Origin: Archaeoglobus profundus DSM 5631
GTDB lineage: Archaea; Halobacteriota; Archaeoglobi; Archaeoglobales; Archaeoglobaceae
Length of the DNA stretch: 64,000 nt
Assembly (NCBI RefSeq): GCF_000025285.1
Contig: NC_013741.1
Span: 248,001 to 312,000, forward strand
Direction: 5' to 3'
Below are positions 1 to 64,000 of the stretch, in pieces. The stretch's first letter is position 1. Each line of letters starts with the position of its first letter. Both the position numbers and the translations under genes were made by a program. The notes beneath the pieces are model-generated. The model was not told the DNA's origin and did not search any database. It was given only the letters and a program-made list of their open reading frames with translations.

Positions 1-658
1 GGGAAGGGTCTCTTAAAGCACATTTGACTAAAGTCTCCTGAAGGTCTATGGAATCGTAGCTATGCCTTAACTCATCGTACTCCACTATCTCATTTTTAAG
101 AAAGCTCGAAACTCCAGTCTTTTCAGTTTCATGCTCACCAAAATCCTCACCGGTGAGGTCTTGCAAGGACAACTGCAAAATCTTCTTGCTCAAAGCCCTT
201 TCTGCATTCTTCGTAAACTTATACCCTCTAAAGTAATCGTCTTCCAAATATCCTTCCTTCTTTAAATCCTCGATAATTTCCTCGTAAAAGTAGTTGACAA
301 GTTCACTCGTACTCAAATCTTCTCTCTTAAGCTCTCCTTCTTTCAATTTTCTTTTTATTTCCTCCCAAGCTTTCTTCTTCGCTTCTACGTAATCGTCTAT
401 CTTTTCACTCCAGAACCTGCTTATGTATTTGTATCCCCTTATCATGTCGTTGAGCATGAAGGAAAAGTTCTCAAAAAACTGCTTAAGTTCCTCATTTTTC
501 AGATGCTCCTTCACGAAGTTGAAAAGATTAACATTTCCCTTCTCCCTGTGATAAGGGTTGAAAAGGGAATAGAGTAGATCCCTAGCTAGGCTATCGTCTA
601 TTTCTCTCTCATCTCCCTTACAAGCTCTACACTCAGGCTTCGTATCCAGCGTAAACAT
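1..658 (-). CDS. MoxR-associated protein, N-terminal part (runs off window)
   Basis: The reverse strand is open from an ATG at 658 to the window edge, giving about 219 residues without a stop. The start overlaps the 3' end of the upstream AAA ATPase gene by 26 bp, so the two are one transcription unit. The visible part begins MFTLDTKPECRACKGDE, with a CxxC pair, and is then charged and helical. MoxR-type ATPases are normally followed by a protein with a von Willebrand A domain, and I expect that domain beyond the edge. It is not visible here, so the VWA assignment rests on gene order only. Confidence 0.7.
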   Translation of the reverse strand, partial: MFTLDTKPECRACKGDEREIDDSLARDLLYSLFNPYHREKGNVNLFNFVKEHLKNEELKQFFENFSFMLNDMIRGYKYISRFWSEKIDDYVEAKKKAWEEIKRKLKEGELKREDLSTSELVNYFYEEIIEDLKKEGYLEDDYFRGYKFTKNAERALSKKILQLSLQDLTGEDFGEHETEKTGVSSFLKNEIVEYDELRHSYDSIDLQETLVKCALRDPS

Positions 659-2063
659 ACCTACCAAATCCAACCTTTTCTATGAGTCCCGTACACCTCT
701 TTATCGATTCGAGAAGAATCTCGAAAGCCGATTTCAACTCCTCCTTTCTCTTTGCTATAAGCAATAGTGTCCTGTAGAGGTATTCAAAGTTTTCAAAGCC
801 ATCAACCTTTTCAACATCCACAGGTTCAAAGCAAAATTCAGCTAAATCATTCATCAATCCCTTGAACTCTTCCCTCGGAATCCTGTTGTATATTTCGCTA
901 CAGGTCTTGTTCAAAGCTTCTTCAGTTAGCTTTACTATTACGTCGTCTTTGGATATCTCATCCTCGTACTCTATTTCCATCCTGCTTCTCAAAGCAAGCT
1001 TAACTATCTCGTAATTCTTCCCGTAATCTATCAGCATTGCACACTCACGCCCTTTCCTCGTGGCCGAAGCTCTGAGATGATCGAAGAGCTTTATAGTCGC
1101 TCTGCAAGAGGGTTCAAGCTCAATTACACTAGATATTCTACATTCCTTGCACCTCGCAAGCCTAACTATTCTTGCAAGCGTTTTGAGATGCCATTCGGGT
1201 AAAATCGCTCCATTCTTTAAGCTCATATTTCTCAAACCAATCTCTATCTCCTCTTCAAGAGTTTCTGGCGGACCTATTGGTATTTCCTCCATTCTATCTA
1301 AGAGAGGCTCCTTTATATCGGAAACACCCTTGTAGTTCGCTGGATTTGTCGAAGCTATCACGATCGTGTCTATTTTCATGGGAATTATGTCTCCTTCGGG
1401 AGTCGTTATCTGCTTTTCCTCTAAAAGCTCGTGCAGGAGTGTCTGCAGGGCTGAGGGAATTGCACCAAGCTCATCAAAATAGGCGATACCTCTGTGAGCC
1501 TTTAGAATCTTTCCGGGCGTAAAAACCTCTGGATGATCCAAATCGTAACCCTCTCTTATCTTTTGAATGCTTATGCCACCAATAAGTTGTCGTGTCGTCA
1601 TCATGGGATCTCCAGCAATTCTTATCCACTTTCTTGGAATCCAAGTTAGTTCTACGACATCATTCTCAAGAAGTTTCTTCTTGCATGAGAAACAGCTTGG
1701 ATGCGTTGGATCACAACCGATTTTACAGCCCTTAACAGCTAAGAGCTTCTCAGGCAAGAGCTTTGCTATAGCTTTACTAAATGTGGTCTTTCCATAACCC
1801 TTTCTTCCCCTGAAAAGTATATTTGAACCACTCATCAGCGCGTTCTTAACCATTTCCTTCTCAACTTCCTTACCAACTATCTCGGGAAAAGGATCTTCCC
1901 CTCTCTTTTCGTACTCAAGGATGGCATCTCTAACGTATTCAACAATGCTCCTCGAGTGATAGTTTAAGAATTCCTCGCTCCAGATATCAACCTCTTCACC
2001 GTTCAGAACGAATTTTGGTGCATTACTCGGCTTTATCACTACGTCTTCGAATATGTACTCCAT
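633..2063 (-). CDS. MoxR/Mg-chelatase-like AAA+ ATPase
   Basis: This is an AAA+ ATPase of the MoxR/ChlI type, about 476 residues. Walker A reads GRKGYGKTTFSKA near residue 85, and Walker B reads GIAYFDELGAI near 193. Next to the Walker A region is a cysteine cluster (CKIGCDPTHPSCFSCKK) that looks like a zinc site inserted in the ATPase core. A sensor-like IASTNPANYKG follows. Such ATPases act with VWA-domain partners in metal insertion or complex remodelling, and the overlapping downstream gene is the likely partner. The ATG at 2063 is preferred over the TTG one codon upstream. The substrate is unknown. Confidence 0.85.
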   Translation of the reverse strand: MEYIFEDVVIKPSNAPKFVLNGEEVDIWSEEFLNYHSRSIVEYVRDAILEYEKRGEDPFPEIVGKEVEKEMVKNALMSGSNILFRGRKGYGKTTFSKAIAKLLPEKLLAVKGCKIGCDPTHPSCFSCKKKLLENDVVELTWIPRKWIRIAGDPMMTTRQLIGGISIQKIREGYDLDHPEVFTPGKILKAHRGIAYFDELGAIPSALQTLLHELLEEKQITTPEGDIIPMKIDTIVIASTNPANYKGVSDIKEPLLDRMEEIPIGPPETLEEEIEIGLRNMSLKNGAILPEWHLKTLARIVRLARCKECRISSVIELEPSCRATIKLFDHLRASATRKGRECAMLIDYGKNYEIVKLALRSRMEIEYEDEISKDDVIVKLTEEALNKTCSEIYNRIPREEFKGLMNDLAEFCFEPVDVEKVDGFENFEYLYRTLLLIAKRKEELKSAFEILLESIKRCTGLIEKVGFGRYVYAGYEA

Positions 2064-2135
2064 CAATTGTTCTTAAACCTAAGCTTATTTTACGCTTTTG
2101 CTGGGAATATCGTAGATAGATCTAAGCGAAAACAC

Positions 2136-2429
2136 TTAGCTAACTTCCACTCCAAGTTCTTTCAGAATGCTTAAAGCCTTTTCTAGGCTCAGACCCTTTA
2201 ACAAAACAGTCTTTTTCGTTGATTTTTCTCCCTTCACTATTTCAACTTTGCAATTGAAAATACCACCTAGAAAATCGGTAAGCTCCCTGTTGGCCTTCCC
2301 ACCCCTAGGCGGGCTTTTAACTGAAACCTTTAAAGCTTTTCTCCAAGGATCGTAGCCAGTTATGGCCGTTCTTTTTGCATTGGGACTTACATCAACCTCA
2401 ATCAAAATACCTTTATCCGTCTCCTTCAT
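2136..2429 (-). CDS. DUF167 (YggU family) protein
   Basis: A 97-residue protein of the DUF167/YggU (UPF0235) family. The family signature VSPNAKRTAITGYD is near the N-terminus and VSVKSPPRGGKANREL in the middle; the latter is the basic loop typical of the family. The fold is a small alpha/beta domain and the molecular role is not established. The start overlaps the end of the upstream GGCT-like gene by 17 bp, so the two are probably co-transcribed. Confidence 0.9.
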   Translation of the reverse strand: MKETDKGILIEVDVSPNAKRTAITGYDPWRKALKVSVKSPPRGGKANRELTDFLGGIFNCKVEIVKGEKSTKKTVLLKGLSLEKALSILKELGVEVS

Positions 2430-2844
2430 TTAGAAATCCCTCCAACATCTTCACATAGTCTTCTGGGAGTCCATGGGTTCTAGCTCCTCTTATAACCCTT
2501 TCTACACAAGACTTGTCAGGTTTAACTTCAGCTTTAGTTTTTCCAACGTACGTCCAAGCTTTCACGGGTTTTCCGTCAACGATTACTTCAACCTCAATTC
2601 TTTCATACCTCGGTGATACTTTGTCTAAAAGCTCCAATGTCTTTTCGTCTACCTCATAAACAACACCCCAGACTCCATCACCTCCCTCTTCAATATTTGG
2701 ATTTCCTGTGCCGTATAGGGAGGGAACGTTAAAGGCTATGCGGTAGTTTGGAAGAAAAGCCTTTTTTGCAGTCTTAACTCTTCTCTTGAGTATCTTGCTT
2801 GCCTTTTCAATATCCATCAGCGTTCCATATACAAAGAGAAGCAT
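2413..2844 (-). CDS. gamma-glutamylcyclotransferase-like (AIG2/YtfP) protein
   Basis: A 143-residue protein of the GGCT/AIG2 (YtfP) fold. The N-terminal LLFVYGTLMDI is the family's YGTL substrate-binding loop. GVVYEVDEKTLELLDKVSPRYERIEVEV matches the region holding the catalytic acid and the conserved Y-x-R segment. Family members act as gamma-glutamyl or gamma-glutamylamine cyclotransferases, but the archaeal substrate is unknown. It is the first gene of a two-gene unit with DUF167 and is divergent from moaC. Confidence 0.85.
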   Translation of the reverse strand: MLLFVYGTLMDIEKASKILKRRVKTAKKAFLPNYRIAFNVPSLYGTGNPNIEEGGDGVWGVVYEVDEKTLELLDKVSPRYERIEVEVIVDGKPVKAWTYVGKTKAEVKPDKSCVERVIRGARTHGLPEDYVKMLEGFLNEGDG

Positions 2845-2914
2845 AACCTAAAACGTTCCTTAAGACGATAAACATTCCGAAAAATCCTTGTAAGGTTTCA
2901 GCCATCATGTTTTT

Positions 2915-3355
2915 ATGGAAAAGGCCAGAATGGTTGATATCTCGGAGAAGAAGGACGTTATAAGGGTTGCAAAGGCTGAAGGCTTTGTCAGACTTAAAAA
3001 AAGTACGGTTGAAGCAATTAGAGAGGGTAATGTACCGAAGGGGGATGTCCTAACGATTGCAAACGTCGCCGGAATTTTAGCCGTCAAGAAGACTCCCGAA
3101 ATTATCCCTATGTGTCATCCAATACCTATAACGTCTGTTTCAATCGAATTTGAAATTCTCGATGAAGGTGTTAAGGCTGTGTGCACGGTGAAATCGGTAG
3201 GTAAAACGGGAGTTGAGATGGAGGCTTTAACCGGTGTGACAGCTGCGCTTTTAACCGTATGGGATATGGTTAAGGCATTGGAGAAGGATGAGACGGGTAA
3301 CTATCCCCACACTGCAATAGAGTACATCAGGGTCCTTGAAAAGTTTAAAGGTTGA
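2915..3355 (+). CDS. moaC: cyclic pyranopterin monophosphate synthase MoaC
   Basis: MoaC catalyses the second half of cyclic pyranopterin monophosphate formation in molybdenum/tungsten cofactor synthesis, after MoaA. The 146-residue length fits the family. The motifs MVDISEKKDVIRVA, IPMCHPIPIT and VKSVGKTGVEMEALTGV are diagnostic, and the family's conserved Lys and Asp residues lie in KTGVEMEAL and the later VWDMVKALEKD. The gene converges with a small gene, overlapping it by 11 bp. moeA of the same pathway lies just beyond on the other strand. Confidence 0.95.
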   Translation: MEKARMVDISEKKDVIRVAKAEGFVRLKKSTVEAIREGNVPKGDVLTIANVAGILAVKKTPEIIPMCHPIPITSVSIEFEILDEGVKAVCTVKSVGKTGVEMEALTGVTAALLTVWDMVKALEKDETGNYPHTAIEYIRVLEKFKG

Positions 3356-3590
3356 AGTAAGCCTCTACGTGCTCCATTTCGACATTCTTAGTTCCAAATC
3401 TCTTTTCGACAAACTCGCAGAAAGAATCTACATCGTCGATTCCCACTTCACCGTATTCGTCTAAGCACAGCTTCACGAACTCCACAAGTGCATTCAACCT
3501 TATATTGAATCCATTCTCAGCAAACCTCTCAAGCAGAATTTCAAGAACCCTACCACTGTCGATTGGCGTATCGCAGTTCGGACAGTGCAT
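3345..3590 (-). CDS. small CPxC-motif protein, function unknown
   Basis: An 81-residue protein I do not recognise. It starts MHCPNCDTPID, so a CxxC knuckle lies at the very N-terminus, followed by mostly helical acidic sequence (VEFVKLCLDEYGEVGIDD). The ATG at 3590 is chosen over upstream TTG/ATG codons because a TATA-like TTTATATT lies about 27 bp before it (3614-3621), immediately after the moeA stop. It may therefore have its own leaderless promoter although it follows moeA. It could be a redox or metal-binding accessory protein, but this is only inference. Confidence 0.6.
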   Translation of the reverse strand: MHCPNCDTPIDSGRVLEILLERFAENGFNIRLNALVEFVKLCLDEYGEVGIDDVDSFCEFVEKRFGTKNVEMEHVEAYFNL

Positions 3591-3626
3591 GCTCCAAAGC
3601 ATCCCCAAGCAATATAAACGTTTTTC

Positions 3627-5564
3627 TCACGAAAATTCTACAATCTCTCCAGTCCTCTCCGTTACCCTAATTCCCTTTAGTTTTCTAACCTCCCTCTTGA
3701 ATTTATCGCTTCTCAAAGTTTCTAAGAACCTTTTAACGGACTCTTTACCCAATCTATCCTTTCTCACAACAAAGTCGTATTCCTCGGGTCTTAAGGGGAT
3801 GAAGTCCAGACCGTATCTATCAGCAACAGTTCTAATTCCAACTCCAACATCAGCCTTCCCCATTAAAACCGCTACAGCAACAGCCGTGTGAGTCTTAGCC
3901 TCGACATCGTACCCCTTTATTCTCTTTTTAATCTCTTCGAAGCTCAAACCCAGCTTTTCAGCCAACTCTCTCAGCTTCATGTCTATCAAAACCCTCGTCC
4001 CGCTCCCCGGATTTCTGTTTATGAAAACTACATCCTCTCTCAGTAAATCCTCGAATCCTCTTATGCCCTTTGGATTCCCCTTCGCAACTATGAATCCCTG
4101 CTCCCTCTCGTAACCCTTAACCAGAATCACATCCTTCAAACCTAACCTCTTTATGAAAGGAATGTTGTAGACACCACTTTCATCGAGCAGATGCGTTCCA
4201 GCCAAATCAGCTTCTCCCCTCTTAACAGCCAAAAGACCTCCAGTAGAACCGACGTTTATGACCTTGGCATCTACACTACACAACTCTATCAGCAAGTCCA
4301 CTCCTAAGCAGTGACTTCCGATTATAACTAAGTCTGAAGGCTTGTAATCACCAAACAGAATCACATCAACTTCCTCACCTTCTTCAAGAAACGCAACGTT
4401 CTCTGGAATCTCTATAAACCCGTCGGCTTTTGCTAAGGTTGAAACCGAGCCAGAGTATGTCGTGAAAGGATAGGCTATAAATTTACCCGTTTTTACAAGT
4501 GCCACGGGTCTGAACTCCCTTCTACCTACATCCGAATAAGTCTTAACCTGCAAGACCGCCTTCACTTTATTCCTTTCGACTTCTAAACCTGTAAGCTTTC
4601 TTAAAAACGGTGCCACGACAACTTCAAAAATCATCAAAGCCGAAACGGGATAACCGGGCAAGCCGAACAAAACCTTGTTCTTAGTTTTAGCAATAACCGT
4701 AGGCTTACCAGGCTTTACGGCAATTCCGTGAACAAAAACATCTCCAAGCTCCTCAAAAACTCTATAGATTACATCTCCCAATCCAGCAGAAGTGCTACCA
4801 GTGGTTATAACAATATCGCACGTCTTCAAAGCGTTCTCAACTGTTCTCTTGATCTCAAGGTAATCGTCTCTAACGACACCCATCGGAAAAGCGAGACAAC
4901 CGCACTCCTTAACCTTGGATGTTATCATGTATAAGTTTACATCGTAAATTTTCCCAATCTCCAGAGGCCTCCCAACTTCTACAATTTCATCTCCAGTCGA
5001 TATTATCGCCACTTTCGGCTTTCTGAAGACCTTAACCCTGTCAACTCCAGCTGAAGCAATTAAACCTATCTCCCTTGCACTCAGAACCTTTCCCTTTCTA
5101 ACGATAAGCTCTCCAGCCATTGCATCACTGCCAGCACTTGCAACATTCTCCATAGGTGCAACTGGTTTGTAGACATAGACGTAGCCATCTCTAACAGTTG
5201 TATATTCAACCATAACAACTGCATTCGCTCCCTTTGGCATGACGGCTCCAGTAGATATTTCAACTGCACAGCCTCTATCGACCTCAACTCTTGGAACTTC
5301 TCCAGCCTTAACGTTTCCCACGATCTTGAGCTTTATCGGCTTATCCTCTTCAGCCAAAAATGTGTCCTCAGCTTTAACTGCAAAACCGTCCATCGTAGCT
5401 CTATCGAAAGGAGGTACATCGCATTTTGCATAAACATCTTCGGCCAGAACACGATTGTAGGCTTCAAAAATAGAAATTTCCTCAATATCCAGATCGATCG
5501 TTAAGCTTTCGAGAATTCTTCGAACTTCATCTAGGCTCTTTAACTCTCTAAAAACCTTTCTCAT
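3627..5564 (-). CDS. moeA: molybdopterin molybdenumtransferase MoeA fused to PBP-like domain
   Basis: MoeA inserts molybdate or tungstate into adenylylated molybdopterin. Residues 1-400 are Moe[18 protein letters not shown] near 50, the MPT-binding ISTGDEI, and [12 protein letters not shown]. Residues about 405-645 form a second domain (PBP-like, Pfam PF12727 type) with [21 protein letters not shown] and NRNPGSGTR, related to oxyanion-binding proteins. The fusion is common in archaea, and the extra domain may sense or hold the oxyanion. A GGGGAT ribosome-binding site precedes the ATG. It follows btuC by 20 bp, so it may be in the btuF-btuC transcript. Confidence 0.93.
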
Positions 5565-5584
5565 TGTATCCCCTAAACTCTAAG

Positions 5585-6514
5585 CTATAAACGTTTTGCG
5601 TAGCGCTTCATAACGTAGATGAAGAACGGCCCACCGCACAGCATTGTTATTATTCCAACAGGGACATTCAAAATCCTAGCTAAAGCGTCAGTCCAAGCGA
5701 GAAATGTAGCACCTATTAAAGCTGAGGCTGGAATAAGGAATCTGTTGTCTTCTCCAACAAATCCTCTTGCGATGTGAGGGATCATCAAACCAACGAAACC
5801 GATTATTCCTACGAATGCAACTGTTGTAGATGTTGCGAGAGTTGCCAAAGCTATTAAAATCTTCAAAACTCTTTTGACATCAATTCCCAAGTAGAAAGCT
5901 TGCTCTTCTCCCAAAAGGAGCGCGTTCAGGTGCTTCGAGAACATGAAGGAACAGAAGCATGGTATGATAGCAAGAGATGCAACTCTTACATCGCACCACT
6001 CCACATTTCCCAAATATCCTACAAGCCAGCCCAGAATCATATGTGCATTGGTTTTAACTAGTATCAACCACTCTAAAGCATAAAGGAAGAAATTCACAGC
6101 GATTCCAGCCAAGAGCAATGATTCTGTAGTGAAAAAACCTCTTATCCTAGCTAAGTTGTAAACCAATGCGACTGTTAGAGTTGCCGATACGAATGCTAGA
6201 GCTGGTGTGAGGTAAAATAACCCCAAAACGAATCCCAATAAAGCACCCAATCCAGCTCCTGTTGAAACTCCCAGAATGTAAGGCTCGGCTAACGGATTTT
6301 TAAATATGCACTGCATGACAACTCCAGCAACAGCCAGAGAAGAACCAACTACCAAACCCATCAAAACCCTCGGAATCCTGATGTTCACGAATATCCAGCT
6401 GTCTATATTCTTCTCGAACGCAACGACTGGGCTATAAACTACACTACCGATGCACGGGGCAATCAAAGCCGTGAAAATTGTCAAAAATGCTAAGAAAATT
6501 AGCTTGCGTAGCAT
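5585..6514 (-). CDS. btuC: BtuC/FecCD-type ABC transporter permease
   Basis: A 309-residue polytopic membrane protein of the FecCD/BtuC family, which transports vitamin B12, haem or ferric siderophores. Conserved family segments are RIPRVLMGLVVGSSLAVAG near residue 48, NPLAEPYILGVSTGAGLGA near 73, and GIIGFVGLMIPHIAR near 228, the region contacting the ATPase. The start overlaps the end of btuF by 16 bp. Its setting among corrinoid genes favours corrinoid import. No ATPase subunit (BtuD) lies next to it, so that part must be encoded elsewhere. Confidence 0.9.
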   Translation of the reverse strand: MLRKLIFLAFLTIFTALIAPCIGSVVYSPVVAFEKNIDSWIFVNIRIPRVLMGLVVGSSLAVAGVVMQCIFKNPLAEPYILGVSTGAGLGALLGFVLGLFYLTPALAFVSATLTVALVYNLARIRGFFTTESLLLAGIAVNFFLYALEWLILVKTNAHMILGWLVGYLGNVEWCDVRVASLAIIPCFCSFMFSKHLNALLLGEEQAFYLGIDVKRVLKILIALATLATSTTVAFVGIIGFVGLMIPHIARGFVGEDNRFLIPASALIGATFLAWTDALARILNVPVGIITMLCGGPFFIYVMKRYAKRL

Positions 6515-7473
6515 AGTCTCACTTTCTCGTAAGCCACATCAACGATCTTCGATAAATTTTCGATAGCGTAGACAATCCTGTATGAAGGTCTGCAGATGAT
6601 ATTGGCATCTATCACGTAAACGTTTCCGCACCTCACAGCTTTCAGCTTCTTGAGGTAGTTATTGTTCATTACCCAATCGTAGAGGATGTTCTCTCCTTTT
6701 GAATCCATCCCGTTACCGCTGTTCACGATTATTATATCGGGATTCATCCTGATCAGGTCTTCCAAGCTGACTACAACCCATCCGCTCTCGTTAACAACAT
6801 TGACTCCGCCAGCAATCTTTATAACATCGTCAACGAAAGTACCTCTCCCACTTACCCAGATCGGGTCATTCCAGACTATGTGGAGTATCTTAGGCTTCCA
6901 TGGGTGCTTTTTAGCCTTAACCTTGGCTATTTCATCCTTCATCCACTCGACGAGCTTCGTTGCATTTTCTTCAACACCGCAAACTTTACCCAAAAGCTCC
7001 GCATCTCTCATAACGTCCGTCACGTTCTTCGGATTTAAGGCAACAACAGTTATTCCAAAATCCTTCAAGGCTTTTATTACCCCGAAACCGTTTCCGTAGC
7101 TTGCAACTACCAAGTCGGGCTTCAACCTAACAACCTTTTCAACATCCACGGTTGAATAACCTCCCACCGAAACTATCTTGCCCTCCTTTTTGAGCTTCAA
7201 AATCTCTGGCGGGTAGTCACAGTAGTCTGTAACCCCAACAACCCTATCTCTTAAGCCTAAAGCAAAGAGAATTTCGGTGTTCGAAGGTGCCAAAGATACT
7301 ATGCGTTTCGGATACTTTTTTACAGCAACGACGTAACCGAAATCGTCTTTAACAATCACATACGTGGTATTCTCTTTAATTAGGAAGCCCTCAGTTGAGT
7401 GATTGGTTGAATGGGATGAACACCCTAGCAAAATTACAGCTAAAACCAACGTTATCAACAGTCTTAAATTCAT
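6499..7473 (-). CDS. btuF: corrinoid/metal-chelate ABC substrate-binding lipoprotein BtuF-like
   Basis: A class III substrate-binding protein. The ATG at 7473 gives a lipoprotein signal peptide ending VILLGCSS, so the mature protein would start at the Cys. The motifs KRIVSLAPSNTEILFALG, VVGVTDYCDYPPE and KPDLVVASYG are typical of BtuF and related proteins. It likely captures corrinoid outside the membrane and hands it to BtuC. A more upstream in-frame start would collide with the divergent gene and place extra residues before the signal peptide. Its promoter carries the motif shared with other corrinoid genes in this window. Confidence 0.88.
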   Translation of the reverse strand: MNLRLLITLVLAVILLGCSSHSTNHSTEGFLIKENTTYVIVKDDFGYVVAVKKYPKRIVSLAPSNTEILFALGLRDRVVGVTDYCDYPPEILKLKKEGKIVSVGGYSTVDVEKVVRLKPDLVVASYGNGFGVIKALKDFGITVVALNPKNVTDVMRDAELLGKVCGVEENATKLVEWMKDEIAKVKAKKHPWKPKILHIVWNDPIWVSGRGTFVDDVIKIAGGVNVVNESGWVVVSLEDLIRMNPDIIIVNSGNGMDSKGENILYDWVMNNNYLKKLKAVRCGNVYVIDANIICRPSYRIVYAIENLSKIVDVAYEKVRLCYAS

Positions 7474-7495
7474 AAAATTTGAAATCGTGTCAAAC

Positions 7496-7509
7496 TTATT
7501 TGACTTTCG
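7496..7509 (-). promoter_or_regulatory. corrinoid-gene promoter motif, btuF copy
   Basis: On the minus strand this reads CGAAAGTCAAATAA, a BRE-plus-TATA-like element about 23-36 bp before the btuF ATG. Exactly the same 14 bases lie before the secreted propeller gene, 5 kb away. It also overlaps a near-perfect inverted repeat, GTCAAA-CTTA-TTTGAC on the plus strand at 7489-7504. Confidence 0.55.
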
Positions 7510-7542
7510 AAAGGGATTTATCAATCCTCTCAAACATTACGG

Positions 7543-8516
7543 CATGAAAATCTACTACGATGACGTATTTCTTCAACACAAGCCTAATGGCTACCACCCG
7601 GAGAATCCAAACAGACTCAAGATCATCAGAAAAGCTTTGGAGGAGAGAGGGCTTTGGCAGAATGTCGTAAAGCCAAAAAAGGCAAAAGTTGAGGATTTGC
7701 TAAAGGTTCACGATGAGGAATACATCGATTTCATAAGGAAATCCTGCCAAAACGAGGATTTCATCGATTCTGACACATACGTTTGTAGAGAAAGCTGGGA
7801 TTCCGCCTTAACAGCCTTCGGCTGTGCTATTCATTGCGTGGAGGATGCTGTAGAGAATAAGGACCTGCATCTGGCTTTGGTTAGACCTCCGGGACATCAT
7901 GCTGGAAAAAAAAGGCGTAGCATTCAACGCTCCAAGCTTAGGTTTTTGTCTGTTCAACAACGTGGCTGGGGCCGTGGTCAAGGCTAAGGAGTTCTTTGAT
8001 CGAGTTCTGGTTACAGATTTCGACGTTCATCATGGAAACGGAACTCAGGAGATCTTCTGGGGTGATTTGAGTATTATTCACATCGACTTTCACGAATACG
8101 GAATTTATCCGGGAAGTGGGTATGTCGATGAAACTGACGGTAGCAAGGTGAATATAGCTCTACCGCATTACTGCAATGACGACGACTACATATACGCTTG
8201 GAACGAGGTTGTAGAGCCGATATTGGCAGATGTCAAGCCTAAGTTGGTTTTGGTCTCAGCTGGATTTGATGCCTTCAAGGATGATGGACTGGCTACAATG
8301 GAGCTAACTGAGAAGTTCTACGCATTTGTAGGCAGTAGATTGAGGGATTACAGCGTCGTAGCGGTTTTGGAAGGGGGATATTCCATCGGATTGGAGAGAG
8401 GCTTACCAGCGTTCGTTGAAGGCTACGTAGAGGGTTACGATGTTGAAGGCGTAAGACCGAGTGCAAAAGTCGTTGAAATTGTCAAAAAATTGAGGGAAAT
8501 TCACGATCTGCGGTAA
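7543..8516 (+). pseudogene. histone deacetylase / acetylpolyamine amidohydrolase family gene with a +1 frameshift
   Basis: Two overlapping frames together make one class II-like deacetylase. The first frame runs from the ATG at 7543 through RPPGHHAG, then leaves the family after an 8-base A run at 7906-7913. Seven As would keep the frame and continue into KKGVAFNAPSLGFCLFNN. The second frame carries DFDVHHGNGT and GFDAFKDD (zinc ligands) and LEGGYSI (catalytic Tyr). All active-site residues survive, so this is a recent frameshift, a sequencing error, or a gene rescued by slippage on the A run. The enzyme would remove acetyl groups from protein lysine or polyamines. The 3' end overlaps the convergent gene by 16 bp. 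Confidence 0.75.
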
Positions 8517-10780
8517 AACATCACAAATAGCAACGCCAGAATTCCAAGAATAGCTTCGAATCCGTAAACCTTTTTCGTTGTCGCTGTTACCTTAGGTGGG
8601 TTAGTTGTCGCAATTGTTGTTGTGGATGCTACCGTTTTGGTGATCGTCGTGGGTGTTGGTGTTATAGTAGTATATGTAACATATGTAACTTCCGTTGTAA
8701 CTGCAACAGTTCGATTCGCAGTAACTTGGGTAGTTCTATTTAACAATATCTTCACGGGATGCGGTTTACCGAGTAGCGCCATTACGGAATCCGCTGTAAC
8801 CTTTATCGGAATCGATGTCACGTATTTTGTATATTTGAAGTGTCCATCCTCAGCTTGCAAACTCAGGAGGTGTTCTACAACGCTTTTACTCGTTTTCCAA
8901 TTCGTAGGATTTACGCATGCAGAAACCAGAGCCTGAATTGTCCAAGCATCGCTGTCTGCGTTGCTTGAAGAGTTTCCGAAGTATCTCATCCCTCCATCTT
9001 CGCACTGCCCCTTTTTCAAGTAGTTAAGGGCTTTCTTGATGACTGGGTCATCTCTGCTAACACCACTGGCTATCAAGGCCTGTATTGCACTTGCAGTATC
9101 ATCAAAATCGCTTTCGGCATTTACAGCCCATGCAAATCCACCGTCTGGATTTTGATGTGCTTTAAGCCACTCAACTGACTTTGAAACGTTCTCTCCACAG
9201 GCTTTTAAAGCCAATATGCCCCAGATTGTTGTGTAGATATAATCACCTATCTGCCCATCCTCTTTAACCCTCTCCTTAAGCTTCTCGACAAAGTTTATTC
9301 CGTTAAAGTTGTAGGGATTCTGATTTAAGGCTATTAAAGCTAAGATAGTTCTTGCGAAGTCGGATGTTCCCATTCTCTCAATAACGCTCTCGTTCAAATT
9401 AGCTTTGAAGTAGTCCAAAGGACTCTTACCGTTCTTGATCCAATCGCACGGGTTCTCATTAGCACTCGCAATCGCCATGACAACCCAAGATGTATTTGAT
9501 AAGCTTCCCCATCCCCCATCTGGCCTCTGCTGACTTTTAAGCCAGTTTAAGGCTTTAACTATCCTTTCATCGCTAGAATTTAGTGGGAAGCTTTCCCATT
9601 TAGCAACTATGGCAAATATGCTGAAGCTCGTCAAGTTTGCTGTGAACGTGTAGTATGTCTCGTTTTCGGTGTAGTTCGTCGGGATAAACTTCCACTTGCC
9701 TTCGTATTCCGCAATACAGACGTCTTCAGGCTTTGCGTCTAGCTTGGTCAGTTTTTCTTTGGGTATCACGAAGCTAATGGTTACATTTGTCGATCTGTTC
9801 AACTCCAAGTCGAAGCAATCCAGCGGTGTTGCGTAAATTTCGTTGAACTCCAATCCCTTTGGCTCATACTTAGAGATCTTTAGCAGAACTGCTTTGGCAC
9901 TTCTGACCGAAACTTTTAGTGGAATCTTTGTAACGTTTACCTCTACGGTTACGTTTCCCACGACGGTGCATGTGATTGAGTTGTTAGTTCTGGCCACACT
10001 CATCTTTGAAGGTATGGTTGGTGTCGGTGTAGGGGTGGTGGATACGCTACTGCTACCCGTTTCTTCACTTGGCAAGCTCCAAGGCATCGCTGGATTTATG
10101 CTTACATCGAACGACCAATCGTCATAAGTTTTAATCGTTATTCTATACGGAGAGCTTTCGGGCGCTTCGCTCATGCTTCTTGAGAAATACCAGACAACGG
10201 TGTCACCAGCGTTTAGGTTGTACTGTTCGGATGAAACCATCGGTGTCTCTCCATTCACCTGATATACCCATCCAGAAGTCTCTCCCAAGGCTCTCGTGCA
10301 AATCCCACCAATGCAATCTACAAACAACCCGTAGCTCCACTTCTTGATCTTAACACTAAAACCCCTCTCCTGCGAAGCCTTTATCAAAACTCCCAAAGCT
10401 GTCCTCCAATTGATCGTTGCAGAACCCCCATCTTCAAGAGTAATTGTCGTGGTTCCTGAAGGCAAGTAGTATCGTCCGATCCATCCGCTACTTCCCATAC
10501 TGGATGTTGCAGGTTGTCGAATCTCTATTACTTTAGAAGCCCTTTCACATCCAGCGATTGCCTCTATTGTAAGCATTCCCGCAACTTGTGGGGTGAAGTT
10601 CGTCGATGTGTTTGCGTATATCGGAGTTCCATTGTTCATCCTTAGAATTATCAAAGCGGGTTTATCCGTGGAAATCGTGAGCTTATGCCCGACGATGAAA
10701 TCTCCTTGAACGTTTATCGTTAAAGCTTGAGCGGTCTGAACGGTTAAAATTACGAACAAGACCAAGATAACTTTCTTCAT
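8501..10780 (-). CDS. secreted, C-terminally anchored DUF4430 plus alpha/alpha-barrel (transcobalamin-like) protein
   Basis: A 759-residue surface protein. The ATG at 10780 overlaps the upstream stop (ATGA) and gives a signal peptide (MKKVILVLFVILTVQTAQA). Domains in order: a beta domain (20-95); DUF4430 (about 112-200; TALGVLIKAS, GWVYQVNGE, GDTVVWYF); a Thr/Pro linker; a PGF-pre-PGF-like domain (270-395, ending SFSIFAIVAKWE); squalene-cyclase/prenyltransferase-type alpha/alpha repeats (about 404-672; QRPDGGWG, QNPDGGFAWA, CEDGGMRYF); a Thr-rich stalk (680-736); and a C-terminal YGFEAILGILALLFVMFYRRS-like anchor resembling PGF-CTERM signals. Intrinsic factor and transcobalamin pair the same alpha/alpha barrel with a DUF4430-like domain. 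With corrinoid transport and salvage genes on both sides, I infer corrinoid binding at the surface. Confidence 0.85.
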   Translation of the reverse strand: MKKVILVLFVILTVQTAQALTINVQGDFIVGHKLTISTDKPALIILRMNNGTPIYANTSTNFTPQVAGMLTIEAIAGCERASKVIEIRQPATSSMGSSGWIGRYYLPSGTTTITLEDGGSATINWRTALGVLIKASQERGFSVKIKKWSYGLFVDCIGGICTRALGETSGWVYQVNGETPMVSSEQYNLNAGDTVVWYFSRSMSEAPESSPYRITIKTYDDWSFDVSINPAMPWSLPSEETGSSSVSTTPTPTPTIPSKMSVARTNNSITCTVVGNVTVEVNVTKIPLKVSVRSAKAVLLKISKYEPKGLEFNEIYATPLDCFDLELNRSTNVTISFVIPKEKLTKLDAKPEDVCIAEYEGKWKFIPTNYTENETYYTFTANLTSFSIFAIVAKWESFPLNSSDERIVKALNWLKSQQRPDGGWGSLSNTSWVVMAIASANENPCDWIKNGKSPLDYFKANLNESVIERMGTSDFARTILALIALNQNPYNFNGINFVEKLKERVKEDGQIGDYIYTTIWGILALKACGENVSKSVEWLKAHQNPDGGFAWAVNAESDFDDTASAIQALIASGVSRDDPVIKKALNYLKKGQCEDGGMRYFGNSSSNADSDAWTIQALVSACVNPTNWKTSKSVVEHLLSLQAEDGHFKYTKYVTSIPIKVTADSVMALLGKPHPVKILLNRTTQVTANRTVAVTTEVTYVTYTTITPTPTTITKTVASTTTIATTNPPKVTATTKKVYGFEAILGILALLFVMFYRRS

Positions 10781-12666
10781 GATGTCACCTCGCAGTTCAC
10801 ACTTCCGAACCAGTCTATAAGGTTGTTCGGATATTCGTTCAACTTGTAAACTCCCGCAAACAGTTTGTACGTTCCGATGGTATTTCTCTGAGAAACGTGA
10901 ATGAGCACTGGAACTCTCAGGCTTTGGCATTCACTCAGATAAACCGTCGAAATTCCCGCTACATAATCTCCTTTATCGTTTAAACCGCTTACAACAACAA
11001 CGTACCATCCAGATTTAGCGGAACTAACGTTTACCCATGCTGTAGCGTTTCCTCCCAATCTCGCCGAATTTACTGTCAGGTTTGAGATACCGACTGGTTT
11101 TACGTGAGTTGTTATGTTCAGCAAAACCGTACAGTTGCTCAAACTCGTTCCGTCCCCGTAGCAGTAGTATACCGTTTCGTTATCACTTATAGTGTACAGG
11201 TTGGCACCTACAGACAAAAGAGATGTTTCGTTCCAGATCGACCAGTAAATCCACTTACCATTCACGTTTTGAGTTCCTAAACCCATTATGGAGCTTATGA
11301 AGAACGAACCGTATTTATCGTACCAGCTGTCGTCGAGTGTAACGTTGAAGTAGATTTCAGCCGAATTCATTGTATAATTTGAAGCCTTTAACAGAGCCCC
11401 TAAGGCTGTGTTCTCTCTAACTTCGTATTCCCTTCCATTAACGTTCAGCGATACGTTTACGGGTGTAAGGTTTACGTCAAAATCGATTTCGCCAGAACTG
11501 TTGAAACAGTAAACGTATCCACTATCTGCACCTATGTAAAGCCTGTTGTTCGATATGAAGGGTGAGGACATTATATTCCACCAAGTGTTTTGAGGGGGTA
11601 TGAGTCTGTAATGCCAAATCTCGTAACCCACCATTGCATCCACAGCGTACAACGTTCCCTCACCCGTGTTGGTTGCAAAGTAAACGACTCTGTTTGATAC
11701 TGCAGGGGAAGAATCTATCTTACCGTTTGCCTCAAACGTCCAGAGAACGCTCAAATTTCCCCTCGAATCAAAAGCAAAGCAGTACAACTTACCATCCCTC
11801 GAACCGATGTATATCCTATCGTAAGCTACTGCTGGACTCGATATCGTCCCGTTGAACGGATACCTATCCTTCAGCGTTCCGTTCAAGTAGAAAGCGTATA
11901 GATAATTCTTAGTTGCAAAGATAAGTATAGTCTCTCCGTTTATACTCGCTACGGTTGGAGTATCGACTATCTGCGAGTCAACGCTTCTATTCCAAACTTC
12001 CGTGAGGTTCGTGTAAACGCAGTAAATTCTGTCACCGCTTGAGTTCCCAGCAAAGAAAATCTTTCCGTCGTAGGCTGTTGGAGATGTGTATGGGTTGATT
12101 AAACCGCCAGTGGTGAAACAGTCTACCACATTTCCATCTAAATCCAACTTCCAAAGAGTTCCGTTTGAATGAGTTAGAACGTAGATGTAACCGTTATAAA
12201 CGATTGGTGACGATGCAATACCGTAGTAAGATGGATGGTCGTCGAGTTTCACGCTTTTAACGCTCCTCGTGGTTAGGTTAATTATGTAGAGGTAACCATA
12301 GTAATTCCACCCGCTTCCGCTGTAAACCATACCGCCCACTATCACCTTATCACCGTAAACGAACGGGGTTGATGCACCGTAGATTGTTGAATTGTTCCAG
12401 AGTATTTGGCCAGTATCTGCATCCAATACGTAAAACCCGGGTTGCCAACTCCCCCATCCGTACCAGTTCGTTACGAAAACTTTCCCGTTAGCAACTACGG
12501 GTGATGAACCTATCAATCCACTTAAATACGTCCTCCACTCAAGCTTCGGAATTATGTTAGCGTTTGAAGTGAAGTTTCCGGTATGTTGAACATCCCCTTG
12601 AAGTGTGTATGCGTTTACTGGCACTGCTATCAGCATCAGGATTGCAACGCACACCAACAACCTCAT
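10777..12666 (-). CDS. secreted PQQ-like beta-propeller plus DUF4430 protein
   Basis: A 629-residue exported protein with a signal peptide (MRLLVCVAILMLIAVPVNA). Residues 35-395 are PQQ-like propeller repeats (for example SSPVVANGKVFV, ASSPIVYNGYIYV, SSPAVSNRVVYF). Residues 405-505 are a DUF4430 domain (ENTALGALLKAS, GKWIYWSIWN, ETVYYCYGDG), and 515-628 a beta-sandwich with no anchor. The ATG at 12666 is one codon after a TTG. It precedes the anchored DUF4430 gene with a 4-bp ATGA overlap, so the two are translationally coupled and may form a complex. Bacteroides BtuG, a surface propeller, binds cobalamin tightly; a similar role here is inference. Confidence 0.85.
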   Translation of the reverse strand: MRLLVCVAILMLIAVPVNAYTLQGDVQHTGNFTSNANIIPKLEWRTYLSGLIGSSPVVANGKVFVTNWYGWGSWQPGFYVLDADTGQILWNNSTIYGASTPFVYGDKVIVGGMVYSGSGWNYYGYLYIINLTTRSVKSVKLDDHPSYYGIASSPIVYNGYIYVLTHSNGTLWKLDLDGNVVDCFTTGGLINPYTSPTAYDGKIFFAGNSSGDRIYCVYTNLTEVWNRSVDSQIVDTPTVASINGETILIFATKNYLYAFYLNGTLKDRYPFNGTISSPAVAYDRIYIGSRDGKLYCFAFDSRGNLSVLWTFEANGKIDSSPAVSNRVVYFATNTGEGTLYAVDAMVGYEIWHYRLIPPQNTWWNIMSSPFISNNRLYIGADSGYVYCFNSSGEIDFDVNLTPVNVSLNVNGREYEVRENTALGALLKASNYTMNSAEIYFNVTLDDSWYDKYGSFFISSIMGLGTQNVNGKWIYWSIWNETSLLSVGANLYTISDNETVYYCYGDGTSLSNCTVLLNITTHVKPVGISNLTVNSARLGGNATAWVNVSSAKSGWYVVVVSGLNDKGDYVAGISTVYLSECQSLRVPVLIHVSQRNTIGTYKLFAGVYKLNEYPNNLIDWFGSVNCEVTS

Positions 12667-12692
12667 CAATTTTACTTGACTCTAGATCAGAT

Positions 12693-12706
12693 TTATTTGA
12701 CTTTCG
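12693..12706 (-). promoter_or_regulatory. corrinoid-gene promoter motif, propeller-gene copy
   Basis: The minus strand reads CGAAAGTCAAATAA, identical over 14 bases to the element before btuF. It lies about 27-40 bp upstream of the propeller gene ATG, in the BRE/TATA position. It suggests that the secreted DUF4430 pair is controlled together with the corrinoid transporter. Confidence 0.55.
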
Positions 12707-12710
12707 GTGA

Positions 12711-13577
12711 TCAAGCATGATTAACTAAGATAAACTCTAACATAAAAACGAGCGAGAGGAAAATTGCAACAATTAAACAGTAGACTTTTAAAGCCTTTTT
12801 AACATCTTCAAGCCTCGGATTTCGACCTTCAAACCTGTAAACTCCCTCCTTTTCAATCCAAACACTCAAGACGGCACTCATGCAGGCTATAGGCTTATCG
12901 CTGTTTATCTTGAACTTGGCAAGCCTGCAGTACTGCCAGACCCTCTTGGGTTTGAGCGGTAAGAATAATAAAACGGTGATTCTGGCTGGAATGAAATTTA
13001 AGATGTCGTCGAGTCTTGCCGAGAACTTTCCGAAGTACTCGTATTTTTCGTTTCTATAGCCGATCATAGCATCCAACGTGTTTATAGCCCTGTAAATCAA
13101 AGCACCGCTCAGTCCAAATAGCATGTAGTAAAAGATTGGAGATATTACGCTATCAACTATGTTCTCCGCCAAGCTTTCGATGGATGCGGAGATTAAATGG
13201 TGTCTGTCGAGCTTTGAAACGTCTCTACTGACTATCAGACTAACCGCTCTACGCATTTCTTCCACATCTTCACAAATAGTAGCCTTAACGTGCTGATAGA
13301 GGCTTTTTATTGCAAATGAGGATTTCAGCAGGTAAACCTCAGCTATGAGGTTGAAGGGAAAGGGCAGAAATCTCGGTATGAAGGAGAGGACTAATGCAAA
13401 GAATAAAACGACAGTTGTGCAGACTATCCCAGCTAAGAAGTCCGTTAGGGGATTTCGTCTTTTGTAAGCTCTGTCGATCTTGGCTGTAATCTTCCCGAAC
13501 CACACGACTGGATGCACTCTGTTCGGGGGTTCTCCGAACAACAAATCGAAAGCTATCGCAAGTACCAGCTCAATCAT
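12711..13577 (-). CDS. cbiB: adenosylcobinamide-phosphate synthase CbiB
   Basis: CbiB attaches aminopropanol (or its phosphate) to adenosylcobyric acid to make adenosylcobinamide phosphate. It is an integral membrane enzyme of 288 residues. Family motifs are [16 protein letters not shown] near residue 14, [16 protein letters not shown] near 130, and [18 protein letters not shown] near 163. In archaeal salvage it re-uses the cobyric acid released by CbiZ, which is encoded nearby. The gene is divergent from cobS with a 40-46 bp gap between start codons. Confidence 0.95.
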
Positions 13578-13589
13578 ACTTGATCACGG

Positions 13590-13603
13590 TTAAAGTTAAA
13601 TTG
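13590..13603 (+). promoter_or_regulatory. corrinoid-gene promoter motif, cobS copy
   Basis: TTAAAGTTAAATTG lies about 21-34 bp before the ATG at 13624, in the BRE/TATA position, between the divergent cbiB and cobS genes. It shares the AAAGTYAARTW core with the elements before btuF, the propeller gene and cobT. Confidence 0.5.
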
Positions 13604-13623
13604 ATATCAAAGCATGGATGTTC

Positions 13624-14325
13624 ATGGATTTAATCTCTTTCTTCACAAGAATACCAGCTGAGGGAAAGCTCGAAAGAGTTGCAAAACAGCTTTGGGCTTT
13701 ACCTCTTTTGGCCTTGCTCACTTCAGCTCTGCCGATGGCTTTGCTGTTGCTGAAAATACCGATAAGGGAAATTCTTGCTTTGATAGCCTTGTACGCTACG
13801 ATAGGTTTAATCCATTTAGACGGCTTAGCGGATTTCAGCGATGGGTTGATGGCTAAGGGAGATGTTAAGGTGAAGTTTAGGGCTATGAAGGATGTGAACG
13901 TTGGAATTGCGGGTATCTTTGCGGTAATTGTTGTCATCTTGTTGCAGGTCGGAGCATTACGATTTGCCCCCTTTTATGCCATATTTTTGGCTGAGTTGAA
14001 CTCCAAGTTCTCGATACTCTTATCCTTATCTGTAAAAAAGCCCTTAGGTGAAGGTTTGGCGAAGTTCTTCATGGATAGATTAGATAGAAGGCAGTTCTTT
14101 GTTGGTTTTGGAATTTACATTGCCTTGATAGTGGCAGTAGCTTTTTACGACAGAATTGCTTTGATCTCAGCTCTATCTCTAATCGTAGGTCTGCTCACGA
14201 TAAAGATTGCTTTGGATAACTTCAAAGGCTTGAACGGTGATTGTGTAGGTGCAGTTGCGGAGATAACGAGAACATCAAGCTTAGTGCTGTGTGCTATTTT
14301 GGATAATCCATCGATGATCATTTAA
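13624..14325 (+). CDS. cobS: adenosylcobinamide-GDP ribazoletransferase (cobalamin synthase) CobS
   Basis: CobS joins adenosylcobinamide-GDP with alpha-ribazole (phosphate), the last step of nucleotide-loop assembly. It is a polytopic membrane enzyme of about 233 residues. The N-terminal SFFTRIPAEG and the motif GLIHLDGLADFSDGLMA near residue 60 are the family's metal-binding signature, followed by MKDVNVGIAG. ATG 13624 is preferred to the ATG at 13618 because it fits the promoter spacing better. The 3' end overlaps the convergent HTH gene by 8 bp. Confidence 0.94.
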   Translation: MDLISFFTRIPAEGKLERVAKQLWALPLLALLTSALPMALLLLKIPIREILALIALYATIGLIHLDGLADFSDGLMAKGDVKVKFRAMKDVNVGIAGIFAVIVVILLQVGALRFAPFYAIFLAELNSKFSILLSLSVKKPLGEGLAKFFMDRLDRRQFFVGFGIYIALIVAVAFYDRIALISALSLIVGLLTIKIALDNFKGLNGDCVGAVAEITRTSSLVLCAILDNPSMII

Positions 14326-14563
14326 CGTCTTTAGGTAGTAGATCCTTCCAATCAACTGGGTAAACCTTCTTCTTAATTCTGTTGTTCTCTACAGTTATCT
14401 CCGTTTTAACTAAACCCATATTTTCGAGTTTTTTTACAATTGCATGAACCTTACCAGTGCTCCAGTTAAGTCTCTTTGCAATCTCGTATATGCTCAATCC
14501 CCTGTGTTTATTCACAAATTCATATAAATAATCTTCAGCATAAATACCCTTAAGCTTGAGCAT
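14318..14563 (-). CDS. small winged-helix DNA-binding protein
   Basis: An 81-residue protein with a winged-helix domain: LSIYEIAKRLNWSTGKVHAIVKKLENMGLV is a classic helix-turn-helix followed by a wing (TEITVENNRIKKKVYPV). A GAGGTGA ribosome-binding site precedes the ATG at 14563, which is chosen over a GTG three codons upstream. It lies inside the corrinoid cluster, head to head with another small HTH gene, so it is a candidate local regulator. The ligand and targets are unknown. Confidence 0.75.
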   Translation of the reverse strand: MLKLKGIYAEDYLYEFVNKHRGLSIYEIAKRLNWSTGKVHAIVKKLENMGLVKTEITVENNRIKKKVYPVDWKDLLPKDVK

Positions 14564-14694
14564 TTTTATCACCTCTTTAGCAATGTTATCTTTACTTCAT
14601 CCTATTTAATTTTTTCGATTTTTAGAATGTTATTTTGTATGAATTAACAGCATATGGGCAAAAAATTTAAAAATTAAGACTTTTGGAATATTCT

Positions 14695-14949
14695 ATGGAC
14701 TTAACAGAACTCGATAAAGCTATTATTTATACGATTTATCGAAGAGGTAACAGAAGTAAGAAAGCTCATTTTCCAATTGAAGCAATCCGTCGTGGGTTTC
14801 CAACCCATCTTCACGGCTTAATAAAACGACGTGTAAAATATCTTGTTTCTAAAGGTTTTCTCTACGTAAAACCTCATCCAAGTGGTCATAGTTACGGTCT
14901 AACTGATCTTGGATGGAAAACCGCTATGAAGTTGGAAGAAGAGCTATAA
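14695..14949 (+). CDS. small HTH-like protein upstream of cobY
   Basis: An 84-residue basic protein starting MDLTELDKAIIYTIYRRGNR, with a winged-helix look: LHGLIKRRVKYLVSKGFLYVKPHPSGHSYGLTDLGWKTAMKL has a recognition-helix-like segment and a beta wing. An A/T-rich TATA-like stretch (14659-14674) lies about 26 bp before the ATG, so the mRNA is probably leaderless. It precedes cobY by 17 bp, and the two are likely co-transcribed. It is probably a transcription factor of unknown target. Confidence 0.7.
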   Translation: MDLTELDKAIIYTIYRRGNRSKKAHFPIEAIRRGFPTHLHGLIKRRVKYLVSKGFLYVKPHPSGHSYGLTDLGWKTAMKLEEEL

Positions 14950-14966
14950 AAAACATAATTGGAGAT

Positions 14967-15524
14967 ATGTTAATCGTAGTAATGGCTGGTGGAAAGAGTT
15001 CGAGGATGGGATTCGAAAAGCCCTTAGCTTTAGTTAGGGGTAAGCCCATGCTTCTGTGGGTCTATGATAGAGCGGTTAAAGCTGGAGATGCTGTTGTTGC
15101 TGTCAGTAGGAACACTCCGAGAACAGCCGAATTTTGTAAGGAGCGAGGAATCGAAACGATAGAAACGTCTGGTAAAGGCTATGTTGAGGATATTCGTTTT
15201 ATTCTAAAGGAATTCGGTGAGTTTGTGAGTGTAGCTTGCGACATTCCATTCGTAAGGGCTGAAGACATAAGAGAAATTGTTGAAAATTTCGAAGGGATGA
15301 GCTTAACAGGTGTTTTGAGTCCGAAAATCGTTCCAGACTTCATCGATCTCAAAAAATTGCCTATCTATGAGGGATGGGTTATCGTTGGACTTAATGCGGT
15401 TGGCTGGGAGGGTGAGATGTTTTTAGAGTTGAAAAACCCGCTCTTAGCTCTAAACGTGAACACACCCGAAGATTTGGCTTTAGCCAATACAATCGCGAAT
15501 AAGTTAGATACTTCTTGGGCTTAA
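14967..15524 (+). CDS. cobY: GTP:adenosylcobinamide-phosphate guanylyltransferase CobY
   Basis: CobY transfers GMP to adenosylcobinamide phosphate, the archaeal replacement for bacterial CobU. The 185-residue protein has a nucleotidyltransferase fold. The N-terminal MLIVVMAGGKSSRMGFEKPL is the NTP-binding loop, VSVACDIPFV the metal/base site, and VGLNAVGW and ALNVNTPEDLALA the family C-terminus. The ATG at 14967 sits just behind GGAG and gives the usual short N-terminus. It belongs to the salvage route with cbiZ, cbiB, cobT and cobS around it. Confidence 0.92.
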   Translation: MLIVVMAGGKSSRMGFEKPLALVRGKPMLLWVYDRAVKAGDAVVAVSRNTPRTAEFCKERGIETIETSGKGYVEDIRFILKEFGEFVSVACDIPFVRAEDIREIVENFEGMSLTGVLSPKIVPDFIDLKKLPIYEGWVIVGLNAVGWEGEMFLELKNPLLALNVNTPEDLALANTIANKLDTSWA

Positions 15525-15832
15525 GTTGTTTAAGTGAAAAGGAGTTAGAGTTCGTCTGTGAGTTCTGCGGTAAGGATATAGAAGACGGTTTGAGATTTTA
15601 CAATTCTAACGTAGTCAAGATTTTACCAAACGAGGTTGTTAAGAGACTTGAAGTCGTGAAAAAATTCGATTTCGAGATTGATGATACCCATAAAGAGGTT
15701 ACCGATGATATAATACATTCATTAGACAGGCTCGATGAAGAGAAAATAGTCAGGGTTCATCAGAAGGTTTTTAGGCTGAACCACCTTCTCACACCCTCCT
15801 CTAAAGCAGTTCTCACCGCTCTACCAATGTAA
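15515..15832 (+). CDS. small CxxC protein downstream of cobY, function unknown
   Basis: A possible 105-residue protein with a TTG start overlapping the cobY stop by 10 bp. It contains CEFCGKDIEDG, a single zinc-knuckle-like pair, then charged helical sequence (DDTHKEVTDDIIHSLDRLDEEK). The last 73 bp run antisense to the 3' end of cbiZ, unusually long for convergent genes here. I do not recognise the family. No ATG is available, so the start is uncertain. Its position hints at a link to corrinoid metabolism. Confidence 0.5.
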   Translation: MGLSCLSEKELEFVCEFCGKDIEDGLRFYNSNVVKILPNEVVKRLEVVKKFDFEIDDTHKEVTDDIIHSLDRLDEEKIVRVHQKVFRLNHLLTPSSKAVLTALPM

Positions 15833-16371
15833 AAACCGAGTTTAGTGGCAGTCCCAGCCCATTCCTCCTCACCTTCAAATCCGAACACTGCAATGCAATC
15901 ACTCGTAGTCCCAGTTGCGTTTACGAGCTTTAATAGTGTGTAAGTCTTTGCCTCTATCGCTGTCATTACTGCGTTCACTAAACAACCGATAGTAACTCCC
16001 CTGTCTATCAAAATCACCATGTTCACCGTCCCCCAGCCGTTCTCGTTGCTTTCTCCAACGATTGCCTTGTTTTTGAGTCCAACCGTTACAAAAACCTCGA
16101 CATCTCCGATCTTTGTATGTGTAAGCGTTTTCTTGATGAGAGTTGCGGTCATGAACCCTACGAAATCTTTCAACCCGTATTCATCCTCAAATCTCCTGCA
16201 ATCCGTTTTGTAATCTCCGCTGTAGTTCTCATCGACTTGCATGAAGAAAAAGCCGTTTGCTTTGCATAGCCCAGAGTTGTGGGGAGCGTTGCTGAGGCAG
16301 ACCATAGGCTCGTTCAGTTTAAAGATGAAGTGATCGTCAGTAAAGTAACCTTCGCCAAGCTTAGATTTCAT
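15760..16371 (-). CDS. cbiZ: adenosylcobinamide amidohydrolase CbiZ
   Basis: CbiZ cleaves the aminopropanol side chain from adenosylcobinamide (or pseudo-B12-type corrinoids) to give adenosylcobyric acid, letting archaea salvage incomplete or foreign corrinoids. The 203-residue protein shows the family segments [47 protein letters not shown] and [12 protein letters not shown]. It overlaps the upstream cobT gene by 11 bp, so the two form an operon. Confidence 0.92.
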
Positions 16372-17353
16372 TTGAAATCAGCTTGGCGTAGAGTTCTTCA
16401 ACCTTCTTGAATACGTCTTTACAGCTAAAACCCTTTTTCTCAGCCAAGTAAACGGCTCCACCAGCACCAACACCCTCTTTGACGAACCCTCTCTCGTAAT
16501 CCCTCAATCCATTAAACTTACTCTGAGAGAAGTCCAAATTTGCCACGTAATAGTCGATACCGATCTCTTCAGCAGTCCTTTCAAAAGTGGCAGTTCTATC
16601 TTCAACTACCCAGCGCGTTGTCGCTATTTTGAACCTTCTCAAATCTTCACCCAATGCCTTCAGGATTGCAGAAACGGCTAACATCTGAGTTCCACCAGCT
16701 AAAACAACTTTTCCTCTAAAGCCTATTGAAATTCCCAAAGTACAAGCCAACATCGGATCACCGAACTCTTTTAATGCCTGAATTGGTTTGTCGGCAAGCT
16801 CGCCAAATTTCGCATTGGCTCTCTTGAATCCCTCTTCAATCACATCTTTCTTGAGCTCCTGCGGATTGTTCGGAGATGCTGAAGACGTTTTGGCTTTGTA
16901 TCCTAAGGCCCAGAGAACTGCCTGTGCTGTAGTCGTTCCAGCTGGTGTTGATTCCCCTATCACAACCTCATTCACAACCTTCGAAAGCTCGCAACCTATG
17001 AGTTTGCCCTTCTCAACGATCTCATCAACGTTAGGTAAGGCTTGAGTCTTTCTAAAATCCCTACCGACATCATCGCTGACGTGAATGTGTGGAATTTGAG
17101 GAGCTAAAAATGTTCCAGCCCTCACAACTGTTATAGGAAATCCAGCGAGTTCGTAGCAAGCTTTCGTGATTATAGCTGGTGTGGGATGTCCTTGAGGGGT
17201 AACTGGGATTGCATCGATGATCTTAGGTCTGTCGTAAAAGATGTATTCCGCATCAGCTGGCGGTGTAAACTTCGTAAGCTCTGGATTGGCTCCAGCTATG
17301 CTGATACCCTTTATCAACGAAAGCTCCGTGTTTCCCAACACTAAAAGCATCAT
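16361..17353 (-). CDS. cobT: nicotinate mononucleotide phosphoribosyltransferase, archaeal CobT type
   Basis: A 330-residue protein of the archaeal CobT family (TIGR00303/UPF0284), which makes alpha-ribazole 5'-phosphate from nicotinate mononucleotide and the lower-ligand base. Characteristic stretches are [55 protein letters not shown] and [16 protein letters not shown]. It heads a cobT-cbiZ operon and carries the corrinoid promoter motif about 27 bp upstream. Confidence 0.9.
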
Positions 17354-17373
17354 ACCAATGAATAAGATATAAT

Positions 17374-17387
17374 CAACTTAACTTTAT
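17374..17387 (-). promoter_or_regulatory. corrinoid-gene promoter motif, cobT copy
   Basis: The minus strand reads ATAAAGTTAAGTTG at a TATA-like distance before the cobT ATG. Over 15 bases it differs from the cobS element at one position (TAAAGTTAARTTGAT). Confidence 0.5.
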
Positions 17388-17407
17388 CGAGTGTAAAGTT
17401 TTTATGA

Positions 17408-17647
17408 TCAACCCAAAACCTTTTTCTCAACATCATCGATCAAATCTGAAATATCTACTCCCTTTTCTCTTGCAACTATCAGAGCTACAACTTCGACAGC
17501 CAGCAAATTTAGTTCCTCGTGCTTTTTGTTTATTTCAGCTAAGACCTCCTTTGCATTTTTCCCAGTCTTTTCGGTGATTCTGCTTATTATTCTGTCAAGA
17601 ACGTTCTCTTCACTCCCTCCTATATATTCCAAATCGAATGAAATGTC
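17408..17647 (-). CDS. small helical protein downstream of hypD, function unknown
   Basis: A 79-residue acidic helical protein. The segment RIISRITEKTGKNAKEVLAEINKKHEEL followed by EVVALIVAREKGVDISDLI resembles the small helical domain at the N-terminus of archaeal RPA-type proteins, but no OB fold follows. I choose the TTG at 17647 because it sits behind a strong GGAGGGG made by the last codons of hypD. Longer starts would run deep into hypD. It is probably translated from the hyp mRNA. The function is unknown. Confidence 0.7.
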   Translation of the reverse strand, partial: DISFDLEYIGGSEENVLDRIISRITEKTGKNAKEVLAEINKKHEELNLLAVEVVALIVAREKGVDISDLIDDVEKKVLG

Positions 17648-17651
17648 CAAT

Positions 17652-18725
17652 TCAACCCCTCCAATATCTGGCCCAGATGTTGCAAGTACCCTCAAAACTG
17701 ACCATGCAAGCTCCTATTGGATTTTTCGGTGTGCAAGCTTTCATGAACAGTGAGCAATCCAAAGGAGTTGCAACCCCTCTCAGGACATCACCGCACCTGC
17801 AGAGCCTCTTCTTCTTATCTTCTCTCGGTTCGAAGTCTTTAAAGGCATCTTCGAAGACTTTTAAAGCATCGAAATCTTCGTACCTCTTCTTTAGAGGTGC
17901 TCCCGAATTCCTTACAACCCCTAGCCCCCTCCATTCCCAATCATCCCTGTCGAAGACTTCATTCATGACTTTCTGAGCTTTCACATTTCCCTCATATCTT
18001 ACTGCTCTTGTATACTCATTAAGTAGGCAGTTCTCACCGTTTTTTATCGCTTTAACGAGCATGCAGAGAGCTAAAAGAACGTCCTCGGGCTCGAATCCCG
18101 CTATGACCTGTGGAACTTTTATGTGCTCATAAGCTTTAACACCTACGATTGTCGAAACGTGTCCTGGACAGATGAAACCGTCTATTCTAACATCATCGAA
18201 TGACAGAAGGTGTTCCATGGCTGGGATAAAGAATCTGTGAGCTGAGAGAACGTAAAAGTTCTCAACTCCATCCAAAACAGCTACGGCAGTCGATGGCATC
18301 GTCGTTTCAAAGCCGATTGCGAAGAAAACTACTGGCTTGTCGGTTGTTTTTGCAATCTCCAAAGCGTCAAATACGCTGTAAACTATTCTTACATCGTAGC
18401 CTTTGGATTTGTAGTAAAAGAAAGATTTACCTTCGAAAGGAACTCTCGCCATATCTCCAAACGTTGTCAAAATCACGTTTTCTTTCTCGAGCAGGTGGAA
18501 TGCCCTCTGTAGATCTGTATCTGGTGTAATGCAAACTGGACATCCCGGGCCGGGAACAACTTTAAGATTCTCTGGGAGTAAGCTTCGAAGGTTGTATCTC
18601 GTTACAGTGTCTTCATGAGTTCCGCAGAGGTGCATTATCGTTATGGTTTCTTCCCCTTCCATCAGTCCCTTAAGCTCTTCTGCAAGCCCCTTTATCGCTC
18701 TCTTTCTATCTTTCAGCTTCAGCAT
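17652..18725 (-). CDS. hypD: hydrogenase maturation protein HypD
   Basis: HypD is the [4Fe-4S] scaffold on which, together with HypC, the Fe(CN)2CO unit of [NiFe] hydrogenase is built. The 357-residue length fits. MHLCGTHEDT holds the catalytic CGTH, GPGCPVCITP the CPxC thiols, and GFETTMPSTA, PGHVSTI and AGFEPEDVL the other conserved blocks. C-terminal Cys residues (CRCGDVLRG and later) bind the cluster. Its ATG follows the hypC stop directly. It works with the hypA, hypB and hypC genes upstream; hypE and hypF are not in this window. Confidence 0.97.
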   Translation of the reverse strand: MLKLKDRKRAIKGLAEELKGLMEGEETITIMHLCGTHEDTVTRYNLRSLLPENLKVVPGPGCPVCITPDTDLQRAFHLLEKENVILTTFGDMARVPFEGKSFFYYKSKGYDVRIVYSVFDALEIAKTTDKPVVFFAIGFETTMPSTAVAVLDGVENFYVLSAHRFFIPAMEHLLSFDDVRIDGFICPGHVSTIVGVKAYEHIKVPQVIAGFEPEDVLLALCMLVKAIKNGENCLLNEYTRAVRYEGNVKAQKVMNEVFDRDDWEWRGLGVVRNSGAPLKKRYEDFDALKVFEDAFKDFEPREDKKKRLCRCGDVLRGVATPLDCSLFMKACTPKNPIGACMVSFEGTCNIWARYWRG

Positions 18726-18944
18726 TCATAACCCTCCGAAGACTTGCTCAAGTAATTCTGCCGTTTTCCTAGCCTCCTCCTCATCAACCTTCTGAATAGC
18801 AATGCCAACGTGAACCAGAACCCAGTCTCCAACCTTAAGATCGTCGATTAAGTCAATCCTAATCTTCCTCTTAGTTCCCTTGAAATCCACGACTGCAAAT
18901 GGATAATCGATCTCAACTACCTTTCCCGGGATTGCAATACACAT
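18726..18944 (-). CDS. hypC: hydrogenase maturation chaperone HypC
   Basis: A 72-residue HypC/HupF chaperone that carries iron-bound ligands between HypD and the hydrogenase large subunit. The start is set at ATG 18944 because the family begins MCIAIPGKV and the N-terminal Cys2 is essential. Later motifs are VVDFKGTKRKIRIDLIDDL and GDWVLVHVGIAIQKV. It overlaps the end of hypB by 28 bp, and its TGA is followed at once by the hypD ATG. Confidence 0.96.
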   Translation of the reverse strand: MCIAIPGKVVEIDYPFAVVDFKGTKRKIRIDLIDDLKVGDWVLVHVGIAIQKVDEEEARKTAELLEQVFGGL

Positions 18945-19579
18945 TTCAACCACTCCATCCACTCTTCAAAACCAATCCCCTTCTTTAAATCCATCTTTAT
19001 GATCCTGGCTTTTGAATTCAAGCGTTTTGCATCTTCAACCATCTTGTCCACGTTAGCTTCAACAGCATCAGCCAAAGCGACCTTGTTAATGATTATTACA
19101 TCGGCCAGTCTGAATATTTCAGGATGCTTTGCAACGACGTCATCTCCTTCGGTTACGCTGACCATTACAACCCTGTAATCCTCACCCAAATCGAAATCTA
19201 CTGGACAGATCAAGTTTCCAACGTTCTCTATGAACAGGACATCGATTCCATCGAGATCAAACTTCTCTAAGGCGTGATGAACCAAATGAGCATCCAAGTG
19301 ACATTCCTTACCGGTGTTGAGAGGCATAGCCTTAACTCCATGCCTTGCAACTCTCTCATAATCGTCCTTGGCAATAACGTCACCCAGTATTGCCCCTACC
19401 TTGTAATCTTTTAAAGCTTCAATCGTTTTCTCAATCAAAAGAGTCTTCCCAGAGCCTATCGCACCCATAACGTTTACGGTAACAACCCCCTTTTCCCTTA
19501 AAAGCCTTCTATTTGCCTCAGCTAACTTCTTGTTTTCTTCGAGCAAGTCTACCTCCGCATCTACCTCTATCTTATGCAT
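18917..19579 (-). CDS. hypB: hydrogenase nickel incorporation GTPase HypB
   Basis: HypB is the GTPase that, with HypA, delivers Ni to [NiFe] hydrogenase. The 220-residue protein has the P-loop VMGAIGSGKT near residue 38, the metal-binding CHLDAHLVHHAL near 93, switch II FIENVGNLICP and the specificity motif INKVAL. There is no His-rich N-terminus. It starts 2 bp after the hypA stop. Confidence 0.97.
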   Translation of the reverse strand: MHKIEVDAEVDLLEENKKLAEANRRLLREKGVVTVNVMGAIGSGKTLLIEKTIEALKDYKVGAILGDVIAKDDYERVARHGVKAMPLNTGKECHLDAHLVHHALEKFDLDGIDVLFIENVGNLICPVDFDLGEDYRVVMVSVTEGDDVVAKHPEIFRLADVIIINKVALADAVEANVDKMVEDAKRLNSKARIIKMDLKKGIGFEEWMEWLKCVLQSRER

Positions 19580-19581
19580 GC

Positions 19582-19917
19582 CTACACCTCCATCTCAACC
19601 TTCTTAAGTATCATTTCCTTTCCGCCGTCAACACTTAAGATTCCACCACATTCGTCGCATATTCCGATATACTCCTCAAACTCCTTACCGCAACATGTGC
19701 ATTTAATCTTAGCCTTAACAACTTCTACCTCCAGCTTGGCATTTTCAGCAATTGTACCTTTGGTTATTACATCGAAGCAGAACTTCAACTGCTCGGGATT
19801 GAGCATTAACAGATTTCCAATGACTATGTGAACAGCATTGATTTTTTTAGCATTATTTTGCTCAGCAACTTTCATAACCGTATCGAGTATAGCTTGGGCA
19901 AAGCTCATCTCGTGCAC
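19582..19917 (-). CDS. hypA: hydrogenase nickel insertion protein HypA
   Basis: HypA binds nickel through its N-terminal Met-His-Glu and zinc through two CxxC pairs. Here the zinc site is CTCCGKEFEEYIGICDECGG. I place the start at GTG 19917 because it yields the obligatory MHEMSFAQAIL N-terminus; a TTG six codons upstream would hide the Ni-binding His2. The product is 111 residues. It is the first gene of the hypABCD operon and is divergent from the TPR gene. Confidence 0.94.
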   Translation of the reverse strand: MHEMSFAQAILDTVMKVAEQNNAKKINAVHIVIGNLLMLNPEQLKFCFDVITKGTIAENAKLEVEVVKAKIKCTCCGKEFEEYIGICDECGGILSVDGGKEMILKKVEMEV

Positions 19918-19986
19918 TACGAATGATTTAGGCAAGTCGTAAAAACGTTTGTGGTAAAGTTTATTTATAAAAGTCGTACTTGTAAC

Positions 19987-20967
19987 ATGGACAGGTTGAC
20001 CGCACTGATAGTGGCTTTCGTAATCGGTGTTTTGGCCGTCTGCGGTGCAATCGTTTACTACTTTGGCTGGCTGTTCCTGATAAGACTAATCTTGGGATTG
20101 GCTTTCCTCTGTGCAACGATAGTCTTTGCTGTCCTCTTTGGAATACTCGTTTACGCAAGGTCCAAGTATTCTCTTCTGTCTCTCTTAGGATTTCTAAGCT
20201 CAGCCTACGCACTGTACCAGTGCTACACTTGGAGTAAGCCTATGCACATCGTTTACATAATCGTAGCTTACGCTGTAGCTTTAGCTTTTGGGCTTTGGTA
20301 CATAAGCGAGCCAGATTTGAGCATTGTTGAGAGGCTTAGGAGTGCAAAAGCTCTGGAAAAATCTGGAAATTACAGGGCTGCAGCAAGGAAATACGAGAAA
20401 AGAGAGGATTATGTAAAAGCCGCAGAATGCTATCTAAAAGCTGGGTTGCTTGAAAGTGCTGCGTGGTGCTACGAGAGGGCAGAGATGTATGAGAAGTCTG
20501 CTGAGATCTACGAAAGGTTAGCGAAAGAAAAGAGAGATAGCTTTTACTGGAAGGAAGCTTATGAGTTCTACAAGAAGGCTGGTAACCTCAGGAAGGCCGG
20601 AGAGTGCTTGGAGAAGTACGCTGAGGAAGAGCCCTGGTATTGGGAAGACGTTGCAAAGCTCTGGGAGGAAGTAGGTGATAAAGATAGAGCTGTGAAGGCT
20701 TGGAAGAAGGCTCTTGATTATTACATCAAGGAAGCGGAGGAAGAGGGAGTATTTTGGGAAGATGTCGCAAAGATCTATGAGAAGCTGGGTGAAACTGAGA
20801 AGGCCAGAGAAGCTTGGATGAAGTTTGCCGAATACTGTGAAAGAGAGGCTAAGAACGATCCTAGTTGGTGGAAGCACGTAGCAGAAGCTTACGAGAAGTT
20901 AGGTTTGAAAGATAAGGCTGAAGATGCTAAGAGGAAATACGAGGAGTGGAAGAAACAAAGAGACTGA
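19987..20967 (+). CDS. membrane-anchored TPR-repeat protein
   Basis: A 326-residue protein. The N-terminal 110 residues form about four hydrophobic helices (LTALIVAFVIGVLAVCGAIV, LIRLILGLAFLCATIVFAV and others). The rest is tetratricopeptide-like repeats rich in YEKAGNLRKAGE and WEDVAKLWEEVGDKDRA patterns, with a Trp-containing motif repeated at about 35-residue intervals. It is likely a cytoplasm-facing scaffold at the membrane. A TATA element (TTATTTATAA, 19961-19970) lies about 22 bp before the ATG. The partner is unknown. Confidence 0.8.
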   Translation: MDRLTALIVAFVIGVLAVCGAIVYYFGWLFLIRLILGLAFLCATIVFAVLFGILVYARSKYSLLSLLGFLSSAYALYQCYTWSKPMHIVYIIVAYAVALAFGLWYISEPDLSIVERLRSAKALEKSGNYRAAARKYEKREDYVKAAECYLKAGLLESAAWCYERAEMYEKSAEIYERLAKEKRDSFYWKEAYEFYKKAGNLRKAGECLEKYAEEEPWYWEDVAKLWEEVGDKDRAVKAWKKALDYYIKEAEEEGVFWEDVAKIYEKLGETEKAREAWMKFAEYCEREAKNDPSWWKHVAEAYEKLGLKDKAEDAKRKYEEWKKQRD

Positions 20968-20988
20968 TTTTTTTCATTTTATAAAAAA
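20968..20988. terminator. T-rich bidirectional terminator
   Basis: Between two convergent genes the plus strand has a run of seven T soon after the stop, then TTTTATAAAAAATTT. This provides T-runs on both strands, as expected for archaeal intrinsic termination. Confidence 0.5.
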
Positions 20989-20989
20989 T

Positions 20990-21610
20990 TTAGGAAGATT
21001 GCTCAGCCAAATGAGTCTTAATCCGGTGCAACAACTCCGCAGGAGTCTTTATCGGGTATTCGAGCTTTTCCAGTATTTCTTCGATCTTTTTGCCCTTTAT
21101 GACCATTCCCTTAAGCCTCTCCATCAACTGCTCCTTGCTCACTGGGAAGTCCAAGCCCCTTATTTTAGCCAAGACGTGAACAGCCCAATCTACGTCCAAA
21201 ACTTCCATCTCTTCCTTCTTAAGCTCTATCTCTTCGGTATCGAGTCTACCCTCTTCCTTTAGCTTCTTGTAGGCCAACTTCGCAATACCGCCAGCTATGT
21301 GTTCCTTCGGTCTCTCCTCAAGTTCACCTTCAATGTACTTCTTGACTTCCTCTTCATCCGCTGTAGCTATGTTTCTGACTGTCTGTTCAGTAATACCGAG
21401 AATCTTTGCTATCTCACCGTATGTTTTCATTGCCTCGTTCTTTAGAACGATAACGTAAGCTGCTTCCGCCAAGCTCGGTAGCCACGTAAGGTTTCTGTAC
21501 TCAACCAATTTCTTCAAACCTCCCAACATTCTTATTGCTTCCCAAAATACTTTTTCCGCCATCTTGTCGATATCTCCTCCCTTCGGCTTGGTAATTACCT
21601 CAAACCCCAT
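20990..21610 (-). CDS. HTH-containing regulatory protein paired with KaiC-like ATPase
   Basis: A 206-residue, charged, helical protein. Its centre holds a helix-turn-helix (KTYGEIAKILGITEQTVRNI, about residues 62-81), followed by acidic helices and a C-terminal segment ending in KTPAELLHRIKTHLAEQ. It starts 14 bp after the KaiC-like gene, so the two are one operon. Archaeal KaiC-type ATPases are often paired with DNA-binding or signalling partners, and a joint regulatory role is plausible. The target is unknown. Confidence 0.7.
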   Translation of the reverse strand: MGFEVITKPKGGDIDKMAEKVFWEAIRMLGGLKKLVEYRNLTWLPSLAEAAYVIVLKNEAMKTYGEIAKILGITEQTVRNIATADEEEVKKYIEGELEERPKEHIAGGIAKLAYKKLKEEGRLDTEEIELKKEEMEVLDVDWAVHVLAKIRGLDFPVSKEQLMERLKGMVIKGKKIEEILEKLEYPIKTPAELLHRIKTHLAEQSS

Positions 21611-21624
21611 GTTACATCACCTCC

Positions 21625-22491
21625 TTACTCCTCTTCTTCAATTCTATCTCTCCTCTTAATAAACTCGCTGAGAGGACAGATTATGTTGATTGTTCCCAAC
21701 TCTGTGATCTCAAATACCCATGTACGGGAATCATGACCGCAAAGCCTGCAACCGTCTATTCTAATCGTCCTCAGCACGCTACCGATTGGTAGACCGTAGA
21801 GATTCACATCCCACCTCGTCTCTATGAGCTTCTTGTCCAGAACGATGGTACCATCGACTATATGAGCAACAGCCAAACCTCCCGCAGCTTCAGCACTTTC
21901 GCTAGCTTGAGCGGATCTCTTCTGAGAAACGAGTATTGCAGTTTGCTTGAATCTCTTGAGGAAGTTGAAGAACTGTCTAACTATCTGTCTCGCCATTACT
22001 TCCTTGTGCTCGTATAAGCCAGTTATACTGTCTATGATCGTGTTTGTGACTTTCTTCTCCTTTATCGCATAGGCCATAGTATCTATCAAAGCCTTTGGGT
22101 TCTCTCTAAGCTCGTCACTTTCAGATGCATCGATTACCACAATGTTTTCCTCGACCTTACTGAAATCTGCTCCCAAAGCTTGAGCCTTGTTCTTTAGAGC
22201 TGTATAGAGAAAGTGAGCTGGACTCTCGACAGTAACGTAGAGAACTCTGTAACCTAAATTAGCCTGAGTAACCGCAAACTGTTCAGCCAAAACACTCTTA
22301 CCAGTGTCGGGTATACCGGTGACGTTTAGTACAGCTAGATATGGAATTCCACCTAATGGCTTCTTGACGTATTTATCCCCCTCTAACTCCACTTTGTAGA
22401 ACATTTCATCTAACTTCGTCCCAGTTGGTATCCCGAACAACTTTGGAGCCTTAGCCTCGAGTTCCTTAAGCTCGTAGTAGTACTTCGCCAT
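21625..22491 (-). CDS. KaiC-like RecA-superfamily ATPase
   Basis: A single-domain KaiC/RecA-like ATPase of 288 residues. Walker A is NVTGIPDTGKSVLAEQFA near residue 58, the post-A strand is VLYVTVESPAHFLY, and Walker B is NTIIDSITGLYEHKE. A SQKRSAQASESAEAAGGLAVAHIVDG region matches the KaiC active-site loop. A late CRLCGHD supplies a possible metal site. Such proteins are archaeal regulators or recombinase-like factors, and DNA binding is not shown. TATA-rich sequence (ATATAATATATTAGT, 22491-22505) lies just upstream. Confidence 0.82.
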   Translation of the reverse strand: MAKYYYELKELEAKAPKLFGIPTGTKLDEMFYKVELEGDKYVKKPLGGIPYLAVLNVTGIPDTGKSVLAEQFAVTQANLGYRVLYVTVESPAHFLYTALKNKAQALGADFSKVEENIVVIDASESDELRENPKALIDTMAYAIKEKKVTNTIIDSITGLYEHKEVMARQIVRQFFNFLKRFKQTAILVSQKRSAQASESAEAAGGLAVAHIVDGTIVLDKKLIETRWDVNLYGLPIGSVLRTIRIDGCRLCGHDSRTWVFEITELGTINIICPLSEFIKRRDRIEEEE

Positions 22492-22528
22492 ATAATATAT
22501 TAGTATGAACTAAAATATAAATCTTTGG

Positions 22529-22696
22529 TTAGTCCTTAAAAATCAGTCCCTGTTTCTTCATCAACCTCCTACTACCACAGAATGGACAGTACAGGTTTGG
22601 GATATGCAGAACTCCAGAGTATCCCGTCGTTCTCTTAACGATTATATCAAATTCACTACCACACCTCGCACAGTGTAAGTTTCTCAACTCTATCAT
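22529..22696 (-). CDS. 55-residue zinc-ribbon protein
   Basis: A short gene read directly from the reverse strand. The product starts MIELRNLHCARCGSEFDIIV and ends in KKQGLIFKD, with LYCPFCGSRR in between. The two CxxC pairs, about 28 residues apart, form a classic zinc ribbon. A GGTGAT ribosome-binding site precedes the ATG, and the gene follows DUF61 by 4 bp, so it is co-transcribed. It is probably a nucleic-acid- or protein-binding accessory factor. The role is unknown. Confidence 0.75.
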   Translation of the reverse strand: MIELRNLHCARCGSEFDIIVKRTTGYSGVLHIPNLYCPFCGSRRLMKKQGLIFKD

Positions 22697-22700
22697 TATA

Positions 22701-23102
22701 TCACCTAAAGGCTACCTGAGTTGCAGTTCTTAAAACTCTTCTAATACTCGCCATCTCGTGCATGTGCAGAACTAGGCTGTCTTCAACAAACCTGTCGTAG
22801 CCGAAAGCTCTCTTTATGAACTCGGCGTGTAGCTTGTCTCTAACATATATCAGGTATGTGTTTCCGACAGTATGCATCTCGAGTACTATCGGTATCCTAA
22901 ACTTCTTTATCTCATCTTCATCCAAATACTTCGCTATGAATTCCAACTCTTTTCTCTCAATCAGATACTCGTTTCCATCTCTTGCGACTATTGTAGGATA
23001 CTTCTCCTTGAGCATTTCATCTAAAGTTCTGCTTCTTCTGGGAAGGTGAGAGTTCACGGCTTCGATCATCTTTGCGAGTACGACTTCTGTGATATTGTCC
23101 AT
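22701..23102 (-). CDS. DUF61 (UPF0216) family protein
   Basis: A 133-residue archaeal protein of the DUF61/UPF0216 family. MIEAVNSHLPRRSRTLDEML, DGNEYLIERKELEFIA and RIPIVLEMH are the conserved blocks. The ATG at 23102 lies about 25 bp after a TTTAAATAT element (23123-23131), so the mRNA is likely leaderless. The function is not known. It heads a small unit with the zinc-ribbon gene. Confidence 0.88.
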   Translation of the reverse strand: MDNITEVVLAKMIEAVNSHLPRRSRTLDEMLKEKYPTIVARDGNEYLIERKELEFIAKYLDEDEIKKFRIPIVLEMHTVGNTYLIYVRDKLHAEFIKRAFGYDRFVEDSLVLHMHEMASIRRVLRTATQVAFR

Positions 23103-23126
23103 GCAGTAATTCCCACTCAAAGATAT

Positions 23127-23885
23127 TTAAAGTTGTTCAAGCTCAACAAAATCGTTAGATTTTACCCCAAACTCCTCTGCAAAACTCCCTTCTCTTATAC
23201 TCAACTCCAAAGTCCCGAAGCTGCCTATTAAGGCTAGAGGCTCACCTTTTTTAACGTCTTCGTAGCATCTAACGATGGGAATCTTAACTCCCTCAAAAAC
23301 GACGTATCTACCTTTTACATACTCAGCTTTAAGGTTTGTAACGGCATTTCCAAACCTGTCAATGAAAACTATCCTGCACCTGATGAGATTCCCTTCTACA
23401 ACGTAATCGAAAAGCTCAAGCTTTGCAATATCACCTTCGTAGGGTTCTGCAACCTCCTTCAGCAATCCTATTGATGCATACGCCCCGGCTGGAGCAAAGA
23501 CATCCCTACCGTGGAATGTGCTTGAGAGGACTCCAGTAACTTCAGATGTTTTATTCTCGTTTATAACCCATATTCTTTCGATACCATCTTCTCTTGCAGA
23601 AGGATAAGCTATACCGTTGTCTGGTGCGATGAAAATATGATTTCTGCACTCGAATGCCAAAGCCTTCCTTTCGCTTCCAACACCCGGATCAACTACTGCA
23701 ATGTGCACAGCGTTTGGAAAGAACTTGTAGGCGTTGTAGAGTAAGAATGCACCTTGAAATACATTCTGAGGCTCGACAGAATGAGATATGTCCACTACAA
23801 TCGCTTTGGGATTGATCTTTAGAATAACGCCCTTCATTACTCCCGGATAAAAATCTCCGAAGTCGGTAAGCAGTGTGATGATCAT
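23127..23885 (-). CDS. S-adenosyl-L-methionine hydroxide adenosyltransferase (DUF62)
   Basis: A 252-residue DUF62 protein. Enzymes of this family hydrolyse S-adenosylmethionine to adenosine and methionine using a water-derived hydroxide. Visible motifs are TLLTDFGDFYPGVMKGV at the N-terminus, VVDPGVGSERKAL near 65, IAPDNGIAYPS near 84, and FHGRDVFAPAGAYAS near 122. The C-terminal beta-barrel includes DRFGNAVTNL. The physiological reason for the reaction is not settled. It lies upstream of DUF61 with a separate promoter between. Confidence 0.9.
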   Translation of the reverse strand: MIITLLTDFGDFYPGVMKGVILKINPKAIVVDISHSVEPQNVFQGAFLLYNAYKFFPNAVHIAVVDPGVGSERKALAFECRNHIFIAPDNGIAYPSAREDGIERIWVINENKTSEVTGVLSSTFHGRDVFAPAGAYASIGLLKEVAEPYEGDIAKLELFDYVVEGNLIRCRIVFIDRFGNAVTNLKAEYVKGRYVVFEGVKIPIVRCYEDVKKGEPLALIGSFGTLELSIREGSFAEEFGVKSNDFVELEQL

Positions 23886-23922
23886 AGGGGATAGGTTAAA
23901 ATATTACTAAATAACTCTTTGT

Positions 23923-24663
23923 GTGAGACAGCGTTTCGTACTTGACACAACAGCGATAACGGATGCTAGTCTAAGGGCTAAGGAGAAGTGCGAAAGCCTT
24001 TGTGAATGCGCTCACAAGATATTGGGTCTCATAGCTTTAGCGAGACTGAAGCTGAACATAAGCTGTTACATACTCTATCCGACAGTATATGCTGAAATTG
24101 TTAGCTTTCTGAAGCGTTACAAGTGTGATCCCGACGTGTTCGTCAAGCTTGACACTTGGCTCGTTAAAAAGTCACCGAACCGTTACGAAGTTATGATTCC
24201 CGCAATAATATTTTATGAATATGTCTCCACTGTTAGGGGTAGGATAAACAAGGGCAGGAAGATTGCTGAGGAATTCATATGGGAAAGCTCTGCTGTTACC
24301 TTAAAAGCTCTAATGGAGGAAAAGAGTAAGGAAGATATAGAGAAGGAAGTAGGTGCTCTTATAGGGAAGTTTAGAGATAAGTACAAGACTGCTATGAGAC
24401 AGGGAATACTTGACAGCCCTCCCGATCTTGACGTTCTCTTACTGGCCAAAGAGCTCTCTGCAGGAGTCGTTAGCAGTGACGTTGGTATAAGAAAGTGGAG
24501 TGAAAGGCTCGGATTGAGGTTTATAGAGGCATCGAAGTTCCCAAGGATGATAAAAGAATACCTTAGAATGATGGGCTACGATGTAGAGGTTGTTGATGAA
24601 GGGGAAGTTGAGATTCCAGAAGTTGAGGAGTTTGAGGAAGAGGAGGAAGAGGAAACAATTTAA
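23923..24663 (+). CDS. RNA-free ribonuclease P (HARP family; formerly RNA-ligase partner)
   Basis: A 246-residue PIN-like metallonuclease of the UPF0278/TIGR03875 family, to which HARP (Homolog of Aquifex RNase P) belongs. HARPs remove 5' leaders from pre-tRNA without an RNA subunit. The start RQRFVLDTTAITDASLR carries the first catalytic Asp, and the C-terminal LDVLLLAKELSAGVVSSDVGIRKW carries the later acidic residues. The acidic tail (EEFEEEEEEE) is probably disordered. The GTG at 23923 fits a leaderless promoter (AAAATATTACTAAAT just upstream). Archaea with HARP usually keep RNA-based RNase P as well. Confidence 0.85.
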   Translation: MRQRFVLDTTAITDASLRAKEKCESLCECAHKILGLIALARLKLNISCYILYPTVYAEIVSFLKRYKCDPDVFVKLDTWLVKKSPNRYEVMIPAIIFYEYVSTVRGRINKGRKIAEEFIWESSAVTLKALMEEKSKEDIEKEVGALIGKFRDKYKTAMRQGILDSPPDLDVLLLAKELSAGVVSSDVGIRKWSERLGLRFIEASKFPRMIKEYLRMMGYDVEVVDEGEVEIPEVEEFEEEEEEETI

Positions 24664-24687
24664 GTAGGGTCTTAAGATTGCCGTAAA

Positions 24688-26268
24688 ATGAAGGTAAGTA
24701 TAATACTTCCAGCATACAACGAGGCTGAAAGGCTTGAGAATGCCGTTAAGACCGTTAAAGAGTATTTGGAGAGATTAGGATACGATTATGAGATAATAAT
24801 CGCTGAAGACGGATCGACCGATGGAACCGACAAGATTGCAAGAAAACTAGCTGAAAAAGATGAGAGAATAGTTCATCTGCATAGCGATGAAAGGCTGGGT
24901 AGAGGAAAGGCTTTAACGAATGCAATAAAACAAGCTAAAGGTGAAGTAGTAGCCTATCTCGATGTTGACCTTTCCACAGACATGGAGCACTTTAAAGAGC
25001 TCATAGAGGCAATATTAAACGGATATGACATTGCTACCGGATCTAGACTCATGAAGGAGAGTAGAGCAGAGAGACCATTCAAGAGGGATATCGCTTCAAG
25101 GGTCTACAACTTCCTTGTTAGATTCATGCTGGGTTCCAAGCTGAGAGATCACCAATGCGGTTTTAAAGCGTTTAAGAAGTCTTCTATACTTCCTTTGCTT
25201 GAAAAGGTTAAGGACAACCATTGGTTCTGGGATACAGAGTTGCTAGTTCTTGCTCAGAGGGAAGGCTTGAAGATAAAAGAAATTCCAGTTAGATGGAGGC
25301 AAGGCAGGGATACCAAAGTCAGGTTCAAGAGGGATGTAGTTTATATGTTCTCTCAAATACTGAGAATGTGGATAGAAAGCAGGAGATCAAAAAAATTTCT
25401 CGCAGCTTCAGTTTTTGTATCTGTATCGATAATCGTAGCCTTAGCATATTTTTCTGGATTTAGCCTTAAAAACTTGCTCAGTCTGAATCCCTTTTTTCTG
25501 GGAGTTGCGGGCCTTATATATTTGTTAACCTTCCTCGTAAGGGGTTACAGGTTCGAGTACATTCTGAAGAAGGTAGGTTTCGAAGTTCCTACTCTATTCT
25601 CAAGTGAGGGTGTGGCAATAAGCCAGATGGTAAATGTAGTTACGCCAGCGAGAATAGGTGATGTCGTAAGAGCTTATGTCTTCAAGCTCAAAGAAGTTCC
25701 CATCTCAAGCTGTATAAGCGCTCTAGCAGTTGAGAGAATATTTGATTTATTTGCAGTCGTTATTCTTTCTCTAATCTCAGCCGTGCTTTTGGGTAGTTTT
25801 GCTTACATGAGAGAAATTGTTTATGCAAGTGTCATTGGAATTACGATTGTTCTAGCTGTCTTACTGTTTTCGAAGATGGAGAACATCATAGGTAAGATGT
25901 CCAAAGAGGTCAAGGTAGCTTTGCACAGCGGTTTCCCCGTTTTGATGACTTTATCCATTTTAAACTGGTTGATGGATGTTGCAACATGTTACGTCATAGG
26001 ATTGCCCTTCAATGCGAACTTGTTCTCTGTAATGCTTGCAGTCGCAGTAGCCAACGTAGTTAAGGCTATTCCCATAACACCGGGAGGGATAGGGACGTAT
26101 GAGGCTGTTGTGACTGGTATACTTACGGCATTTGGATTGAGCTCATCAGATGCCTTTACAATAGCTCTGGTTGATCATACCCTAAAGAATCTCATAACCG
26201 TTGCACTTGGATATGTTTCGATAATTCACCTAAATGTGAAAATAAGGAAAATAAGAGAGATTGCTTAA
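24688..26268 (+). CDS. AglD-like GT2 glycosyltransferase with flippase-like membrane domain
   Basis: A 526-residue protein. Residues 1-225 are a GT2 dolichyl-phosphate-sugar synthase-like domain (VSIILPAYNEAERL, IAEDGSTDGTDKIA, AYLDVDLSTDMEHF, DHQCGFKAFKK). Residues 235-520 are the UPF0104/LPG-synthase-type transmembrane domain (ARIGDVVRAYVFK, VANVVKAIPITPGGIGTYEA). The same fusion occurs in haloarchaeal AglD, which adds the last sugar in S-layer N-glycosylation. The likely role is making a dolichol-linked sugar for surface glycoproteins such as the secreted proteins in this window. Confidence 0.87.
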   Translation: MKVSIILPAYNEAERLENAVKTVKEYLERLGYDYEIIIAEDGSTDGTDKIARKLAEKDERIVHLHSDERLGRGKALTNAIKQAKGEVVAYLDVDLSTDMEHFKELIEAILNGYDIATGSRLMKESRAERPFKRDIASRVYNFLVRFMLGSKLRDHQCGFKAFKKSSILPLLEKVKDNHWFWDTELLVLAQREGLKIKEIPVRWRQGRDTKVRFKRDVVYMFSQILRMWIESRRSKKFLAASVFVSVSIIVALAYFSGFSLKNLLSLNPFFLGVAGLIYLLTFLVRGYRFEYILKKVGFEVPTLFSSEGVAISQMVNVVTPARIGDVVRAYVFKLKEVPISSCISALAVERIFDLFAVVILSLISAVLLGSFAYMREIVYASVIGITIVLAVLLFSKMENIIGKMSKEVKVALHSGFPVLMTLSILNWLMDVATCYVIGLPFNANLFSVMLAVAVANVVKAIPITPGGIGTYEAVVTGILTAFGLSSSDAFTIALVDHTLKNLITVALGYVSIIHLNVKIRKIREIA

Positions 26269-27005
26269 AGAGATTCAAACCTCTTGGCACAAGCCTGAAT
26301 AGCGTCGATTATTCCAAACTCGACTCCCCTTTCCATAAGCTTGCACAATCCCTCAATAGTCGTCCCGGCTGGTGTTACAATCTTCTCAACGATCTCGTGA
26401 GGCTCGTAAGACTTCAAAAGCTCGACACCGCCTTCAAAGACTTGCAATGCTATTCTCTTGGCAATTTCGGAGTCGTAACCCAACCTCAAGCCCGAATAAA
26501 CGAATGCCTCGTAAATTTTAGGTATGAATGCCAGTGAACTTGCAAACGCTGTCAAATTATCAACATCCTTCTCCTCTCCTCTAAAAACATCTCCGAAACA
26601 GGAAAGAACTCTCTCAACGAGGTCGTTGTCTTCATCCACCAGCTTTGAGTAGTAAATTGAGAAACCCTTTCCGAATTCAGCTGAAAGCATTGTCATAGCC
26701 TTTACGGGTTTCTTTAAAACCATTTCAAGCTCTTTAAACGTCAAACCGGCTACGAAACTCACAGTTATCTTATCTTTAGGTATTTCGCTCAGAACTTCTT
26801 TGACGTGATCTTTTTTGACTGTTAACAGTGCAATGTCAGAATCTTGCACGGCCTTAGCGTTATCGCTCGTAATCTCGCATCCCAACTCCCTCAGGAAATC
26901 TATCTTTTCAGGGTTTCTCCTTGTAACAACGACATCGTACTTTTTAACGAGAGCCTTAGCCAATGCGCTACCCAGATTACCGCCACCTATAACAGCAATC
27001 TTCAT
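26265..27005 (-). CDS. proC: pyrroline-5-carboxylate reductase
   Basis: ProC reduces pyrroline-5-carboxylate to proline with NAD(P)H. The N-terminal MKIAVIGGGNLGSALAKAL is the Rossmann loop. VSFVAGLTFKELE and VKAMTMLSAEFGKGFSIYYS are in the expected places, and the C-terminal VTPAGTTIEGLCKLMERGV is the family signature. At 246 residues it is slightly shorter than bacterial enzymes. It overlaps the convergent glycosyltransferase by 4 bp and lies 4 bp after hemD in the same direction. Confidence 0.9.
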   Translation of the reverse strand: MKIAVIGGGNLGSALAKALVKKYDVVVTRRNPEKIDFLRELGCEITSDNAKAVQDSDIALLTVKKDHVKEVLSEIPKDKITVSFVAGLTFKELEMVLKKPVKAMTMLSAEFGKGFSIYYSKLVDEDNDLVERVLSCFGDVFRGEEKDVDNLTAFASSLAFIPKIYEAFVYSGLRLGYDSEIAKRIALQVFEGGVELLKSYEPHEIVEKIVTPAGTTIEGLCKLMERGVEFGIIDAIQACAKRFESL

Positions 27006-27009
27006 GCAA

Positions 27010-27705
27010 CTACGACTTTTGTTCTGTTTTTATACTTTTCAAGAGCTTCAAAATGCTGTCAAACGTCCACTCCTCCGGCATTAAAGCTTCAATTCCGTAT
27101 TTGCTAAGTTCCTCTCTTGTTGGAGGGCCTATGGCTATTACAATTTTATCCTTGAGCCTCTCGACGATGTCGATGCCGAGATGATCTGCAAGACCAAAGA
27201 AGCTTTTAACGGTCATCCTACTCGAAAAAACTATCACATCGAAGTCTAAATCATTCAAAAATTTCTTCTGCTTTTCACCCCACTCAAACTCTATGTCGTA
27301 GAGGATTACTTCATCAACATTTGGTAGGTTTAGCAGAATTGGATCTCCTCTATTGCTTCTAAGAATTGCTACTCTCTTGCCTTTAAGTTCGTCCTTGAAC
27401 TCCTCGTACAGTGTTGTAGAATCAAATCTCGTAGGAATCTTTGCATGTATTCCAGCCTTTCTTAACTCCTCAGCGGTCTTCTTACCTATAGCAATGACAT
27501 TTTCGTGCTTAATTCCCTTCTCAACGACAATTCTTGCAGCAGTTCTGCTCGTCACTATCAAAACGTCATAATTTCTCGGATCGAATTCGAAATTTCTCGG
27601 AACGATCTTTATAAACGGTATCGAAATTACATCAAAACCCTGCTTCTTAAACATATCAACAGTTTCACTTGCGACATGCTCAGGTCTAAGTATCGCGACC
27701 TTCAT
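27010..27705 (-). CDS. hemD: uroporphyrinogen-III synthase HemD
   Basis: HemD cyclises hydroxymethylbilane with D-ring inversion to uroporphyrinogen III, the precursor of sirohaem, haem and corrinoids. The family is weakly conserved. VLIVTSRTAARIVVEKG, VIAIGKKTAEELRKAGI, VIVFSSRMTVKSFF and IVIAIGPPTREELSKYGIEA show the two alternating domains with their T-S-x-x-A/G and G-x-x-T patterns. It is 231 residues long. It lies near the Ahb-type radical SAM gene, which fits the sirohaem-dependent haem route. Confidence 0.88.
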   Translation of the reverse strand: MKVAILRPEHVASETVDMFKKQGFDVISIPFIKIVPRNFEFDPRNYDVLIVTSRTAARIVVEKGIKHENVIAIGKKTAEELRKAGIHAKIPTRFDSTTLYEEFKDELKGKRVAILRSNRGDPILLNLPNVDEVILYDIEFEWGEKQKKFLNDLDFDVIVFSSRMTVKSFFGLADHLGIDIVERLKDKIVIAIGPPTREELSKYGIEALMPEEWTFDSILKLLKSIKTEQKS

Positions 27706-27739
27706 GAAAACACTTAACTCCCTTGTTAAACATTATGCC

Positions 27740-28459
27740 ATGCTCGTGAAGTTTGTCGGTGTTGGAACAGCTGTTAAAGGAATCCAGAGTTGCATCGTTT
27801 TGGAAGGAGAGAATACTAAAATTGCAGTTGACATCGGTGCTGGGAGCATTGCAAGGCTAGATTTTGATTTGGATGCAGTTCTGATAACTCACAATCACTC
27901 CGACCACAACTCCGACCTGATACCACTTCTAAAGGCCAGATGGCTCTTAGGCTACGAAAAGCTGGATATCTATGGTGTGAGAGGGACGAAAGCTTTTCTT
28001 GAGTCCGCTCTGGAAAGCTACGCCTACTTGAGGAGAAAGTTAAAATTTGATGTTCACGAGACTAGGTCATTCAAAGTTGGAGAGTTTGATGTTAAGGCTA
28101 TTCCAACAAAGCACTCCATTGAAAGCCAAGCTTACGTTGTAAGCGATGGAAACGTTACAATAGTTGTTAGTGGAGACACTTATCCGATCGAAGATGTTTT
28201 GAGTGTAGAGTGCGATTTGCTAATCCACGAGATGTCTCTACCATTCGGATACGAGACAAATGACCATACAACCCCCGAAAGCTTTGCAGACCTCTTGGAT
28301 GTCTGTAAAGCTAAGAAAATAGTGTTCGTTCACATGTATCCCATGGCTTTGGAAGTCAAGGATGAGATACTTAAATACTTGAGAAGACGTAAAGATTTGA
28401 GTTACTACATCGCGAGAGAGGGGGAGGTAATAAATACCGCATACCAACTGAAAGCATGA
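27740..28459 (+). CDS. MBL-fold metallohydrolase (RNase Z-like)
   Basis: A 239-residue metallo-beta-lactamase-fold hydrolase. The metal-binding signature LITHNHSDHNSD is near residue 53, followed by AIPTKHSIES, VSGDTYPIEDVL and a late VFVHMYPM with another metal ligand. It resembles the RNase Z/ElaC branch, but the tRNA-binding exosite is not evident, so the substrate is open. ATG 27740 is chosen as the family begins MLVKFVGVGTAVKG. Its TGA overlaps the next ATG (ATGA), coupling it to the ArsA-like gene. Confidence 0.82.
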   Translation: MLVKFVGVGTAVKGIQSCIVLEGENTKIAVDIGAGSIARLDFDLDAVLITHNHSDHNSDLIPLLKARWLLGYEKLDIYGVRGTKAFLESALESYAYLRRKLKFDVHETRSFKVGEFDVKAIPTKHSIESQAYVVSDGNVTIVVSGDTYPIEDVLSVECDLLIHEMSLPFGYETNDHTTPESFADLLDVCKAKKIVFVHMYPMALEVKDEILKYLRRRKDLSYYIAREGEVINTAYQLKA

Positions 28460-29604
28460 GGATAATTCTGTTTACCGGAAAGGGAGGAGTCGGAAAAACA
28501 ACAATAGCTTCCGCAACTGCCTTGAAAACAGCTAAGCTAGGCTATAGAACGCTGATAATATCAACAGATCCCGCTCACAGCTTATCCGATGCCTTTCAGA
28601 AGGAACTCAATCCGTATCCAACGGAGGTAACTGAAAACCTCTATGCGATGGAGGTAAACGTCGAATACGAGCTTGAGCGACATTGGAACGTCATAAAAGA
28701 ATATTTGACAATATTCTTTAAGTCACAGGGAATAGAGGATGTTGTCGCTGAAGAACTTGCAATATTTCCGGGCTTTGACGAACTTGCAAGCCTTCTTCAC
28801 CTACTAGAACATTACGAGAAGAGAGATTTCGACGTTATAATACTTGACTGTGCTCCAACTGGAGAAACGCTGAGGCTTTTGAGCGTTCCTGAAGTTGCGA
28901 GATGGTACATGAACAGATTCTTCGGAATAGAGAAGAAAATCTTGAAGCTTGTTAAACCTATAGCCGAACCCATAATAAATGTGCCTTTACCCTCCGAGGA
29001 AGTCCTAAATAAAATTCAGGAGCTTTACGTTAAGATTGGGAAGCTGAAAGAAATTCTTGAAAGTGACATAACTACTGTTAGGATCGTAATGAATCCTGAA
29101 AAGATGGTGATAAGAGAATCTGAAAGAGCATTCACGTACTTGAATTTGTTCGGTTACAGAGTTGACTGTGTTATTGTAAACAAGGTCTTTCCAGAGAGCG
29201 TCGGAGAATACTTCTCGAAATGGATAGAAATTCAGAGAAGCTATTTGAATGAGATTGCGGAAAGGTTTCCCATACCAATATTTAAAGTTCAATTTAAAGA
29301 CAAGGAGGTAGTCGGTAAAGAGCTTGAAAGCTTGGCTGAAGAAATATACGGTGAAAGAGATCCTACAGAAGTTTTCCACTATCACAAACCGATGGAAATC
29401 AAAAAGGAAGGCAATTATTTTGTTCTTTCAATAAATGTCCCCTTCATTGAAAAGAAAGACTTGAAACTTCTGAAGAGAGGAGAAGAGCTCATAGTAATTG
29501 CAAAGAACTGGAAGAGAATAGTATTTCTACCTCAATCCCTAGCCTTGAAGGATGTAATTAAAGCAGAGTTTAAAGATCAAAGATTGAACGTTTATTTCGC
29601 TTGA
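28456..29604 (+). CDS. arsA: ArsA/Get3-type ATPase with C-terminal HSP20-like domain
   Basis: A 382-residue P-loop ATPase of the ArsA/Get3 family. The deviant Walker A IILFTGKGGVGKTTIAS is at the N-terminus, switch I includes STDPAHSLSDAFQ, and LDCAPTGETLRLLSVPE is switch II. A C-terminal part (about 310-382; NYFVLSINVPFIEKKDLKL, GEELIVIAKNWKRIVFLP) is the ArsA-HSP20-like domain. No paired arsenite-binding cysteines are evident, so a membrane-protein-targeting (Get3-like) or metallochaperone role is as likely as arsenite transport. It overlaps its upstream neighbour by 4 bp. Confidence 0.88.
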   Translation: MRIILFTGKGGVGKTTIASATALKTAKLGYRTLIISTDPAHSLSDAFQKELNPYPTEVTENLYAMEVNVEYELERHWNVIKEYLTIFFKSQGIEDVVAEELAIFPGFDELASLLHLLEHYEKRDFDVIILDCAPTGETLRLLSVPEVARWYMNRFFGIEKKILKLVKPIAEPIINVPLPSEEVLNKIQELYVKIGKLKEILESDITTVRIVMNPEKMVIRESERAFTYLNLFGYRVDCVIVNKVFPESVGEYFSKWIEIQRSYLNEIAERFPIPIFKVQFKDKEVVGKELESLAEEIYGERDPTEVFHYHKPMEIKKEGNYFVLSINVPFIEKKDLKLLKRGEELIVIAKNWKRIVFLPQSLALKDVIKAEFKDQRLNVYFA

Positions 29605-29639
29605 GAAAAACAATTATTAACCTGTGTGGAACTCGATGC

Positions 29640-30776
29640 GTGATAAGTCTGAGCAAAATGGTTAAGGGAAAGGCGACAGTTTCAAGGGAAATTACCTATG
29701 ATAGAAGTGATGAGCATATCCCAAGGCGGCTTAGAGAGTTAAAGGAGAGCTTTAGACCAGTCGTAGTTTGGAACTTGACTGCAAAATGCAATTTGAAGTG
29801 TGTTCACTGCTATGCCCATGCCAATCAAAGGGAAGAGCTAGATACGGAAACAGCTGTAAGAGTCGTTAAAGAGTTAAACGAATTGGCTGTACTTGTACTC
29901 TTCAGCGGTGGTGAGCCTTTGCTCAGAAAAGATCTGTTTGAGATAGCTAGGTACTGTAAGGTTATAAAAGCTCTTTCGACGAATGGAACTCTCATAGATA
30001 ATAATACTGCAGAAATGCTGAAAAATGCCGGTTTTAGCTATGTCGGTATAAGCTTGGATGGATTGAAGGACGTTCACGACAGGTTTAGGGGCGTTGACGG
30101 TGCTTTTGAAAGAGCTGTTGAAGGTTTAAAGAGTGTAAAATCCGCTGGAATTTTGAGTGGTGTGAGGTTTACTCTTACAAAGTTCAACAGTGAAGAGGTT
30201 GAGGGCGTTTTGGATCTTTGCGAGGATTTAGGAGTTGAAAGGTTCTGCATGTATCATCTCGTTCCGTCTGGTAGAGCGGATTTCAGCATAGATGTGCCAA
30301 ACGATGTGAGAAGAAATGTGATTGACTACCTTTTTGAGAGAGCGTTTGAATTTGATGGTGAAATTTTAACTGTGGATAATCCCTGTGACGGAGTTTACTT
30401 CTGCTTGAAGCTTAGGGAGATCGATGAAGATTTGGCTTTCAAAGCTTACGAGTTCTTGAAGTACAGGGGTGGAGATAGAAGCGGTAGAAATCTTGTAAAC
30501 ATCGATCCATTTGGTGAAGTTCATCCAAACCAGTTCTGGTGGGATTATAGCTGTGGAAATGTGAAGGAGAGGAATTTCAAGGATATTTGGTTCAACGATC
30601 CCCTACTAAATGAACTTAGAGGTAAGTGGATATTGAAAGGAAGGTGCGGAAGATGTGCCTATAAGAGCGTCTGTGGAGGATTCAGGTTGAGGGCTATGAG
30701 GGCTGGAGATCTATGGGGTGAAGATCCAAGCTGTTATCTCAAGGATGATGAGATAGCGAAAAATGTTTTTGAGTGA
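29640..30776 (+). CDS. radical SAM/SPASM protein of the alternative haem pathway (AhbC/AhbD type)
   Basis: A 378-residue radical SAM enzyme. The cluster motif is CNLKCVHC near residue 51, followed by FSGGEPLLRKDLFEIA. The C-terminal SPASM region has CGNV, GRCGRCAYKSVCGG and a final DPSCYL. I set the start at GTG 29640 because it yields MISLSKMVKGKAT, matching the MI-x-x-SKL-x-x-G N-terminus of AhbC (12,18-didecarboxysirohaem deacetylase). hemD lies nearby. AhbC is my first choice, AhbD second. It closes a three-gene run with the MBL and ArsA-like genes. Confidence 0.8.
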   Translation: MISLSKMVKGKATVSREITYDRSDEHIPRRLRELKESFRPVVVWNLTAKCNLKCVHCYAHANQREELDTETAVRVVKELNELAVLVLFSGGEPLLRKDLFEIARYCKVIKALSTNGTLIDNNTAEMLKNAGFSYVGISLDGLKDVHDRFRGVDGAFERAVEGLKSVKSAGILSGVRFTLTKFNSEEVEGVLDLCEDLGVERFCMYHLVPSGRADFSIDVPNDVRRNVIDYLFERAFEFDGEILTVDNPCDGVYFCLKLREIDEDLAFKAYEFLKYRGGDRSGRNLVNIDPFGEVHPNQFWWDYSCGNVKERNFKDIWFNDPLLNELRGKWILKGRCGRCAYKSVCGGFRLRAMRAGDLWGEDPSCYLKDDEIAKNVFE

Positions 30777-30834
30777 TTTATAAAGTGTTTTGAAAAATAA
30801 CAGTCTTTAAATATCTCCTCCCGATTTGGATTTC

Positions 30835-32061
30835 ATGGAGGAGGAAGTTCCACTACCTGAAGTGAACATCGGAATGGTCGGTCACGTTGATCACGGTAAG
30901 ACCACTTTGGTTTATGCTTTAACTGGTGTTTGGGCTGACAGACACAGTGAGGAGTTGAAAAGGGGAATTACAATAAGGTTAGGTTACGCAGATGCTACCT
31001 TTAGAAAGTGTCCGATGTGTAACGAACCAGAAGCTTACACAACCGAGAGAATTTGCCCGATTCACGGTGTAAAAACCGAGATTTTGAGAACTGTCTCGTT
31101 TGTAGATGCTCCCGGACATGAAATGTTAATGGCTACGATGCTGAGCGGTGCTGCACTGATGGATGGAGCAGTTCTCGTCATTGCAGCCAACGAGAAATGT
31201 CCTCGTCCGCAAACCAAGGAACATCTAATGGCTTTGGAAATAATAGGAGTTGATAAAATAGTTATAGCCCAAAATAAGATTGATACGGTTAGCAAAGAGA
31301 GGGTTTTAGAGAATTACAGAGAAATCAAGGAGTTTGTAAAAGGTACGATTGCAGAAAACGCTCCTATAATACCCATATCCGCACAGCAGAGAATAAACAT
31401 TGATGCACTCATTCAGGCAATCGAGGAAACAATTCCAACCCCTGAGAGGGATTTGGATTCTCCACCTCTTATGCACATTGCAAGAAGCTTCGACGTAAAC
31501 AAACCGGGGACTAAGCCAGAAGACTTAGTAGGTGGTGTGGTAGGAGGATCTTTGGCGAGAGGAAGACTCAGAGTTGGAGATGAAATTGAAATTAGACCGG
31601 GTATAAAGGATGATAGGGGCAACTGGCAACCCCTCAGAACTGAGGTTGTGAGCATAATGGCCTCTGGAAGGTATGTTGAAGAGGCAACACCCGGAGGATT
31701 GATAGGAGTCGCTACGAAGCTCGATCCATTCCTTACAAAGAGTGACAAACTCGTAGGTAATGTTCTCGGATACCCAGAACACCTGCCAGATGTGTTAAGT
31801 GAGCTTACAATGGAGGTAAAGTTGCTTGAAAGGGTTGTAGGTCTTGAAGAGGATGTTGAGGTTGAAAAGATAAAGATGAATGAGGTGCTTATGCTTGTTG
31901 TTGGGACAGCTGTTACGGTGGCAACTGTAACGTCTGCAAGGGACGATATTGTTGAGGTTAAGCTTAAGAGACCTGTTTGTGCTGAGAAAGGTGACAGGGT
32001 TGCAATAAGTAGGAGAGTTGGTGGAAGGTGGAGGCTTATCGGAGCAGGAACGATAGTATGA
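30835..32061 (+). CDS. eif2g: translation initiation factor aIF2 subunit gamma
   Basis: The GTPase core of aIF2, which brings Met-tRNAi to the small subunit. G1 is [14 protein letters not shown], switch I includes [14 protein letters not shown]3 is DAPGH and G4 NKID. The zinc knuckle uses CPMC and ICPIHG, and the C-terminal beta domains include [18 protein letters not shown]. The product is about 408 residues. The ATG at 30835 sits about 25 bp after TTTAAATATC (30805-30814), so the mRNA is leaderless. The beta subunit is encoded at about 40.2 kb, and the alpha subunit is not in the window. Confidence 0.97.
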
Positions 32062-32447
32062 GATGTGCAGTGATAGATACGAACGTGCTAATGTACTCCT
32101 ATCTCGAAAGAGTTGACATTTTTTCTCAACTTAGGGAGATGGGTTTTAAGAAGTTCTACGTTCCATCCAAGGTTGTAGAGGAACTGGAGAGATTGAAGAT
32201 TTCTTTAACTGGGAAGGAGAGACAAGCTTCTAAGTTCGCTCTGAGCTTGATAGAGAGGTACTGTGAGGTTGTAGATATTGAGGCAAGCGGAACGGATTTG
32301 GCTTTGATAGAGCTTGCGAGGTCAAAAAACTGCGTCTTAATAACAAACGACAAGAAGCTAAAGAAGATGGCAAAAGATTTGGGTATTCCTATCGGGTATC
32401 TAAGGGAACTTAAGAGGATTGAGATAGAAGACTTCTATGAGGAATGA
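32058..32447 (+). CDS. PIN-domain nuclease (FCF1/UPF0129-like)
   Basis: A 129-residue PIN domain. [13 protein letters not shown] carries the first catalytic Asp, VVEELERLK the Glu, and [19 protein letters not shown] the later Asp pair. The start overlaps the aIF2-gamma stop (ATGA). This pairing with aIF2 gamma is conserved in archaea and links it to ribosome biogenesis like eukaryotic Fcf1/Utp24, rather than to a toxin. It overlaps the convergent DUF429 gene by 38 bp, and no antitoxin gene is present. Confidence 0.85.
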
Positions 32448-32943
32448 GAATGCACCCGTCTCTTCCGCAAATAACTTCCCCCTTACCTTCTAGGAACATC
32501 TTAACGGTTAAAGCTGATAAGATTGCGTCTATCTCGTTGTGATCGTCAGTTGGCGGAAAATCAATGTAATTTTTGAGAGCTTCCAAAATTTTAAATCTAC
32601 CTTCCTTTCTCTTTTTACTCCATTTCATCCCGAGGATCCAGCGAGTTGCGTAAGGGTAAACTTCAAAGACTTCAACATTTTTCTTTCTCAGCTCTTCAGC
32701 AATTCTAACTCCTATTTCGTGAATTCTTTTGAGAAAAATCGGTGGAATTATCCTTACCCCTATCTTGTGTAGCTCCCTTTCACACTCTCTGAAGAACCCT
32801 CTCTCGGGCATTGTCAGGGGTGCATCAATCCCAGCAAATTTGATCGGAAAATCTAATCTGAGTTCACCTAGGTAAACGACTTTGTTCTCCCTTATTACGG
32901 CCATGTGGCATCTTTTTAAGCCTACGTCTATTCCAGCAATCAC
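32410..32943 (-). CDS. DUF429 family protein
   Basis: A 177-residue protein with a ribonuclease-H-like fold typical of DUF429. It starts MIAGIDVGLKRCHMAVI (first acidic residue), then FAGIDAPLTMP, FEVYPYATRWIL and a final DDHNEIDAILSALTVKMFL. Activity is unproven in the family. It starts with GTG overlapping the stop of the HD gene (GTGA), so the two are translationally coupled. Confidence 0.85.
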   Translation of the reverse strand: MIAGIDVGLKRCHMAVIRENKVVYLGELRLDFPIKFAGIDAPLTMPERGFFRECERELHKIGVRIIPPIFLKRIHEIGVRIAEELRKKNVEVFEVYPYATRWILGMKWSKKRKEGRFKILEALKNYIDFPPTDDHNEIDAILSALTVKMFLEGKGEVICGRDGCILIPHRSLLSQSS

Positions 32944-33467
32944 AGTTTCAACTCCTCTTTAAGCTTCAAAGCCCTTTCTATCGTTCTCTCTGTGAACCAA
33001 GCAGTCTCAGGATACTTCTTTTTAAGTTCTTCCAATCTCTTCATAAACTCATCAAACGTAACCTCTCTGTCACCCTTAACGAGGTTGTCTGCCATGCATA
33101 CTATCTTTTCCTCTATCGTTTCAGGCATGAAATCTCTTTCAACATTTATTCCCAAATTCTTAGCTTCTTCTTTGGTTATTCCGCATAAGAAGTGTCTTTC
33201 GGCAATTCTAACAACTTTTTCATCAAACCCCTCCTTTCGCAATATTTCACCTGTGTAAACGAAGTGTTCTATTCCATGAGTTATCGCTCTCCCGATGTCG
33301 TGCAAGAGAGCTCCGAGTTTTAAAGCTTCAAAATCTATATCGTATTTGTCTTTCAATTTGTTTGCGATTTTTAGAGCAACTTCTGCAACCTTTAAGCAAT
33401 GCCTCCTAACGTTTTCGGGTAAGCTGTACTTATCCCAAATCTTGAGCACAATATCTGGAACATCCAT
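32940..33467 (-). CDS. HD-domain phosphohydrolase (TIGR00295 type)
   Basis: A 175-residue HD hydrolase. RRHCLKVAEVALKIANKL gives the first His, LGALLHDIGRAITHGIEH the HD pair and a further His, and CMADNLVKGDREV the last Asp. The family acts on nucleotides or related phosphates. ATG 33467 is chosen because the family begins at the helix VPDIVLKIWDKYSLP. Upstream codons enter the promoter of the divergent aIF1 gene. Confidence 0.85.
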   Translation of the reverse strand: MDVPDIVLKIWDKYSLPENVRRHCLKVAEVALKIANKLKDKYDIDFEALKLGALLHDIGRAITHGIEHFVYTGEILRKEGFDEKVVRIAERHFLCGITKEEAKNLGINVERDFMPETIEEKIVCMADNLVKGDREVTFDEFMKRLEELKKKYPETAWFTERTIERALKLKEELKL

Positions 33468-33544
33468 GCCAGTCGAAACCACCGAAAACTTAAAATTGTT
33501 GTTGCATGAGGATGTATAAAAGGTAGAGGGGGTATAGGCGGAAA

Positions 33545-33850
33545 ATGAGCGACATATGTCCGATTTGTGGTTTGCCAAAGGATCTCTGCGTGTGTGAAGA
33601 GGTAGCGAAGGAGCAGCAACAGATCGTGATAAAAGTAGTCAAAAGAAGGTACGGGAAGGAAGTGACGGTAATAGAGGGGATAGACGGATCACAGATAAAT
33701 CTTGAAGAACTGGCTAAATTCCTGAAAACAAAGTTAGCTTGTGGCGGAACTGTGAAAAACGGAGTCATAGAGCTTCAAGGAAACCATGTAGCAAGGGTTA
33801 AGGAGTTGCTGATAAAGAAGGGATTCAATCCAGATCAGATAAAAGCCTAG
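33545..33850 (+). CDS. translation initiation factor aIF1 (SUI1)
   Basis: Archaeal aIF1, 101 residues, which guards start-codon selection on the small subunit. The N-terminal [14 protein letters not shown] is a zinc-binding extension. The SUI1 core follows: [38 protein letters not shown] and [19 protein letters not shown] box (ATGTATAAAAGG, near 33512-33523) lies about 28 bp before the ATG. Confidence 0.95.
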
Positions 33851-33851
33851 T

Positions 33852-34640
33852 CTACTCCTGAAACTGCGAAAAGAGCTTGTATATCGTTCCGTGAAACTCC
33901 ACAATTTCTTTCACCCTATACATTAAAGTTTTCCAAGCGTATTCATCTACTTCGAATTCAATACCCTCGTATTCAACGTCCTTTAAGATCAAACCGTAAG
34001 CTGGTGCGGGCTCAATCCTTTCTCTATGCCTTTCTGGATTAAGCATGTCCTCAAACCATTCCACACTTCTATGACCACTTCCAACCTCTCTTAAGGCTGA
34101 AACTATGCATCTGACCATATTCCACGTGAAGGCGTTGCCGACTATTTCGAGCACGACAAACCCATCGTCTAATCTGAGCTCAACGTTGTATATCGTTCTT
34201 ATGCATCTCCTACGCTCTCCAAACTTCTTCGTAAAGTTCGAGAAATCGTGAGTGCCTAAGAGAAGTTTGCTGGCTTTTCTCATAGCCGATATGTCATAAC
34301 CCTCAGCGGGCATTACATACACGTAGGTTCTACTCTTAGCGTGTCTCGGATTGAATTTCTCATCTACCTCGGTCCAAGCCCAGAAGGTTACATCTTCCGG
34401 AAGATGTGCGTTGAACATTCTTGGAAATATCGGTTTTTCGACGTTGATAGCTATCACCTGACCGAATGCGTGGACTCCAGCATCAGTTCTTCCAGCACAC
34501 CTGAATTTCGCTTTTTTGGGATCTATTCCGAGAGCTCTGAACGCTTTAAACAATTCTCCTGCAACTGTTCTGACGTTTGGTTGGTACTGAAAGCCGTGGA
34601 AGTTTGTTCCTACGTATGCTAACTTGTATGCAATTCTCAT
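33852..34640 (-). CDS. truA: tRNA pseudouridine synthase TruA
   Basis: TruA makes pseudouridine at positions 38-40 of the tRNA anticodon arm. The catalytic Asp lies in FRCAGRTDAGVHAFGQV near residue 52. LAYVGTNFHGFQYQPN at the N-terminus, HDFSNFTKKF in the middle and GNAFTWNMVRCIVSALREVG are conserved. At 262 residues it is of normal size. It overlaps the upstream phosphatase-fold gene by 4 bp. Confidence 0.95.
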   Translation of the reverse strand: MRIAYKLAYVGTNFHGFQYQPNVRTVAGELFKAFRALGIDPKKAKFRCAGRTDAGVHAFGQVIAINVEKPIFPRMFNAHLPEDVTFWAWTEVDEKFNPRHAKSRTYVYVMPAEGYDISAMRKASKLLLGTHDFSNFTKKFGERRRCIRTIYNVELRLDDGFVVLEIVGNAFTWNMVRCIVSALREVGSGHRSVEWFEDMLNPERHRERIEPAPAYGLILKDVEYEGIEFEVDEYAWKTLMYRVKEIVEFHGTIYKLFSQFQE

Positions 34641-35026
34641 GGACTGATCACACTCGAACCAAGGCTATTTAAAAGTTCCTTAACCCTTCGATATATTTCA
34701 TCTCTGACAGCCCTGTAAAATTCCAAGTCCTTACCCATTGGATCCTCTACGTTCCAGTAGATCGTCTTCTCTTTTGGAAAATCTCCTTCACACATCGCAA
34801 CGATTATATCAGCTTCTTCGATCATCTCCCTTGTAAGGGCTTTGGGCTTTCCGTTCCACTCAATTCCTATCTCCTTCAAAACTGCCTTGGCCTTACTTGA
34901 AACTCTCTCAGCTGGTTTTAATCCGGCACTGAAAGCCTTGAAATTGCCCTTTGCTAAGTAATTGAATATGGCTTCAGCCATCTGAGAACGTGAGGCGTTA
35001 CCTCTACAGACGAACAGAACGATCAT
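34637..35026 (-). CDS. low-molecular-weight phosphatase / arsenate reductase family protein
   Basis: A 129-residue LMW-PTP fold protein. VLFVCRGNASRSQMAEAIFN holds the CX5R catalytic loop, and WNVEDPMGKDLEFYR the general-acid Asp-Pro. The family includes tyrosine phosphatases and thioredoxin-linked arsenate reductases. Because the ArsC-like resolving Cys pattern is not clear, I leave the choice open. ATG 35026 places the catalytic Cys at residue 6 as in the family. The start lies within the 3' end of the GNAT-ABC gene. Confidence 0.82.
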   Translation of the reverse strand: MIVLFVCRGNASRSQMAEAIFNYLAKGNFKAFSAGLKPAERVSSKAKAVLKEIGIEWNGKPKALTREMIEEADIIVAMCEGDFPKEKTIYWNVEDPMGKDLEFYRAVRDEIYRRVKELLNSLGSSVISP

Positions 35027-36893
35027 AGCTCTCGACCTTTGTGATTCCGTATCCGACATATATCACCTTATCAACGCCCATGGCTTCTATAACTTCCTTT
35101 CTATGCGTTACAATTACAGCGGTTATTCCAGCACTTCTTACAAGCTCCCCAAACTTCTTGGCAACTCTCATGGCCGTTAGAGTGTCCAAGTGAGATGCAA
35201 ACTCATCGATTAAAATTAGACTGGGCTTCTCAGCTAAGAGAGATGCAAGTTTGGCTCTTTCCTTCTGACCGGTTGAAAGCTCTGAGAACTTTGCCCTATA
35301 CAAAACCGCATCAGACAGTCCAGACTTGTTCAGTATTTCGACTGCCAGCTGAAGATCACCGCATTTTCTGTAGATATGCTCTATTATGCTCTCATCTCCA
35401 AATTCGGGCTCTATCTCTTGGGGGATTAAAGCCGAAACCTTGCATTTCTCTACTTCTATTTCACCGGATGTTGGCTTATCTTTACCTGTTATTGCGCCGT
35501 AAATCAGTCTCAGAAGTGTTGTTTTTCCAGCACCGCTCGCACCGATAACTGCAACAACTTCTCCCGGCTTAATTTCAAAGTTTGCATTTCTTATAACGCA
35601 TCTCTGAATAACCCTCGACTTTACTCCAAATGCGGAAAGCAGGAACCTTATCTCCTCGCTGACGTTCCTTATATCGAGTTTGCTTTCGAAAACTTTAGAA
35701 ACGTTTTTGAAAATTATAGGCTTCCTAAGTCCTTCAACTCTTCCGTATTTGGAAACGCAGAGTCTTCCGCCGTGAATTCTTGCGAATTCGTCTGTGTTAA
35801 GGAATTTTTCCAGATAACTCTTCGCTTCATCCGTCAGAGGATAATACAAAACTGGCCTTCCAGAGGCAGAGTCCCAGACATACTTAAATCCGACCTTCTC
35901 AAAGAACGGATTGAATCTAGCCATTTGGGCTATGGTCTCAACCAAATGTTTCTTTTTTCTCATCTCTGGAATTCTCCTTTCGGCTATCCATTCAATTGCA
36001 AGCTTTACAGCTGTAACACCAATCCCGTCTGATCGGTAATCTGGATGCACAACGACTCTCGCAATTCTAGAGCAGGCTGTATTGCTAATATCCAAAGCTT
36101 TTAAAGTTGCAATCTCCCAGAGCTTGTGCCTAGCGACTCTCTTACTGTACATCTTCTTGAGTTCCCTGAACATCTTTCTCATCAAGAGCTCTGGGCTGTA
36201 AACTGGATGAAACCAGTCTCGGGGGAATACCTTTTCTCTTATATTTCTCTCTATTCTTCCATCCGGCAATCTACGATGCATGAGAGGTATTGGTGGATCT
36301 ACACGAACGTAAGCCAAGAATTTTGGCTCATAAGCCTCTCTGTTCAAGAGTTCTAGTACTAGGAAGCGTGATGCAGGAGTAGAACCTTTTATTTCAGCAA
36401 TAGTCATGTCTTCTCCGCATTTTGGACACTTCGGCTTTGTATTTGCCTCAACAATTTCACCGCACTTCTCACATCTCCATATTGCCACTTTCTCCTTCTC
36501 GGAAGCGTAGTGGAACTGCTCAAGCTCAGCGATAGCTTCAAAATCGGATTCGAAGACGGCTTCTCTTGCCCTTATCTTATATCTGTATATCTCTTCGCCA
36601 AAAGGATTGTATCTCGGCAACTCCACGTCTTTAACCCAGTAAGGCCAGACCTTAATCTTCTCTCCGTTGTAAAACTTGTAGAGTTCGTAATCTTCAAACA
36701 GGAAGGTGTTGACACCTCTTATGACCTTTGGCTTCGCTTTCGGAATCAATTCGATCTTTTCACCTACTTTTATCCACTTGGAAATTCCAGCGGAATAGAG
36801 AACAAACTGCTCACCATTGCATTCAACAGTTAAAGTCCCGAACCATCTGTGCTTGTACTTTGGAATCTCTCTATCGACGACTTTGCAGATCAT
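35004..36893 (-). CDS. GNAT acetyltransferase fused to ABC-type ATPase (COG2401)
   Basis: A 629-residue multidomain protein. The N-terminal 130 residues are beta-rich. A zinc ribbon (CEKCGEIVEANTKPKCPKCG) is near 140. A GNAT-like domain at about 170-350 includes RIARVVVHPDYRSDGIGVTA, an acetyl-CoA loop. An ABC ATPase covers about 420-629 (VAVIGASGAGKTTLLRLIYG, ELSTGQKERAKLASLLAEKP, LILIDEFASHLD). There are no membrane segments. This is the known archaeal COG2401 architecture, whose substrate is unknown; an RNA or translation role is a guess. ATG 36893 is placed behind a TATA-like TTATTTTAACATT. Confidence 0.85.
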   Translation of the reverse strand: MICKVVDREIPKYKHRWFGTLTVECNGEQFVLYSAGISKWIKVGEKIELIPKAKPKVIRGVNTFLFEDYELYKFYNGEKIKVWPYWVKDVELPRYNPFGEEIYRYKIRAREAVFESDFEAIAELEQFHYASEKEKVAIWRCEKCGEIVEANTKPKCPKCGEDMTIAEIKGSTPASRFLVLELLNREAYEPKFLAYVRVDPPIPLMHRRLPDGRIERNIREKVFPRDWFHPVYSPELLMRKMFRELKKMYSKRVARHKLWEIATLKALDISNTACSRIARVVVHPDYRSDGIGVTAVKLAIEWIAERRIPEMRKKKHLVETIAQMARFNPFFEKVGFKYVWDSASGRPVLYYPLTDEAKSYLEKFLNTDEFARIHGGRLCVSKYGRVEGLRKPIIFKNVSKVFESKLDIRNVSEEIRFLLSAFGVKSRVIQRCVIRNANFEIKPGEVVAVIGASGAGKTTLLRLIYGAITGKDKPTSGEIEVEKCKVSALIPQEIEPEFGDESIIEHIYRKCGDLQLAVEILNKSGLSDAVLYRAKFSELSTGQKERAKLASLLAEKPSLILIDEFASHLDTLTAMRVAKKFGELVRSAGITAVIVTHRKEVIEAMGVDKVIYVGYGITKVESYDRSVRL

Positions 36894-36943
36894 CGCCTGT
36901 AAGTGGTCAAATGTTAAAATAACGTTTTGCAAAAGTTCGATAG

Positions 36944-37291
36944 ATGAAGCTGGGGTTGATAGTTAAGGAGCCTTACGCATCGATGATAGTTAAGGGGTTG
37001 AAGATTTGGGAGATCAGGAAGAGGAGGACGAACGTTAGAGGGGAGATATACATAATAAGTAAGGGTTTCGTAGTAGGTAAGGTCGAGCTCGTAGACGTCT
37101 TAGGACCTTTCACGGTTGAAGAACTATCGAAGCATGAAGAGAAGCATAGGGTTGAATATGAAGTTTTGAAGAGATACGCTGGAGATTCCAAGCTTTATGC
37201 ATGGGTCTTGGAAAAGGCTGAGGAGTTTGAAAAACCCTTAAAAGTTAAGGTTCCGAAAGGAGCTCAGATATGGGTGAGGCTGAATTTATAA
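36944..37291 (+). CDS. ASCH-domain protein
   Basis: A 115-residue protein with an ASCH fold (related to PUA), proposed to bind RNA. GLIVKEPYASMIVKGLKIWEIRK carries the conserved K-x-W-E-x-R signature. IYIISKGFVVGKVELVDVLG is the beta core and YAWVLEKAEEF the late conserved helix. It is divergent from the GNAT-ABC gene and 22 bp upstream of the UPF0200/0201 gene, so it is probably co-transcribed with the latter. Confidence 0.87.
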   Translation: MKLGLIVKEPYASMIVKGLKIWEIRKRRTNVRGEIYIISKGFVVGKVELVDVLGPFTVEELSKHEEKHRVEYEVLKRYAGDSKLYAWVLEKAEEFEKPLKVKVPKGAQIWVRLNL

Positions 37292-37313
37292 ATCATCCCA
37301 CTGACGGCTGATT

Positions 37314-38270
37314 ATGAGAGTTATAGCTTTTGTCGGATTACCCCTGAGCGGTAAAACCACAGCTTCAAAAGTTGCCGAGGAGATGGGAATTCCAGTTGTG
37401 TGTATGGGCGATGTCGTTAGAGAGGAAGCTAAAAAGAGAAACTTACCTCTTACAGATGAAGTTCTGGGTAAGATTGCAAACGAGTTAAGGGAAAAGGAAG
37501 GAATGGATGCAATAGCCAAGAGATGCATTCCTCTCATAAGGGAGAAGGGGAAAGATGTGGGTGTTGTTGTCGTTGATGGGATAAGGGGAATTGCAGAGGT
37601 TGAGGCTTTTAAGAAGGCTTTTGATGACTTCATACTTATAGCTGTTGAAGCTCCGCTTGAGGTTAGATTTCAGAGGGCTTTGAAGAGGAAGAGGAGCGAC
37701 GATGTAAAGAATATAGAGGAGCTTAAGGAGAGGGATAGGAGGGAGTTATCTTGGAATCTTGCAAAAGCTTTGGAGATAGCGGATTTTACTATAGAGAACA
37801 CATCAAGTCTTGATGAGTTCAGAGAGAAAGTTAGGGACTTGCTCGAGCAGTTGGCCAAGAAGGTTGAGGTAGAAATAGAGACTAAGGTTAATCCAACTGA
37901 AGACGTTGATAAGGTTGTTCAAGCCGTAAAAAACCTCTTCCCAGATGCCGATATCACAATAGAAGGAGATACACTAAGAGCGAAAGCTTGGGACTTGAGA
38001 AAGTTTAGAGATCTTTTAAGAAGACAGAGGATACTGGATACAGCTAGGACTGAGCTTTTAAAGGGTAAGAGCAACAACGAGACTACAGTATTTCTGAACA
38101 AGCAGACTGCATACATAGGAAAGGTCAACTTTACGGATGAGGATGCAATACTTTCACCGATAAGAGTTACATTCAAGTTGTACGGAATTCCATTCGGCAA
38201 GTTTCTCGACTACCTTGCGCCACCTACGAAAGCTGGGAAGCCGATAAGGGAAGTTGATAGACTGATTTGA
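37314..38270 (+). CDS. UPF0200/UPF0201 fusion: nucleotide-kinase-like domain plus RNA-binding-like domain
   Basis: A 318-residue fusion. Residues 1-185 are a UPF0200 P-loop kinase-like domain (AFVGLPLSGKTTASKVAEEMG, MGDVVREEAKKR, VVVDGIRGIAEVE), similar to dephospho-CoA or adenylate kinases. Residues 190-318 are UPF0201 (EVEIETKVNPTEDVDKVVQA, FRDLLRRQRILDTARTEL, FKLYGIPFGKFLDYLAP), with an alpha/beta fold related to ribosomal protein L5. The same fusion is known from Archaeoglobus fulgidus. The reaction is unknown. Confidence 0.9.
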   Translation: MRVIAFVGLPLSGKTTASKVAEEMGIPVVCMGDVVREEAKKRNLPLTDEVLGKIANELREKEGMDAIAKRCIPLIREKGKDVGVVVVDGIRGIAEVEAFKKAFDDFILIAVEAPLEVRFQRALKRKRSDDVKNIEELKERDRRELSWNLAKALEIADFTIENTSSLDEFREKVRDLLEQLAKKVEVEIETKVNPTEDVDKVVQAVKNLFPDADITIEGDTLRAKAWDLRKFRDLLRRQRILDTARTELLKGKSNNETTVFLNKQTAYIGKVNFTDEDAILSPIRVTFKLYGIPFGKFLDYLAPPTKAGKPIREVDRLI

Positions 38271-38283
38271 TGCACGTTCAAAG

Positions 38284-38293
38284 TATTTAAATA
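38284..38293 (+). promoter_or_regulatory. TATA box of tRNA-Arg
   Basis: TATTTAAATA, a perfect palindrome, is centred about 26 bp before the mature tRNA 5' end. Transcription would begin at or next to tRNA nucleotide 1, leaving almost no leader. Confidence 0.6.
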
Positions 38294-38314
38294 TTGTTTG
38301 CCAGATACGTTTAA

Positions 38315-38387
38315 GGGCTCGTGGGGTAGGCGGACATCCTGAGGGGCTTCGGACCCCTCGACCCGGGTTCAACTCCCGGCGAGCCCG
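38315..38387 (+). tRNA. tRNA-Arg (anticodon UCG)
   Basis: A complete cloverleaf of 73 nt. The acceptor stem GGGCTCG pairs with CGAGCCC and is followed by discriminator G. The anticodon arm AGGGG-CTTCGGA-CCCCT places TCG at 34-36. The T-arm is CCGGG-TTCAACT-CCCGG. No intron and no encoded CCA. It is expected to read CGA and related arginine codons. Confidence 0.96.
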
Positions 38388-38523
38388 TTACCCAAAACCT
38401 CTTGCGAGCTTTACCAAATTCCAAGAAACTTTAGAAGTCCTTATTTCAAGCAACTCGTGGACTCATTACCCGTTACACGGATACTTGAGTAATCATTTAT
38501 TTAACCTGCAACTAAGTGCATTC

Positions 38524-39042
38524 ATGGAGGAAATTGTTAAGCTGATGTTTGAAGCAGGGACTCTCAAGCTGATCCCACGTTCAGGCTGGTTCAAGGTAGG
38601 AATAAAGAACCCTGAGAGCGTTGCTGAGCACAGCTTTAGAACAGCTCTCATAGCATCTCTAATTGCATACATGGAAACAAAGGACTTTGATAAAGCTTGC
38701 AAAGCCTGTCTCCTTGGATTGATTCACGATTTAAACGAGTCGAGAATCTTGGATTTGCACAAGCTTTCTAGGAGGTATGTTAGAGTTGATAGAGATGCTT
38801 TAGAGGACCAAATACAGCTTATGCCTTTCGCTGAAGAGCTAAAGAAGGCAATGAACGAGCTCATGGATTACGTTAAAGATGCTGATCAGCTTGAGCTACT
38901 TCTACAAGCTAAGGAGTACTCTGAAAGTCATCCATCAGCAATGCTCTACACTAAAAACGTAAAATTCAAGACTGAAACCGCTAAGAAGCTTGCAGAGGTT
39001 ATAAAAAAGTCCGACTGGAGGTGGTGGTTGGGGCTTGAGTAA
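38524..39042 (+). CDS. HD-domain nucleotidase (YfbR/HDDC2-like)
   Basis: A 172-residue HD hydrolase. The pattern ESVAEHSFRTALIASLIA (first His), LLGLIHDLNESRI (HD pair) and VKDADQLELLLQAKEYSE (last Asp) matches the YfbR/HDDC2 family of 5'-deoxynucleotidases. ATG 38524 is about 26 bp after TTTATTTAACC, so it is probably leaderless. It overlaps the next gene by 8 bp. Confidence 0.88.
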   Translation: MEEIVKLMFEAGTLKLIPRSGWFKVGIKNPESVAEHSFRTALIASLIAYMETKDFDKACKACLLGLIHDLNESRILDLHKLSRRYVRVDRDALEDQIQLMPFAEELKKAMNELMDYVKDADQLELLLQAKEYSESHPSAMLYTKNVKFKTETAKKLAEVIKKSDWRWWLGLE

Positions 39043-39511
39043 GTTCATCTGCGACAGGATGCTCAAAAGACTTGCAATTTGGTTAAGGTTGTTCGGTTAT
39101 GACACCTTGTACGCTGGAGATATCGAAGTAGAGGGTGACGAAGACTCGTTCTTAATCAACGAGTTTAGGGATAGAATTCTGCTTACGAGGGATAGGGAGC
39201 TTTACAATCGGGCAAAAGGCATAAGGCCCGTATTTCTAATAAGGTCAAACAGGCTTGAAGAGCAGTTGAAGGAACTGAAAGTTCTTGGGCTTAGATACGA
39301 GCTTAGAATGGATAGGTGTAGCATCTGCAACACACCTTTAAGAAAGCCGAGCGACAAGGAGGCCTTGGAGGTTATGAAAAGGGAAGGAATAAGAGAGGAT
39401 TTGAGAGAAAAGTTCGAGCTTTGGTATTGTGAGAGATGTAAGAAACTCTACTGGATGGGTGGACATTGGAGGAACATGAAGAAATTTTTGGAGGAGCACG
39501 GTTTAGCTTGA
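39035..39511 (+). CDS. Mut7-C RNase-domain protein with zinc ribbon
   Basis: A 158-residue protein. The N-terminal half is a Mut7-C (PIN-like) RNase domain: FICDRMLKRLAIWLRLFGYD carries the first catalytic Asp, and ILLTRDRELYNRA the next. The C-terminal half is a zinc ribbon with CSICNTPLRKP and YCERCKKLYWMGGHWRNM, a family signature. It starts with TTG inside the end of the HD gene. Enzymatic activity is not established for the archaeal members. Confidence 0.88.
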   Translation: MSKFICDRMLKRLAIWLRLFGYDTLYAGDIEVEGDEDSFLINEFRDRILLTRDRELYNRAKGIRPVFLIRSNRLEEQLKELKVLGLRYELRMDRCSICNTPLRKPSDKEALEVMKREGIREDLREKFELWYCERCKKLYWMGGHWRNMKKFLEEHGLA

Positions 39512-39563
39512 TCCAAGATTTTTTGCAAGAATTTTAAATTAAGATAAATCCTAAACCGTTCAA

Positions 39564-40199
39564 ATGAACTGGTATTGGATTGTCGAAACGATGGAGAAAA
39601 TTGGAAGGGAAAGAAAGGCTCCCGTTTATGAGATGAATTTAAACGATCCGTTTATGGTTCTAGTTTCTGCTATATTAAGTACGAGGACCAAGGATGAGCA
39701 GACTCACAAAGCTGTGAGAAAGCTGTTTTCAGTTGTGAAGAAGCCCGAAGATTTGCTAAAACTTTCAGAAGATGATATCGACGAACTCATAAAGCCAGTA
39801 GGTTTTCACAGAACGAAGGCTAAGAATTTGAAGAAGCTTGCAGAAGTTTTGGTTAACAATTACGGAGGTAAGGTTCCGGATAACTTGGAGGAACTGCTAA
39901 AACTACCGGGAGTTGGGAGAAAAGTTGCGAATATAGTTTTGGCTCATCTGGGAAAGCCAGCGATTGCAGTCGATACGCATGTACACAGGATAGCGAACAG
40001 GCTGGGTGTTGTCAGAACCAAAAGGCCAGAAGAGACTGAAAAAGAACTGAAAAAAATCGTTCCTAAGGATCTTTGGAGCAGATTGAACAAGGCCTTTGTT
40101 GGATTTGGACAAACTGTCTGTAAGCCTTTGAAACCTCTCTGCGAGGAATGTCCCTTTAAAAGTTTTTGCGAATACTTTAAGAACTTGAAGCGAAGTTGA
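39564..40199 (+). CDS. nth: endonuclease III (DNA glycosylase/AP lyase)
   Basis: Removes oxidised pyrimidines and cleaves the resulting abasic site. The 211-residue protein has the helix-hairpin-helix LPGVGRKVANIVLAHLG with the catalytic Lys just before or in it, and the catalytic Asp in AVDTHVHRIANRLG. The C-terminal C-X6-C-X2-C-X5-C (CKPLKPLCEECPFKSFC) binds [4Fe-4S]. A TTTTAAATTAAG element lies 20-30 bp upstream. It is followed after 4 bp by aIF2 beta. Confidence 0.95.
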   Translation: MNWYWIVETMEKIGRERKAPVYEMNLNDPFMVLVSAILSTRTKDEQTHKAVRKLFSVVKKPEDLLKLSEDDIDELIKPVGFHRTKAKNLKKLAEVLVNNYGGKVPDNLEELLKLPGVGRKVANIVLAHLGKPAIAVDTHVHRIANRLGVVRTKRPEETEKELKKIVPKDLWSRLNKAFVGFGQTVCKPLKPLCEECPFKSFCEYFKNLKRS

Positions 40200-40203
40200 C
40201 TAC

Positions 40204-40620
40204 ATGCTAAGCTATGAGGAACTGCTTGAGAGGGCTTTTAGGGAGTTGCCAAAGAAAAAGGTTGTGAAATCCGAAAGATTTGAGATTCCAAAAGTTAGAG
40301 CTCAAAGAGAAGGAAACAGGACGATCATCAAGAACTTCTCACAGGTTGCTAAGGCTTTGAACAGGGATGAAGAGCATCTGTTCAAATACCTCGTTCGATC
40401 TTTGGGTACTGCAGGATTTTTGGAAGCTGGCAGGTTAGTTTTGCAGGGTAAGTTCACACAGGAAGAAATTCAGAAGGAGATAGACGATTACGTCAGAAGA
40501 TACGTCATTTGCAAGGAGTGTGGTGCACCAGATACCGAATTAATTAGAGAAGAGAGAGTATTAATGATTAGATGTCAGGCCTGTGGAGCTAAGTATCCCG
40601 CTAAGGGCTTGCACGTCTAA
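40204..40620 (+). CDS. eif2b: translation initiation factor aIF2 subunit beta
   Basis: A 138-residue aIF2-beta. The central fold includes NRTIIKNFSQVAKALNRDEEHL and LVRSLGTAGFLEAGRLVLQG. The C-terminal zinc ribbon uses VICKECGAPDTEL and MIRCQACGAKYPA. The N-terminal short helix binds aIF2 gamma, encoded about 8 kb upstream. It is in one transcript with nth. Confidence 0.96.
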   Translation: MLSYEELLERAFRELPKKKVVKSERFEIPKVRAQREGNRTIIKNFSQVAKALNRDEEHLFKYLVRSLGTAGFLEAGRLVLQGKFTQEEIQKEIDDYVRRYVICKECGAPDTELIREERVLMIRCQACGAKYPAKGLHV

Positions 40621-40690
40621 CTTCAATCCTAATCTATCTAATTTACACCTGACGAGAAGGATAATATACTCAATAACATAAACAATCTTA

Positions 40691-40987
40691 GTGAAGTTCA
40701 GGCTCAAGGTTTACAGAGTAAAGGGAGAGATAGTAGTTGCCGTTTGTGATTCCGAGATAGTCGGTAAGACGTTTAGAGAGGGCGATCTGAAAATAGAGGT
40801 AAAGGAGAGTTTCTACGGAGAAAAAGATGTTGATGAAGATGAGGTAAGGAGGGCCTTGAGAATTGCGACGATTGCTAACATAACTGGTAGGAGGGCCGTT
40901 CAGTTGGCAATAGAGATGGGGATAATTGATAAGGAGAATGTGTTGAAGATTGAAGATTGCTGGCATGCTCAGATGGTCGTCATTTGA
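40691..40987 (+). CDS. DUF424 family protein
   Basis: A 98-residue archaeal protein of the DUF424 family, started by GTG. FRLKVYRVKGEIVVAVCDSEIVGKTFREGD is the conserved beta-rich N-terminus, followed by IANITGRRAVQLAIEMGII and a C-terminal HAQMV. The family often lies near aIF2 beta, as here, which suggests a translation-linked role; the function is unproven. TATA-like TATACTCAATAACATAAAC lies upstream. Confidence 0.88.
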   Translation: MKFRLKVYRVKGEIVVAVCDSEIVGKTFREGDLKIEVKESFYGEKDVDEDEVRRALRIATIANITGRRAVQLAIEMGIIDKENVLKIEDCWHAQMVVI

Positions 40988-40999
40988 CGTTTTTCTTTG

Positions 41000-42664
41000 T
41001 CAAAAGTTGGAAAGAGCATTCCTCAGAACTATGTCGAGCACTTTTGGGCTTGATATTCTGAAGTTGTAAACTCTGTGATTATACTCTATGACGTCACCAA
41101 CCTTCTTCGCAACAACAACCTCAAGCTTTTGAAGTGGTAATTTCCTTTCAATCCTTGACTTAAGCTTTGAATAATCCCCTCTAACGCTACCGTTTATCTT
41201 AGCCTTCCCCTCCCACACGGGGTTGAGATAACTAGAAAATCTTTCGAGCTTGTCTATGTGATCGACTCTAATGTAAGTTTTCCCTAAGTGCGTATAGATA
41301 TAGACCACTTCTCCCTCCTCGCAAGCCTTCTTCAGCGCAAATCTTACCTCAGCTAAAGTTCTTCCGCTTATCTCAACCAACCACTCTATCGGCATTGGCT
41401 CTGTCAAAAGTTCTATTATCTTTCTCCTCCTCGATGCCCTCCAAAGCTCCTCAAGGGTACTTTTATCAATGTTTACATCTATTATCCTTTTAGCCTGCTC
41501 CGCCGATGCAAGTAAATCGTCTACATCGATCGTATCGGGCGTTACAAGATAAACTACAAACTTTACCGGTCTTCCCACCTTTCTCATTATCCTACCGTGT
41601 CTCTGAATGAACCTGAGGGGACTTGAGGTGTTTGACCAGTTTATTAAGAGATCTGCTGTAGGTAAGTCAACACCTTCCTCTCCAGCTGAAGTAGATACAA
41701 CTACTTTCGCTTCTTTAGCCCGCTCCAAATCCTCCTCTCTCCTTTTCTTCCTTCCAACAATTAAAGCTGTATCGAAATCCTTACTGAGAATCTCAAACAG
41801 CTTTTTCGCAACGATAACCCTTTCAACAAAAACTATCGATTTTTCAAAGCCTTCGTAAAGTTCTAAAGCTCTGAAGAGGTAGTTTAGCTTGTGCAAGTCT
41901 CTTAACTTCATTATTTCATCATTCAAATCTTCCAAGAGCTTCGATAGCTTGGTCTCTCTACTCAAACTCTCCTTCAAAGCTAAAGCACCATCTTTGGCAA
42001 AGAACTTCAAAGCTGACGTGTATACAAGCTTATCTGAACTTTTCGCCTTACATCTCCTCCTATCTATCTCGTCGTATATTTCCATTTCTTTCTTGTTAAA
42101 CTTAGTTTCGAATACTTCTCCAATCCATTCAGCTACATAGCCCCTTAAACTTTCAACGCTCCATTCCCTCATCTCTCCAATTAACTCCTCTATTTCTTTC
42201 CTCCTTCTCCTTGGTATAAATGCAGATAATCCCAATCTGTACTCGCAATCTATCTCCCTCAAAACCTTGGCATAAGCATCGTCACCTACCGCATGGTGAC
42301 ACTCATCCACAACAACAGCATCAACTTTCCCAATGACATCAAGATCGTTGTAAACTGTTTCTGGCGTTGAAATTGCAATCCTAGCCTTTTTCCACACTTC
42401 GGCCCTAACATCCTTACTGAATATCCCGTATATCTTTTCAGAATTCAATCCCAAACTCCTGTAAAAATTGTGGGTTTGTTCTACAAGTATCCGCGTAGGG
42501 ACGAGAACTATTGCCTTCTTTATTTTACCACTCTCAAAAAGTTTCTTTAAAAAAAATGCACCAATAACAGTCTTACCAGTTCCAGTTGGTAATACGAGGG
42601 TTGATCTCTTAGCCTTTAGAGCATGTTCGATTGCCTCCTTCTGATAATCTCTAAGCTCTATCAT
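41000..42664 (-). CDS. SF2 DNA/RNA helicase (XPB/Hef-like DEAH family)
   Basis: A 554-residue superfamily 2 helicase. The Q-like N-terminus is MIELRDYQKEAIEHAL, motif I VLPTGTGKTVI, motif Ia VLVPTRILVEQ, motif II VVVDECHHA, motif III-like LGLSAF, motif V VVSTSAGEEGVDLPTA and motif VI QRHGRIMRK. The C-terminal 130 residues include a winged-helix-like part (MPIEWLVEISGRTLAEVRFAL). It begins with an ATGA overlap with the TIM-barrel nuclease gene, which suggests joint DNA repair. Confidence 0.88.
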   Translation of the reverse strand: MIELRDYQKEAIEHALKAKRSTLVLPTGTGKTVIGAFFLKKLFESGKIKKAIVLVPTRILVEQTHNFYRSLGLNSEKIYGIFSKDVRAEVWKKARIAISTPETVYNDLDVIGKVDAVVVDECHHAVGDDAYAKVLREIDCEYRLGLSAFIPRRRRKEIEELIGEMREWSVESLRGYVAEWIGEVFETKFNKKEMEIYDEIDRRRCKAKSSDKLVYTSALKFFAKDGALALKESLSRETKLSKLLEDLNDEIMKLRDLHKLNYLFRALELYEGFEKSIVFVERVIVAKKLFEILSKDFDTALIVGRKKRREEDLERAKEAKVVVSTSAGEEGVDLPTADLLINWSNTSSPLRFIQRHGRIMRKVGRPVKFVVYLVTPDTIDVDDLLASAEQAKRIIDVNIDKSTLEELWRASRRRKIIELLTEPMPIEWLVEISGRTLAEVRFALKKACEEGEVVYIYTHLGKTYIRVDHIDKLERFSSYLNPVWEGKAKINGSVRGDYSKLKSRIERKLPLQKLEVVVAKKVGDVIEYNHRVYNFRISSPKVLDIVLRNALSNF

Positions 42665-43539
42665 TGTAGATACGGAACCAGTTCGTTGGCAAGCATTGAG
42701 TAAAGCTTTACGCAGTCGACATACTTGTTCTCTGGAAGTCCAGTGTATATGAGGTGTATTTCAGTCGATAGATCTTCTTCGTGAATCTCCTTAATTATGA
42801 ATTTAGCTAGGGCTTTTGTCAAGATTTCAGCGTTCGGATGTCCCATTCCCAATGGAACTCTCTTCTTTACGACCATCCCTCTCAACTTCACACCCGTAAC
42901 CTGAGCAAATCTCAGGGAGAGATAGTCTGGACACATGTTTAAAGCTCTCTTGAGTATATTGTACCAGAAAGCTTCATCCGTTTCCTTATCCGCTATGCTA
43001 AACAGACCAGTTCTGTAAACCTCCTTTTCTCTCATCCAGTCGTTCTCAAGCTGTAACGATAGGATTACTCTCTCAGAGTTCAGCGTTTCCATTATAGCCT
43101 TTATTTCGTCAAGAGAACCTAAAAGGTATTTTGAATACGTTGTTTCGAGAGAAATCTTGATTTTTTCAGTGTTCTTTAGAATCTCCCTTATTGTTTCGCT
43201 CGCAATTTCGATTGTCCTGTCAAGATCGTCAAGCTTTCCTCCTAAATGCAAATTAAAGATTTCTGCATTTGCAATTTCAGCCTTTTTAGCTGCGGAAATC
43301 AAACCCCTCCTAGCTCCTTCCAAAACCCTATCATCCTCAGATACCGTGCTGTAGTAGGGGGCATGAGCGGTAACAGTTACAAAAGCCTTCGAAAGCTCAG
43401 CGTATTCCCTAAAATACTCCTCTCCGTATTTCCTCCTGACAAAATCGTATGGAGGAATTTCAGTCAAACGCATTCCCAAAAGTTCTGCAACATGAAGCTT
43501 GCTTTTACCGTTGTAAGTTCCCCAATCGAACAAAGCCAT
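42661..43539 (-). CDS. TIM-barrel protein, endonuclease IV-like
   Basis: A 292-residue TIM barrel of the AP-endonuclease-2/endonuclease IV type. FVTVTAHAPYYSTVSE matches the first metal-site strand, IFNLHLGGKLDDLDRTI the second, ISLETTYSKYLLGSLDEI carries the Glu, and LSLQLENDWM, RVPLGMGHPNAEI and STEIHLIYTG the later ligands. Several canonical EndoIV His residues are altered, so activity on abasic sites is uncertain. It is upstream of, and coupled to, the helicase gene. Confidence 0.82.
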   Translation of the reverse strand: MALFDWGTYNGKSKLHVAELLGMRLTEIPPYDFVRRKYGEEYFREYAELSKAFVTVTAHAPYYSTVSEDDRVLEGARRGLISAAKKAEIANAEIFNLHLGGKLDDLDRTIEIASETIREILKNTEKIKISLETTYSKYLLGSLDEIKAIMETLNSERVILSLQLENDWMREKEVYRTGLFSIADKETDEAFWYNILKRALNMCPDYLSLRFAQVTGVKLRGMVVKKRVPLGMGHPNAEILTKALAKFIIKEIHEEDLSTEIHLIYTGLPENKYVDCVKLYSMLANELVPYLQ

Positions 43540-43615
43540 GTAATATCTTTCACAAACTCCTATAAAAGCTTTTCAGACAAAAATTTAAACTCAAAGATTC
43601 TACTCCCAGCTTAAG

Positions 43616-44947
43616 ATGATCTACACGCAAGAGCTGGTGGCTGAAGTCCTCAAAGTTATAGAGGAGACGAAGTTGTCGGAGAAGGAGGCTATAAAGAGAT
43701 GTTTGAGTGGTAAAATTAGTGATCACGCTATCTGGAGTTCCGTTCACGCTTACGTCTTCGAGATTGAAAAGAGGCTAAACTTGATCGATTTCATCTTAAG
43801 GAACTGCTTTAGAGAGTTTGACAAGCAGAATACTGTATTCAAAAATTTGCTCAGAGTCGGAGTTTACGAAATGCACTTCAAAGGTGTACATCCGGCTTTA
43901 GCAACGGATTCAATAGTTAGGATAGTCAAACAGAGGTTCAACTTGAAGATGGCGTCTCTTGCAAATGCCGTTCTCAGGAGGGCTGAGAAGTTCGATTATG
44001 AAAGGAGGTTTAGGAAACTGGGCAAGGTTAAAAGATTAGCTTTGGAATACTGGCATCCCGAGTGGTTTGTCAGATATGCAATCGATATGCTTGGTGAGGA
44101 TGAAGCTATAAAGCTTATGAAGGCTAACAACGAGAAGCAGAGCGTTTACGTTAGAGTAAATGAGCTGAAAGCTAATATTGAGGAAGTTAGAAGGTATTTG
44201 GAGAATAGTGGGGTTGAGATTGAGGAGACGCCTTTACCAGAGGTGTTCAAGGCTGTGAAATATGAGAAGCATCCATCAGTTTTGGATTGGCACAGCGAAG
44301 GAAAGTACGTTGTCCAAGATCTGGCTTCATGTTTTGTTTCGCACGTTTTAGACCCACAGCCGGACGAAATAATTTTGGATCTAGCTTCTGCTCCGGGCTT
44401 AAAAGCGAGCCACATAGCGAGCATGATGGAAAACAAGGGTGTGATAATAGCCGTAGATAACTCAGCTGAAAGGTTGGAAAGGATGAAGGCTAAGATGAAG
44501 CAGTTGGGAGTTAAGAATGTAGTGTGCAGGCTTGCAGATGGTTGTAAGATTAAAGTTGGAGATGTTGATAAAGTATTAGTCGATCCTCCGTGCTCATCAA
44601 CTGGAAGCTTCAGAAGTTATCCTTGTGTGAAGTGGAGATTTGATAGGGAGTTGTACCTCAAAACGATAGATGTGCAGAGGAAAATGATTAAGAACGCTTT
44701 CAGAAACCTCAAGAGCGGTGGTATAATGGTTTATTCAACCTGCTCAATAACTTTTGATGAAAATGAAGAAAACGTGATGTTTGCATCCGAGTTCTTCAAG
44801 GTTGAAGAAGTCAAACCCGTTATCGGAGTTAGAGGGATTAGGGAGTTCAGAGGGAAGGTTTTTCCTTTCTGGGATAAGGTCGTTAGAACTTTTCCACACT
44901 TACATGACTGCACAGGATTCTTCATATCAAAGCTCAAAAAAGTCTGA
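43616..44947 (+). CDS. RsmB/NOP-family RNA m5C methyltransferase with NusB-like domain
   Basis: A 443-residue enzyme. Residues 1-145 are NusB-like (NLLRVGVYEMHFKGVHPALATDSIVRI), and residues 150-443 the class I methylase. LDLASAPGLKASHIASMM is the SAM loop, VLVDPPCSSTGSF and YSTCSITFDENEENV carry the two catalytic Cys, and GVRGIREFRGKVFPFW is near the C-terminus. It likely makes m5C in rRNA or tRNA. It overlaps the convergent DUF4870 gene by 14 bp. Confidence 0.93.
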   Translation: MIYTQELVAEVLKVIEETKLSEKEAIKRCLSGKISDHAIWSSVHAYVFEIEKRLNLIDFILRNCFREFDKQNTVFKNLLRVGVYEMHFKGVHPALATDSIVRIVKQRFNLKMASLANAVLRRAEKFDYERRFRKLGKVKRLALEYWHPEWFVRYAIDMLGEDEAIKLMKANNEKQSVYVRVNELKANIEEVRRYLENSGVEIEETPLPEVFKAVKYEKHPSVLDWHSEGKYVVQDLASCFVSHVLDPQPDEIILDLASAPGLKASHIASMMENKGVIIAVDNSAERLERMKAKMKQLGVKNVVCRLADGCKIKVGDVDKVLVDPPCSSTGSFRSYPCVKWRFDRELYLKTIDVQRKMIKNAFRNLKSGGIMVYSTCSITFDENEENVMFASEFFKVEEVKPVIGVRGIREFRGKVFPFWDKVVRTFPHLHDCTGFFISKLKKV

Positions 44948-45260
44948 GCAAGCTTTCAGCCAAATCTCCGAAAAACGGGAACTTGTAGTATTCTCTGCAG
45001 TAGGCCTTGTAAATCCCCCCAATCCAAAAGGCTACAGCGACTATGTTTACCAATCCCGTCAAGATCCAGCCTACGAAGGGAACAAACCTCGAAATTCCAG
45101 CAAGAATCCAGAGGCTGATGAAAGTAACAGTTGATTGCATTGCATGAAATCGAACGAAGTGGTTTCTCTCTATCAGAAGTAGAACTATACCGCCCAGAGG
45201 TCCAAACAGATAGGCTAAAACTCCTTCAACGTTCGCAGGTAAGCCGAGGGTAGTTCTCAT
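44934..45260 (-). CDS. DUF4870 membrane protein
   Basis: A 108-residue protein with three hydrophobic helices. GVLAYLFGPLGGIVLLLIER, NHFVRFHAMQSTVTF and IGGIYKAYCREYYKFP are the DUF4870 signature. The ATG at 45260 is 9 bp behind a GGAGG, better than the GTG that overlaps the tmk stop. The function is unknown. It is translated downstream of tmk. Confidence 0.85.
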   Translation of the reverse strand: MRTTLGLPANVEGVLAYLFGPLGGIVLLLIERNHFVRFHAMQSTVTFISLWILAGISRFVPFVGWILTGLVNIVAVAFWIGGIYKAYCREYYKFPFFGDLAESLLRLF

Positions 45261-45262
45261 GC

Positions 45263-45862
45263 TCACATTCCTCCACTCCTCTTAAAACTCTTTTCCAAGT
45301 GCTCAAGCACAACTTTCAGAACATCTCTCTTAACCTCTTCAATGTCTCTCTCCGCATCAATCACAACGATGTTGTTCTTCAAACTGAGAAAGATATTCCT
45401 CACTTTTCTAAGGTATTCAAGATCCTCAAATCTATCTGGTTTTCTCTTAGCTTTAATTCTCTTTAAAGCTGTCTCAGGGCTTACATCAAGGATTATAACC
45501 AAGTCTGGCTTGGGAAATTGCTCGTTCAACGTCTTTATCTTTCCAATGTCCAAACCCAGAGCTCCCTGATAGGCTATCGTTGAGTAGTAGTAACGATCCA
45601 TGATCACAACTTTTCCACTCTTCAGGGCTGGCAAGATGTTGTTTCGGACGTTAAACTCCCTATCCTTTATGAAAAGTTTAAGCTCCTCCTCCGGACTGAT
45701 CTTTCTCTCTTTAAGAATTTGTCTGATTTTCTTACCGTATTCGCTGTCCGTAGGCTCTTTAAAGGCTACGACATCGTATCCTCTCTTTTTAAGCTCTTCA
45801 ACGAGGAATCTTACGATCGTCGTCTTACCAGAACCGTCTATTCCTTCTACAGCTATTAGCAT
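45263..45862 (-). CDS. tmk: thymidylate kinase
   Basis: Phosphorylates dTMP to dTDP. The 199-residue protein has the P-loop VEGIDGSGKTTIVRFL, the DRYYYSTIAYQGALG motif (DR-Y substrate site) near 92, and a short lid with LKRIKAKRKPDRFE. The size is normal. A tRNA-Glu gene lies 49 bp upstream in the same direction. Confidence 0.95.
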   Translation of the reverse strand: MLIAVEGIDGSGKTTIVRFLVEELKKRGYDVVAFKEPTDSEYGKKIRQILKERKISPEEELKLFIKDREFNVRNNILPALKSGKVVIMDRYYYSTIAYQGALGLDIGKIKTLNEQFPKPDLVIILDVSPETALKRIKAKRKPDRFEDLEYLRKVRNIFLSLKNNIVVIDAERDIEEVKRDVLKVVLEHLEKSFKRSGGM

Positions 45863-45910
45863 TTGCGTAGGATGTTTACGATGTCATAAAAGAGTTTATA
45901 AATTTGAAAA

Positions 45911-45986
<76 letters not shown>

Positions 45987-46008
45987 TAGGTGCTAGATAG
46001 AAATTTGA

Positions 46009-46017
46009 TGTTTAAAA
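46009..46017 (-). promoter_or_regulatory. TATA box of tRNA-Glu
   Basis: On the minus strand TTTTAAACA lies about 28 bp before the mature tRNA end, which predicts an almost leaderless pre-tRNA. Confidence 0.5.
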
Positions 46018-46025
46018 TCCTTTCG

Positions 46026-47033
<1,008 letters not shown>

Positions 47034-47041
47034 TTATATAA
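47034..47041. promoter_or_regulatory. palindromic TATA box shared by two divergent genes
   Basis: TTATATAA is its own reverse complement. It is centred about 22 bp before the ilvC ATG on one side and about 24 bp before the HTH-zinc-ribbon ATG on the other, so one box can drive both leaderless transcripts. Confidence 0.55.
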
Positions 47042-47061
47042 ATCGTTTTCCAATTTGCGAC

Positions 47062-47343
47062 ATGGAGAAAACACTCTTAGAGGAAATAATCGACTTGCTT
47101 GAAAAGGAGGTTTTGACTACAAAAGAAATCTGCTACAAACTCGGCTTAGAACCTGAGAGAGAAAAAGACATCTATTCCATTTTGGATAGGATTGCAAAGA
47201 TCGTTAGAAGGAAGGGTAAAAGGTTAATGATGATTCCGCCGAGATGTAAAAACTGCGGATTTGAATTCAGCAAGCCCAAAGCAACAAGGTGTCCGAAATG
47301 TAAGAGTGAAAGGGTTGAACCTGCGAGGTTTACGATTAGATGA
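47062..47343 (+). CDS. HTH plus zinc-ribbon transcription regulator (COG3357 type)
   Basis: A 93-residue protein. An N-terminal winged-helix (LEKEVLTTKEICYKLGLE and ILDRIAKIVRRKGKRLMMI) is followed by a zinc ribbon (CKNCGFEFSKPKATRCPKCKSERVEPARFTI). This fusion is the known archaeal COG3357 predicted regulator. ATG 47062 is chosen by the TATA spacing. It overlaps pdaD at the 3' ends by 8 bp. The targets are unknown. Confidence 0.88.
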   Translation: MEKTLLEEIIDLLEKEVLTTKEICYKLGLEPEREKDIYSILDRIAKIVRRKGKRLMMIPPRCKNCGFEFSKPKATRCPKCKSERVEPARFTIR

Positions 47344-47815
47344 TGAAAACAGCAGCAGCAACAACGGTTGTATACTTCTCAACTTTTGCTTTGGCTGTGA
47401 CGTTGAAAACTCTCGCTGGCTTTACACCAAATGCCGTCTCAAGCATGTATCTGGCATTTTCCTCAGCGTACTTTCCTACATCTTCGTCTTCCTCGCAGTA
47501 ACCCATGTACTCCGTTAGGTAGCCGTTCAGATTTCTATCTTCGGGGATAGCAACTCCAACGCTTGCGTAGATTGTTCTACCCTCCTCGTTGCTCGTGAAC
47601 TTAGCCATGACGCAGAAGACAATCTGTCCGGGTTTCAGCTCCTTTAAACCTTCTTCTCTGCTAACCTCTACACAGTTTGGCGGATAGATACTGCTAACTG
47701 GGACGAGGTTGAACTTCTCGATTCCCGCATCTCTCAAGGCCAATTCGAAGCTAACCAGAGCATCCTCATGCCTTCCAACGCCCTTTGTGAAGAACACCTT
47801 CTTCGGTAGGAGCAT
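47336..47815 (-). CDS. pdaD: pyruvoyl-dependent arginine decarboxylase PdaD
   Basis: Decarboxylates arginine to agmatine, the first step of archaeal polyamine synthesis; agmatine is also needed for tRNA-Ile agmatidine. The 159-residue proenzyme self-cleaves at the Ser-Ser in LVPVSSIYPPNC to form the pyruvoyl group. FTKGVGRHEDALVSFELAL, PGQIVFCVMAKF and the C-terminal FNVTAKAKVEKYTTVVAA are conserved. ATG 47815 is chosen by the family start and by a TATA (ATTTAAAT) 24 bp upstream. A more upstream start would lie in pgk. Confidence 0.93.
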   Translation of the reverse strand: MLLPKKVFFTKGVGRHEDALVSFELALRDAGIEKFNLVPVSSIYPPNCVEVSREEGLKELKPGQIVFCVMAKFTSNEEGRTIYASVGVAIPEDRNLNGYLTEYMGYCEEDEDVGKYAEENARYMLETAFGVKPARVFNVTAKAKVEKYTTVVAAAVFII

Positions 47816-47834
47816 CAAAGCGATAAGACGATGA

Positions 47835-47842
47835 GAGGTATT
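47835..47842 (-). promoter_or_regulatory. TATA box of pdaD at the pgk stop codon
   Basis: ATTTAAAT, a palindrome, lies about 24 bp before the pdaD ATG and abuts the last codon and TAA stop of pgk. Confidence 0.45.
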
Positions 47843-49059
47843 TAAATCTTTTTGCTCCATTCTTTTTCCCAGTATTCCCTGATAACTTCCAAAGCTATCA
47901 GCTTTTCACCGCTCAAAAACCTTATGCAAGCTCCTCCAGCCGTAGAAATGTGATCCATGAGCTTATCCAGCCCAAACATCCTTGTAGCTGTAGCTATGTG
48001 TCCTCCACCTACAACGGAATATTTGGCCTTGGCAACGGCTTTGAGAATTTCAGACGTTCCCAACGTAAATCTCTCATCTTCAAAAACTCCCGCAGGACCG
48101 TTTATCACGGCAACATCGTATTTTGGAATTTCCTCCGAAAGCATAGAGATTGTTTCTATTCCTATATCCTTGATCATGTATTTACCGTCGAACTTTTCTA
48201 AGGGCACATCTACTCTTACACCATCTTTATCCACGGCAACATCCTTAGGTAGAACGATTTTGTCCCTGTACTTCTTCAAAATTTCGAGCATTTCTTCATC
48301 GCTAACATCTCCTTTGTTCTCTTTAACGACATTCTTGTTTACTTCACCGATATCAACGCCCGAAAGCATGAGGAAGTAGTTTGCCACAACTCCCGTTAGG
48401 ATGACTTTGTCAGCTATACCCTTTGTTAACACGTTCTTTAGAACTTTTACGGCATCCTCAATCTTAGCTCCTCCAAGTATGAATACTTTCCGCCCTTTTT
48501 CTTCGAAAACCCTGCTCAAAGCTTTAACTTCTCTCTCAACGAGTCTTCCAACAACTGAAGGCAGAATTGGGACGAATCCTATGAGGGATGCGTGTGGTCT
48601 GTGGCAAGCTGAGAATGCATCATTTACAAAGAGATCGAATAGATCCTTAAGCCTTTGAACCATGTGGCATGTTGCGTGCTCTTCTGCACTCCTTTTGAGT
48701 TGTTCCTCAGAGTAAAATCGGACATTTTCAAGAAGCAATACTTCACCGATTTTCAACGACTTGATCTCCTCGATAGCCCTACTGCTGAATATCTCGTCAA
48801 CGTATTTAACTTTCCTTCCCAGCAGGTTTGACAGCACTTCAGCATGAGCTTTAAGCGTTGTAAAGTCCTTTTTTCCCGGTCTGCTCTGATGTGCCAAAAG
48901 GACGACCTTTGCACTTTCAAGCTCCTTCAGGGTTGGAATGTGGCTTTCAAATCGGGTTGTGTCAAGGATTGTAGAGTTTACTATTGGTGCGTTTATGTCC
49001 ACCCTTACCAAAACAGATTTACCGTCGTAATCGACATCGTCGAGCGTTGGCAGTCTCAT
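47842..49059 (-). CDS. pgk: phosphoglycerate kinase
   Basis: Glycolytic/gluconeogenic enzyme that interconverts 1,3-bisphosphoglycerate and 3-phosphoglycerate. The 405-residue archaeal form has VLVRVDINAPIVNSTILDT, VLLAHQSRPGKKDF, NDAFSACHRPHASLIG, VFILGGAKIEDAVKVL, VINGPAGVFED and VVGGGHIATATRMFG (nucleotide-binding). In this type of archaeon it would act mainly in gluconeogenesis. Confidence 0.97.
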   Translation of the reverse strand: MRLPTLDDVDYDGKSVLVRVDINAPIVNSTILDTTRFESHIPTLKELESAKVVLLAHQSRPGKKDFTTLKAHAEVLSNLLGRKVKYVDEIFSSRAIEEIKSLKIGEVLLLENVRFYSEEQLKRSAEEHATCHMVQRLKDLFDLFVNDAFSACHRPHASLIGFVPILPSVVGRLVEREVKALSRVFEEKGRKVFILGGAKIEDAVKVLKNVLTKGIADKVILTGVVANYFLMLSGVDIGEVNKNVVKENKGDVSDEEMLEILKKYRDKIVLPKDVAVDKDGVRVDVPLEKFDGKYMIKDIGIETISMLSEEIPKYDVAVINGPAGVFEDERFTLGTSEILKAVAKAKYSVVGGGHIATATRMFGLDKLMDHISTAGGACIRFLSGEKLIALEVIREYWEKEWSKKI

Positions 49060-49132
49060 CAGAAATTGTTTAAATTTTTCAGTATAAAATTCTTATCACT
49101 TTAGTGCAGTCATACTTGATTAGCTGGCGAAA

Positions 49133-50299
49133 TCATTTAGCTGAAACGATCTTAACAACGTCGTTGTGCTTAAGCTCGTAATCTTCTCCTATCCTAACCT
49201 TCCTCTTAGCATCGATTGCATAGATGAAGCTTTCACCTATCTCAGTGTGAATCTTATAAGCCAGCTCTCTCACCGTAGTACCTTTTTTAACTAAGAATGC
49301 ATCCGGCAAGACGTTTCCTTTGCTGTCTGTAAACTTGTTCTCGTCTTCAACTGGATAAACGACTATGTAATTAAGAACGTCGAAGACGAGAGTGTTTATA
49401 GCTTTCTGAACACCCGTCCCGCCATACTTCTTCATGAAAGCTCTTATCTCGTCCAACAACTTCTTCTGCTTTTCGTTTAATGGTTTTAGAATTTCGAAAT
49501 CCTCATCGCCCGGTAGATACTTTATGTATCCATTCTTCGAAGCCAACCTCAAGGCTAACTCGTAGTATGCTGAGGTTGGAATGACTATTTCGTCAAGACT
49601 TAGTAACCTCTTAATAAGCTCATCTGGAGCTTTGTCAGCCTTGTTAGCGGCAATAACCATCTTCATTCTGACTTTTCTGAGTTCCTGAGCAAACACCTTC
49701 AAATCTTCATCGCTGAACTCGTGAACACCTTTTCCAACAACTTTCAAGGCTTGCTTGACCATCCACTCCTCAAAACCCAAACCGGCCAACTGCTCCGTTA
49801 TAAATTTTGCAGGATCTCTCCTTTCTAAGTGTATTCTCCTCGCAATTTTGTTCCAGTTCCTCTTGAGAATCCCAAATAACCACATGTCAAGCTCTTCCCT
49901 AAGGAATTTGACATCCTCGACCGGATCGTGCTCCCCAACTCCAACCTCGTTTCCCTCCTCATCTGTGGAGCCGGAAGCATCGACAACGTGAATTATACCC
50001 TCAGCCTGCCTCAAGTTGTCCAAGAACTCATTGCCCAAACCCCTTCCCTCATGTGCTCCCGGAACCAAACCAGCCACGTCTATCAGCTTAACTGGTATGA
50101 AACGCCATCCATCAACACACTTACCACACTCTATGCCCAACTCTCTGCAGACACATCTTGTTCTAACGTAAGCAATCCCAACGTTCGGTTCTATGGTTGT
50201 GAAGGGATAATTTGCTATGGCGACATCTATTAGCGTTGCGGATTTGAAGAAAGTCGATTTACCTGCATTTGGCTTCCCAGCTAGACCTATCTCAATCAA
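49133..50299 (-). CDS. Obg/YchF-like translation-associated GTPase
   Basis: A 388-residue GTPase. G1 is GLAGKPNAGKSTFF, G3 IDVAGLVPGAHEGRGLGNEF, and G4-like AANKADKAP. A C-terminal TGS domain covers about 310-388 (FLVKKGTTVRELAYKIHTEI, KHNDVVKIVSAK). A cysteine pair region (RCVCRELGIECGKCVDGW) near residue 48 is typical of the archaeal branch. Members associate with ribosomes. Its start overlaps the DUF2095-like gene by 4 bp. Confidence 0.92.
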   Translation of the reverse strand: MIEIGLAGKPNAGKSTFFKSATLIDVAIANYPFTTIEPNVGIAYVRTRCVCRELGIECGKCVDGWRFIPVKLIDVAGLVPGAHEGRGLGNEFLDNLRQAEGIIHVVDASGSTDEEGNEVGVGEHDPVEDVKFLREELDMWLFGILKRNWNKIARRIHLERRDPAKFITEQLAGLGFEEWMVKQALKVVGKGVHEFSDEDLKVFAQELRKVRMKMVIAANKADKAPDELIKRLLSLDEIVIPTSAYYELALRLASKNGYIKYLPGDEDFEILKPLNEKQKKLLDEIRAFMKKYGGTGVQKAINTLVFDVLNYIVVYPVEDENKFTDSKGNVLPDAFLVKKGTTVRELAYKIHTEIGESFIYAIDAKRKVRIGEDYELKHNDVVKIVSAK

Positions 50300-50547
50300 C
50301 GAGACCCCCTCCTCGCAAAATCTCCTCTCTTCCTCTTACCGAACAGATGCTTCGGCAAATTCCTTCTGAGATAATCTGCCTCCTCTTTACTAAGTTCACC
50401 CTTCCTCTCAAAGTAGTCGATTATTTCTAACGCCTCCTTCTCATTTTGGCAGATTTCAAAGTGATCGTAAATTGTCGGAACGCTGAAAATTTCCCTATAG
50501 AGGTTGGGGAACATGCGTTTGAACTTGTCTATATCCCACTCGATCAT
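50296..50547 (-). CDS. DUF2095-like small protein
   Basis: An 83-residue protein, helical and charged, ending in a basic tail (HLFGKRKRGDFARRGSR). The pattern FPNLYREIFSVPTIYDHFEIC followed by ALEIIDYFERKGELSKEEADYL fits the archaeal DUF2095 family, which lies beside the YchF-like GTPase in related genomes. It is translationally coupled to that GTPase. The basic tail hints at RNA or ribosome contact. Confidence 0.8.
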   Translation of the reverse strand: MIEWDIDKFKRMFPNLYREIFSVPTIYDHFEICQNEKEALEIIDYFERKGELSKEEADYLRRNLPKHLFGKRKRGDFARRGSR

Positions 50548-50611
50548 GACATTCGTTCGAACTGAAAGATATTAACGTTTTGCAAAATCACAAAACGTAT
50601 TTCAATCCTCT

Positions 50612-51538
50612 ATGCCCAAGCTTTTTATGAACTACGACGTTGCGATAATCGGTTGTGGTCCGGCTGGCTTGACCTGTGCAATTTACGCAACGAGATACGG
50701 GTTGAAGACGGTCGTTTTTGAAGATCCAACAAACCCATCTCAGCTGGCTTTGGCACCGCAAATAGAGAACTATCCTGGGTTTGAAGGAACCGGATTTGAG
50801 CTTTTAAATAAAATGAAGGAGCAAGCTGAGAAGTTTGGGGCTGAAATTAAGATCGAGAAGGTTGAAAATGTAGCGAGGGACGGAGAACTGTTCACAATCA
50901 AAACGGATGAAGGGGAGTACAAAGCAAAAGCAATCGTCTTTGCTACGGGAAGTAAACACAGAAAGCTTGGAGTTGAAGGCGAAAAGGAGTTCATAGGGAG
51001 AGGCGTAAGCTACTGTGCCGTTTGTGACGGCTTCTTCTTCAAGGGTAAGAAGGTTCTTGTAGTTGGTGGAGGTAACACAGCTTTGGTAGAGGCCATCTAT
51101 TTACATGACTTGGGTTGCGATGTAACGATAGTTCATAGGCGTGATGAATTTAGAGCTGAGAAGGCCTTGCAAGATAGGGTTTTTGAGAAAGGAATTAAGG
51201 TAATCTGGAATTCTGTTGTTGAGAGAATAGAGGGTAAGGATAGAGTTGAAAGAGTCGTTCTGAGAAATGTAAAGATGGGAGAAGTTTTCACAGTTGAAGT
51301 CGATGGAGTCTTTGTTGCTATAGGAGTTGAACCAAATGTGGAGTTGGCTAAAGAGCTGGGAGTTGAACTTGAGAACGGTTACATAAAGGTCGATAGGTAT
51401 CAGAGAACAAACGTTGAGGGAGTCTTTGCATGTGGAGACTGCTGTAACAACCCCTTGAAGCAAGTCGTCACGGCCTGTGGAGACGGAGCAATTGCTGGCT
51501 TTTCAGCATACCAGTTTATCTCCAGAAGGAAGGAATGA
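50612..51538 (+). CDS. trxB: thioredoxin-disulfide reductase
   Basis: FAD- and NAD(P)H-dependent reductase of 308 residues. The FAD loop is AIIGCGPAGLTCAIYATRYG, the redox-active pair CAVCDG near residue 136, the NADPH loop VLVVGGGNTALVEAIYL, and the second FAD contact EGVFACGDCCNNPLKQVVTA. An ATG five codons further in (MNYDVAIIG) is an alternative start. It overlaps trkH at the 3' ends by 23 bp. Confidence 0.95.
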   Translation: MPKLFMNYDVAIIGCGPAGLTCAIYATRYGLKTVVFEDPTNPSQLALAPQIENYPGFEGTGFELLNKMKEQAEKFGAEIKIEKVENVARDGELFTIKTDEGEYKAKAIVFATGSKHRKLGVEGEKEFIGRGVSYCAVCDGFFFKGKKVLVVGGGNTALVEAIYLHDLGCDVTIVHRRDEFRAEKALQDRVFEKGIKVIWNSVVERIEGKDRVERVVLRNVKMGEVFTVEVDGVFVAIGVEPNVELAKELGVELENGYIKVDRYQRTNVEGVFACGDCCNNPLKQVVTACGDGAIAGFSAYQFISRRKE

Positions 51539-52928
51539 ATAAAGCTAGCACTGTATATATCTCAAGCCTTCCTATCCACATGTCCAAGCATAGAAGTATC
51601 TTTATCGTCCAAGGGAAGTGACTGTAAGTTTCACTTGCTCCAGCCAACCCCATACCGGGTCCAACGTTACCCAAACAAGCGGCTGTTGCCGAAAGTGACG
51701 TTACAATGTCGTATCCGTGCAGAGCTATTATCAGCGATGAAATTGTGAAAATGAAGATGTAAAGAACGAAGAAAGCCACAACGCTTTCAACAATATCACT
51801 TCTCAAAGCTCTGTCGCCGTATTTAATTATCCTAACCACTTTAGGCTCGGCAGACTTCACTACTTGGGATATTGCGTATTTAGACATGATGTACAGCCTT
51901 ATAACCTTCATACCTCCAGCTGTAGAGCCACTGCATCCTCCAATGAACATAGCTATGAGAAGCAGCATCTTCGCACCACTGCCCCATTTATCAAAATCTG
52001 TCGTTGTGTATCCCGTTGTGGTGATTATGCTCGCAACTTGAAAGAACGAGTACCTGAACGAGTTGATTAAGTCGTATCTATCCAAATTTAGCAGCGTAAT
52101 CGTTACGGTTAAGATAGTTACGAGGAGGATATAGATGATGAACTCTCTATCTCTCAAAACTTCAAACCTCCTCAAGCAAAGAAAGTAAAAGATCGAGAAG
52201 TTTGAACCTCCCAGTATTGCGAAGATTGCAATCGAAAATTCAACTCTCCAATCTTTAAAGTAGGCAATGCTTTGGGAGTGCGTTGAATATCCACCTGTTG
52301 AAAGTGTTGTAAAAGCGTGCGTTACCGCGTCAAAAATGGGGACACCCAAGAACTTAAGTATGACGATTTCTGCAACGGTCAGAGAAACATATATTAAATA
52401 TAGTCTTAAAGCGGTATCTCTTATCCTTGGCTTTATCTTTACCAACGTTATACCGGGATATTCAGCCTGAAAGACTGCTCCTGTCGCTATATTAGGAATT
52501 ATCAGCAGAAATATCATTATTATGCCTATTCCACCAATCCACTGCGTAAGCGAGCGCCAAAAGAGTATTGATCTTGGTAGCAGCTCTGGTTTGTCTATTA
52601 CCGAGGCTCCAGTTGTTGTAAACCCCGATATGGATTCAAAAAATGCGTTGATTGGATGAATGTAATACATGAAGGGTATGGAGCCTAAGAAAGATACAAG
52701 AAGCCAGCCCAGTCCTACAATGGCAAATCCCTCCTTGAACCTCAAAACATCGCTTTCAGCCTTCTTAGCAGTCAATAAAATCCCCAATCCAAGAGAAAAG
52801 AGTGAGGACGTTAGAAAGGGGACTGGATCTTCGTTGAAGTAGATGGCTAAGATTGTGAGACCAACCATCAGTGCGAAGAATGCGAGAGATATTTTTCCTA
52901 GCGTATTGATGACTAGTCCGAAGTTCAC
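51516..52928 (-). CDS. trkH: TrkH-type potassium transporter
   Basis: A 470-residue polytopic K+ channel-like subunit. The four pore loops are SGFTTTGASV, LSTGGYSTHS, TTTGYTTTDF and CLGNVGPGM. GGCSGSTAGGMKVIRLYI is the conserved segment after the third loop. It needs a TrkA-type NAD-binding regulator, not found next to it. Orientation and size are typical. Confidence 0.93.
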   Translation of the reverse strand: MNFGLVINTLGKISLAFFALMVGLTILAIYFNEDPVPFLTSSLFSLGLGILLTAKKAESDVLRFKEGFAIVGLGWLLVSFLGSIPFMYYIHPINAFFESISGFTTTGASVIDKPELLPRSILFWRSLTQWIGGIGIIMIFLLIIPNIATGAVFQAEYPGITLVKIKPRIRDTALRLYLIYVSLTVAEIVILKFLGVPIFDAVTHAFTTLSTGGYSTHSQSIAYFKDWRVEFSIAIFAILGGSNFSIFYFLCLRRFEVLRDREFIIYILLVTILTVTITLLNLDRYDLINSFRYSFFQVASIITTTGYTTTDFDKWGSGAKMLLLIAMFIGGCSGSTAGGMKVIRLYIMSKYAISQVVKSAEPKVVRIIKYGDRALRSDIVESVVAFFVLYIFIFTISSLIIALHGYDIVTSLSATAACLGNVGPGMGLAGASETYSHFPWTIKILLCLDMWIGRLEIYTVLALFIPSFWR

Positions 52929-53014
52929 AAGCTTCCGCTTCTCAACATCTTAAAAAGTCTAACTGTTTCTAAGCTAGGCTTCTCCGGAGTTAACATAAGC
53001 TAAAAACCAAAATG

Positions 53015-53023
53015 TTTATATAT
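53015..53023 (+). promoter_or_regulatory. TATA box of the RHH-ftsZ operon
   Basis: TTTATATAT lies about 26 bp before the middle of a tandem repeat and about 115 bp before the first ATG. This makes it one of the few genes here with a long leader. Confidence 0.55.
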
Positions 53024-53038
53024 GAGCTGGTCAGACTA

Positions 53039-53059
53039 TTGTCGGACAATGTCGGACAA
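53039..53059 (+). repeat. tandem palindromic repeat at the predicted transcription start (operator candidate)
   Basis: TGTCGGACAA occurs twice back to back (53040-53049, 53050-53059). Together with the preceding T, the first copy gives TTGTC-G-GACAA, a perfect palindrome around a central base. The 10-bp phasing and the position at the expected start site fit binding by dimers of a ribbon-helix-helix protein, perhaps the one encoded next. Confidence 0.55.
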
Positions 53060-53093
53060 ATGAACCATGATTGGTATACTCATGCCTCCTTAA

Positions 53094-53113
53094 TGTCCCC
53101 CAGAGCGGGGACA
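53094..53113 (+). promoter_or_regulatory. hairpin in the 5' leader of the RHH-ftsZ operon
   Basis: TGTCCCC-CAGAGC-GGGGACA forms a perfect 7-bp stem with a 6-nt loop, 20 bp before the start codon and just upstream of the AGGTGA ribosome-binding site. It could affect translation or mRNA stability. Confidence 0.5.
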
Positions 53114-53133
53114 GCATGTTTAGGTGACCCAAA

Positions 53134-53307
53134 ATGAAGAAGATCTCAGTTAGGCTGACAGATCAGCACTATGAAATGCTCGAAACACTTGTAGCTATAG
53201 GTGAGTACGCTTCTGTTAGCGAGGCCATTAGAGATGCTATAAGAAAGCTCATAGCTGAGAAGGCTGAGTTGGTTGAAAAGCACGCTAAGATGAAACCTTT
53301 CGTTTAA
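53134..53307 (+). CDS. ribbon-helix-helix regulator, CdrS-like
   Basis: A 57-residue RHH protein. MKKISVRLTDQHYEMLETL gives the DNA-contacting beta strand and first helix, and YASVSEAIRDAIRKLIAEKA the turn and second helix. The tail is charged. An AGGTGA ribosome-binding site lies 7 bp upstream of the ATG. It sits 9 bp before ftsZ. In haloarchaea the RHH protein CdrS is co-transcribed with ftsZ2 and controls cell division; the same layout supports that role here, although sequence identity cannot be measured by eye. Confidence 0.85.
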   Translation: MKKISVRLTDQHYEMLETLVAIGEYASVSEAIRDAIRKLIAEKAELVEKHAKMKPFV

Positions 53308-53316
53308 GGTGGTATT

Positions 53317-54399
53317 ATGAAGTCGTTTATAGCCAAGGCTCAGGAGTTTAGTCGGATTGAAAAGGTAGTGGGAGATGACGAATTTTTTGTACCTAAAATT
53401 ATTGTAGTAGGTGTCGGTGGAAGCGGTTGCAACACAGTAAACCGTCTGATGAATATTGGGTTAAATGGTGTTGAAACTATCGCGATAAACACCGACTACC
53501 AGCACCTGAAAATGATAAAAGCCAACAAGAAAATTCTGATAGGTAGAAGTCTTACAAAAGGACTGGGTGCTGGAGGATATCCCGAAATTGGAAGGAAGGC
53601 AGCGGAATCTGCAAGATACAAGCTAGAAGAGCTCTTAGCTGACGCAAACATGGTCTTTGTCTGTGCTGGCATGGGAGGTGGAACTGGAACTGGTGCTGCT
53701 CCTGTGGTCGCTGAAGTCGCCAAGAAAAACGATGCGATCGTAATCGGTGTAGCTACGATGCCTTTCTCAACCGAAAGAGCAAGATTGATAAAAGCTTACG
53801 AAGGATTGGAAGAGTTTAGAAAGCACTGCGATACCGTCATTCTATTGGATAACAACAAGCTCTTAGAGTACTATCCTAACCTGCCTCTGGAACAGGCCTT
53901 CAGTGTAATGGATCAGATCATAGCCGAGACTATAAAGGGAATAACTGACACTATCATGTATCCGTCCCTCGTAAACATAGACTTTGCAGATGTTAGAGCA
54001 ATAATGAAGAGCGGAGATGTAGCGGCTTTATTCGTTGGAGAATCAAAATCTCAGCAGAGAGCAAAGGATGTTGTCAGAAACTGTCTGTCTCATCCATTGC
54101 TCGAAGCCGATATAAGAGGAGCAACTGGTGTTCTCGTACACATCTCGGGCGGTAGAGACTTAACTGTCAAGGAGGTTCAGGAGATAGTTAGAGAGCTTAC
54201 GTTTGAGATAGACGAGAAGGCTAACGTTATATGGGGTGCTAGAGTAGATCCGAGCTTGGAGAACTTGGTTAGAGTAGTGACAATAATGACCGGAGTGAAG
54301 TCACCAAATCTTCTTTCGAATTTTGAGGAGGGGAATGGCAGAAAAATAGTAAGAGAGATAGATGAAAAGGGGAAGGAGAAATTCATAGATTACATCTAA
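53317..54399 (+). CDS. ftsZ: cell division GTPase FtsZ
   Basis: The 360-residue tubulin-like GTPase that forms the division ring. [17 protein letters not shown] is the N-terminal nucleotide loop, [19 protein letters not shown] the tubulin signature near residue 117, [15 protein letters not shown] the next block, and [16 protein letters not shown] the T7 catalytic loop with its Asp. AAGGTGGT precedes the ATG. It is downstream of, and co-transcribed with, the CdrS-like gene, so FtsZ2-type assignment is likely but not certain. Confidence 0.95.
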
Positions 54400-54414
54400 A
54401 TTTACAATTTTTAT

Positions 54415-55350
54415 TTATAATCTCTCTAGGATGCTCGCAACGATTAGTGGTAAAAGGACAGTTGCATCTCCGTAAACGTTCACACTCTTAGCACTCTCAC
54501 TAACCTTTCCCCACGAAATTGCCTCTCTAACTCTTGCACCGCTCAGGCTACCATCCCATTCGACTGCTGTAGTAATGTACACTACGTAGTCCAAGCCATC
54601 TTTGAACTGATTCCACCAGATCGTATGGTGCTTACTAATTCCTCCCCCAACTATAAGAGCGCCAGATCTTTTCGCATTAAAGATTATCTCGCTCAGTTCG
54701 TCCTCATCTTTTAAAACATCCACGATAAAATCTTTGTGAGTCTGATAAAACAGCCAAAGCTGACTTCCAAAAGCTCCATCGGTTATGCCGGGAACAAATA
54801 CTGGAATTTTGTTTTTGTAGCACCAGTAAACTATCGAGCTATCGGCATTCTCTTCACCCTCAATTCTTTTCCCTACCTCCCATATGAGTTCTCTCGTCGA
54901 AATCCTTCTTTTTCCCTCGTTGTAAATGTCTTCAAATATCGGCTGAAGCTTCTCCTCCAAAATTAGCCCGTAGCTTTCCTTCGGAGTTAGAACATTTCCA
55001 ATTCTGTGAATTCCCTTCTTATAGAGCTCAACATCGTCTAGCATGAATGAGCCGTGATAATAGTCCTTCCAAATCCTCGCAAGGTCATGATCTAAAGTAC
55101 CGCATGTCGTTACTATCACATCGACAAGCCTTCTTTTAACAAGCTCCTTAATTACTCCTCTCGTACCAGTTGCAATTATACACGCTGGAAAAGACAGAAA
55201 TACTGTACACTCTTCATCTTTTATCATTTCTTCAAAGATGTCTACTGCAACGGCTAGATCCTTTGCGGTAAAGCCACCGGATTTATAAAGCTCCTTGATG
55301 AGTTCGTTGACAGTCATTCCACTTTTGAGCTGGATGTCCCCGACCTTCAT
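54415..55350 (-). CDS. dys: deoxyhypusine synthase
   Basis: Transfers the aminobutyl group of spermidine to a lysine of aIF5A, the first step of hypusine formation. The 311-residue protein has FLSFPACIIATGTRGVIKEL, VTTCGTLDHDLARIW, the active-site Lys in GGGISKHHTIWWNQF and YITTAVEWDGSLSGAR. ATG 55350 is chosen because a longer start would run through the divergent kptA gene. A TTTTTAAATAAG element lies about 22 bp upstream. Confidence 0.95.
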   Translation of the reverse strand: MKVGDIQLKSGMTVNELIKELYKSGGFTAKDLAVAVDIFEEMIKDEECTVFLSFPACIIATGTRGVIKELVKRRLVDVIVTTCGTLDHDLARIWKDYYHGSFMLDDVELYKKGIHRIGNVLTPKESYGLILEEKLQPIFEDIYNEGKRRISTRELIWEVGKRIEGEENADSSIVYWCYKNKIPVFVPGITDGAFGSQLWLFYQTHKDFIVDVLKDEDELSEIIFNAKRSGALIVGGGISKHHTIWWNQFKDGLDYVVYITTAVEWDGSLSGARVREAISWGKVSESAKSVNVYGDATVLLPLIVASILERL

Positions 55351-55392
55351 GCATCGAGTAAAACCCTTATTTAAAAATGTTGAGCCTGAGTT

Positions 55393-56016
55393 GTGAAGCC
55401 CCTGGGAGTCTGCAAGAACTGTGGAGATTTTGAAGGAATGTGTAAATGTGGGAAGGGGAAGATTTTGATAGATGGTGAGAAAAGAGAAAGAATTAGTAAG
55501 TTTTTGAGCGGTCTTTTGAGGCATTATCCTCATAGCTTTGGCTTAAAAGTAGATGAATTTGGATGGGTTGATTTGAAGGAAGTCCTCAAGATCTTAAAGG
55601 AAAGATACGGCGTAGGGAGGAAGGTTGTTGAACTTATAGTTAAGTTCGATCCTAAAGGTAGGTTCGAAATAAAAGATGGGAAGATAAGGGCAAGGTACGG
55701 GCACAGCATCGACGTCAAAGTTGATTGGAGCGAAGCTGAAGAAATTCCTGAAAAGTTATATCATGGCACCAGCCCTAAAAATCTGGAATCAATTTTAAAG
55801 GAGGGTTTGAAGCCTATGAGAAGAAAGGAGGTTCACCTCAGCGCCACAATAGAGGATGCGATAGAAGTTGGCAGGAGACATCATCCACAGCCAGTTGTCT
55901 TGGAGATATATACTGAATGTCTGATTAAGCACGGACTGAGCGTTAGGAAGAAGGGAAGTGTTTACACAACAGATTACGTTCCGCCCCAGTGCTTGAAAGT
56001 GCTTGATATGAAGTAA
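55393..56016 (+). CDS. kptA: RNA 2'-phosphotransferase KptA/Tpt1
   Basis: Removes a 2'-phosphate from RNA with NAD+, giving ADP-ribose 1'',2''-cyclic phosphate. The 207-residue protein has an N-terminal zinc-like stretch (CKNCGDFEGMCKCGKG), then the KptA core: RISKFLSGLLRHYPHSFGL with the conserved Arg/His, LYHGTSPKNLESILKEGLKP, and VHLSATIEDAIEVGRRH. It starts with GTG. The substrate in archaea is unclear, since archaeal tRNA splicing does not leave a 2'-phosphate. Confidence 0.92.
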   Translation: MKPLGVCKNCGDFEGMCKCGKGKILIDGEKRERISKFLSGLLRHYPHSFGLKVDEFGWVDLKEVLKILKERYGVGRKVVELIVKFDPKGRFEIKDGKIRARYGHSIDVKVDWSEAEEIPEKLYHGTSPKNLESILKEGLKPMRRKEVHLSATIEDAIEVGRRHHPQPVVLEIYTECLIKHGLSVRKKGSVYTTDYVPPQCLKVLDMK

Positions 56017-56076
56017 AGATGTTCAAAACATGAAGGCAAAACATTTAAAAATAAGTTGCCAAAGAGCGGAAAAAGG

Positions 56077-57486
56077 ATGAAGAAGTTTGATGTTATTATA
56101 GTGGGAGCCGGTCCAGGGGGGCTTTTTGCCGGATACAAGCTTGCTGGAAAATTGAGCGTAGCAATTTTCGACATGGGTAGAGACATAGACAAAAGGAAGT
56201 GTCCGAGTGACCTTTCTCAGAGCTTTTGCCAAAAGTGCAAGCCGTGCAATATAACTTACGGCGTTGGAGGGGCTGGCGGTCTATCTGATGGTAAACTGAA
56301 CTACCCCATTCCAGAGTTTCCATCGAGCTTTACAGTGGGGGGTGATTTACTCGGTCTCGTCGATACTGAATATCTGCTGAAGAAGATGGAGGAAGTGGAC
56401 GAGATTTTTCTCAAACACGGAGCGCCGGATGAGGTCTATGGAACGGATATGGAAAAAGTAAACGAGTTTCTGAGAAAAGCGAACTCAGCTGGCATAGAAT
56501 TCGTTCCTCTCAAGCAGAGACACGTTGGAAGCGATGAACTTCCAAAGGTCATAAAGAGCATAGAAAAGTACCTCAAGGACAACGGTGTAAAGATCTACAC
56601 GAGAAAGACTGTCGTAGACATAAATCCAAAAGAGAAAGTAATAACGTTGAAGAACGGTGAAAAGTATGCATACGACTATCTCATCATAGGTGTTGGAAGG
56701 GGAGGATCGGAATGGCTGGAGAAGTGGGTCAAGCAGTACAACATAGCTGTAAGTGAGAAAGCGAAGTTCATAGATGTCGGTGTCAGAGTTGAGGTTCCAG
56801 CTTCAATAATGGACGAAATAACATCTGTCATCTATGATCCAAAGCTGAGAGTTCTGACGAAAAGACATGACGACTATGTAAGGACGTTCTGCACTTGTCC
56901 GAGAGGTTGGGTTATAAGAGAAGACTACGGAGACTTCTGCTTAGTCAATGGACACAGTAAGGCCAAGGAGAAGACGAACAACACGAACTTTGCCTTGCTT
57001 GGTCACTATGAATTCACGGAGCCTTTCGAGGAGCCTAACGAATGGGGTAGAGATCTGGCTAGAATAACCACAAAGCTTGGAGGAGGAAATCCAATAGTCC
57101 AAAGACTTAGAGACCTTAGACTGGGTAGAAGGAGCACTGAAAGAAGAATAGCAAACAACCGTTTAGTCCAGCCAACGCTTAAGACTGCAATTCCCGGAGA
57201 TATAAGTCTGGCCTATCCCGGTAGAGTCATAGACGATATAATCGACGCCCTAGAGGCTTTGGATAAGGTGATACCCGGTGTTGCTGACGATTCTACACTG
57301 CTCTATGCTCCAGAGATAAAGTTCTACTCGCTTAGGCTCAAAGTCAACAGCGAGATGGAAACAAGCATTCCCAACGTCTACGCAATAGGGGACGGAGCGG
57401 GAGTGAGTAGGGGAATCGTTGGTGCAGCAGTAACGGGATTGATAGCAGCTGAGAGCATACTCAGGAAGGCTAAGAAGTCAAGTTGA
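56077..57486 (+). CDS. FAD-dependent oxidoreductase (COG2509-like)
   Basis: A 469-residue flavoprotein. The N-terminal FDVIIVGAGPGGLFAGYKL is the dinucleotide fold, CPSDLSQSFCQKCKPCNITYG a Cys-rich insert, VGGAGGLSDGKLNYP the second FAD contact, and VYAIGDGAGVSRGIVGAAVTG the C-terminal FAD signature. DTEYLLKKMEEVDEIFLKHGA matches the family. The family is called an uncharacterised FAD-dependent dehydrogenase; the electron acceptor is unknown. ATG 56077 gives the standard N-terminus. Confidence 0.87.
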   Translation: MKKFDVIIVGAGPGGLFAGYKLAGKLSVAIFDMGRDIDKRKCPSDLSQSFCQKCKPCNITYGVGGAGGLSDGKLNYPIPEFPSSFTVGGDLLGLVDTEYLLKKMEEVDEIFLKHGAPDEVYGTDMEKVNEFLRKANSAGIEFVPLKQRHVGSDELPKVIKSIEKYLKDNGVKIYTRKTVVDINPKEKVITLKNGEKYAYDYLIIGVGRGGSEWLEKWVKQYNIAVSEKAKFIDVGVRVEVPASIMDEITSVIYDPKLRVLTKRHDDYVRTFCTCPRGWVIREDYGDFCLVNGHSKAKEKTNNTNFALLGHYEFTEPFEEPNEWGRDLARITTKLGGGNPIVQRLRDLRLGRRSTERRIANNRLVQPTLKTAIPGDISLAYPGRVIDDIIDALEALDKVIPGVADDSTLLYAPEIKFYSLRLKVNSEMETSIPNVYAIGDGAGVSRGIVGAAVTGLIAAESILRKAKKSS

Positions 57487-57494
57487 GTTCTTCA

Positions 57495-58946
57495 TCAATC
57501 TTTTTGTCTTTTTGTATGGTCTGTGCTAAACTCCTTTGAATAAATTCCGAAATTCAGCTCTTCATCTTGCACATAGCTCTTTCCAAGCTTTAATGCCATC
57601 TCAGCCTTTTTAAGCTCCCTACCTAAGTATCCAGCGTGATCTAAGCGAGAAACTAAGCCGAGTCTTATGATAGTGTCCAAAATATCTTTAGCTTTGTCTC
57701 CAACGACTGTAGCCTTTTCGTGCTGGCAATATATCCTATCATCGATCCAAATTCTGAAATCGCCCATGGGGTCTCTTGTAAACTCGGAAGGCTTTGCCTC
57801 AACGATGTTTCCTGCTTCGCATTTATTCCTCCTAATCCTCTTCTCCTTGAAAACGAGCAAATCAAAGCCCAAATCCTTTGGAGGAACTCTCTTTAACTTT
57901 GAAACTTTAGCCATGTAGGTTGCAACCTTTAGCTCTCTAATACTACCTCTCGTTTTATCGCTTGCCTCAGTAGTAAACAGAATTTGGCACCCGATTTCTT
58001 CGGCTATGTATGCAAGTAGAGCGTTTATCCCAATTGAATCCGCATCCATCAGCTCAGTAACATTCCCTACACCCATCAGAAGCGGGATACTACACCTTTT
58101 TCTAAATTCGTAGTATCTCATCAAAGAACTGAAAACATCTAAAGGATCTAAAAGCGGATCAGCTATAATCTTTTCAGTGTACTTCTTTGCCTTTTCTACG
58201 AGCTTTAAAAGGTTGTTTACATTCCTATCAACAACGACAACAGCTTTATCCTTAGCGAGTTCTAAGCAATCTAAGTTCTCATTTGAAACGCTCATGATCA
58301 TGTCCACTCCGTACTTAACTCCTATCTCCACGGCTTTCCTGTTGAATGTATCTATGCTCAAGGCATCGCAACAATCCCTTGCAACCTTAACAACTCTTTC
58401 AACATCCCTCGAATCGAACTCAAGCGGAATTCCCAAATCAATTATATCTGCCCCACTCTTCAAATAGTACTCAATTTTGGCAATAAGTGAATCGTTGTCC
58501 AGTTTCGTAGCATCGACTATTTCAGCAACAATCTTCATCCTGCCTCCAATTCTAACGTCACCAATGTGAAAGTAACATTTATCAAGAGAATCAACAAGTC
58601 TCATGTTCTCTTCAGCCTTGTTGATATTTAGAAGCTTGCATGCGGGTATTTCGTGAGAAAGCTCAATCTTGTCAATATTCTCAAGTAGCAACGGCAGATC
58701 AGCGTAGTGTATCGTCCCCAACCTGATCTTAACACCCTTCTCATCTTCAAGTCTCTTCCAATCACCACTAGCCAACCCCGGGACAATTACGATGTCGTAT
58801 CGGCTCAAATCTAGATTTTCAAGGTGTTTCGGAGTGATAAAGCTCGCAACGTCGACATCTGCAACGTATACATCGCAGTCGTACTTTTCAGCAATCTTTC
58901 TAACTTCCCTTTCAGCAATCTTCCCAGTTACAAGGAGTATCTTCAC
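57495..58946 (-). CDS. dihydropteroate synthase-related protein (TIGR00284 type)
   Basis: A 483-residue protein. The N-terminal 140 residues are a Rossmann-like extra domain (ILLVTGKIAEREVRKIAEKY). The centre is a DHPS-like TIM barrel: VAEIVDATKL, YYLKSGADIIDLG, ALSIDTFNRKAVEIGVKYG and MGVGNVTELMDADSIGIN. The family is archaeal and probably takes part in methanopterin biosynthesis, coupling a pterin to an aminobenzene moiety; the exact step is unsettled. GTG 58946 lies behind GAGGTGT and gives the family start, rather than the TTG 17 codons earlier. Confidence 0.82.
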   Translation of the reverse strand: MKILLVTGKIAEREVRKIAEKYDCDVYVADVDVASFITPKHLENLDLSRYDIVIVPGLASGDWKRLEDEKGVKIRLGTIHYADLPLLLENIDKIELSHEIPACKLLNINKAEENMRLVDSLDKCYFHIGDVRIGGRMKIVAEIVDATKLDNDSLIAKIEYYLKSGADIIDLGIPLEFDSRDVERVVKVARDCCDALSIDTFNRKAVEIGVKYGVDMIMSVSNENLDCLELAKDKAVVVVDRNVNNLLKLVEKAKKYTEKIIADPLLDPLDVFSSLMRYYEFRKRCSIPLLMGVGNVTELMDADSIGINALLAYIAEEIGCQILFTTEASDKTRGSIRELKVATYMAKVSKLKRVPPKDLGFDLLVFKEKRIRRNKCEAGNIVEAKPSEFTRDPMGDFRIWIDDRIYCQHEKATVVGDKAKDILDTIIRLGLVSRLDHAGYLGRELKKAEMALKLGKSYVQDEELNFGIYSKEFSTDHTKRQKD

Positions 58947-59041
58947 GATACACACCTCTACCCCTTTAACCGTTAATGTATGTTGTGCATCTTCCAAAAA
59001 TTGTTGAAATTGAAAGCGGTGTAACTTGTTTTGCTCTAAAA

Positions 59042-62000
59042 TTACTGGCCTTCAATTCTTTCTATTCCAATCACCGCCTTTATACCCTCAATGTCCCACT
59101 CCTTGATGTATCCCTTTTCGGGCTTACCAAATACTAGGCTCTTAGCTCTTGTCTCTCCCTTTATGTACTCCTCCCAGCCCTCAACAAGCTCCTTTGGGAA
59201 TTCAACAACGACGTTTATGAACTCCTCGACATTGAGATCCATTTCTTTTCTCATCTCCTGAATCCTCCTAACAAGTTCCCTTGCATAAGCCTCTCTCTTA
59301 AGCTCTTCATCAAGGACTGTGTAGATGTATACGTTTCCTCTCGAGAACTCCTCAAATTCGTAGCCATCCGGTAGCTTGTATTCTACTACGACAGCATCTT
59401 CTATTACCTCTCCATCAAATTCAACAGCTTTTGTCTCTGCAATCTTTTTAAGCTCATCATCGCTAAGACTCTCCAAGAACTTTGCAAACTCCTTAACTCT
59501 ATCCTTCAAAATCTTTCCTACAACCTTGTAGTTTGGCTTTATAACGATCTCTTTCTCGAACTCATCTACAACTCTAACGCTTTTGACGTTGCACTGGGAT
59601 TTAATTATTCCTTCAAGCATATCAACTGCCCTCTTAACAATCTCATCCTTGCTCTCAATCACAAGCTCTCTCAAAGGCCATCTCAGTTTTCTTCTTGCTT
59701 TCTGCCTTGCACTGCTTGCAGCTTCAAATATTTCTCTGATAACAGCCATAGATTTCTCGAGTTCCTCGTCGATAAAGCTTTCATCGTGCTTTGGATAACT
59801 CTCCATGAATATGGACTCCTCGCAATCCCTAAACTCTTTCAAGAACCTCTGGTAGATGAACTCAGCAAGGAATGGAGCGAACGGAGCTATTATCTTGATA
59901 GATTTCTCAATGACTCTCAGGAGTGTTAGATACGTCGCAATCTTGAGCTTATCCTCACCCTCAACCCAGACACGAGGTCTTATTAGCTGTATATACCATC
60001 TGCTGAAATCTTCAACAACGAAGTCCAAGAAAGCCCTAACGACCCTGTGAAGTTGATAGTTCTCCATCGCATCCCAAGCTACCTTGTTCAAGCTCTCAAG
60101 CCTTGACAGAATCCACCTGTTTTCGTAATCTTCGATCTTCTTCAAGGCTGAATCGAAGTCACAGCCAAATATCTGCTGAATCTTATCAGGAGTTATCATC
60201 TCCCTATCCAAGCTCATGTAAGTGTAGGCGAATCTTATCGCATTCCAGTAGATGTTCAACATCCTCAGGACGTTTCTAACTTCGTTCCAGCTGAACCTCA
60301 GATCTTCCCATAAGGCAGAGCTAAGAACGTAGAGCCTGAAAGTATCCACTCCAACCTCGTTAATAACTTCTTCAGGTTCGACTACATTCCCCAAGCTCTT
60401 GCTCATCTTTCTTCCTTGCTCATCTAAGGTAAAACCGTGCATGAGAACAGTCTTGTAAGGTGCTCTACCGAAGCTTATTACACTCGCCCCGAGCTGTGAG
60501 TAGAACCAGCCTCTCGTTTGGTCGTGCCCCTCAGTAATGAAATCGGCAGGCCAAATCTTAAAGAACTCTTCATCGCTAATCTTTAGTGGATAACCCAAAG
60601 TTCCCCAACTAGCAACACCACTGTCAAACCAAACGTCAAAAACATCCTTGACCCTGTACATCTTCCCTCCGCACTCACACTCGAAAACAACCTCGTCTAT
60701 CTTCGGCCTGTGTAAATCCAAGTCGTCTTTCCAAGGAACCTCGTTTATACTGCCTACAACCTTCCACTTGCCACACTTCTCGCAAATCCAAATGGGAATG
60801 GGTATTCCCCAATACCTCTGTCTGCTTATGCACCAGTCCTTTGCGTTGCTGACCCAGTCCTTGAATCTCGACTTTCCAGCCCACTCCGGAATCCACCAGA
60901 CCTTGTCGATTTCTTCGAGCATTTTGTCCTTAAGCTTGGAAACAGCCAAGAACCACTGCTCCGTAGCTCTATATATTATTGGAGTCTTGCACCTCCAGCA
61001 GTGTCCGTATCTGTGAACGATGGTTTCCTCGGCCAAAAGCAAGCCCTTGGCCTTCAAATCCTTAATTATAACCTTGTTAGCCTCAAAAACGTGCATTCCA
61101 GCATATTTACCAGCATCCTCCTTAAAGATACCTCTGTCGTCTACGGGGTTGAAAACTTCCAAACCCTCTTCCAAACCCAACTCAAAGTCTTCCAAACCGT
61201 GACCGGGAGCTATGTGAACACATCCGGTGTTTTCATGAGCCACGAAATCTGCATTGACCACTCTGTGCTGTTTCTCCTTTTGAACAGGTACTTCTTCTGC
61301 CAGAGGATGCTCGTATTCCAAGCCGTAAAGATCCTCTCCCCTGTAAGTTTCAACAAGCTTCCATTCATCGTAAGATTTGCTCAAAACGTTGTCAGCCAAA
61401 TCCTTCGCAAGAATGAGATACTCTTTCTTACCATCTTTCACAGCCTCAAAAAGGCCGTATTCAAAGTCCGGATGGACTGCAACGGCCATGTTAGCTGGCA
61501 AAGTCCAAGGCGTGGTCGTCCAAATAACTATGTAAGTGTTTTCTCTCCCCTTAATCGGGAATTTGACGTAAATGGATGGATCCTCCTTATCGGCATATTC
61601 AACCTCGGCATCAGCTAAAGCAGTTTCACAACGGGGACACCAGTTCACAACCCTCAACTTCTTCTCAAGCAGGCCTTGCTCGTAAGCTCTCTTTATCGTC
61701 CACCATGCGGAGTTTATGTACTCAGCCTTTATCGTCATATACGGATTTTCCCAGTCCATCCAAACTCCCAAAGCCTTGAACTGCTCGGTCATTGCATCCT
61801 TGTTCTGGAGAGCGTACTCCATGCACTTAGCGATGAACTTGTCGATTCCGTAGTTTTCAATGTCCCTCTTTGTCTTGAATCCGAGCATTTGCTCGACTTT
61901 AACTTCGATAGGCAGTCCATGCATATCCCAGCCCGGTGTATCGGTTACCTTGTAACCCATCATTCTCTTGTATCTCAGTATGGTATCCTTTATCACCTTG

Positions 62001-62167
62001 TTCCAAGCCGTACCTAGATGAATTCTTCCAGTGGTGTAAGGAGGCCCATCTACGAAGAAAAAGAGCCTATCTCCCTTGCTTTTCACTTTTTCGTATATTT
62101 TGTTTTTCTCCCAGAACTCCCTCACTTCTCTCTCCACTTCGTGAGGAGAATAAGCGTTAGGAAACAT
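59042..62167 (-). CDS. ileS: isoleucyl-tRNA synthetase
   Basis: Class I synthetase of 1041 residues. PYTTGRIHLGTAWNKVIKD contains the HIGH-type HLGT, and GRKMSKSLGNVVEPEE the KMSKS loop. The editing domain lies between (WTTTPWTLPANMAVAVHP). A zinc-binding set CEKCGKWK and FECECGGKMY precedes the KMSKS region. The C-terminal anticodon-binding part includes SSARQKARRKLRWPLREL. The ATG at 62167 lies about 26 bp after a TTTTAAAC element, so it is leaderless; the TTG three codons upstream is rejected. Confidence 0.97.
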   Translation of the reverse strand: MFPNAYSPHEVEREVREFWEKNKIYEKVKSKGDRLFFFVDGPPYTTGRIHLGTAWNKVIKDTILRYKRMMGYKVTDTPGWDMHGLPIEVKVEQMLGFKTKRDIENYGIDKFIAKCMEYALQNKDAMTEQFKALGVWMDWENPYMTIKAEYINSAWWTIKRAYEQGLLEKKLRVVNWCPRCETALADAEVEYADKEDPSIYVKFPIKGRENTYIVIWTTTPWTLPANMAVAVHPDFEYGLFEAVKDGKKEYLILAKDLADNVLSKSYDEWKLVETYRGEDLYGLEYEHPLAEEVPVQKEKQHRVVNADFVAHENTGCVHIAPGHGLEDFELGLEEGLEVFNPVDDRGIFKEDAGKYAGMHVFEANKVIIKDLKAKGLLLAEETIVHRYGHCWRCKTPIIYRATEQWFLAVSKLKDKMLEEIDKVWWIPEWAGKSRFKDWVSNAKDWCISRQRYWGIPIPIWICEKCGKWKVVGSINEVPWKDDLDLHRPKIDEVVFECECGGKMYRVKDVFDVWFDSGVASWGTLGYPLKISDEEFFKIWPADFITEGHDQTRGWFYSQLGASVISFGRAPYKTVLMHGFTLDEQGRKMSKSLGNVVEPEEVINEVGVDTFRLYVLSSALWEDLRFSWNEVRNVLRMLNIYWNAIRFAYTYMSLDREMITPDKIQQIFGCDFDSALKKIEDYENRWILSRLESLNKVAWDAMENYQLHRVVRAFLDFVVEDFSRWYIQLIRPRVWVEGEDKLKIATYLTLLRVIEKSIKIIAPFAPFLAEFIYQRFLKEFRDCEESIFMESYPKHDESFIDEELEKSMAVIREIFEAASSARQKARRKLRWPLRELVIESKDEIVKRAVDMLEGIIKSQCNVKSVRVVDEFEKEIVIKPNYKVVGKILKDRVKEFAKFLESLSDDELKKIAETKAVEFDGEVIEDAVVVEYKLPDGYEFEEFSRGNVYIYTVLDEELKREAYARELVRRIQEMRKEMDLNVEEFINVVVEFPKELVEGWEEYIKGETRAKSLVFGKPEKGYIKEWDIEGIKAVIGIERIEGQ

Positions 62168-62201
62168 GAAATTCAAGCTTAGATTTCTGTTTAAAACTCT
62201 A

Positions 62202-62263
62202 TCGTATCAGCGGGTTCGATTCATCATCGCTTGGCTCAGAGTAGAGCAACTTCATCACACCAT
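62202..62263 (-). ncRNA. C/D box sRNA A (tRNA-arm guides)
   Basis: On the minus strand: box C GTGATGA (62258-62252), 12-nt guide AGTTGCTCTACT, box D' CTGA (62239-62236), an 8-nt spacer, box C' ATGATGA (62227-62221), 10-nt guide ATCGAACCCG, and box D CTGA (62210-62207). All four boxes are perfect. The D guide is complementary to CGGGTTCGAT, the T-arm consensus of tRNA. By the N+5 rule the paired base would be U54. The D' guide is complementary to AGTAGAGCAACT, which resembles a tRNA D-arm. Ends are approximate. Confidence 0.8.
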
Positions 62264-62279
62264 ATTCTTAGTTCGCAAG

Positions 62280-62287
62280 CTATATAG
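62280..62287. promoter_or_regulatory. palindromic TATA box between divergent sRNAs A and B
   Basis: CTATATAG is self-complementary and centred about 26 bp from box C of sRNA A on the left and about 30 bp from box C of sRNA B on the right. One element can therefore drive both. Confidence 0.5.
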
Positions 62288-62307
62288 GTCTAACCCTCAA
62301 ACTCGTT

Positions 62308-62366
62308 ACGGGATGAAGAGGGAGAGTCGAACTGAGATATGATGAAGTTACTCCTGGCTGACCGAA
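62308..62366 (+). ncRNA. C/D box sRNA B
   Basis: Box C ATGAAGA (62313-62319, one mismatch from RTGATGA), 12-nt guide GGGAGAGTCGAA, box D' CTGA (62332-62335), spacer GAT, box C' ATGATGA (62339-62345), 12-nt guide AGTTACTCCTGG, box D CTGA (62358-62361). The spacing matches sRNAs C and D, which supports it despite the weak C box. Targets are not identified; the D' guide complement TTCGACTCTCCC has the look of a T-loop with its 3' stem. Confidence 0.68.
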
Positions 62367-62367
62367 C

Positions 62368-62378
62368 ATTTTTATACT
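62368..62378 (+). promoter_or_regulatory. TATA box of sRNA C
   Basis: A CATTTTTATAC element is centred about 26-28 bp before box C of sRNA C. Confidence 0.45.
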
Positions 62379-62396
62379 CTTTTGCGGTTCTTCAAG

Positions 62397-62454
62397 TGGG
62401 ATGATGAGTGGGGTAGCTCCTGATGTGTGATGAGCCTCACCACTCCTGACAACC
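62397..62454 (+). ncRNA. C/D box sRNA C
   Basis: Box C ATGATGA (62401-62407), 12-nt guide GTGGGGTAGCTC, box D' CTGA (62420-62423), spacer TGT, box C' GTGATGA (62427-62433), 12-nt guide GCCTCACCACTC, box D CTGA (62446-62449). All boxes are perfect and both guides are 12 nt. It should direct 2'-O-methylation by fibrillarin, Nop5 and L7Ae at bases pairing 5 nt upstream of D' and D. Targets are most likely rRNA but were not verified. Confidence 0.85.
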
Positions 62455-62484
62455 AATTTAACAAATTCAATTCTGTAGGCAAAT

Positions 62485-62503
62485 TCTCAAAAAATAGAAA
62501 AAT
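62485..62503 (-). terminator. T-rich terminator after sRNA D
   Basis: The minus strand runs TTTTTCTATTTTTTGAG just past box D of sRNA D. It would end the PAC2-sRNA transcript. Confidence 0.5.
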
Positions 62504-62556
62504 CAGGTCGGGGCTCTCTCATCACACATCAGAAAGGAGGTCTCTCATCACCTGAA
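62498..62556 (-). ncRNA. C/D box sRNA D, box C overlapping the stop codon of the upstream gene
   Basis: On the minus strand: box C GTGATGA (62551-62545), 12-nt guide GAGACCTCCTTT, box D' CTGA (62532-62529), spacer TGT, box C' GTGATGA (62525-62519), 12-nt guide GAGAGCCCCGAC, box D CTGA (62506-62503). All boxes are perfect. The TGA stop of the PAC2 gene lies inside box C, and no separate promoter is obvious, so the sRNA is probably cut from the 3' end of the nop10-PAC2 mRNA. Confidence 0.83.
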
Positions 62557-63327
62557 GTATCTCAAATCCTCATCACTCCTATACTGCTGAACGACCTGTT
62601 CCTGCATTTCCCTTATCTGTTCTATGAATTTTTCCATCTCCTTAGCTCTTTCTTCAAGATCCTCAACACTGACTTTGAGGTTCAGAATTTTCATTAGGAC
62701 ATCTAAAACAGCCTTTGCACTCTTGGGATCAACCATGTATCCGGATGTTACACCCATGAGACAGGCCGCCTCAATCCCCTCAAGCTGTGAAACGCCTAGA
62801 AGTAATCCAGAAGCTCCAATTATACCGCCGCTTGGTTCCCCTTTCTCAAATTTGACTCCAAATTTCTTAAGCTCTTCAACCAATTCAGGTGTGTTAGCTG
62901 CGCCTATTACGTATGGCTCCTCGACCATCCTTCCAACACCGTATCCACCTAATGTGAATATTCTTTTAGCTCCGAACTTCTTCGCAATCTCGATGTAAGC
63001 ATTTACAAGCTCGTAATGACCGATTCCATCCATACTCTGGAAGTCTCCAACAAGTATAAGGAGGTCGGGAGAATTACCATCTGATTTGTACGCATAAACC
63101 TCGTTCTTCGGTAACCTTATAGTTCCATCCTCGTTGACCATAACCTGAGGAGGGAAGTGGTGAGAGTATATTTCGACGACCTTAACGGTATCAAGCTCCT
63201 TTACTAGATGATCAGCAACGAGCTTACCTACATGTCCAATTCCCGGTAATCCTTCGATGAACACTGGATCTTTCAAACCCACCCCTTCGGGTTCTTTCAG
63301 ATATCTCACATCAACCCTCTTCAGCAT
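62548..63327 (-). CDS. PAC2-type proteasome assembly chaperone family protein
   Basis: A 259-residue protein of the archaeal PAC2/PbaB-like family (TIGR00162). VFIEGLPGIGHVGKLVADHLV is the hallmark near residue 22. PDLLILVGDFQSMDGIGHYEL, IFTLGGYGVGRMVEEPYVIGA, GIIGASGLLLGVSQL and ACLMGVTSGYMVDPKSAKAVL follow. The C-terminal helix is coiled-coil-like (LEERAKEMEKFIEQIREMQEQ). It overlaps nop10 by 17 bp, and its stop codon lies inside the C box of sRNA D. Confidence 0.9.
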   Translation of the reverse strand: MLKRVDVRYLKEPEGVGLKDPVFIEGLPGIGHVGKLVADHLVKELDTVKVVEIYSHHFPPQVMVNEDGTIRLPKNEVYAYKSDGNSPDLLILVGDFQSMDGIGHYELVNAYIEIAKKFGAKRIFTLGGYGVGRMVEEPYVIGAANTPELVEELKKFGVKFEKGEPSGGIIGASGLLLGVSQLEGIEAACLMGVTSGYMVDPKSAKAVLDVLMKILNLKVSVEDLEERAKEMEKFIEQIREMQEQVVQQYRSDEDLRYFR

Positions 63328-63511
63328 GCCTCCACCTCCCGATGTTGAAGAATCCTACTTCCTTTCTCAACTTCCTCCTGTACTTTCCGTAGGGATCTTC
63401 AGGAGAGAACTTAGGTGGTATGGGCATAAAAGTCTTCTCTCCGCAATTTGGACAAACTTCTTTGAGAGTGTACCGTCCACATTTGGGACATTTTCTCATC
63501 TTAACTTTCAT
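63311..63511 (-). CDS. nop10: H/ACA RNP component Nop10
   Basis: A 66-residue Nop10, which with Cbf5, Gar1 and L7Ae forms the pseudouridylation RNP. The zinc ribbon is RKCPKCGRYTLKEVCPNCGE, and the linear C-terminal part has PPKFSPEDPYGKYRRKLRKEV, the Cbf5-binding segment. A TTCTTTAAAG element lies about 22 bp before the ATG. Its gene is in one transcript with PAC2, and so probably with C/D sRNA D: two classes of RNA-modification machinery on one mRNA. Confidence 0.95.
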   Translation of the reverse strand: MKVKMRKCPKCGRYTLKEVCPNCGEKTFMPIPPKFSPEDPYGKYRRKLRKEVGFFNIGRWRHAEEG

Positions 63512-63560
63512 GATCGAAGTATCTCGAAGACTTTAAAGAACTTTTCATACCTCGGTAGGA

Positions 63561-64000
63561 TTATATCAGAGCCTTTTCAACCAGCTCAATCGCCTTATCT
63601 ATTTCCTTCTTCAAGACTTCGGGCAATCCCTTTATATCTATCTCCATGAAACCTCTTATTATCAGAGATATAGCTTCATCTCTGCTTAAACCGCGAGTCA
63701 TCAGATAGAATATCTCATCTTCGGCAATCTTACCTATAGCCGCTTCATGGCTTAAATCAACGTTCGGATTTCTAGCTTCAAGCTCGGGAATGGCATGAAT
63801 GATACCGCCACCGAGAATCATTCCTTTGCACTCCAGATGCCCCTTTACACCTTCAGCGTTTCCTATGATGTGCCCTCTTGCAACGATCTTTCCTCCCTTG
63901 CTTATACTCCTCGAAATTATCTCAGCCGAGCTTCCTTCGCCGTTCAAGTACACTCTGCTACCAAGATCTATCTCAGAATCTTCAAATCCTACTATGACGC
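63561..64000 (-). CDS. SufB/SufD family Fe-S assembly protein, C-terminal part (runs off window)
   Basis: The reading frame is open to the window edge, so only the last 145 or so residues are seen. DLGSRVYLNGEGSSAEIISR, IVARGHIIGNAEGVKGHLEC and the C-terminal DLSHEAAIGKIAEDEIFYLM followed by TRGLSRDEAISLIIRGF are typical of the beta-helix and C-terminal helices of SufB/SufD. It acts with the ATPase SufC as a scaffold for Fe-S cluster assembly; sufC probably lies beyond the edge. Archaeal genomes often have one SufB-like copy, and I cannot choose B or D from this part. Confidence 0.9.
   Translation of the reverse strand, partial: VIVGFEDSEIDLGSRVYLNGEGSSAEIISRSISKGGKIVARGHIIGNAEGVKGHLECKGMILGGGIIHAIPELEARNPNVDLSHEAAIGKIAEDEIFYLMTRGLSRDEAISLIIRGFMEIDIKGLPEVLKKEIDKAIELVEKALI

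Follow-up and report, generated by a model that had tools for sequence, protein, structure and literature searches.

A probable surface corrinoid receptor with DUF4430 and alpha/alpha-toroid domains in Archaeoglobus profundus and its rearranged relatives

The receptor protein and its domains

The genome of Archaeoglobus profundus DSM 5631 consists of two contigs with 1,563,423 bases in all and has a completeness rating of 99.94%. The window considered here is a stretch of 64,000 nucleotides (G000:C1:248001-312000), the minus strand of which encodes, at 8501..10780, a protein of 759 amino acids that joins a DUF4430 domain, a PGF-pre-PGF domain and an alpha/alpha toroid; it is predicted to be secreted and C-terminally anchored, and is called the receptor below. 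The mechanically delimited reading frame extends to 10930. The start is placed at the ATG at 10780, because the signal peptide begins there and because the gene thereby comes to overlap its upstream neighbour by ATGA; the stop codon occupies 8501-8503.

All of the following features lie on the same strand. The signal peptide (residues 1-20, 10721..10780, MKKVILVLFVILTVQTAQAL), modelled by AlphaFold2 as a helix at 2-13, is followed by an N-terminal Ig-like beta domain (residues 22-88, 10517..10717), recognized from its modelled strands. The next domain (residues 101-229, 10094..10480) is DUF4430, a transcobalamin-like domain of the SLBB superfamily (PF14478, 49.3 bits, cut-off 23.8), which is alpha/beta in the model and in which C156 and C161 are invariant in the alignment. 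A PGF-pre-PGF domain (residues 259-394, 9599..10006; NCBIfam TIGR04213, 38.4 bits, cut-off 28), modelled as beta, separates DUF4430 from a single all-helical toroid (residues 400-670, 8771..9583), which is matched by SQHop_cyclase_C (PF13243, 63.6 bits, cut-off 26.1) and Prenyltrans (PF00432, 38.4 bits, cut-off 26.5) and carries a DFDDTA motif (residues 558-563, 9092..9109). Pfam matches to TED_complement and DOCK were set aside, as their coordinates fall outside the toroid; TED domains are also toroids. A Thr-rich stalk (residues 681-740, 8561..8740), predicted to be disordered with a pLDDT below 50, leads to a PGF-CTERM-like tail (8504..8566), in which YGF is followed by a transmembrane helix, modelled at 742-758, and by RRS. 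The model, computed from a 32-sequence alignment, has a mean pLDDT of 84.7, and its pTM of 0.59 leaves the relative placement of the domains free, so that DUF4430 and the toroid are not shown facing each other.

The protein is conserved at 32 other loci of Archaeoglobaceae, and columns in DUF4430, in the toroid and at the C-terminal GF are invariant, which places it far above chance. PF14478 matches 28 of the 32 aligned proteins. An initial annotation had read a signal peptide, DUF4430, squalene-cyclase-type repeats and a Thr-rich stalk in one protein, and on all of these sequence, Pfam and AlphaFold2 agree. The PGF-CTERM-like C-terminus that it also described stands as far as the invariant GF and the terminal helix are concerned; the Pfam PGF-CTERM model (PF18204) matches 7 of the 32 aligned proteins, and the window protein falls below it.

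The neighbouring genes

Immediately upstream of the receptor gene, a partner gene on the same strand (10777..12669) encodes a PQQ/BamB-like beta-propeller (PF13360, 74.5 bits) and then DUF4430 and, at the C-terminus, a beta domain. This partner is modelled with a pLDDT of 93.5 and its best fold matches are BamB-like, while its DUF4430 domain scores 20.1 bits with PF14478, below the cut-off of 23.8 that many of its relatives exceed. The TGA of the partner and the ATG of the receptor overlap (ATGA), which indicates that the two are probably co-translated, and probably co-transcribed as well.

The pair is flanked on both sides by genes related to corrinoids, as the initial annotation had noted and as Pfam and NCBIfam bear out. 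On one side, a BtuF-type substrate-binding lipoprotein with an LLGC lipobox (6499..7533, minus strand; PF01497, 134.6 bits) and a BtuC-type (FecCD) permease (5585..6514, minus strand; PF01032, 263.6 bits) are encoded next to each other; against the NCBIfam models for BtuF and BtuC they reach 107 and 253 bits, below the respective cut-offs of 234 and 461. On the other side are CbiB, the adenosylcobinamide-phosphate synthase (12711..13577, minus strand; TIGR00380, 291 bits, cut-off 165.9), CobS (13618..14325, plus strand; TIGR00317, 138 bits, cut-off 110), a CobY-like guanylyltransferase (14913..15524, plus strand; 73.7 bits with the NCBIfam CobY model, below its cut-off of 250), CbiZ, the adenosylcobinamide amidohydrolase (15760..16371, minus strand; PF01955, 156.7 bits), and CobT of the archaeal type (16361..17353, minus strand; TIGR00303, 323 bits, cut-off 240). 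CbiZ and CbiB are corrinoid-specific, and their presence thus points to the transport of a corrinoid and not of iron or heme.

In the window and in one genome of the same genus, a histone-deacetylase-like gene on the opposite strand separates the receptor gene from btuF, whereas the two are adjacent in most other Archaeoglobaceae. No gene for the ATPase (BtuD) lies beside btuC in the window; the best candidates are elsewhere in the genome, at C1:901514 and 850040, and btuD is adjacent in many relatives. An Rfam search of the window matched two tRNAs only, and neither a cobalamin riboswitch nor another RNA element.

Relationships of the DUF4430 domain and the toroid

The kinship of DUF4430 to the C-terminal domain of transcobalamin and intrinsic factor, which the initial annotation had stated, is corroborated by profile comparison. 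Among solved structures, the best match of the DUF4430 profile is human haptocorrin (4kki, E 1e-5), with the archaeal C-I-x-G-x-C pairing with C-I-Q-G-L-C of haptocorrin; transcobalamin-2 (E 0.05-0.5) and intrinsic factor (E 0.9) are matched more weakly.

In both sequence and fold, transcobalamin is a more distant match to the toroid than are class II terpene cyclases. Sequence searches find as best matches the class II terpene cyclases, squalene-hopene cyclase among them, and Foldseek places one-toroid class II cyclases first (8pak, 8paj and MstE; 8pak at E 3e-7). Transcobalamin (7qbf) is matched with E 1.8e-4 and a probability of 1.00; it ranks 50th, after terpene cyclases and prenyltransferases. 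PF01122, the model of the animal intrinsic factor/transcobalamin family, does not match the receptor itself at E<=1 and matches 7 of the 32 aligned receptor proteins weakly (best E 0.04). By these comparisons, the notion that the toroid corresponds to the transcobalamin barrel holds as a resemblance of fold and not as membership of the animal family.

Residues D558-F-D560-D561-T562 belong to a D-x-D-D-T motif that every surveyed fusion of DUF4430 with a toroid, or of a toroid with BtuF, retains and that distant giant toroid proteins have lost. In class II terpene cyclases, the counterpart of its D-x-D-D in the alignment is the catalytic DXDD (DVDD in drimenyl diphosphate synthase). This alignment, together with the one-toroid cyclases among the best fold matches, is what would be expected if the toroid were a class II terpene cyclase-type enzyme working at the cell surface. 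We regard this as very improbable, as the toroid is exported and tethered and shares a chain with BtuF or DUF4430 in corrinoid operons, and as its scores with the NCBIfam cyclase models fall far short of the cut-offs (for example, 56 vs 431 bits). Under the corrinoid reading, D-x-D-D-T may be an acidic patch that has been kept and could make contact with amide side chains of the corrin ring.

Conservation of the locus

DUF4430 is present in 34 of 55 Archaeoglobaceae genomes, and the gene order propeller-DUF4430, receptor, BtuF is found in nearly all members of this family that carry the receptor, often preceded by BtuC, BtuD and CbiZ. More widely, among 295 Halobacteriota genomes, a toroid profile was matched in 64. 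Of 60 Halobacteriota toroid loci, 51 have a strong BtuF (E < 1e-30) nearby or fused, as does none of 20 random 20-kb windows drawn from 15 toroid-carrying genomes; the Fisher's p of 3e-12 is descriptive rather than an independent test, since the genomes are related. The propeller-DUF4430 partner is usually present at the surveyed loci, CbiZ stands in the same gene run at many of them and CbiB at others. The distant giant toroid proteins are mostly without a nearby BtuF. The link to BtuF/BtuC drawn in the initial annotation is thus upheld, and the homologues are not scattered away from corrinoid genes. At two loci (L039 and L040), genes that follow btuC (306-312 and 633-634 aa) were judged unrelated, as by eye they resemble an ornithine carbamoyltransferase and an NAD synthase that bears an intein.

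Fused and split arrangements

The three modules are distributed over genes in different ways. In Archaeoglobaceae, DUF4430 and the toroid share one protein and BtuF is separate; on ANME-type contigs, DUF4430, the toroid and BtuF are encoded by separate genes; and in 15 methanogen-like genomes, DUF4430 is separate and the toroid is joined to BtuF. The split form is found at two loci labelled Methanosarcinales or Methanophagales and read here as ANME-type (L089, L095), where a DUF4430 and PGF-pre-PGF protein is followed by a toroid with its own C-terminal anchor and then by btuF and btuC. A further locus (L093) has the DUF4430 half and the propeller in one protein. Of the 28 other Halobacteriota loci, 15 carry the single-protein fusion of toroid and BtuF, as a rule next to a gene with DUF4430, and some of the fusions end in a PGF-CTERM-type tail. 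In one example (L128), Pfam recognizes BtuF (PF01497, 140.7 bits) and the toroid (PF13243, 50.9 bits, and PF00432) in the same chain, and another (L140) is of the same kind. Taken as a series, these fusions and fissions are stronger evidence than adjacency alone that the toroid, DUF4430 and BtuF serve one process.

In a tree of archaeal toroids (IQ-TREE), the toroids of Archaeoglobi and ANME group together at 100% and the toroid-BtuF proteins form a clade at 98%; the DUF4430-toroid fusions appear as one clade at only 44% bootstrap, too low a value to polarize the series towards fusion or fission. The suggestion that the domain pair is put to an ancestral use is unsupported.

That the toroid swaps its fusion partner, DUF4430 or BtuF, would also suit a protein that mainly serves as a scaffold, anchoring or orienting BtuF and the propeller at the S-layer, with a toroid and DUF4430 that no longer bind a small ligand. 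The richness of these proteins in Ig, PKD and PGF-pre-PGF modules, which are typical of surface proteins, is consistent with such a role. The invariant residues nevertheless cluster in the toroid, including D-x-D-D-T, and in DUF4430, beyond what a spacer needs, and we consider the scaffold explanation improbable.

Corrinoid synthesis and need

Neither CbiD nor CbiC was found in the genome of A. profundus, and it encodes three TP-methylases only. As these markers of de novo synthesis are missing and TP-methylases are so few, A. profundus should salvage corrinoids and not make them de novo, as judged from its gene content; the set of genes in the window is one for lower-ligand assembly and remodelling. 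The genome also encodes B12-binding proteins, radical-SAM-type in appearance, which would need a corrinoid. Two other routes to such a need were looked for in the genome and not found, namely CODH/ACS (CdhD, PF03599) and a B12-dependent ribonucleotide reductase (TIGR02504). In a comparison of 40 good Archaeoglobaceae genomes, with DUF4430 as the marker, the receptor is present in 5 of 6 genomes with neither CbiC nor CbiD, against 20 of 29 in which both occur (p 0.65), indicating that it is not confined to salvagers; a strict link to the loss of de novo synthesis is not seen.

These data bear on the possibility that the receptor is the surface ligand-binding protein of an ABC importer for something other than a corrinoid, such as heme, a siderophore, a cobalt or nickel chelate, or another metabolite. 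The BtuF/BtuC family is common to heme and siderophore importers, both window proteins lie below the NCBIfam equivalog cut-offs, and CbiC and CbiD occur in most Archaeoglobaceae that carry the receptor. Moreover, Burroughs et al. suggested that archaea scavenge a distinct metabolite, since they often make their own B12 (PMC1796856). For A. profundus, that argument is removed by the missing CbiC and CbiD. Against a non-corrinoid ligand also count the recurrence of CbiZ or CbiB at the surveyed loci, the cobS, cobY-like and cobT genes that the window adds, and the fact that B12 makers commonly also salvage. It appears unlikely, although of some weight, that the ligand is not a corrinoid.

Comparison with known systems

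Several elements of this arrangement are not new. The 2007 account by Burroughs et al., which defined the SLBB superfamily, describes bacterial SLBB-toroid fusions in both domain orders, fusions of SLBB to propeller and Ig domains (naming an Archaeoglobus protein with Ig-fold domains), paired SLBB genes, and probable B12 scavenging in bacteria (PMC1796856). The bacterial proteins share with the archaeal receptor the SLBB-toroid fusion, secretion, anchoring, paralogous SLBB genes within an operon and propeller fusions, but they are linked to CbiO/CbiQ-type transport and have a Gram-positive anchor (PMC1796856), where the archaeal receptor has BtuF/BtuC and CbiZ, a PGF-pre-PGF domain and a PGF-CTERM-like anchor. 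Neither the arrangement in separate genes nor the joining of toroid to BtuF is described in the passages of that paper that were consulted (PMC1796856). Literature searches among open papers turned up nothing on an archaeal operon with BtuF, on the split arrangement or on toroids fused to BtuF, which does not in itself prove novelty.

Intrinsic factor, transcobalamin and haptocorrin are built from the same two types of fold. The animal carriers are soluble, with the barrel N-terminal and the beta domain C-terminal, whereas the receptor is cell-anchored, has the reverse order with the extra PGF-pre-PGF domain between the halves, as the initial annotation had it, and contains a toroid that is nearer to cyclases and has the full DXDDT motif. 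The two domains of transcobalamin, when separated, are reported to assemble upon addition of the ligand (PMC5599065). The propeller partner invites comparison with BtuG of Bacteroides, a seven-bladed surface propeller lipoprotein that captures B12 for the Btu transporter and works with the outer-membrane BtuB (PMC6143338), whereas the archaeal propeller is PQQ/BamB-like, bears DUF4430 and has no BtuB. As in the BtuCDF importer, the BtuF- and BtuC-type genes of the window are adjacent; the archaeal system adds SLBB and toroid proteins as a further layer outside the cell, which in methanogen-like genomes is covalently linked to BtuF, and in the window it lacks an adjacent ATPase gene. In outline, the receptor may thus be likened to transcobalamin plus BtuG, yet on the comparisons made here it does not belong to the animal family.

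A probable receptor for corrinoids at the cell surface

On this evidence, the protein is probably a surface receptor for corrinoids of the B12 family, which would act with the propeller-SLBB partner and hand its ligand to BtuF. By analogy with the two halves of transcobalamin, DUF4430 and the toroid would jointly hold the corrinoid outside of the membrane, with the stalk and the PGF-CTERM-like anchor tethering the receptor and the propeller protein presumably working alongside it. The corrinoid would then pass to the lipoprotein BtuF, and from there to BtuC and to an ABC ATPase whose gene lies elsewhere; in the cytoplasm, CbiZ, CbiB, CobY, CobT and CobS would rebuild the cell's own cobamide. 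Counting against this reading are the terpene-cyclase-nearer toroid with its DXDD, the reversed domain order relative to transcobalamin, the lack of an ATPase gene next to btuC and the many receptor-bearing Archaeoglobaceae that also have CbiC and CbiD.

A broader proposition, on which we are evenly balanced, is that of a modular archaeal extracellular B12 receptor, in which SLBB and toroid have been re-wired by lineage (fused in Archaeoglobi, separate in ANME-type archaea, toroid joined to BtuF in methanogens), the corrinoid passes directly from the clamp to the ABC transporter and the propeller-SLBB protein is a third component. How corrinoids are delivered to the archaeal membrane has been little studied, though many archaea depend on these cofactors. 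Gene order, the series of fusions and fissions and the missing synthesis markers turn the distinct metabolite guessed at in 2007 into a testable proposal of corrinoid scavenging with hand-off to BtuF. With the toroid-BtuF fusions, binding assays and structural work could use a single chain, and the clamping of B12 by human intrinsic factor and transcobalamin gains a microbial comparison.

Fusions and variants of the toroid

In 15 genomes, the toroid lies N-terminal to BtuF within a single-chain protein (loci L128, L130, L133-L135, L138-L143, L146, L147, L149 and L150). Giant surface-type proteins of 1132-2181 amino acids, carrying a distant toroid, were also seen (L137, L145, L152, L153 and L154); their neighbourhoods are mostly without BtuF, and their toroids have lost the acidic D-x-D-D-T motif. 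The split operon, with DUF4430 and toroid as separate neighbouring genes, is present with broken ORFs on a contig labelled Candidatus Nitrosotalea (L096), which is probably mis-binned. Near btuC at two loci are genes of 633-634 amino acids (L039:2857-4758 and L040:14549-16453) that look like NAD synthase genes interrupted by an intein-like insert.

Genomic setting in A. profundus

The propeller gene upstream of the main surface protein (window positions 10777-12669, minus strand; compare L039) is 81% identical to its counterpart in a different genus (G038) and just 45% identical to that of a same-genus genome (G016); the operon may have been acquired horizontally or replaced. A histone-deacetylase-like gene on the plus strand appears, from its sequence, to be split by a frameshift into two ORFs (7403-7987 and 7899-8516), which cover PF00850 profile positions 1-118 and 120-287; this may reflect either gene decay or a sequencing error. 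The equivalent site of a same-genus genome (L042/L088) holds a single ORF of 330 amino acids with 79% identity.

The corrinoid subunit of CODH/acetyl-CoA synthase appears to be absent from the A. profundus genome, because CdhD (PF03599) had no matches genome-wide. No ATPase gene adjoins the window BtuC gene. A second BtuCDF-like run (G000:C1:900000-919900, L174; BtuF-like, 28%; BtuC-like, 32%; ATPase, 46-48%) supplies a candidate ATPase partner for this BtuC.
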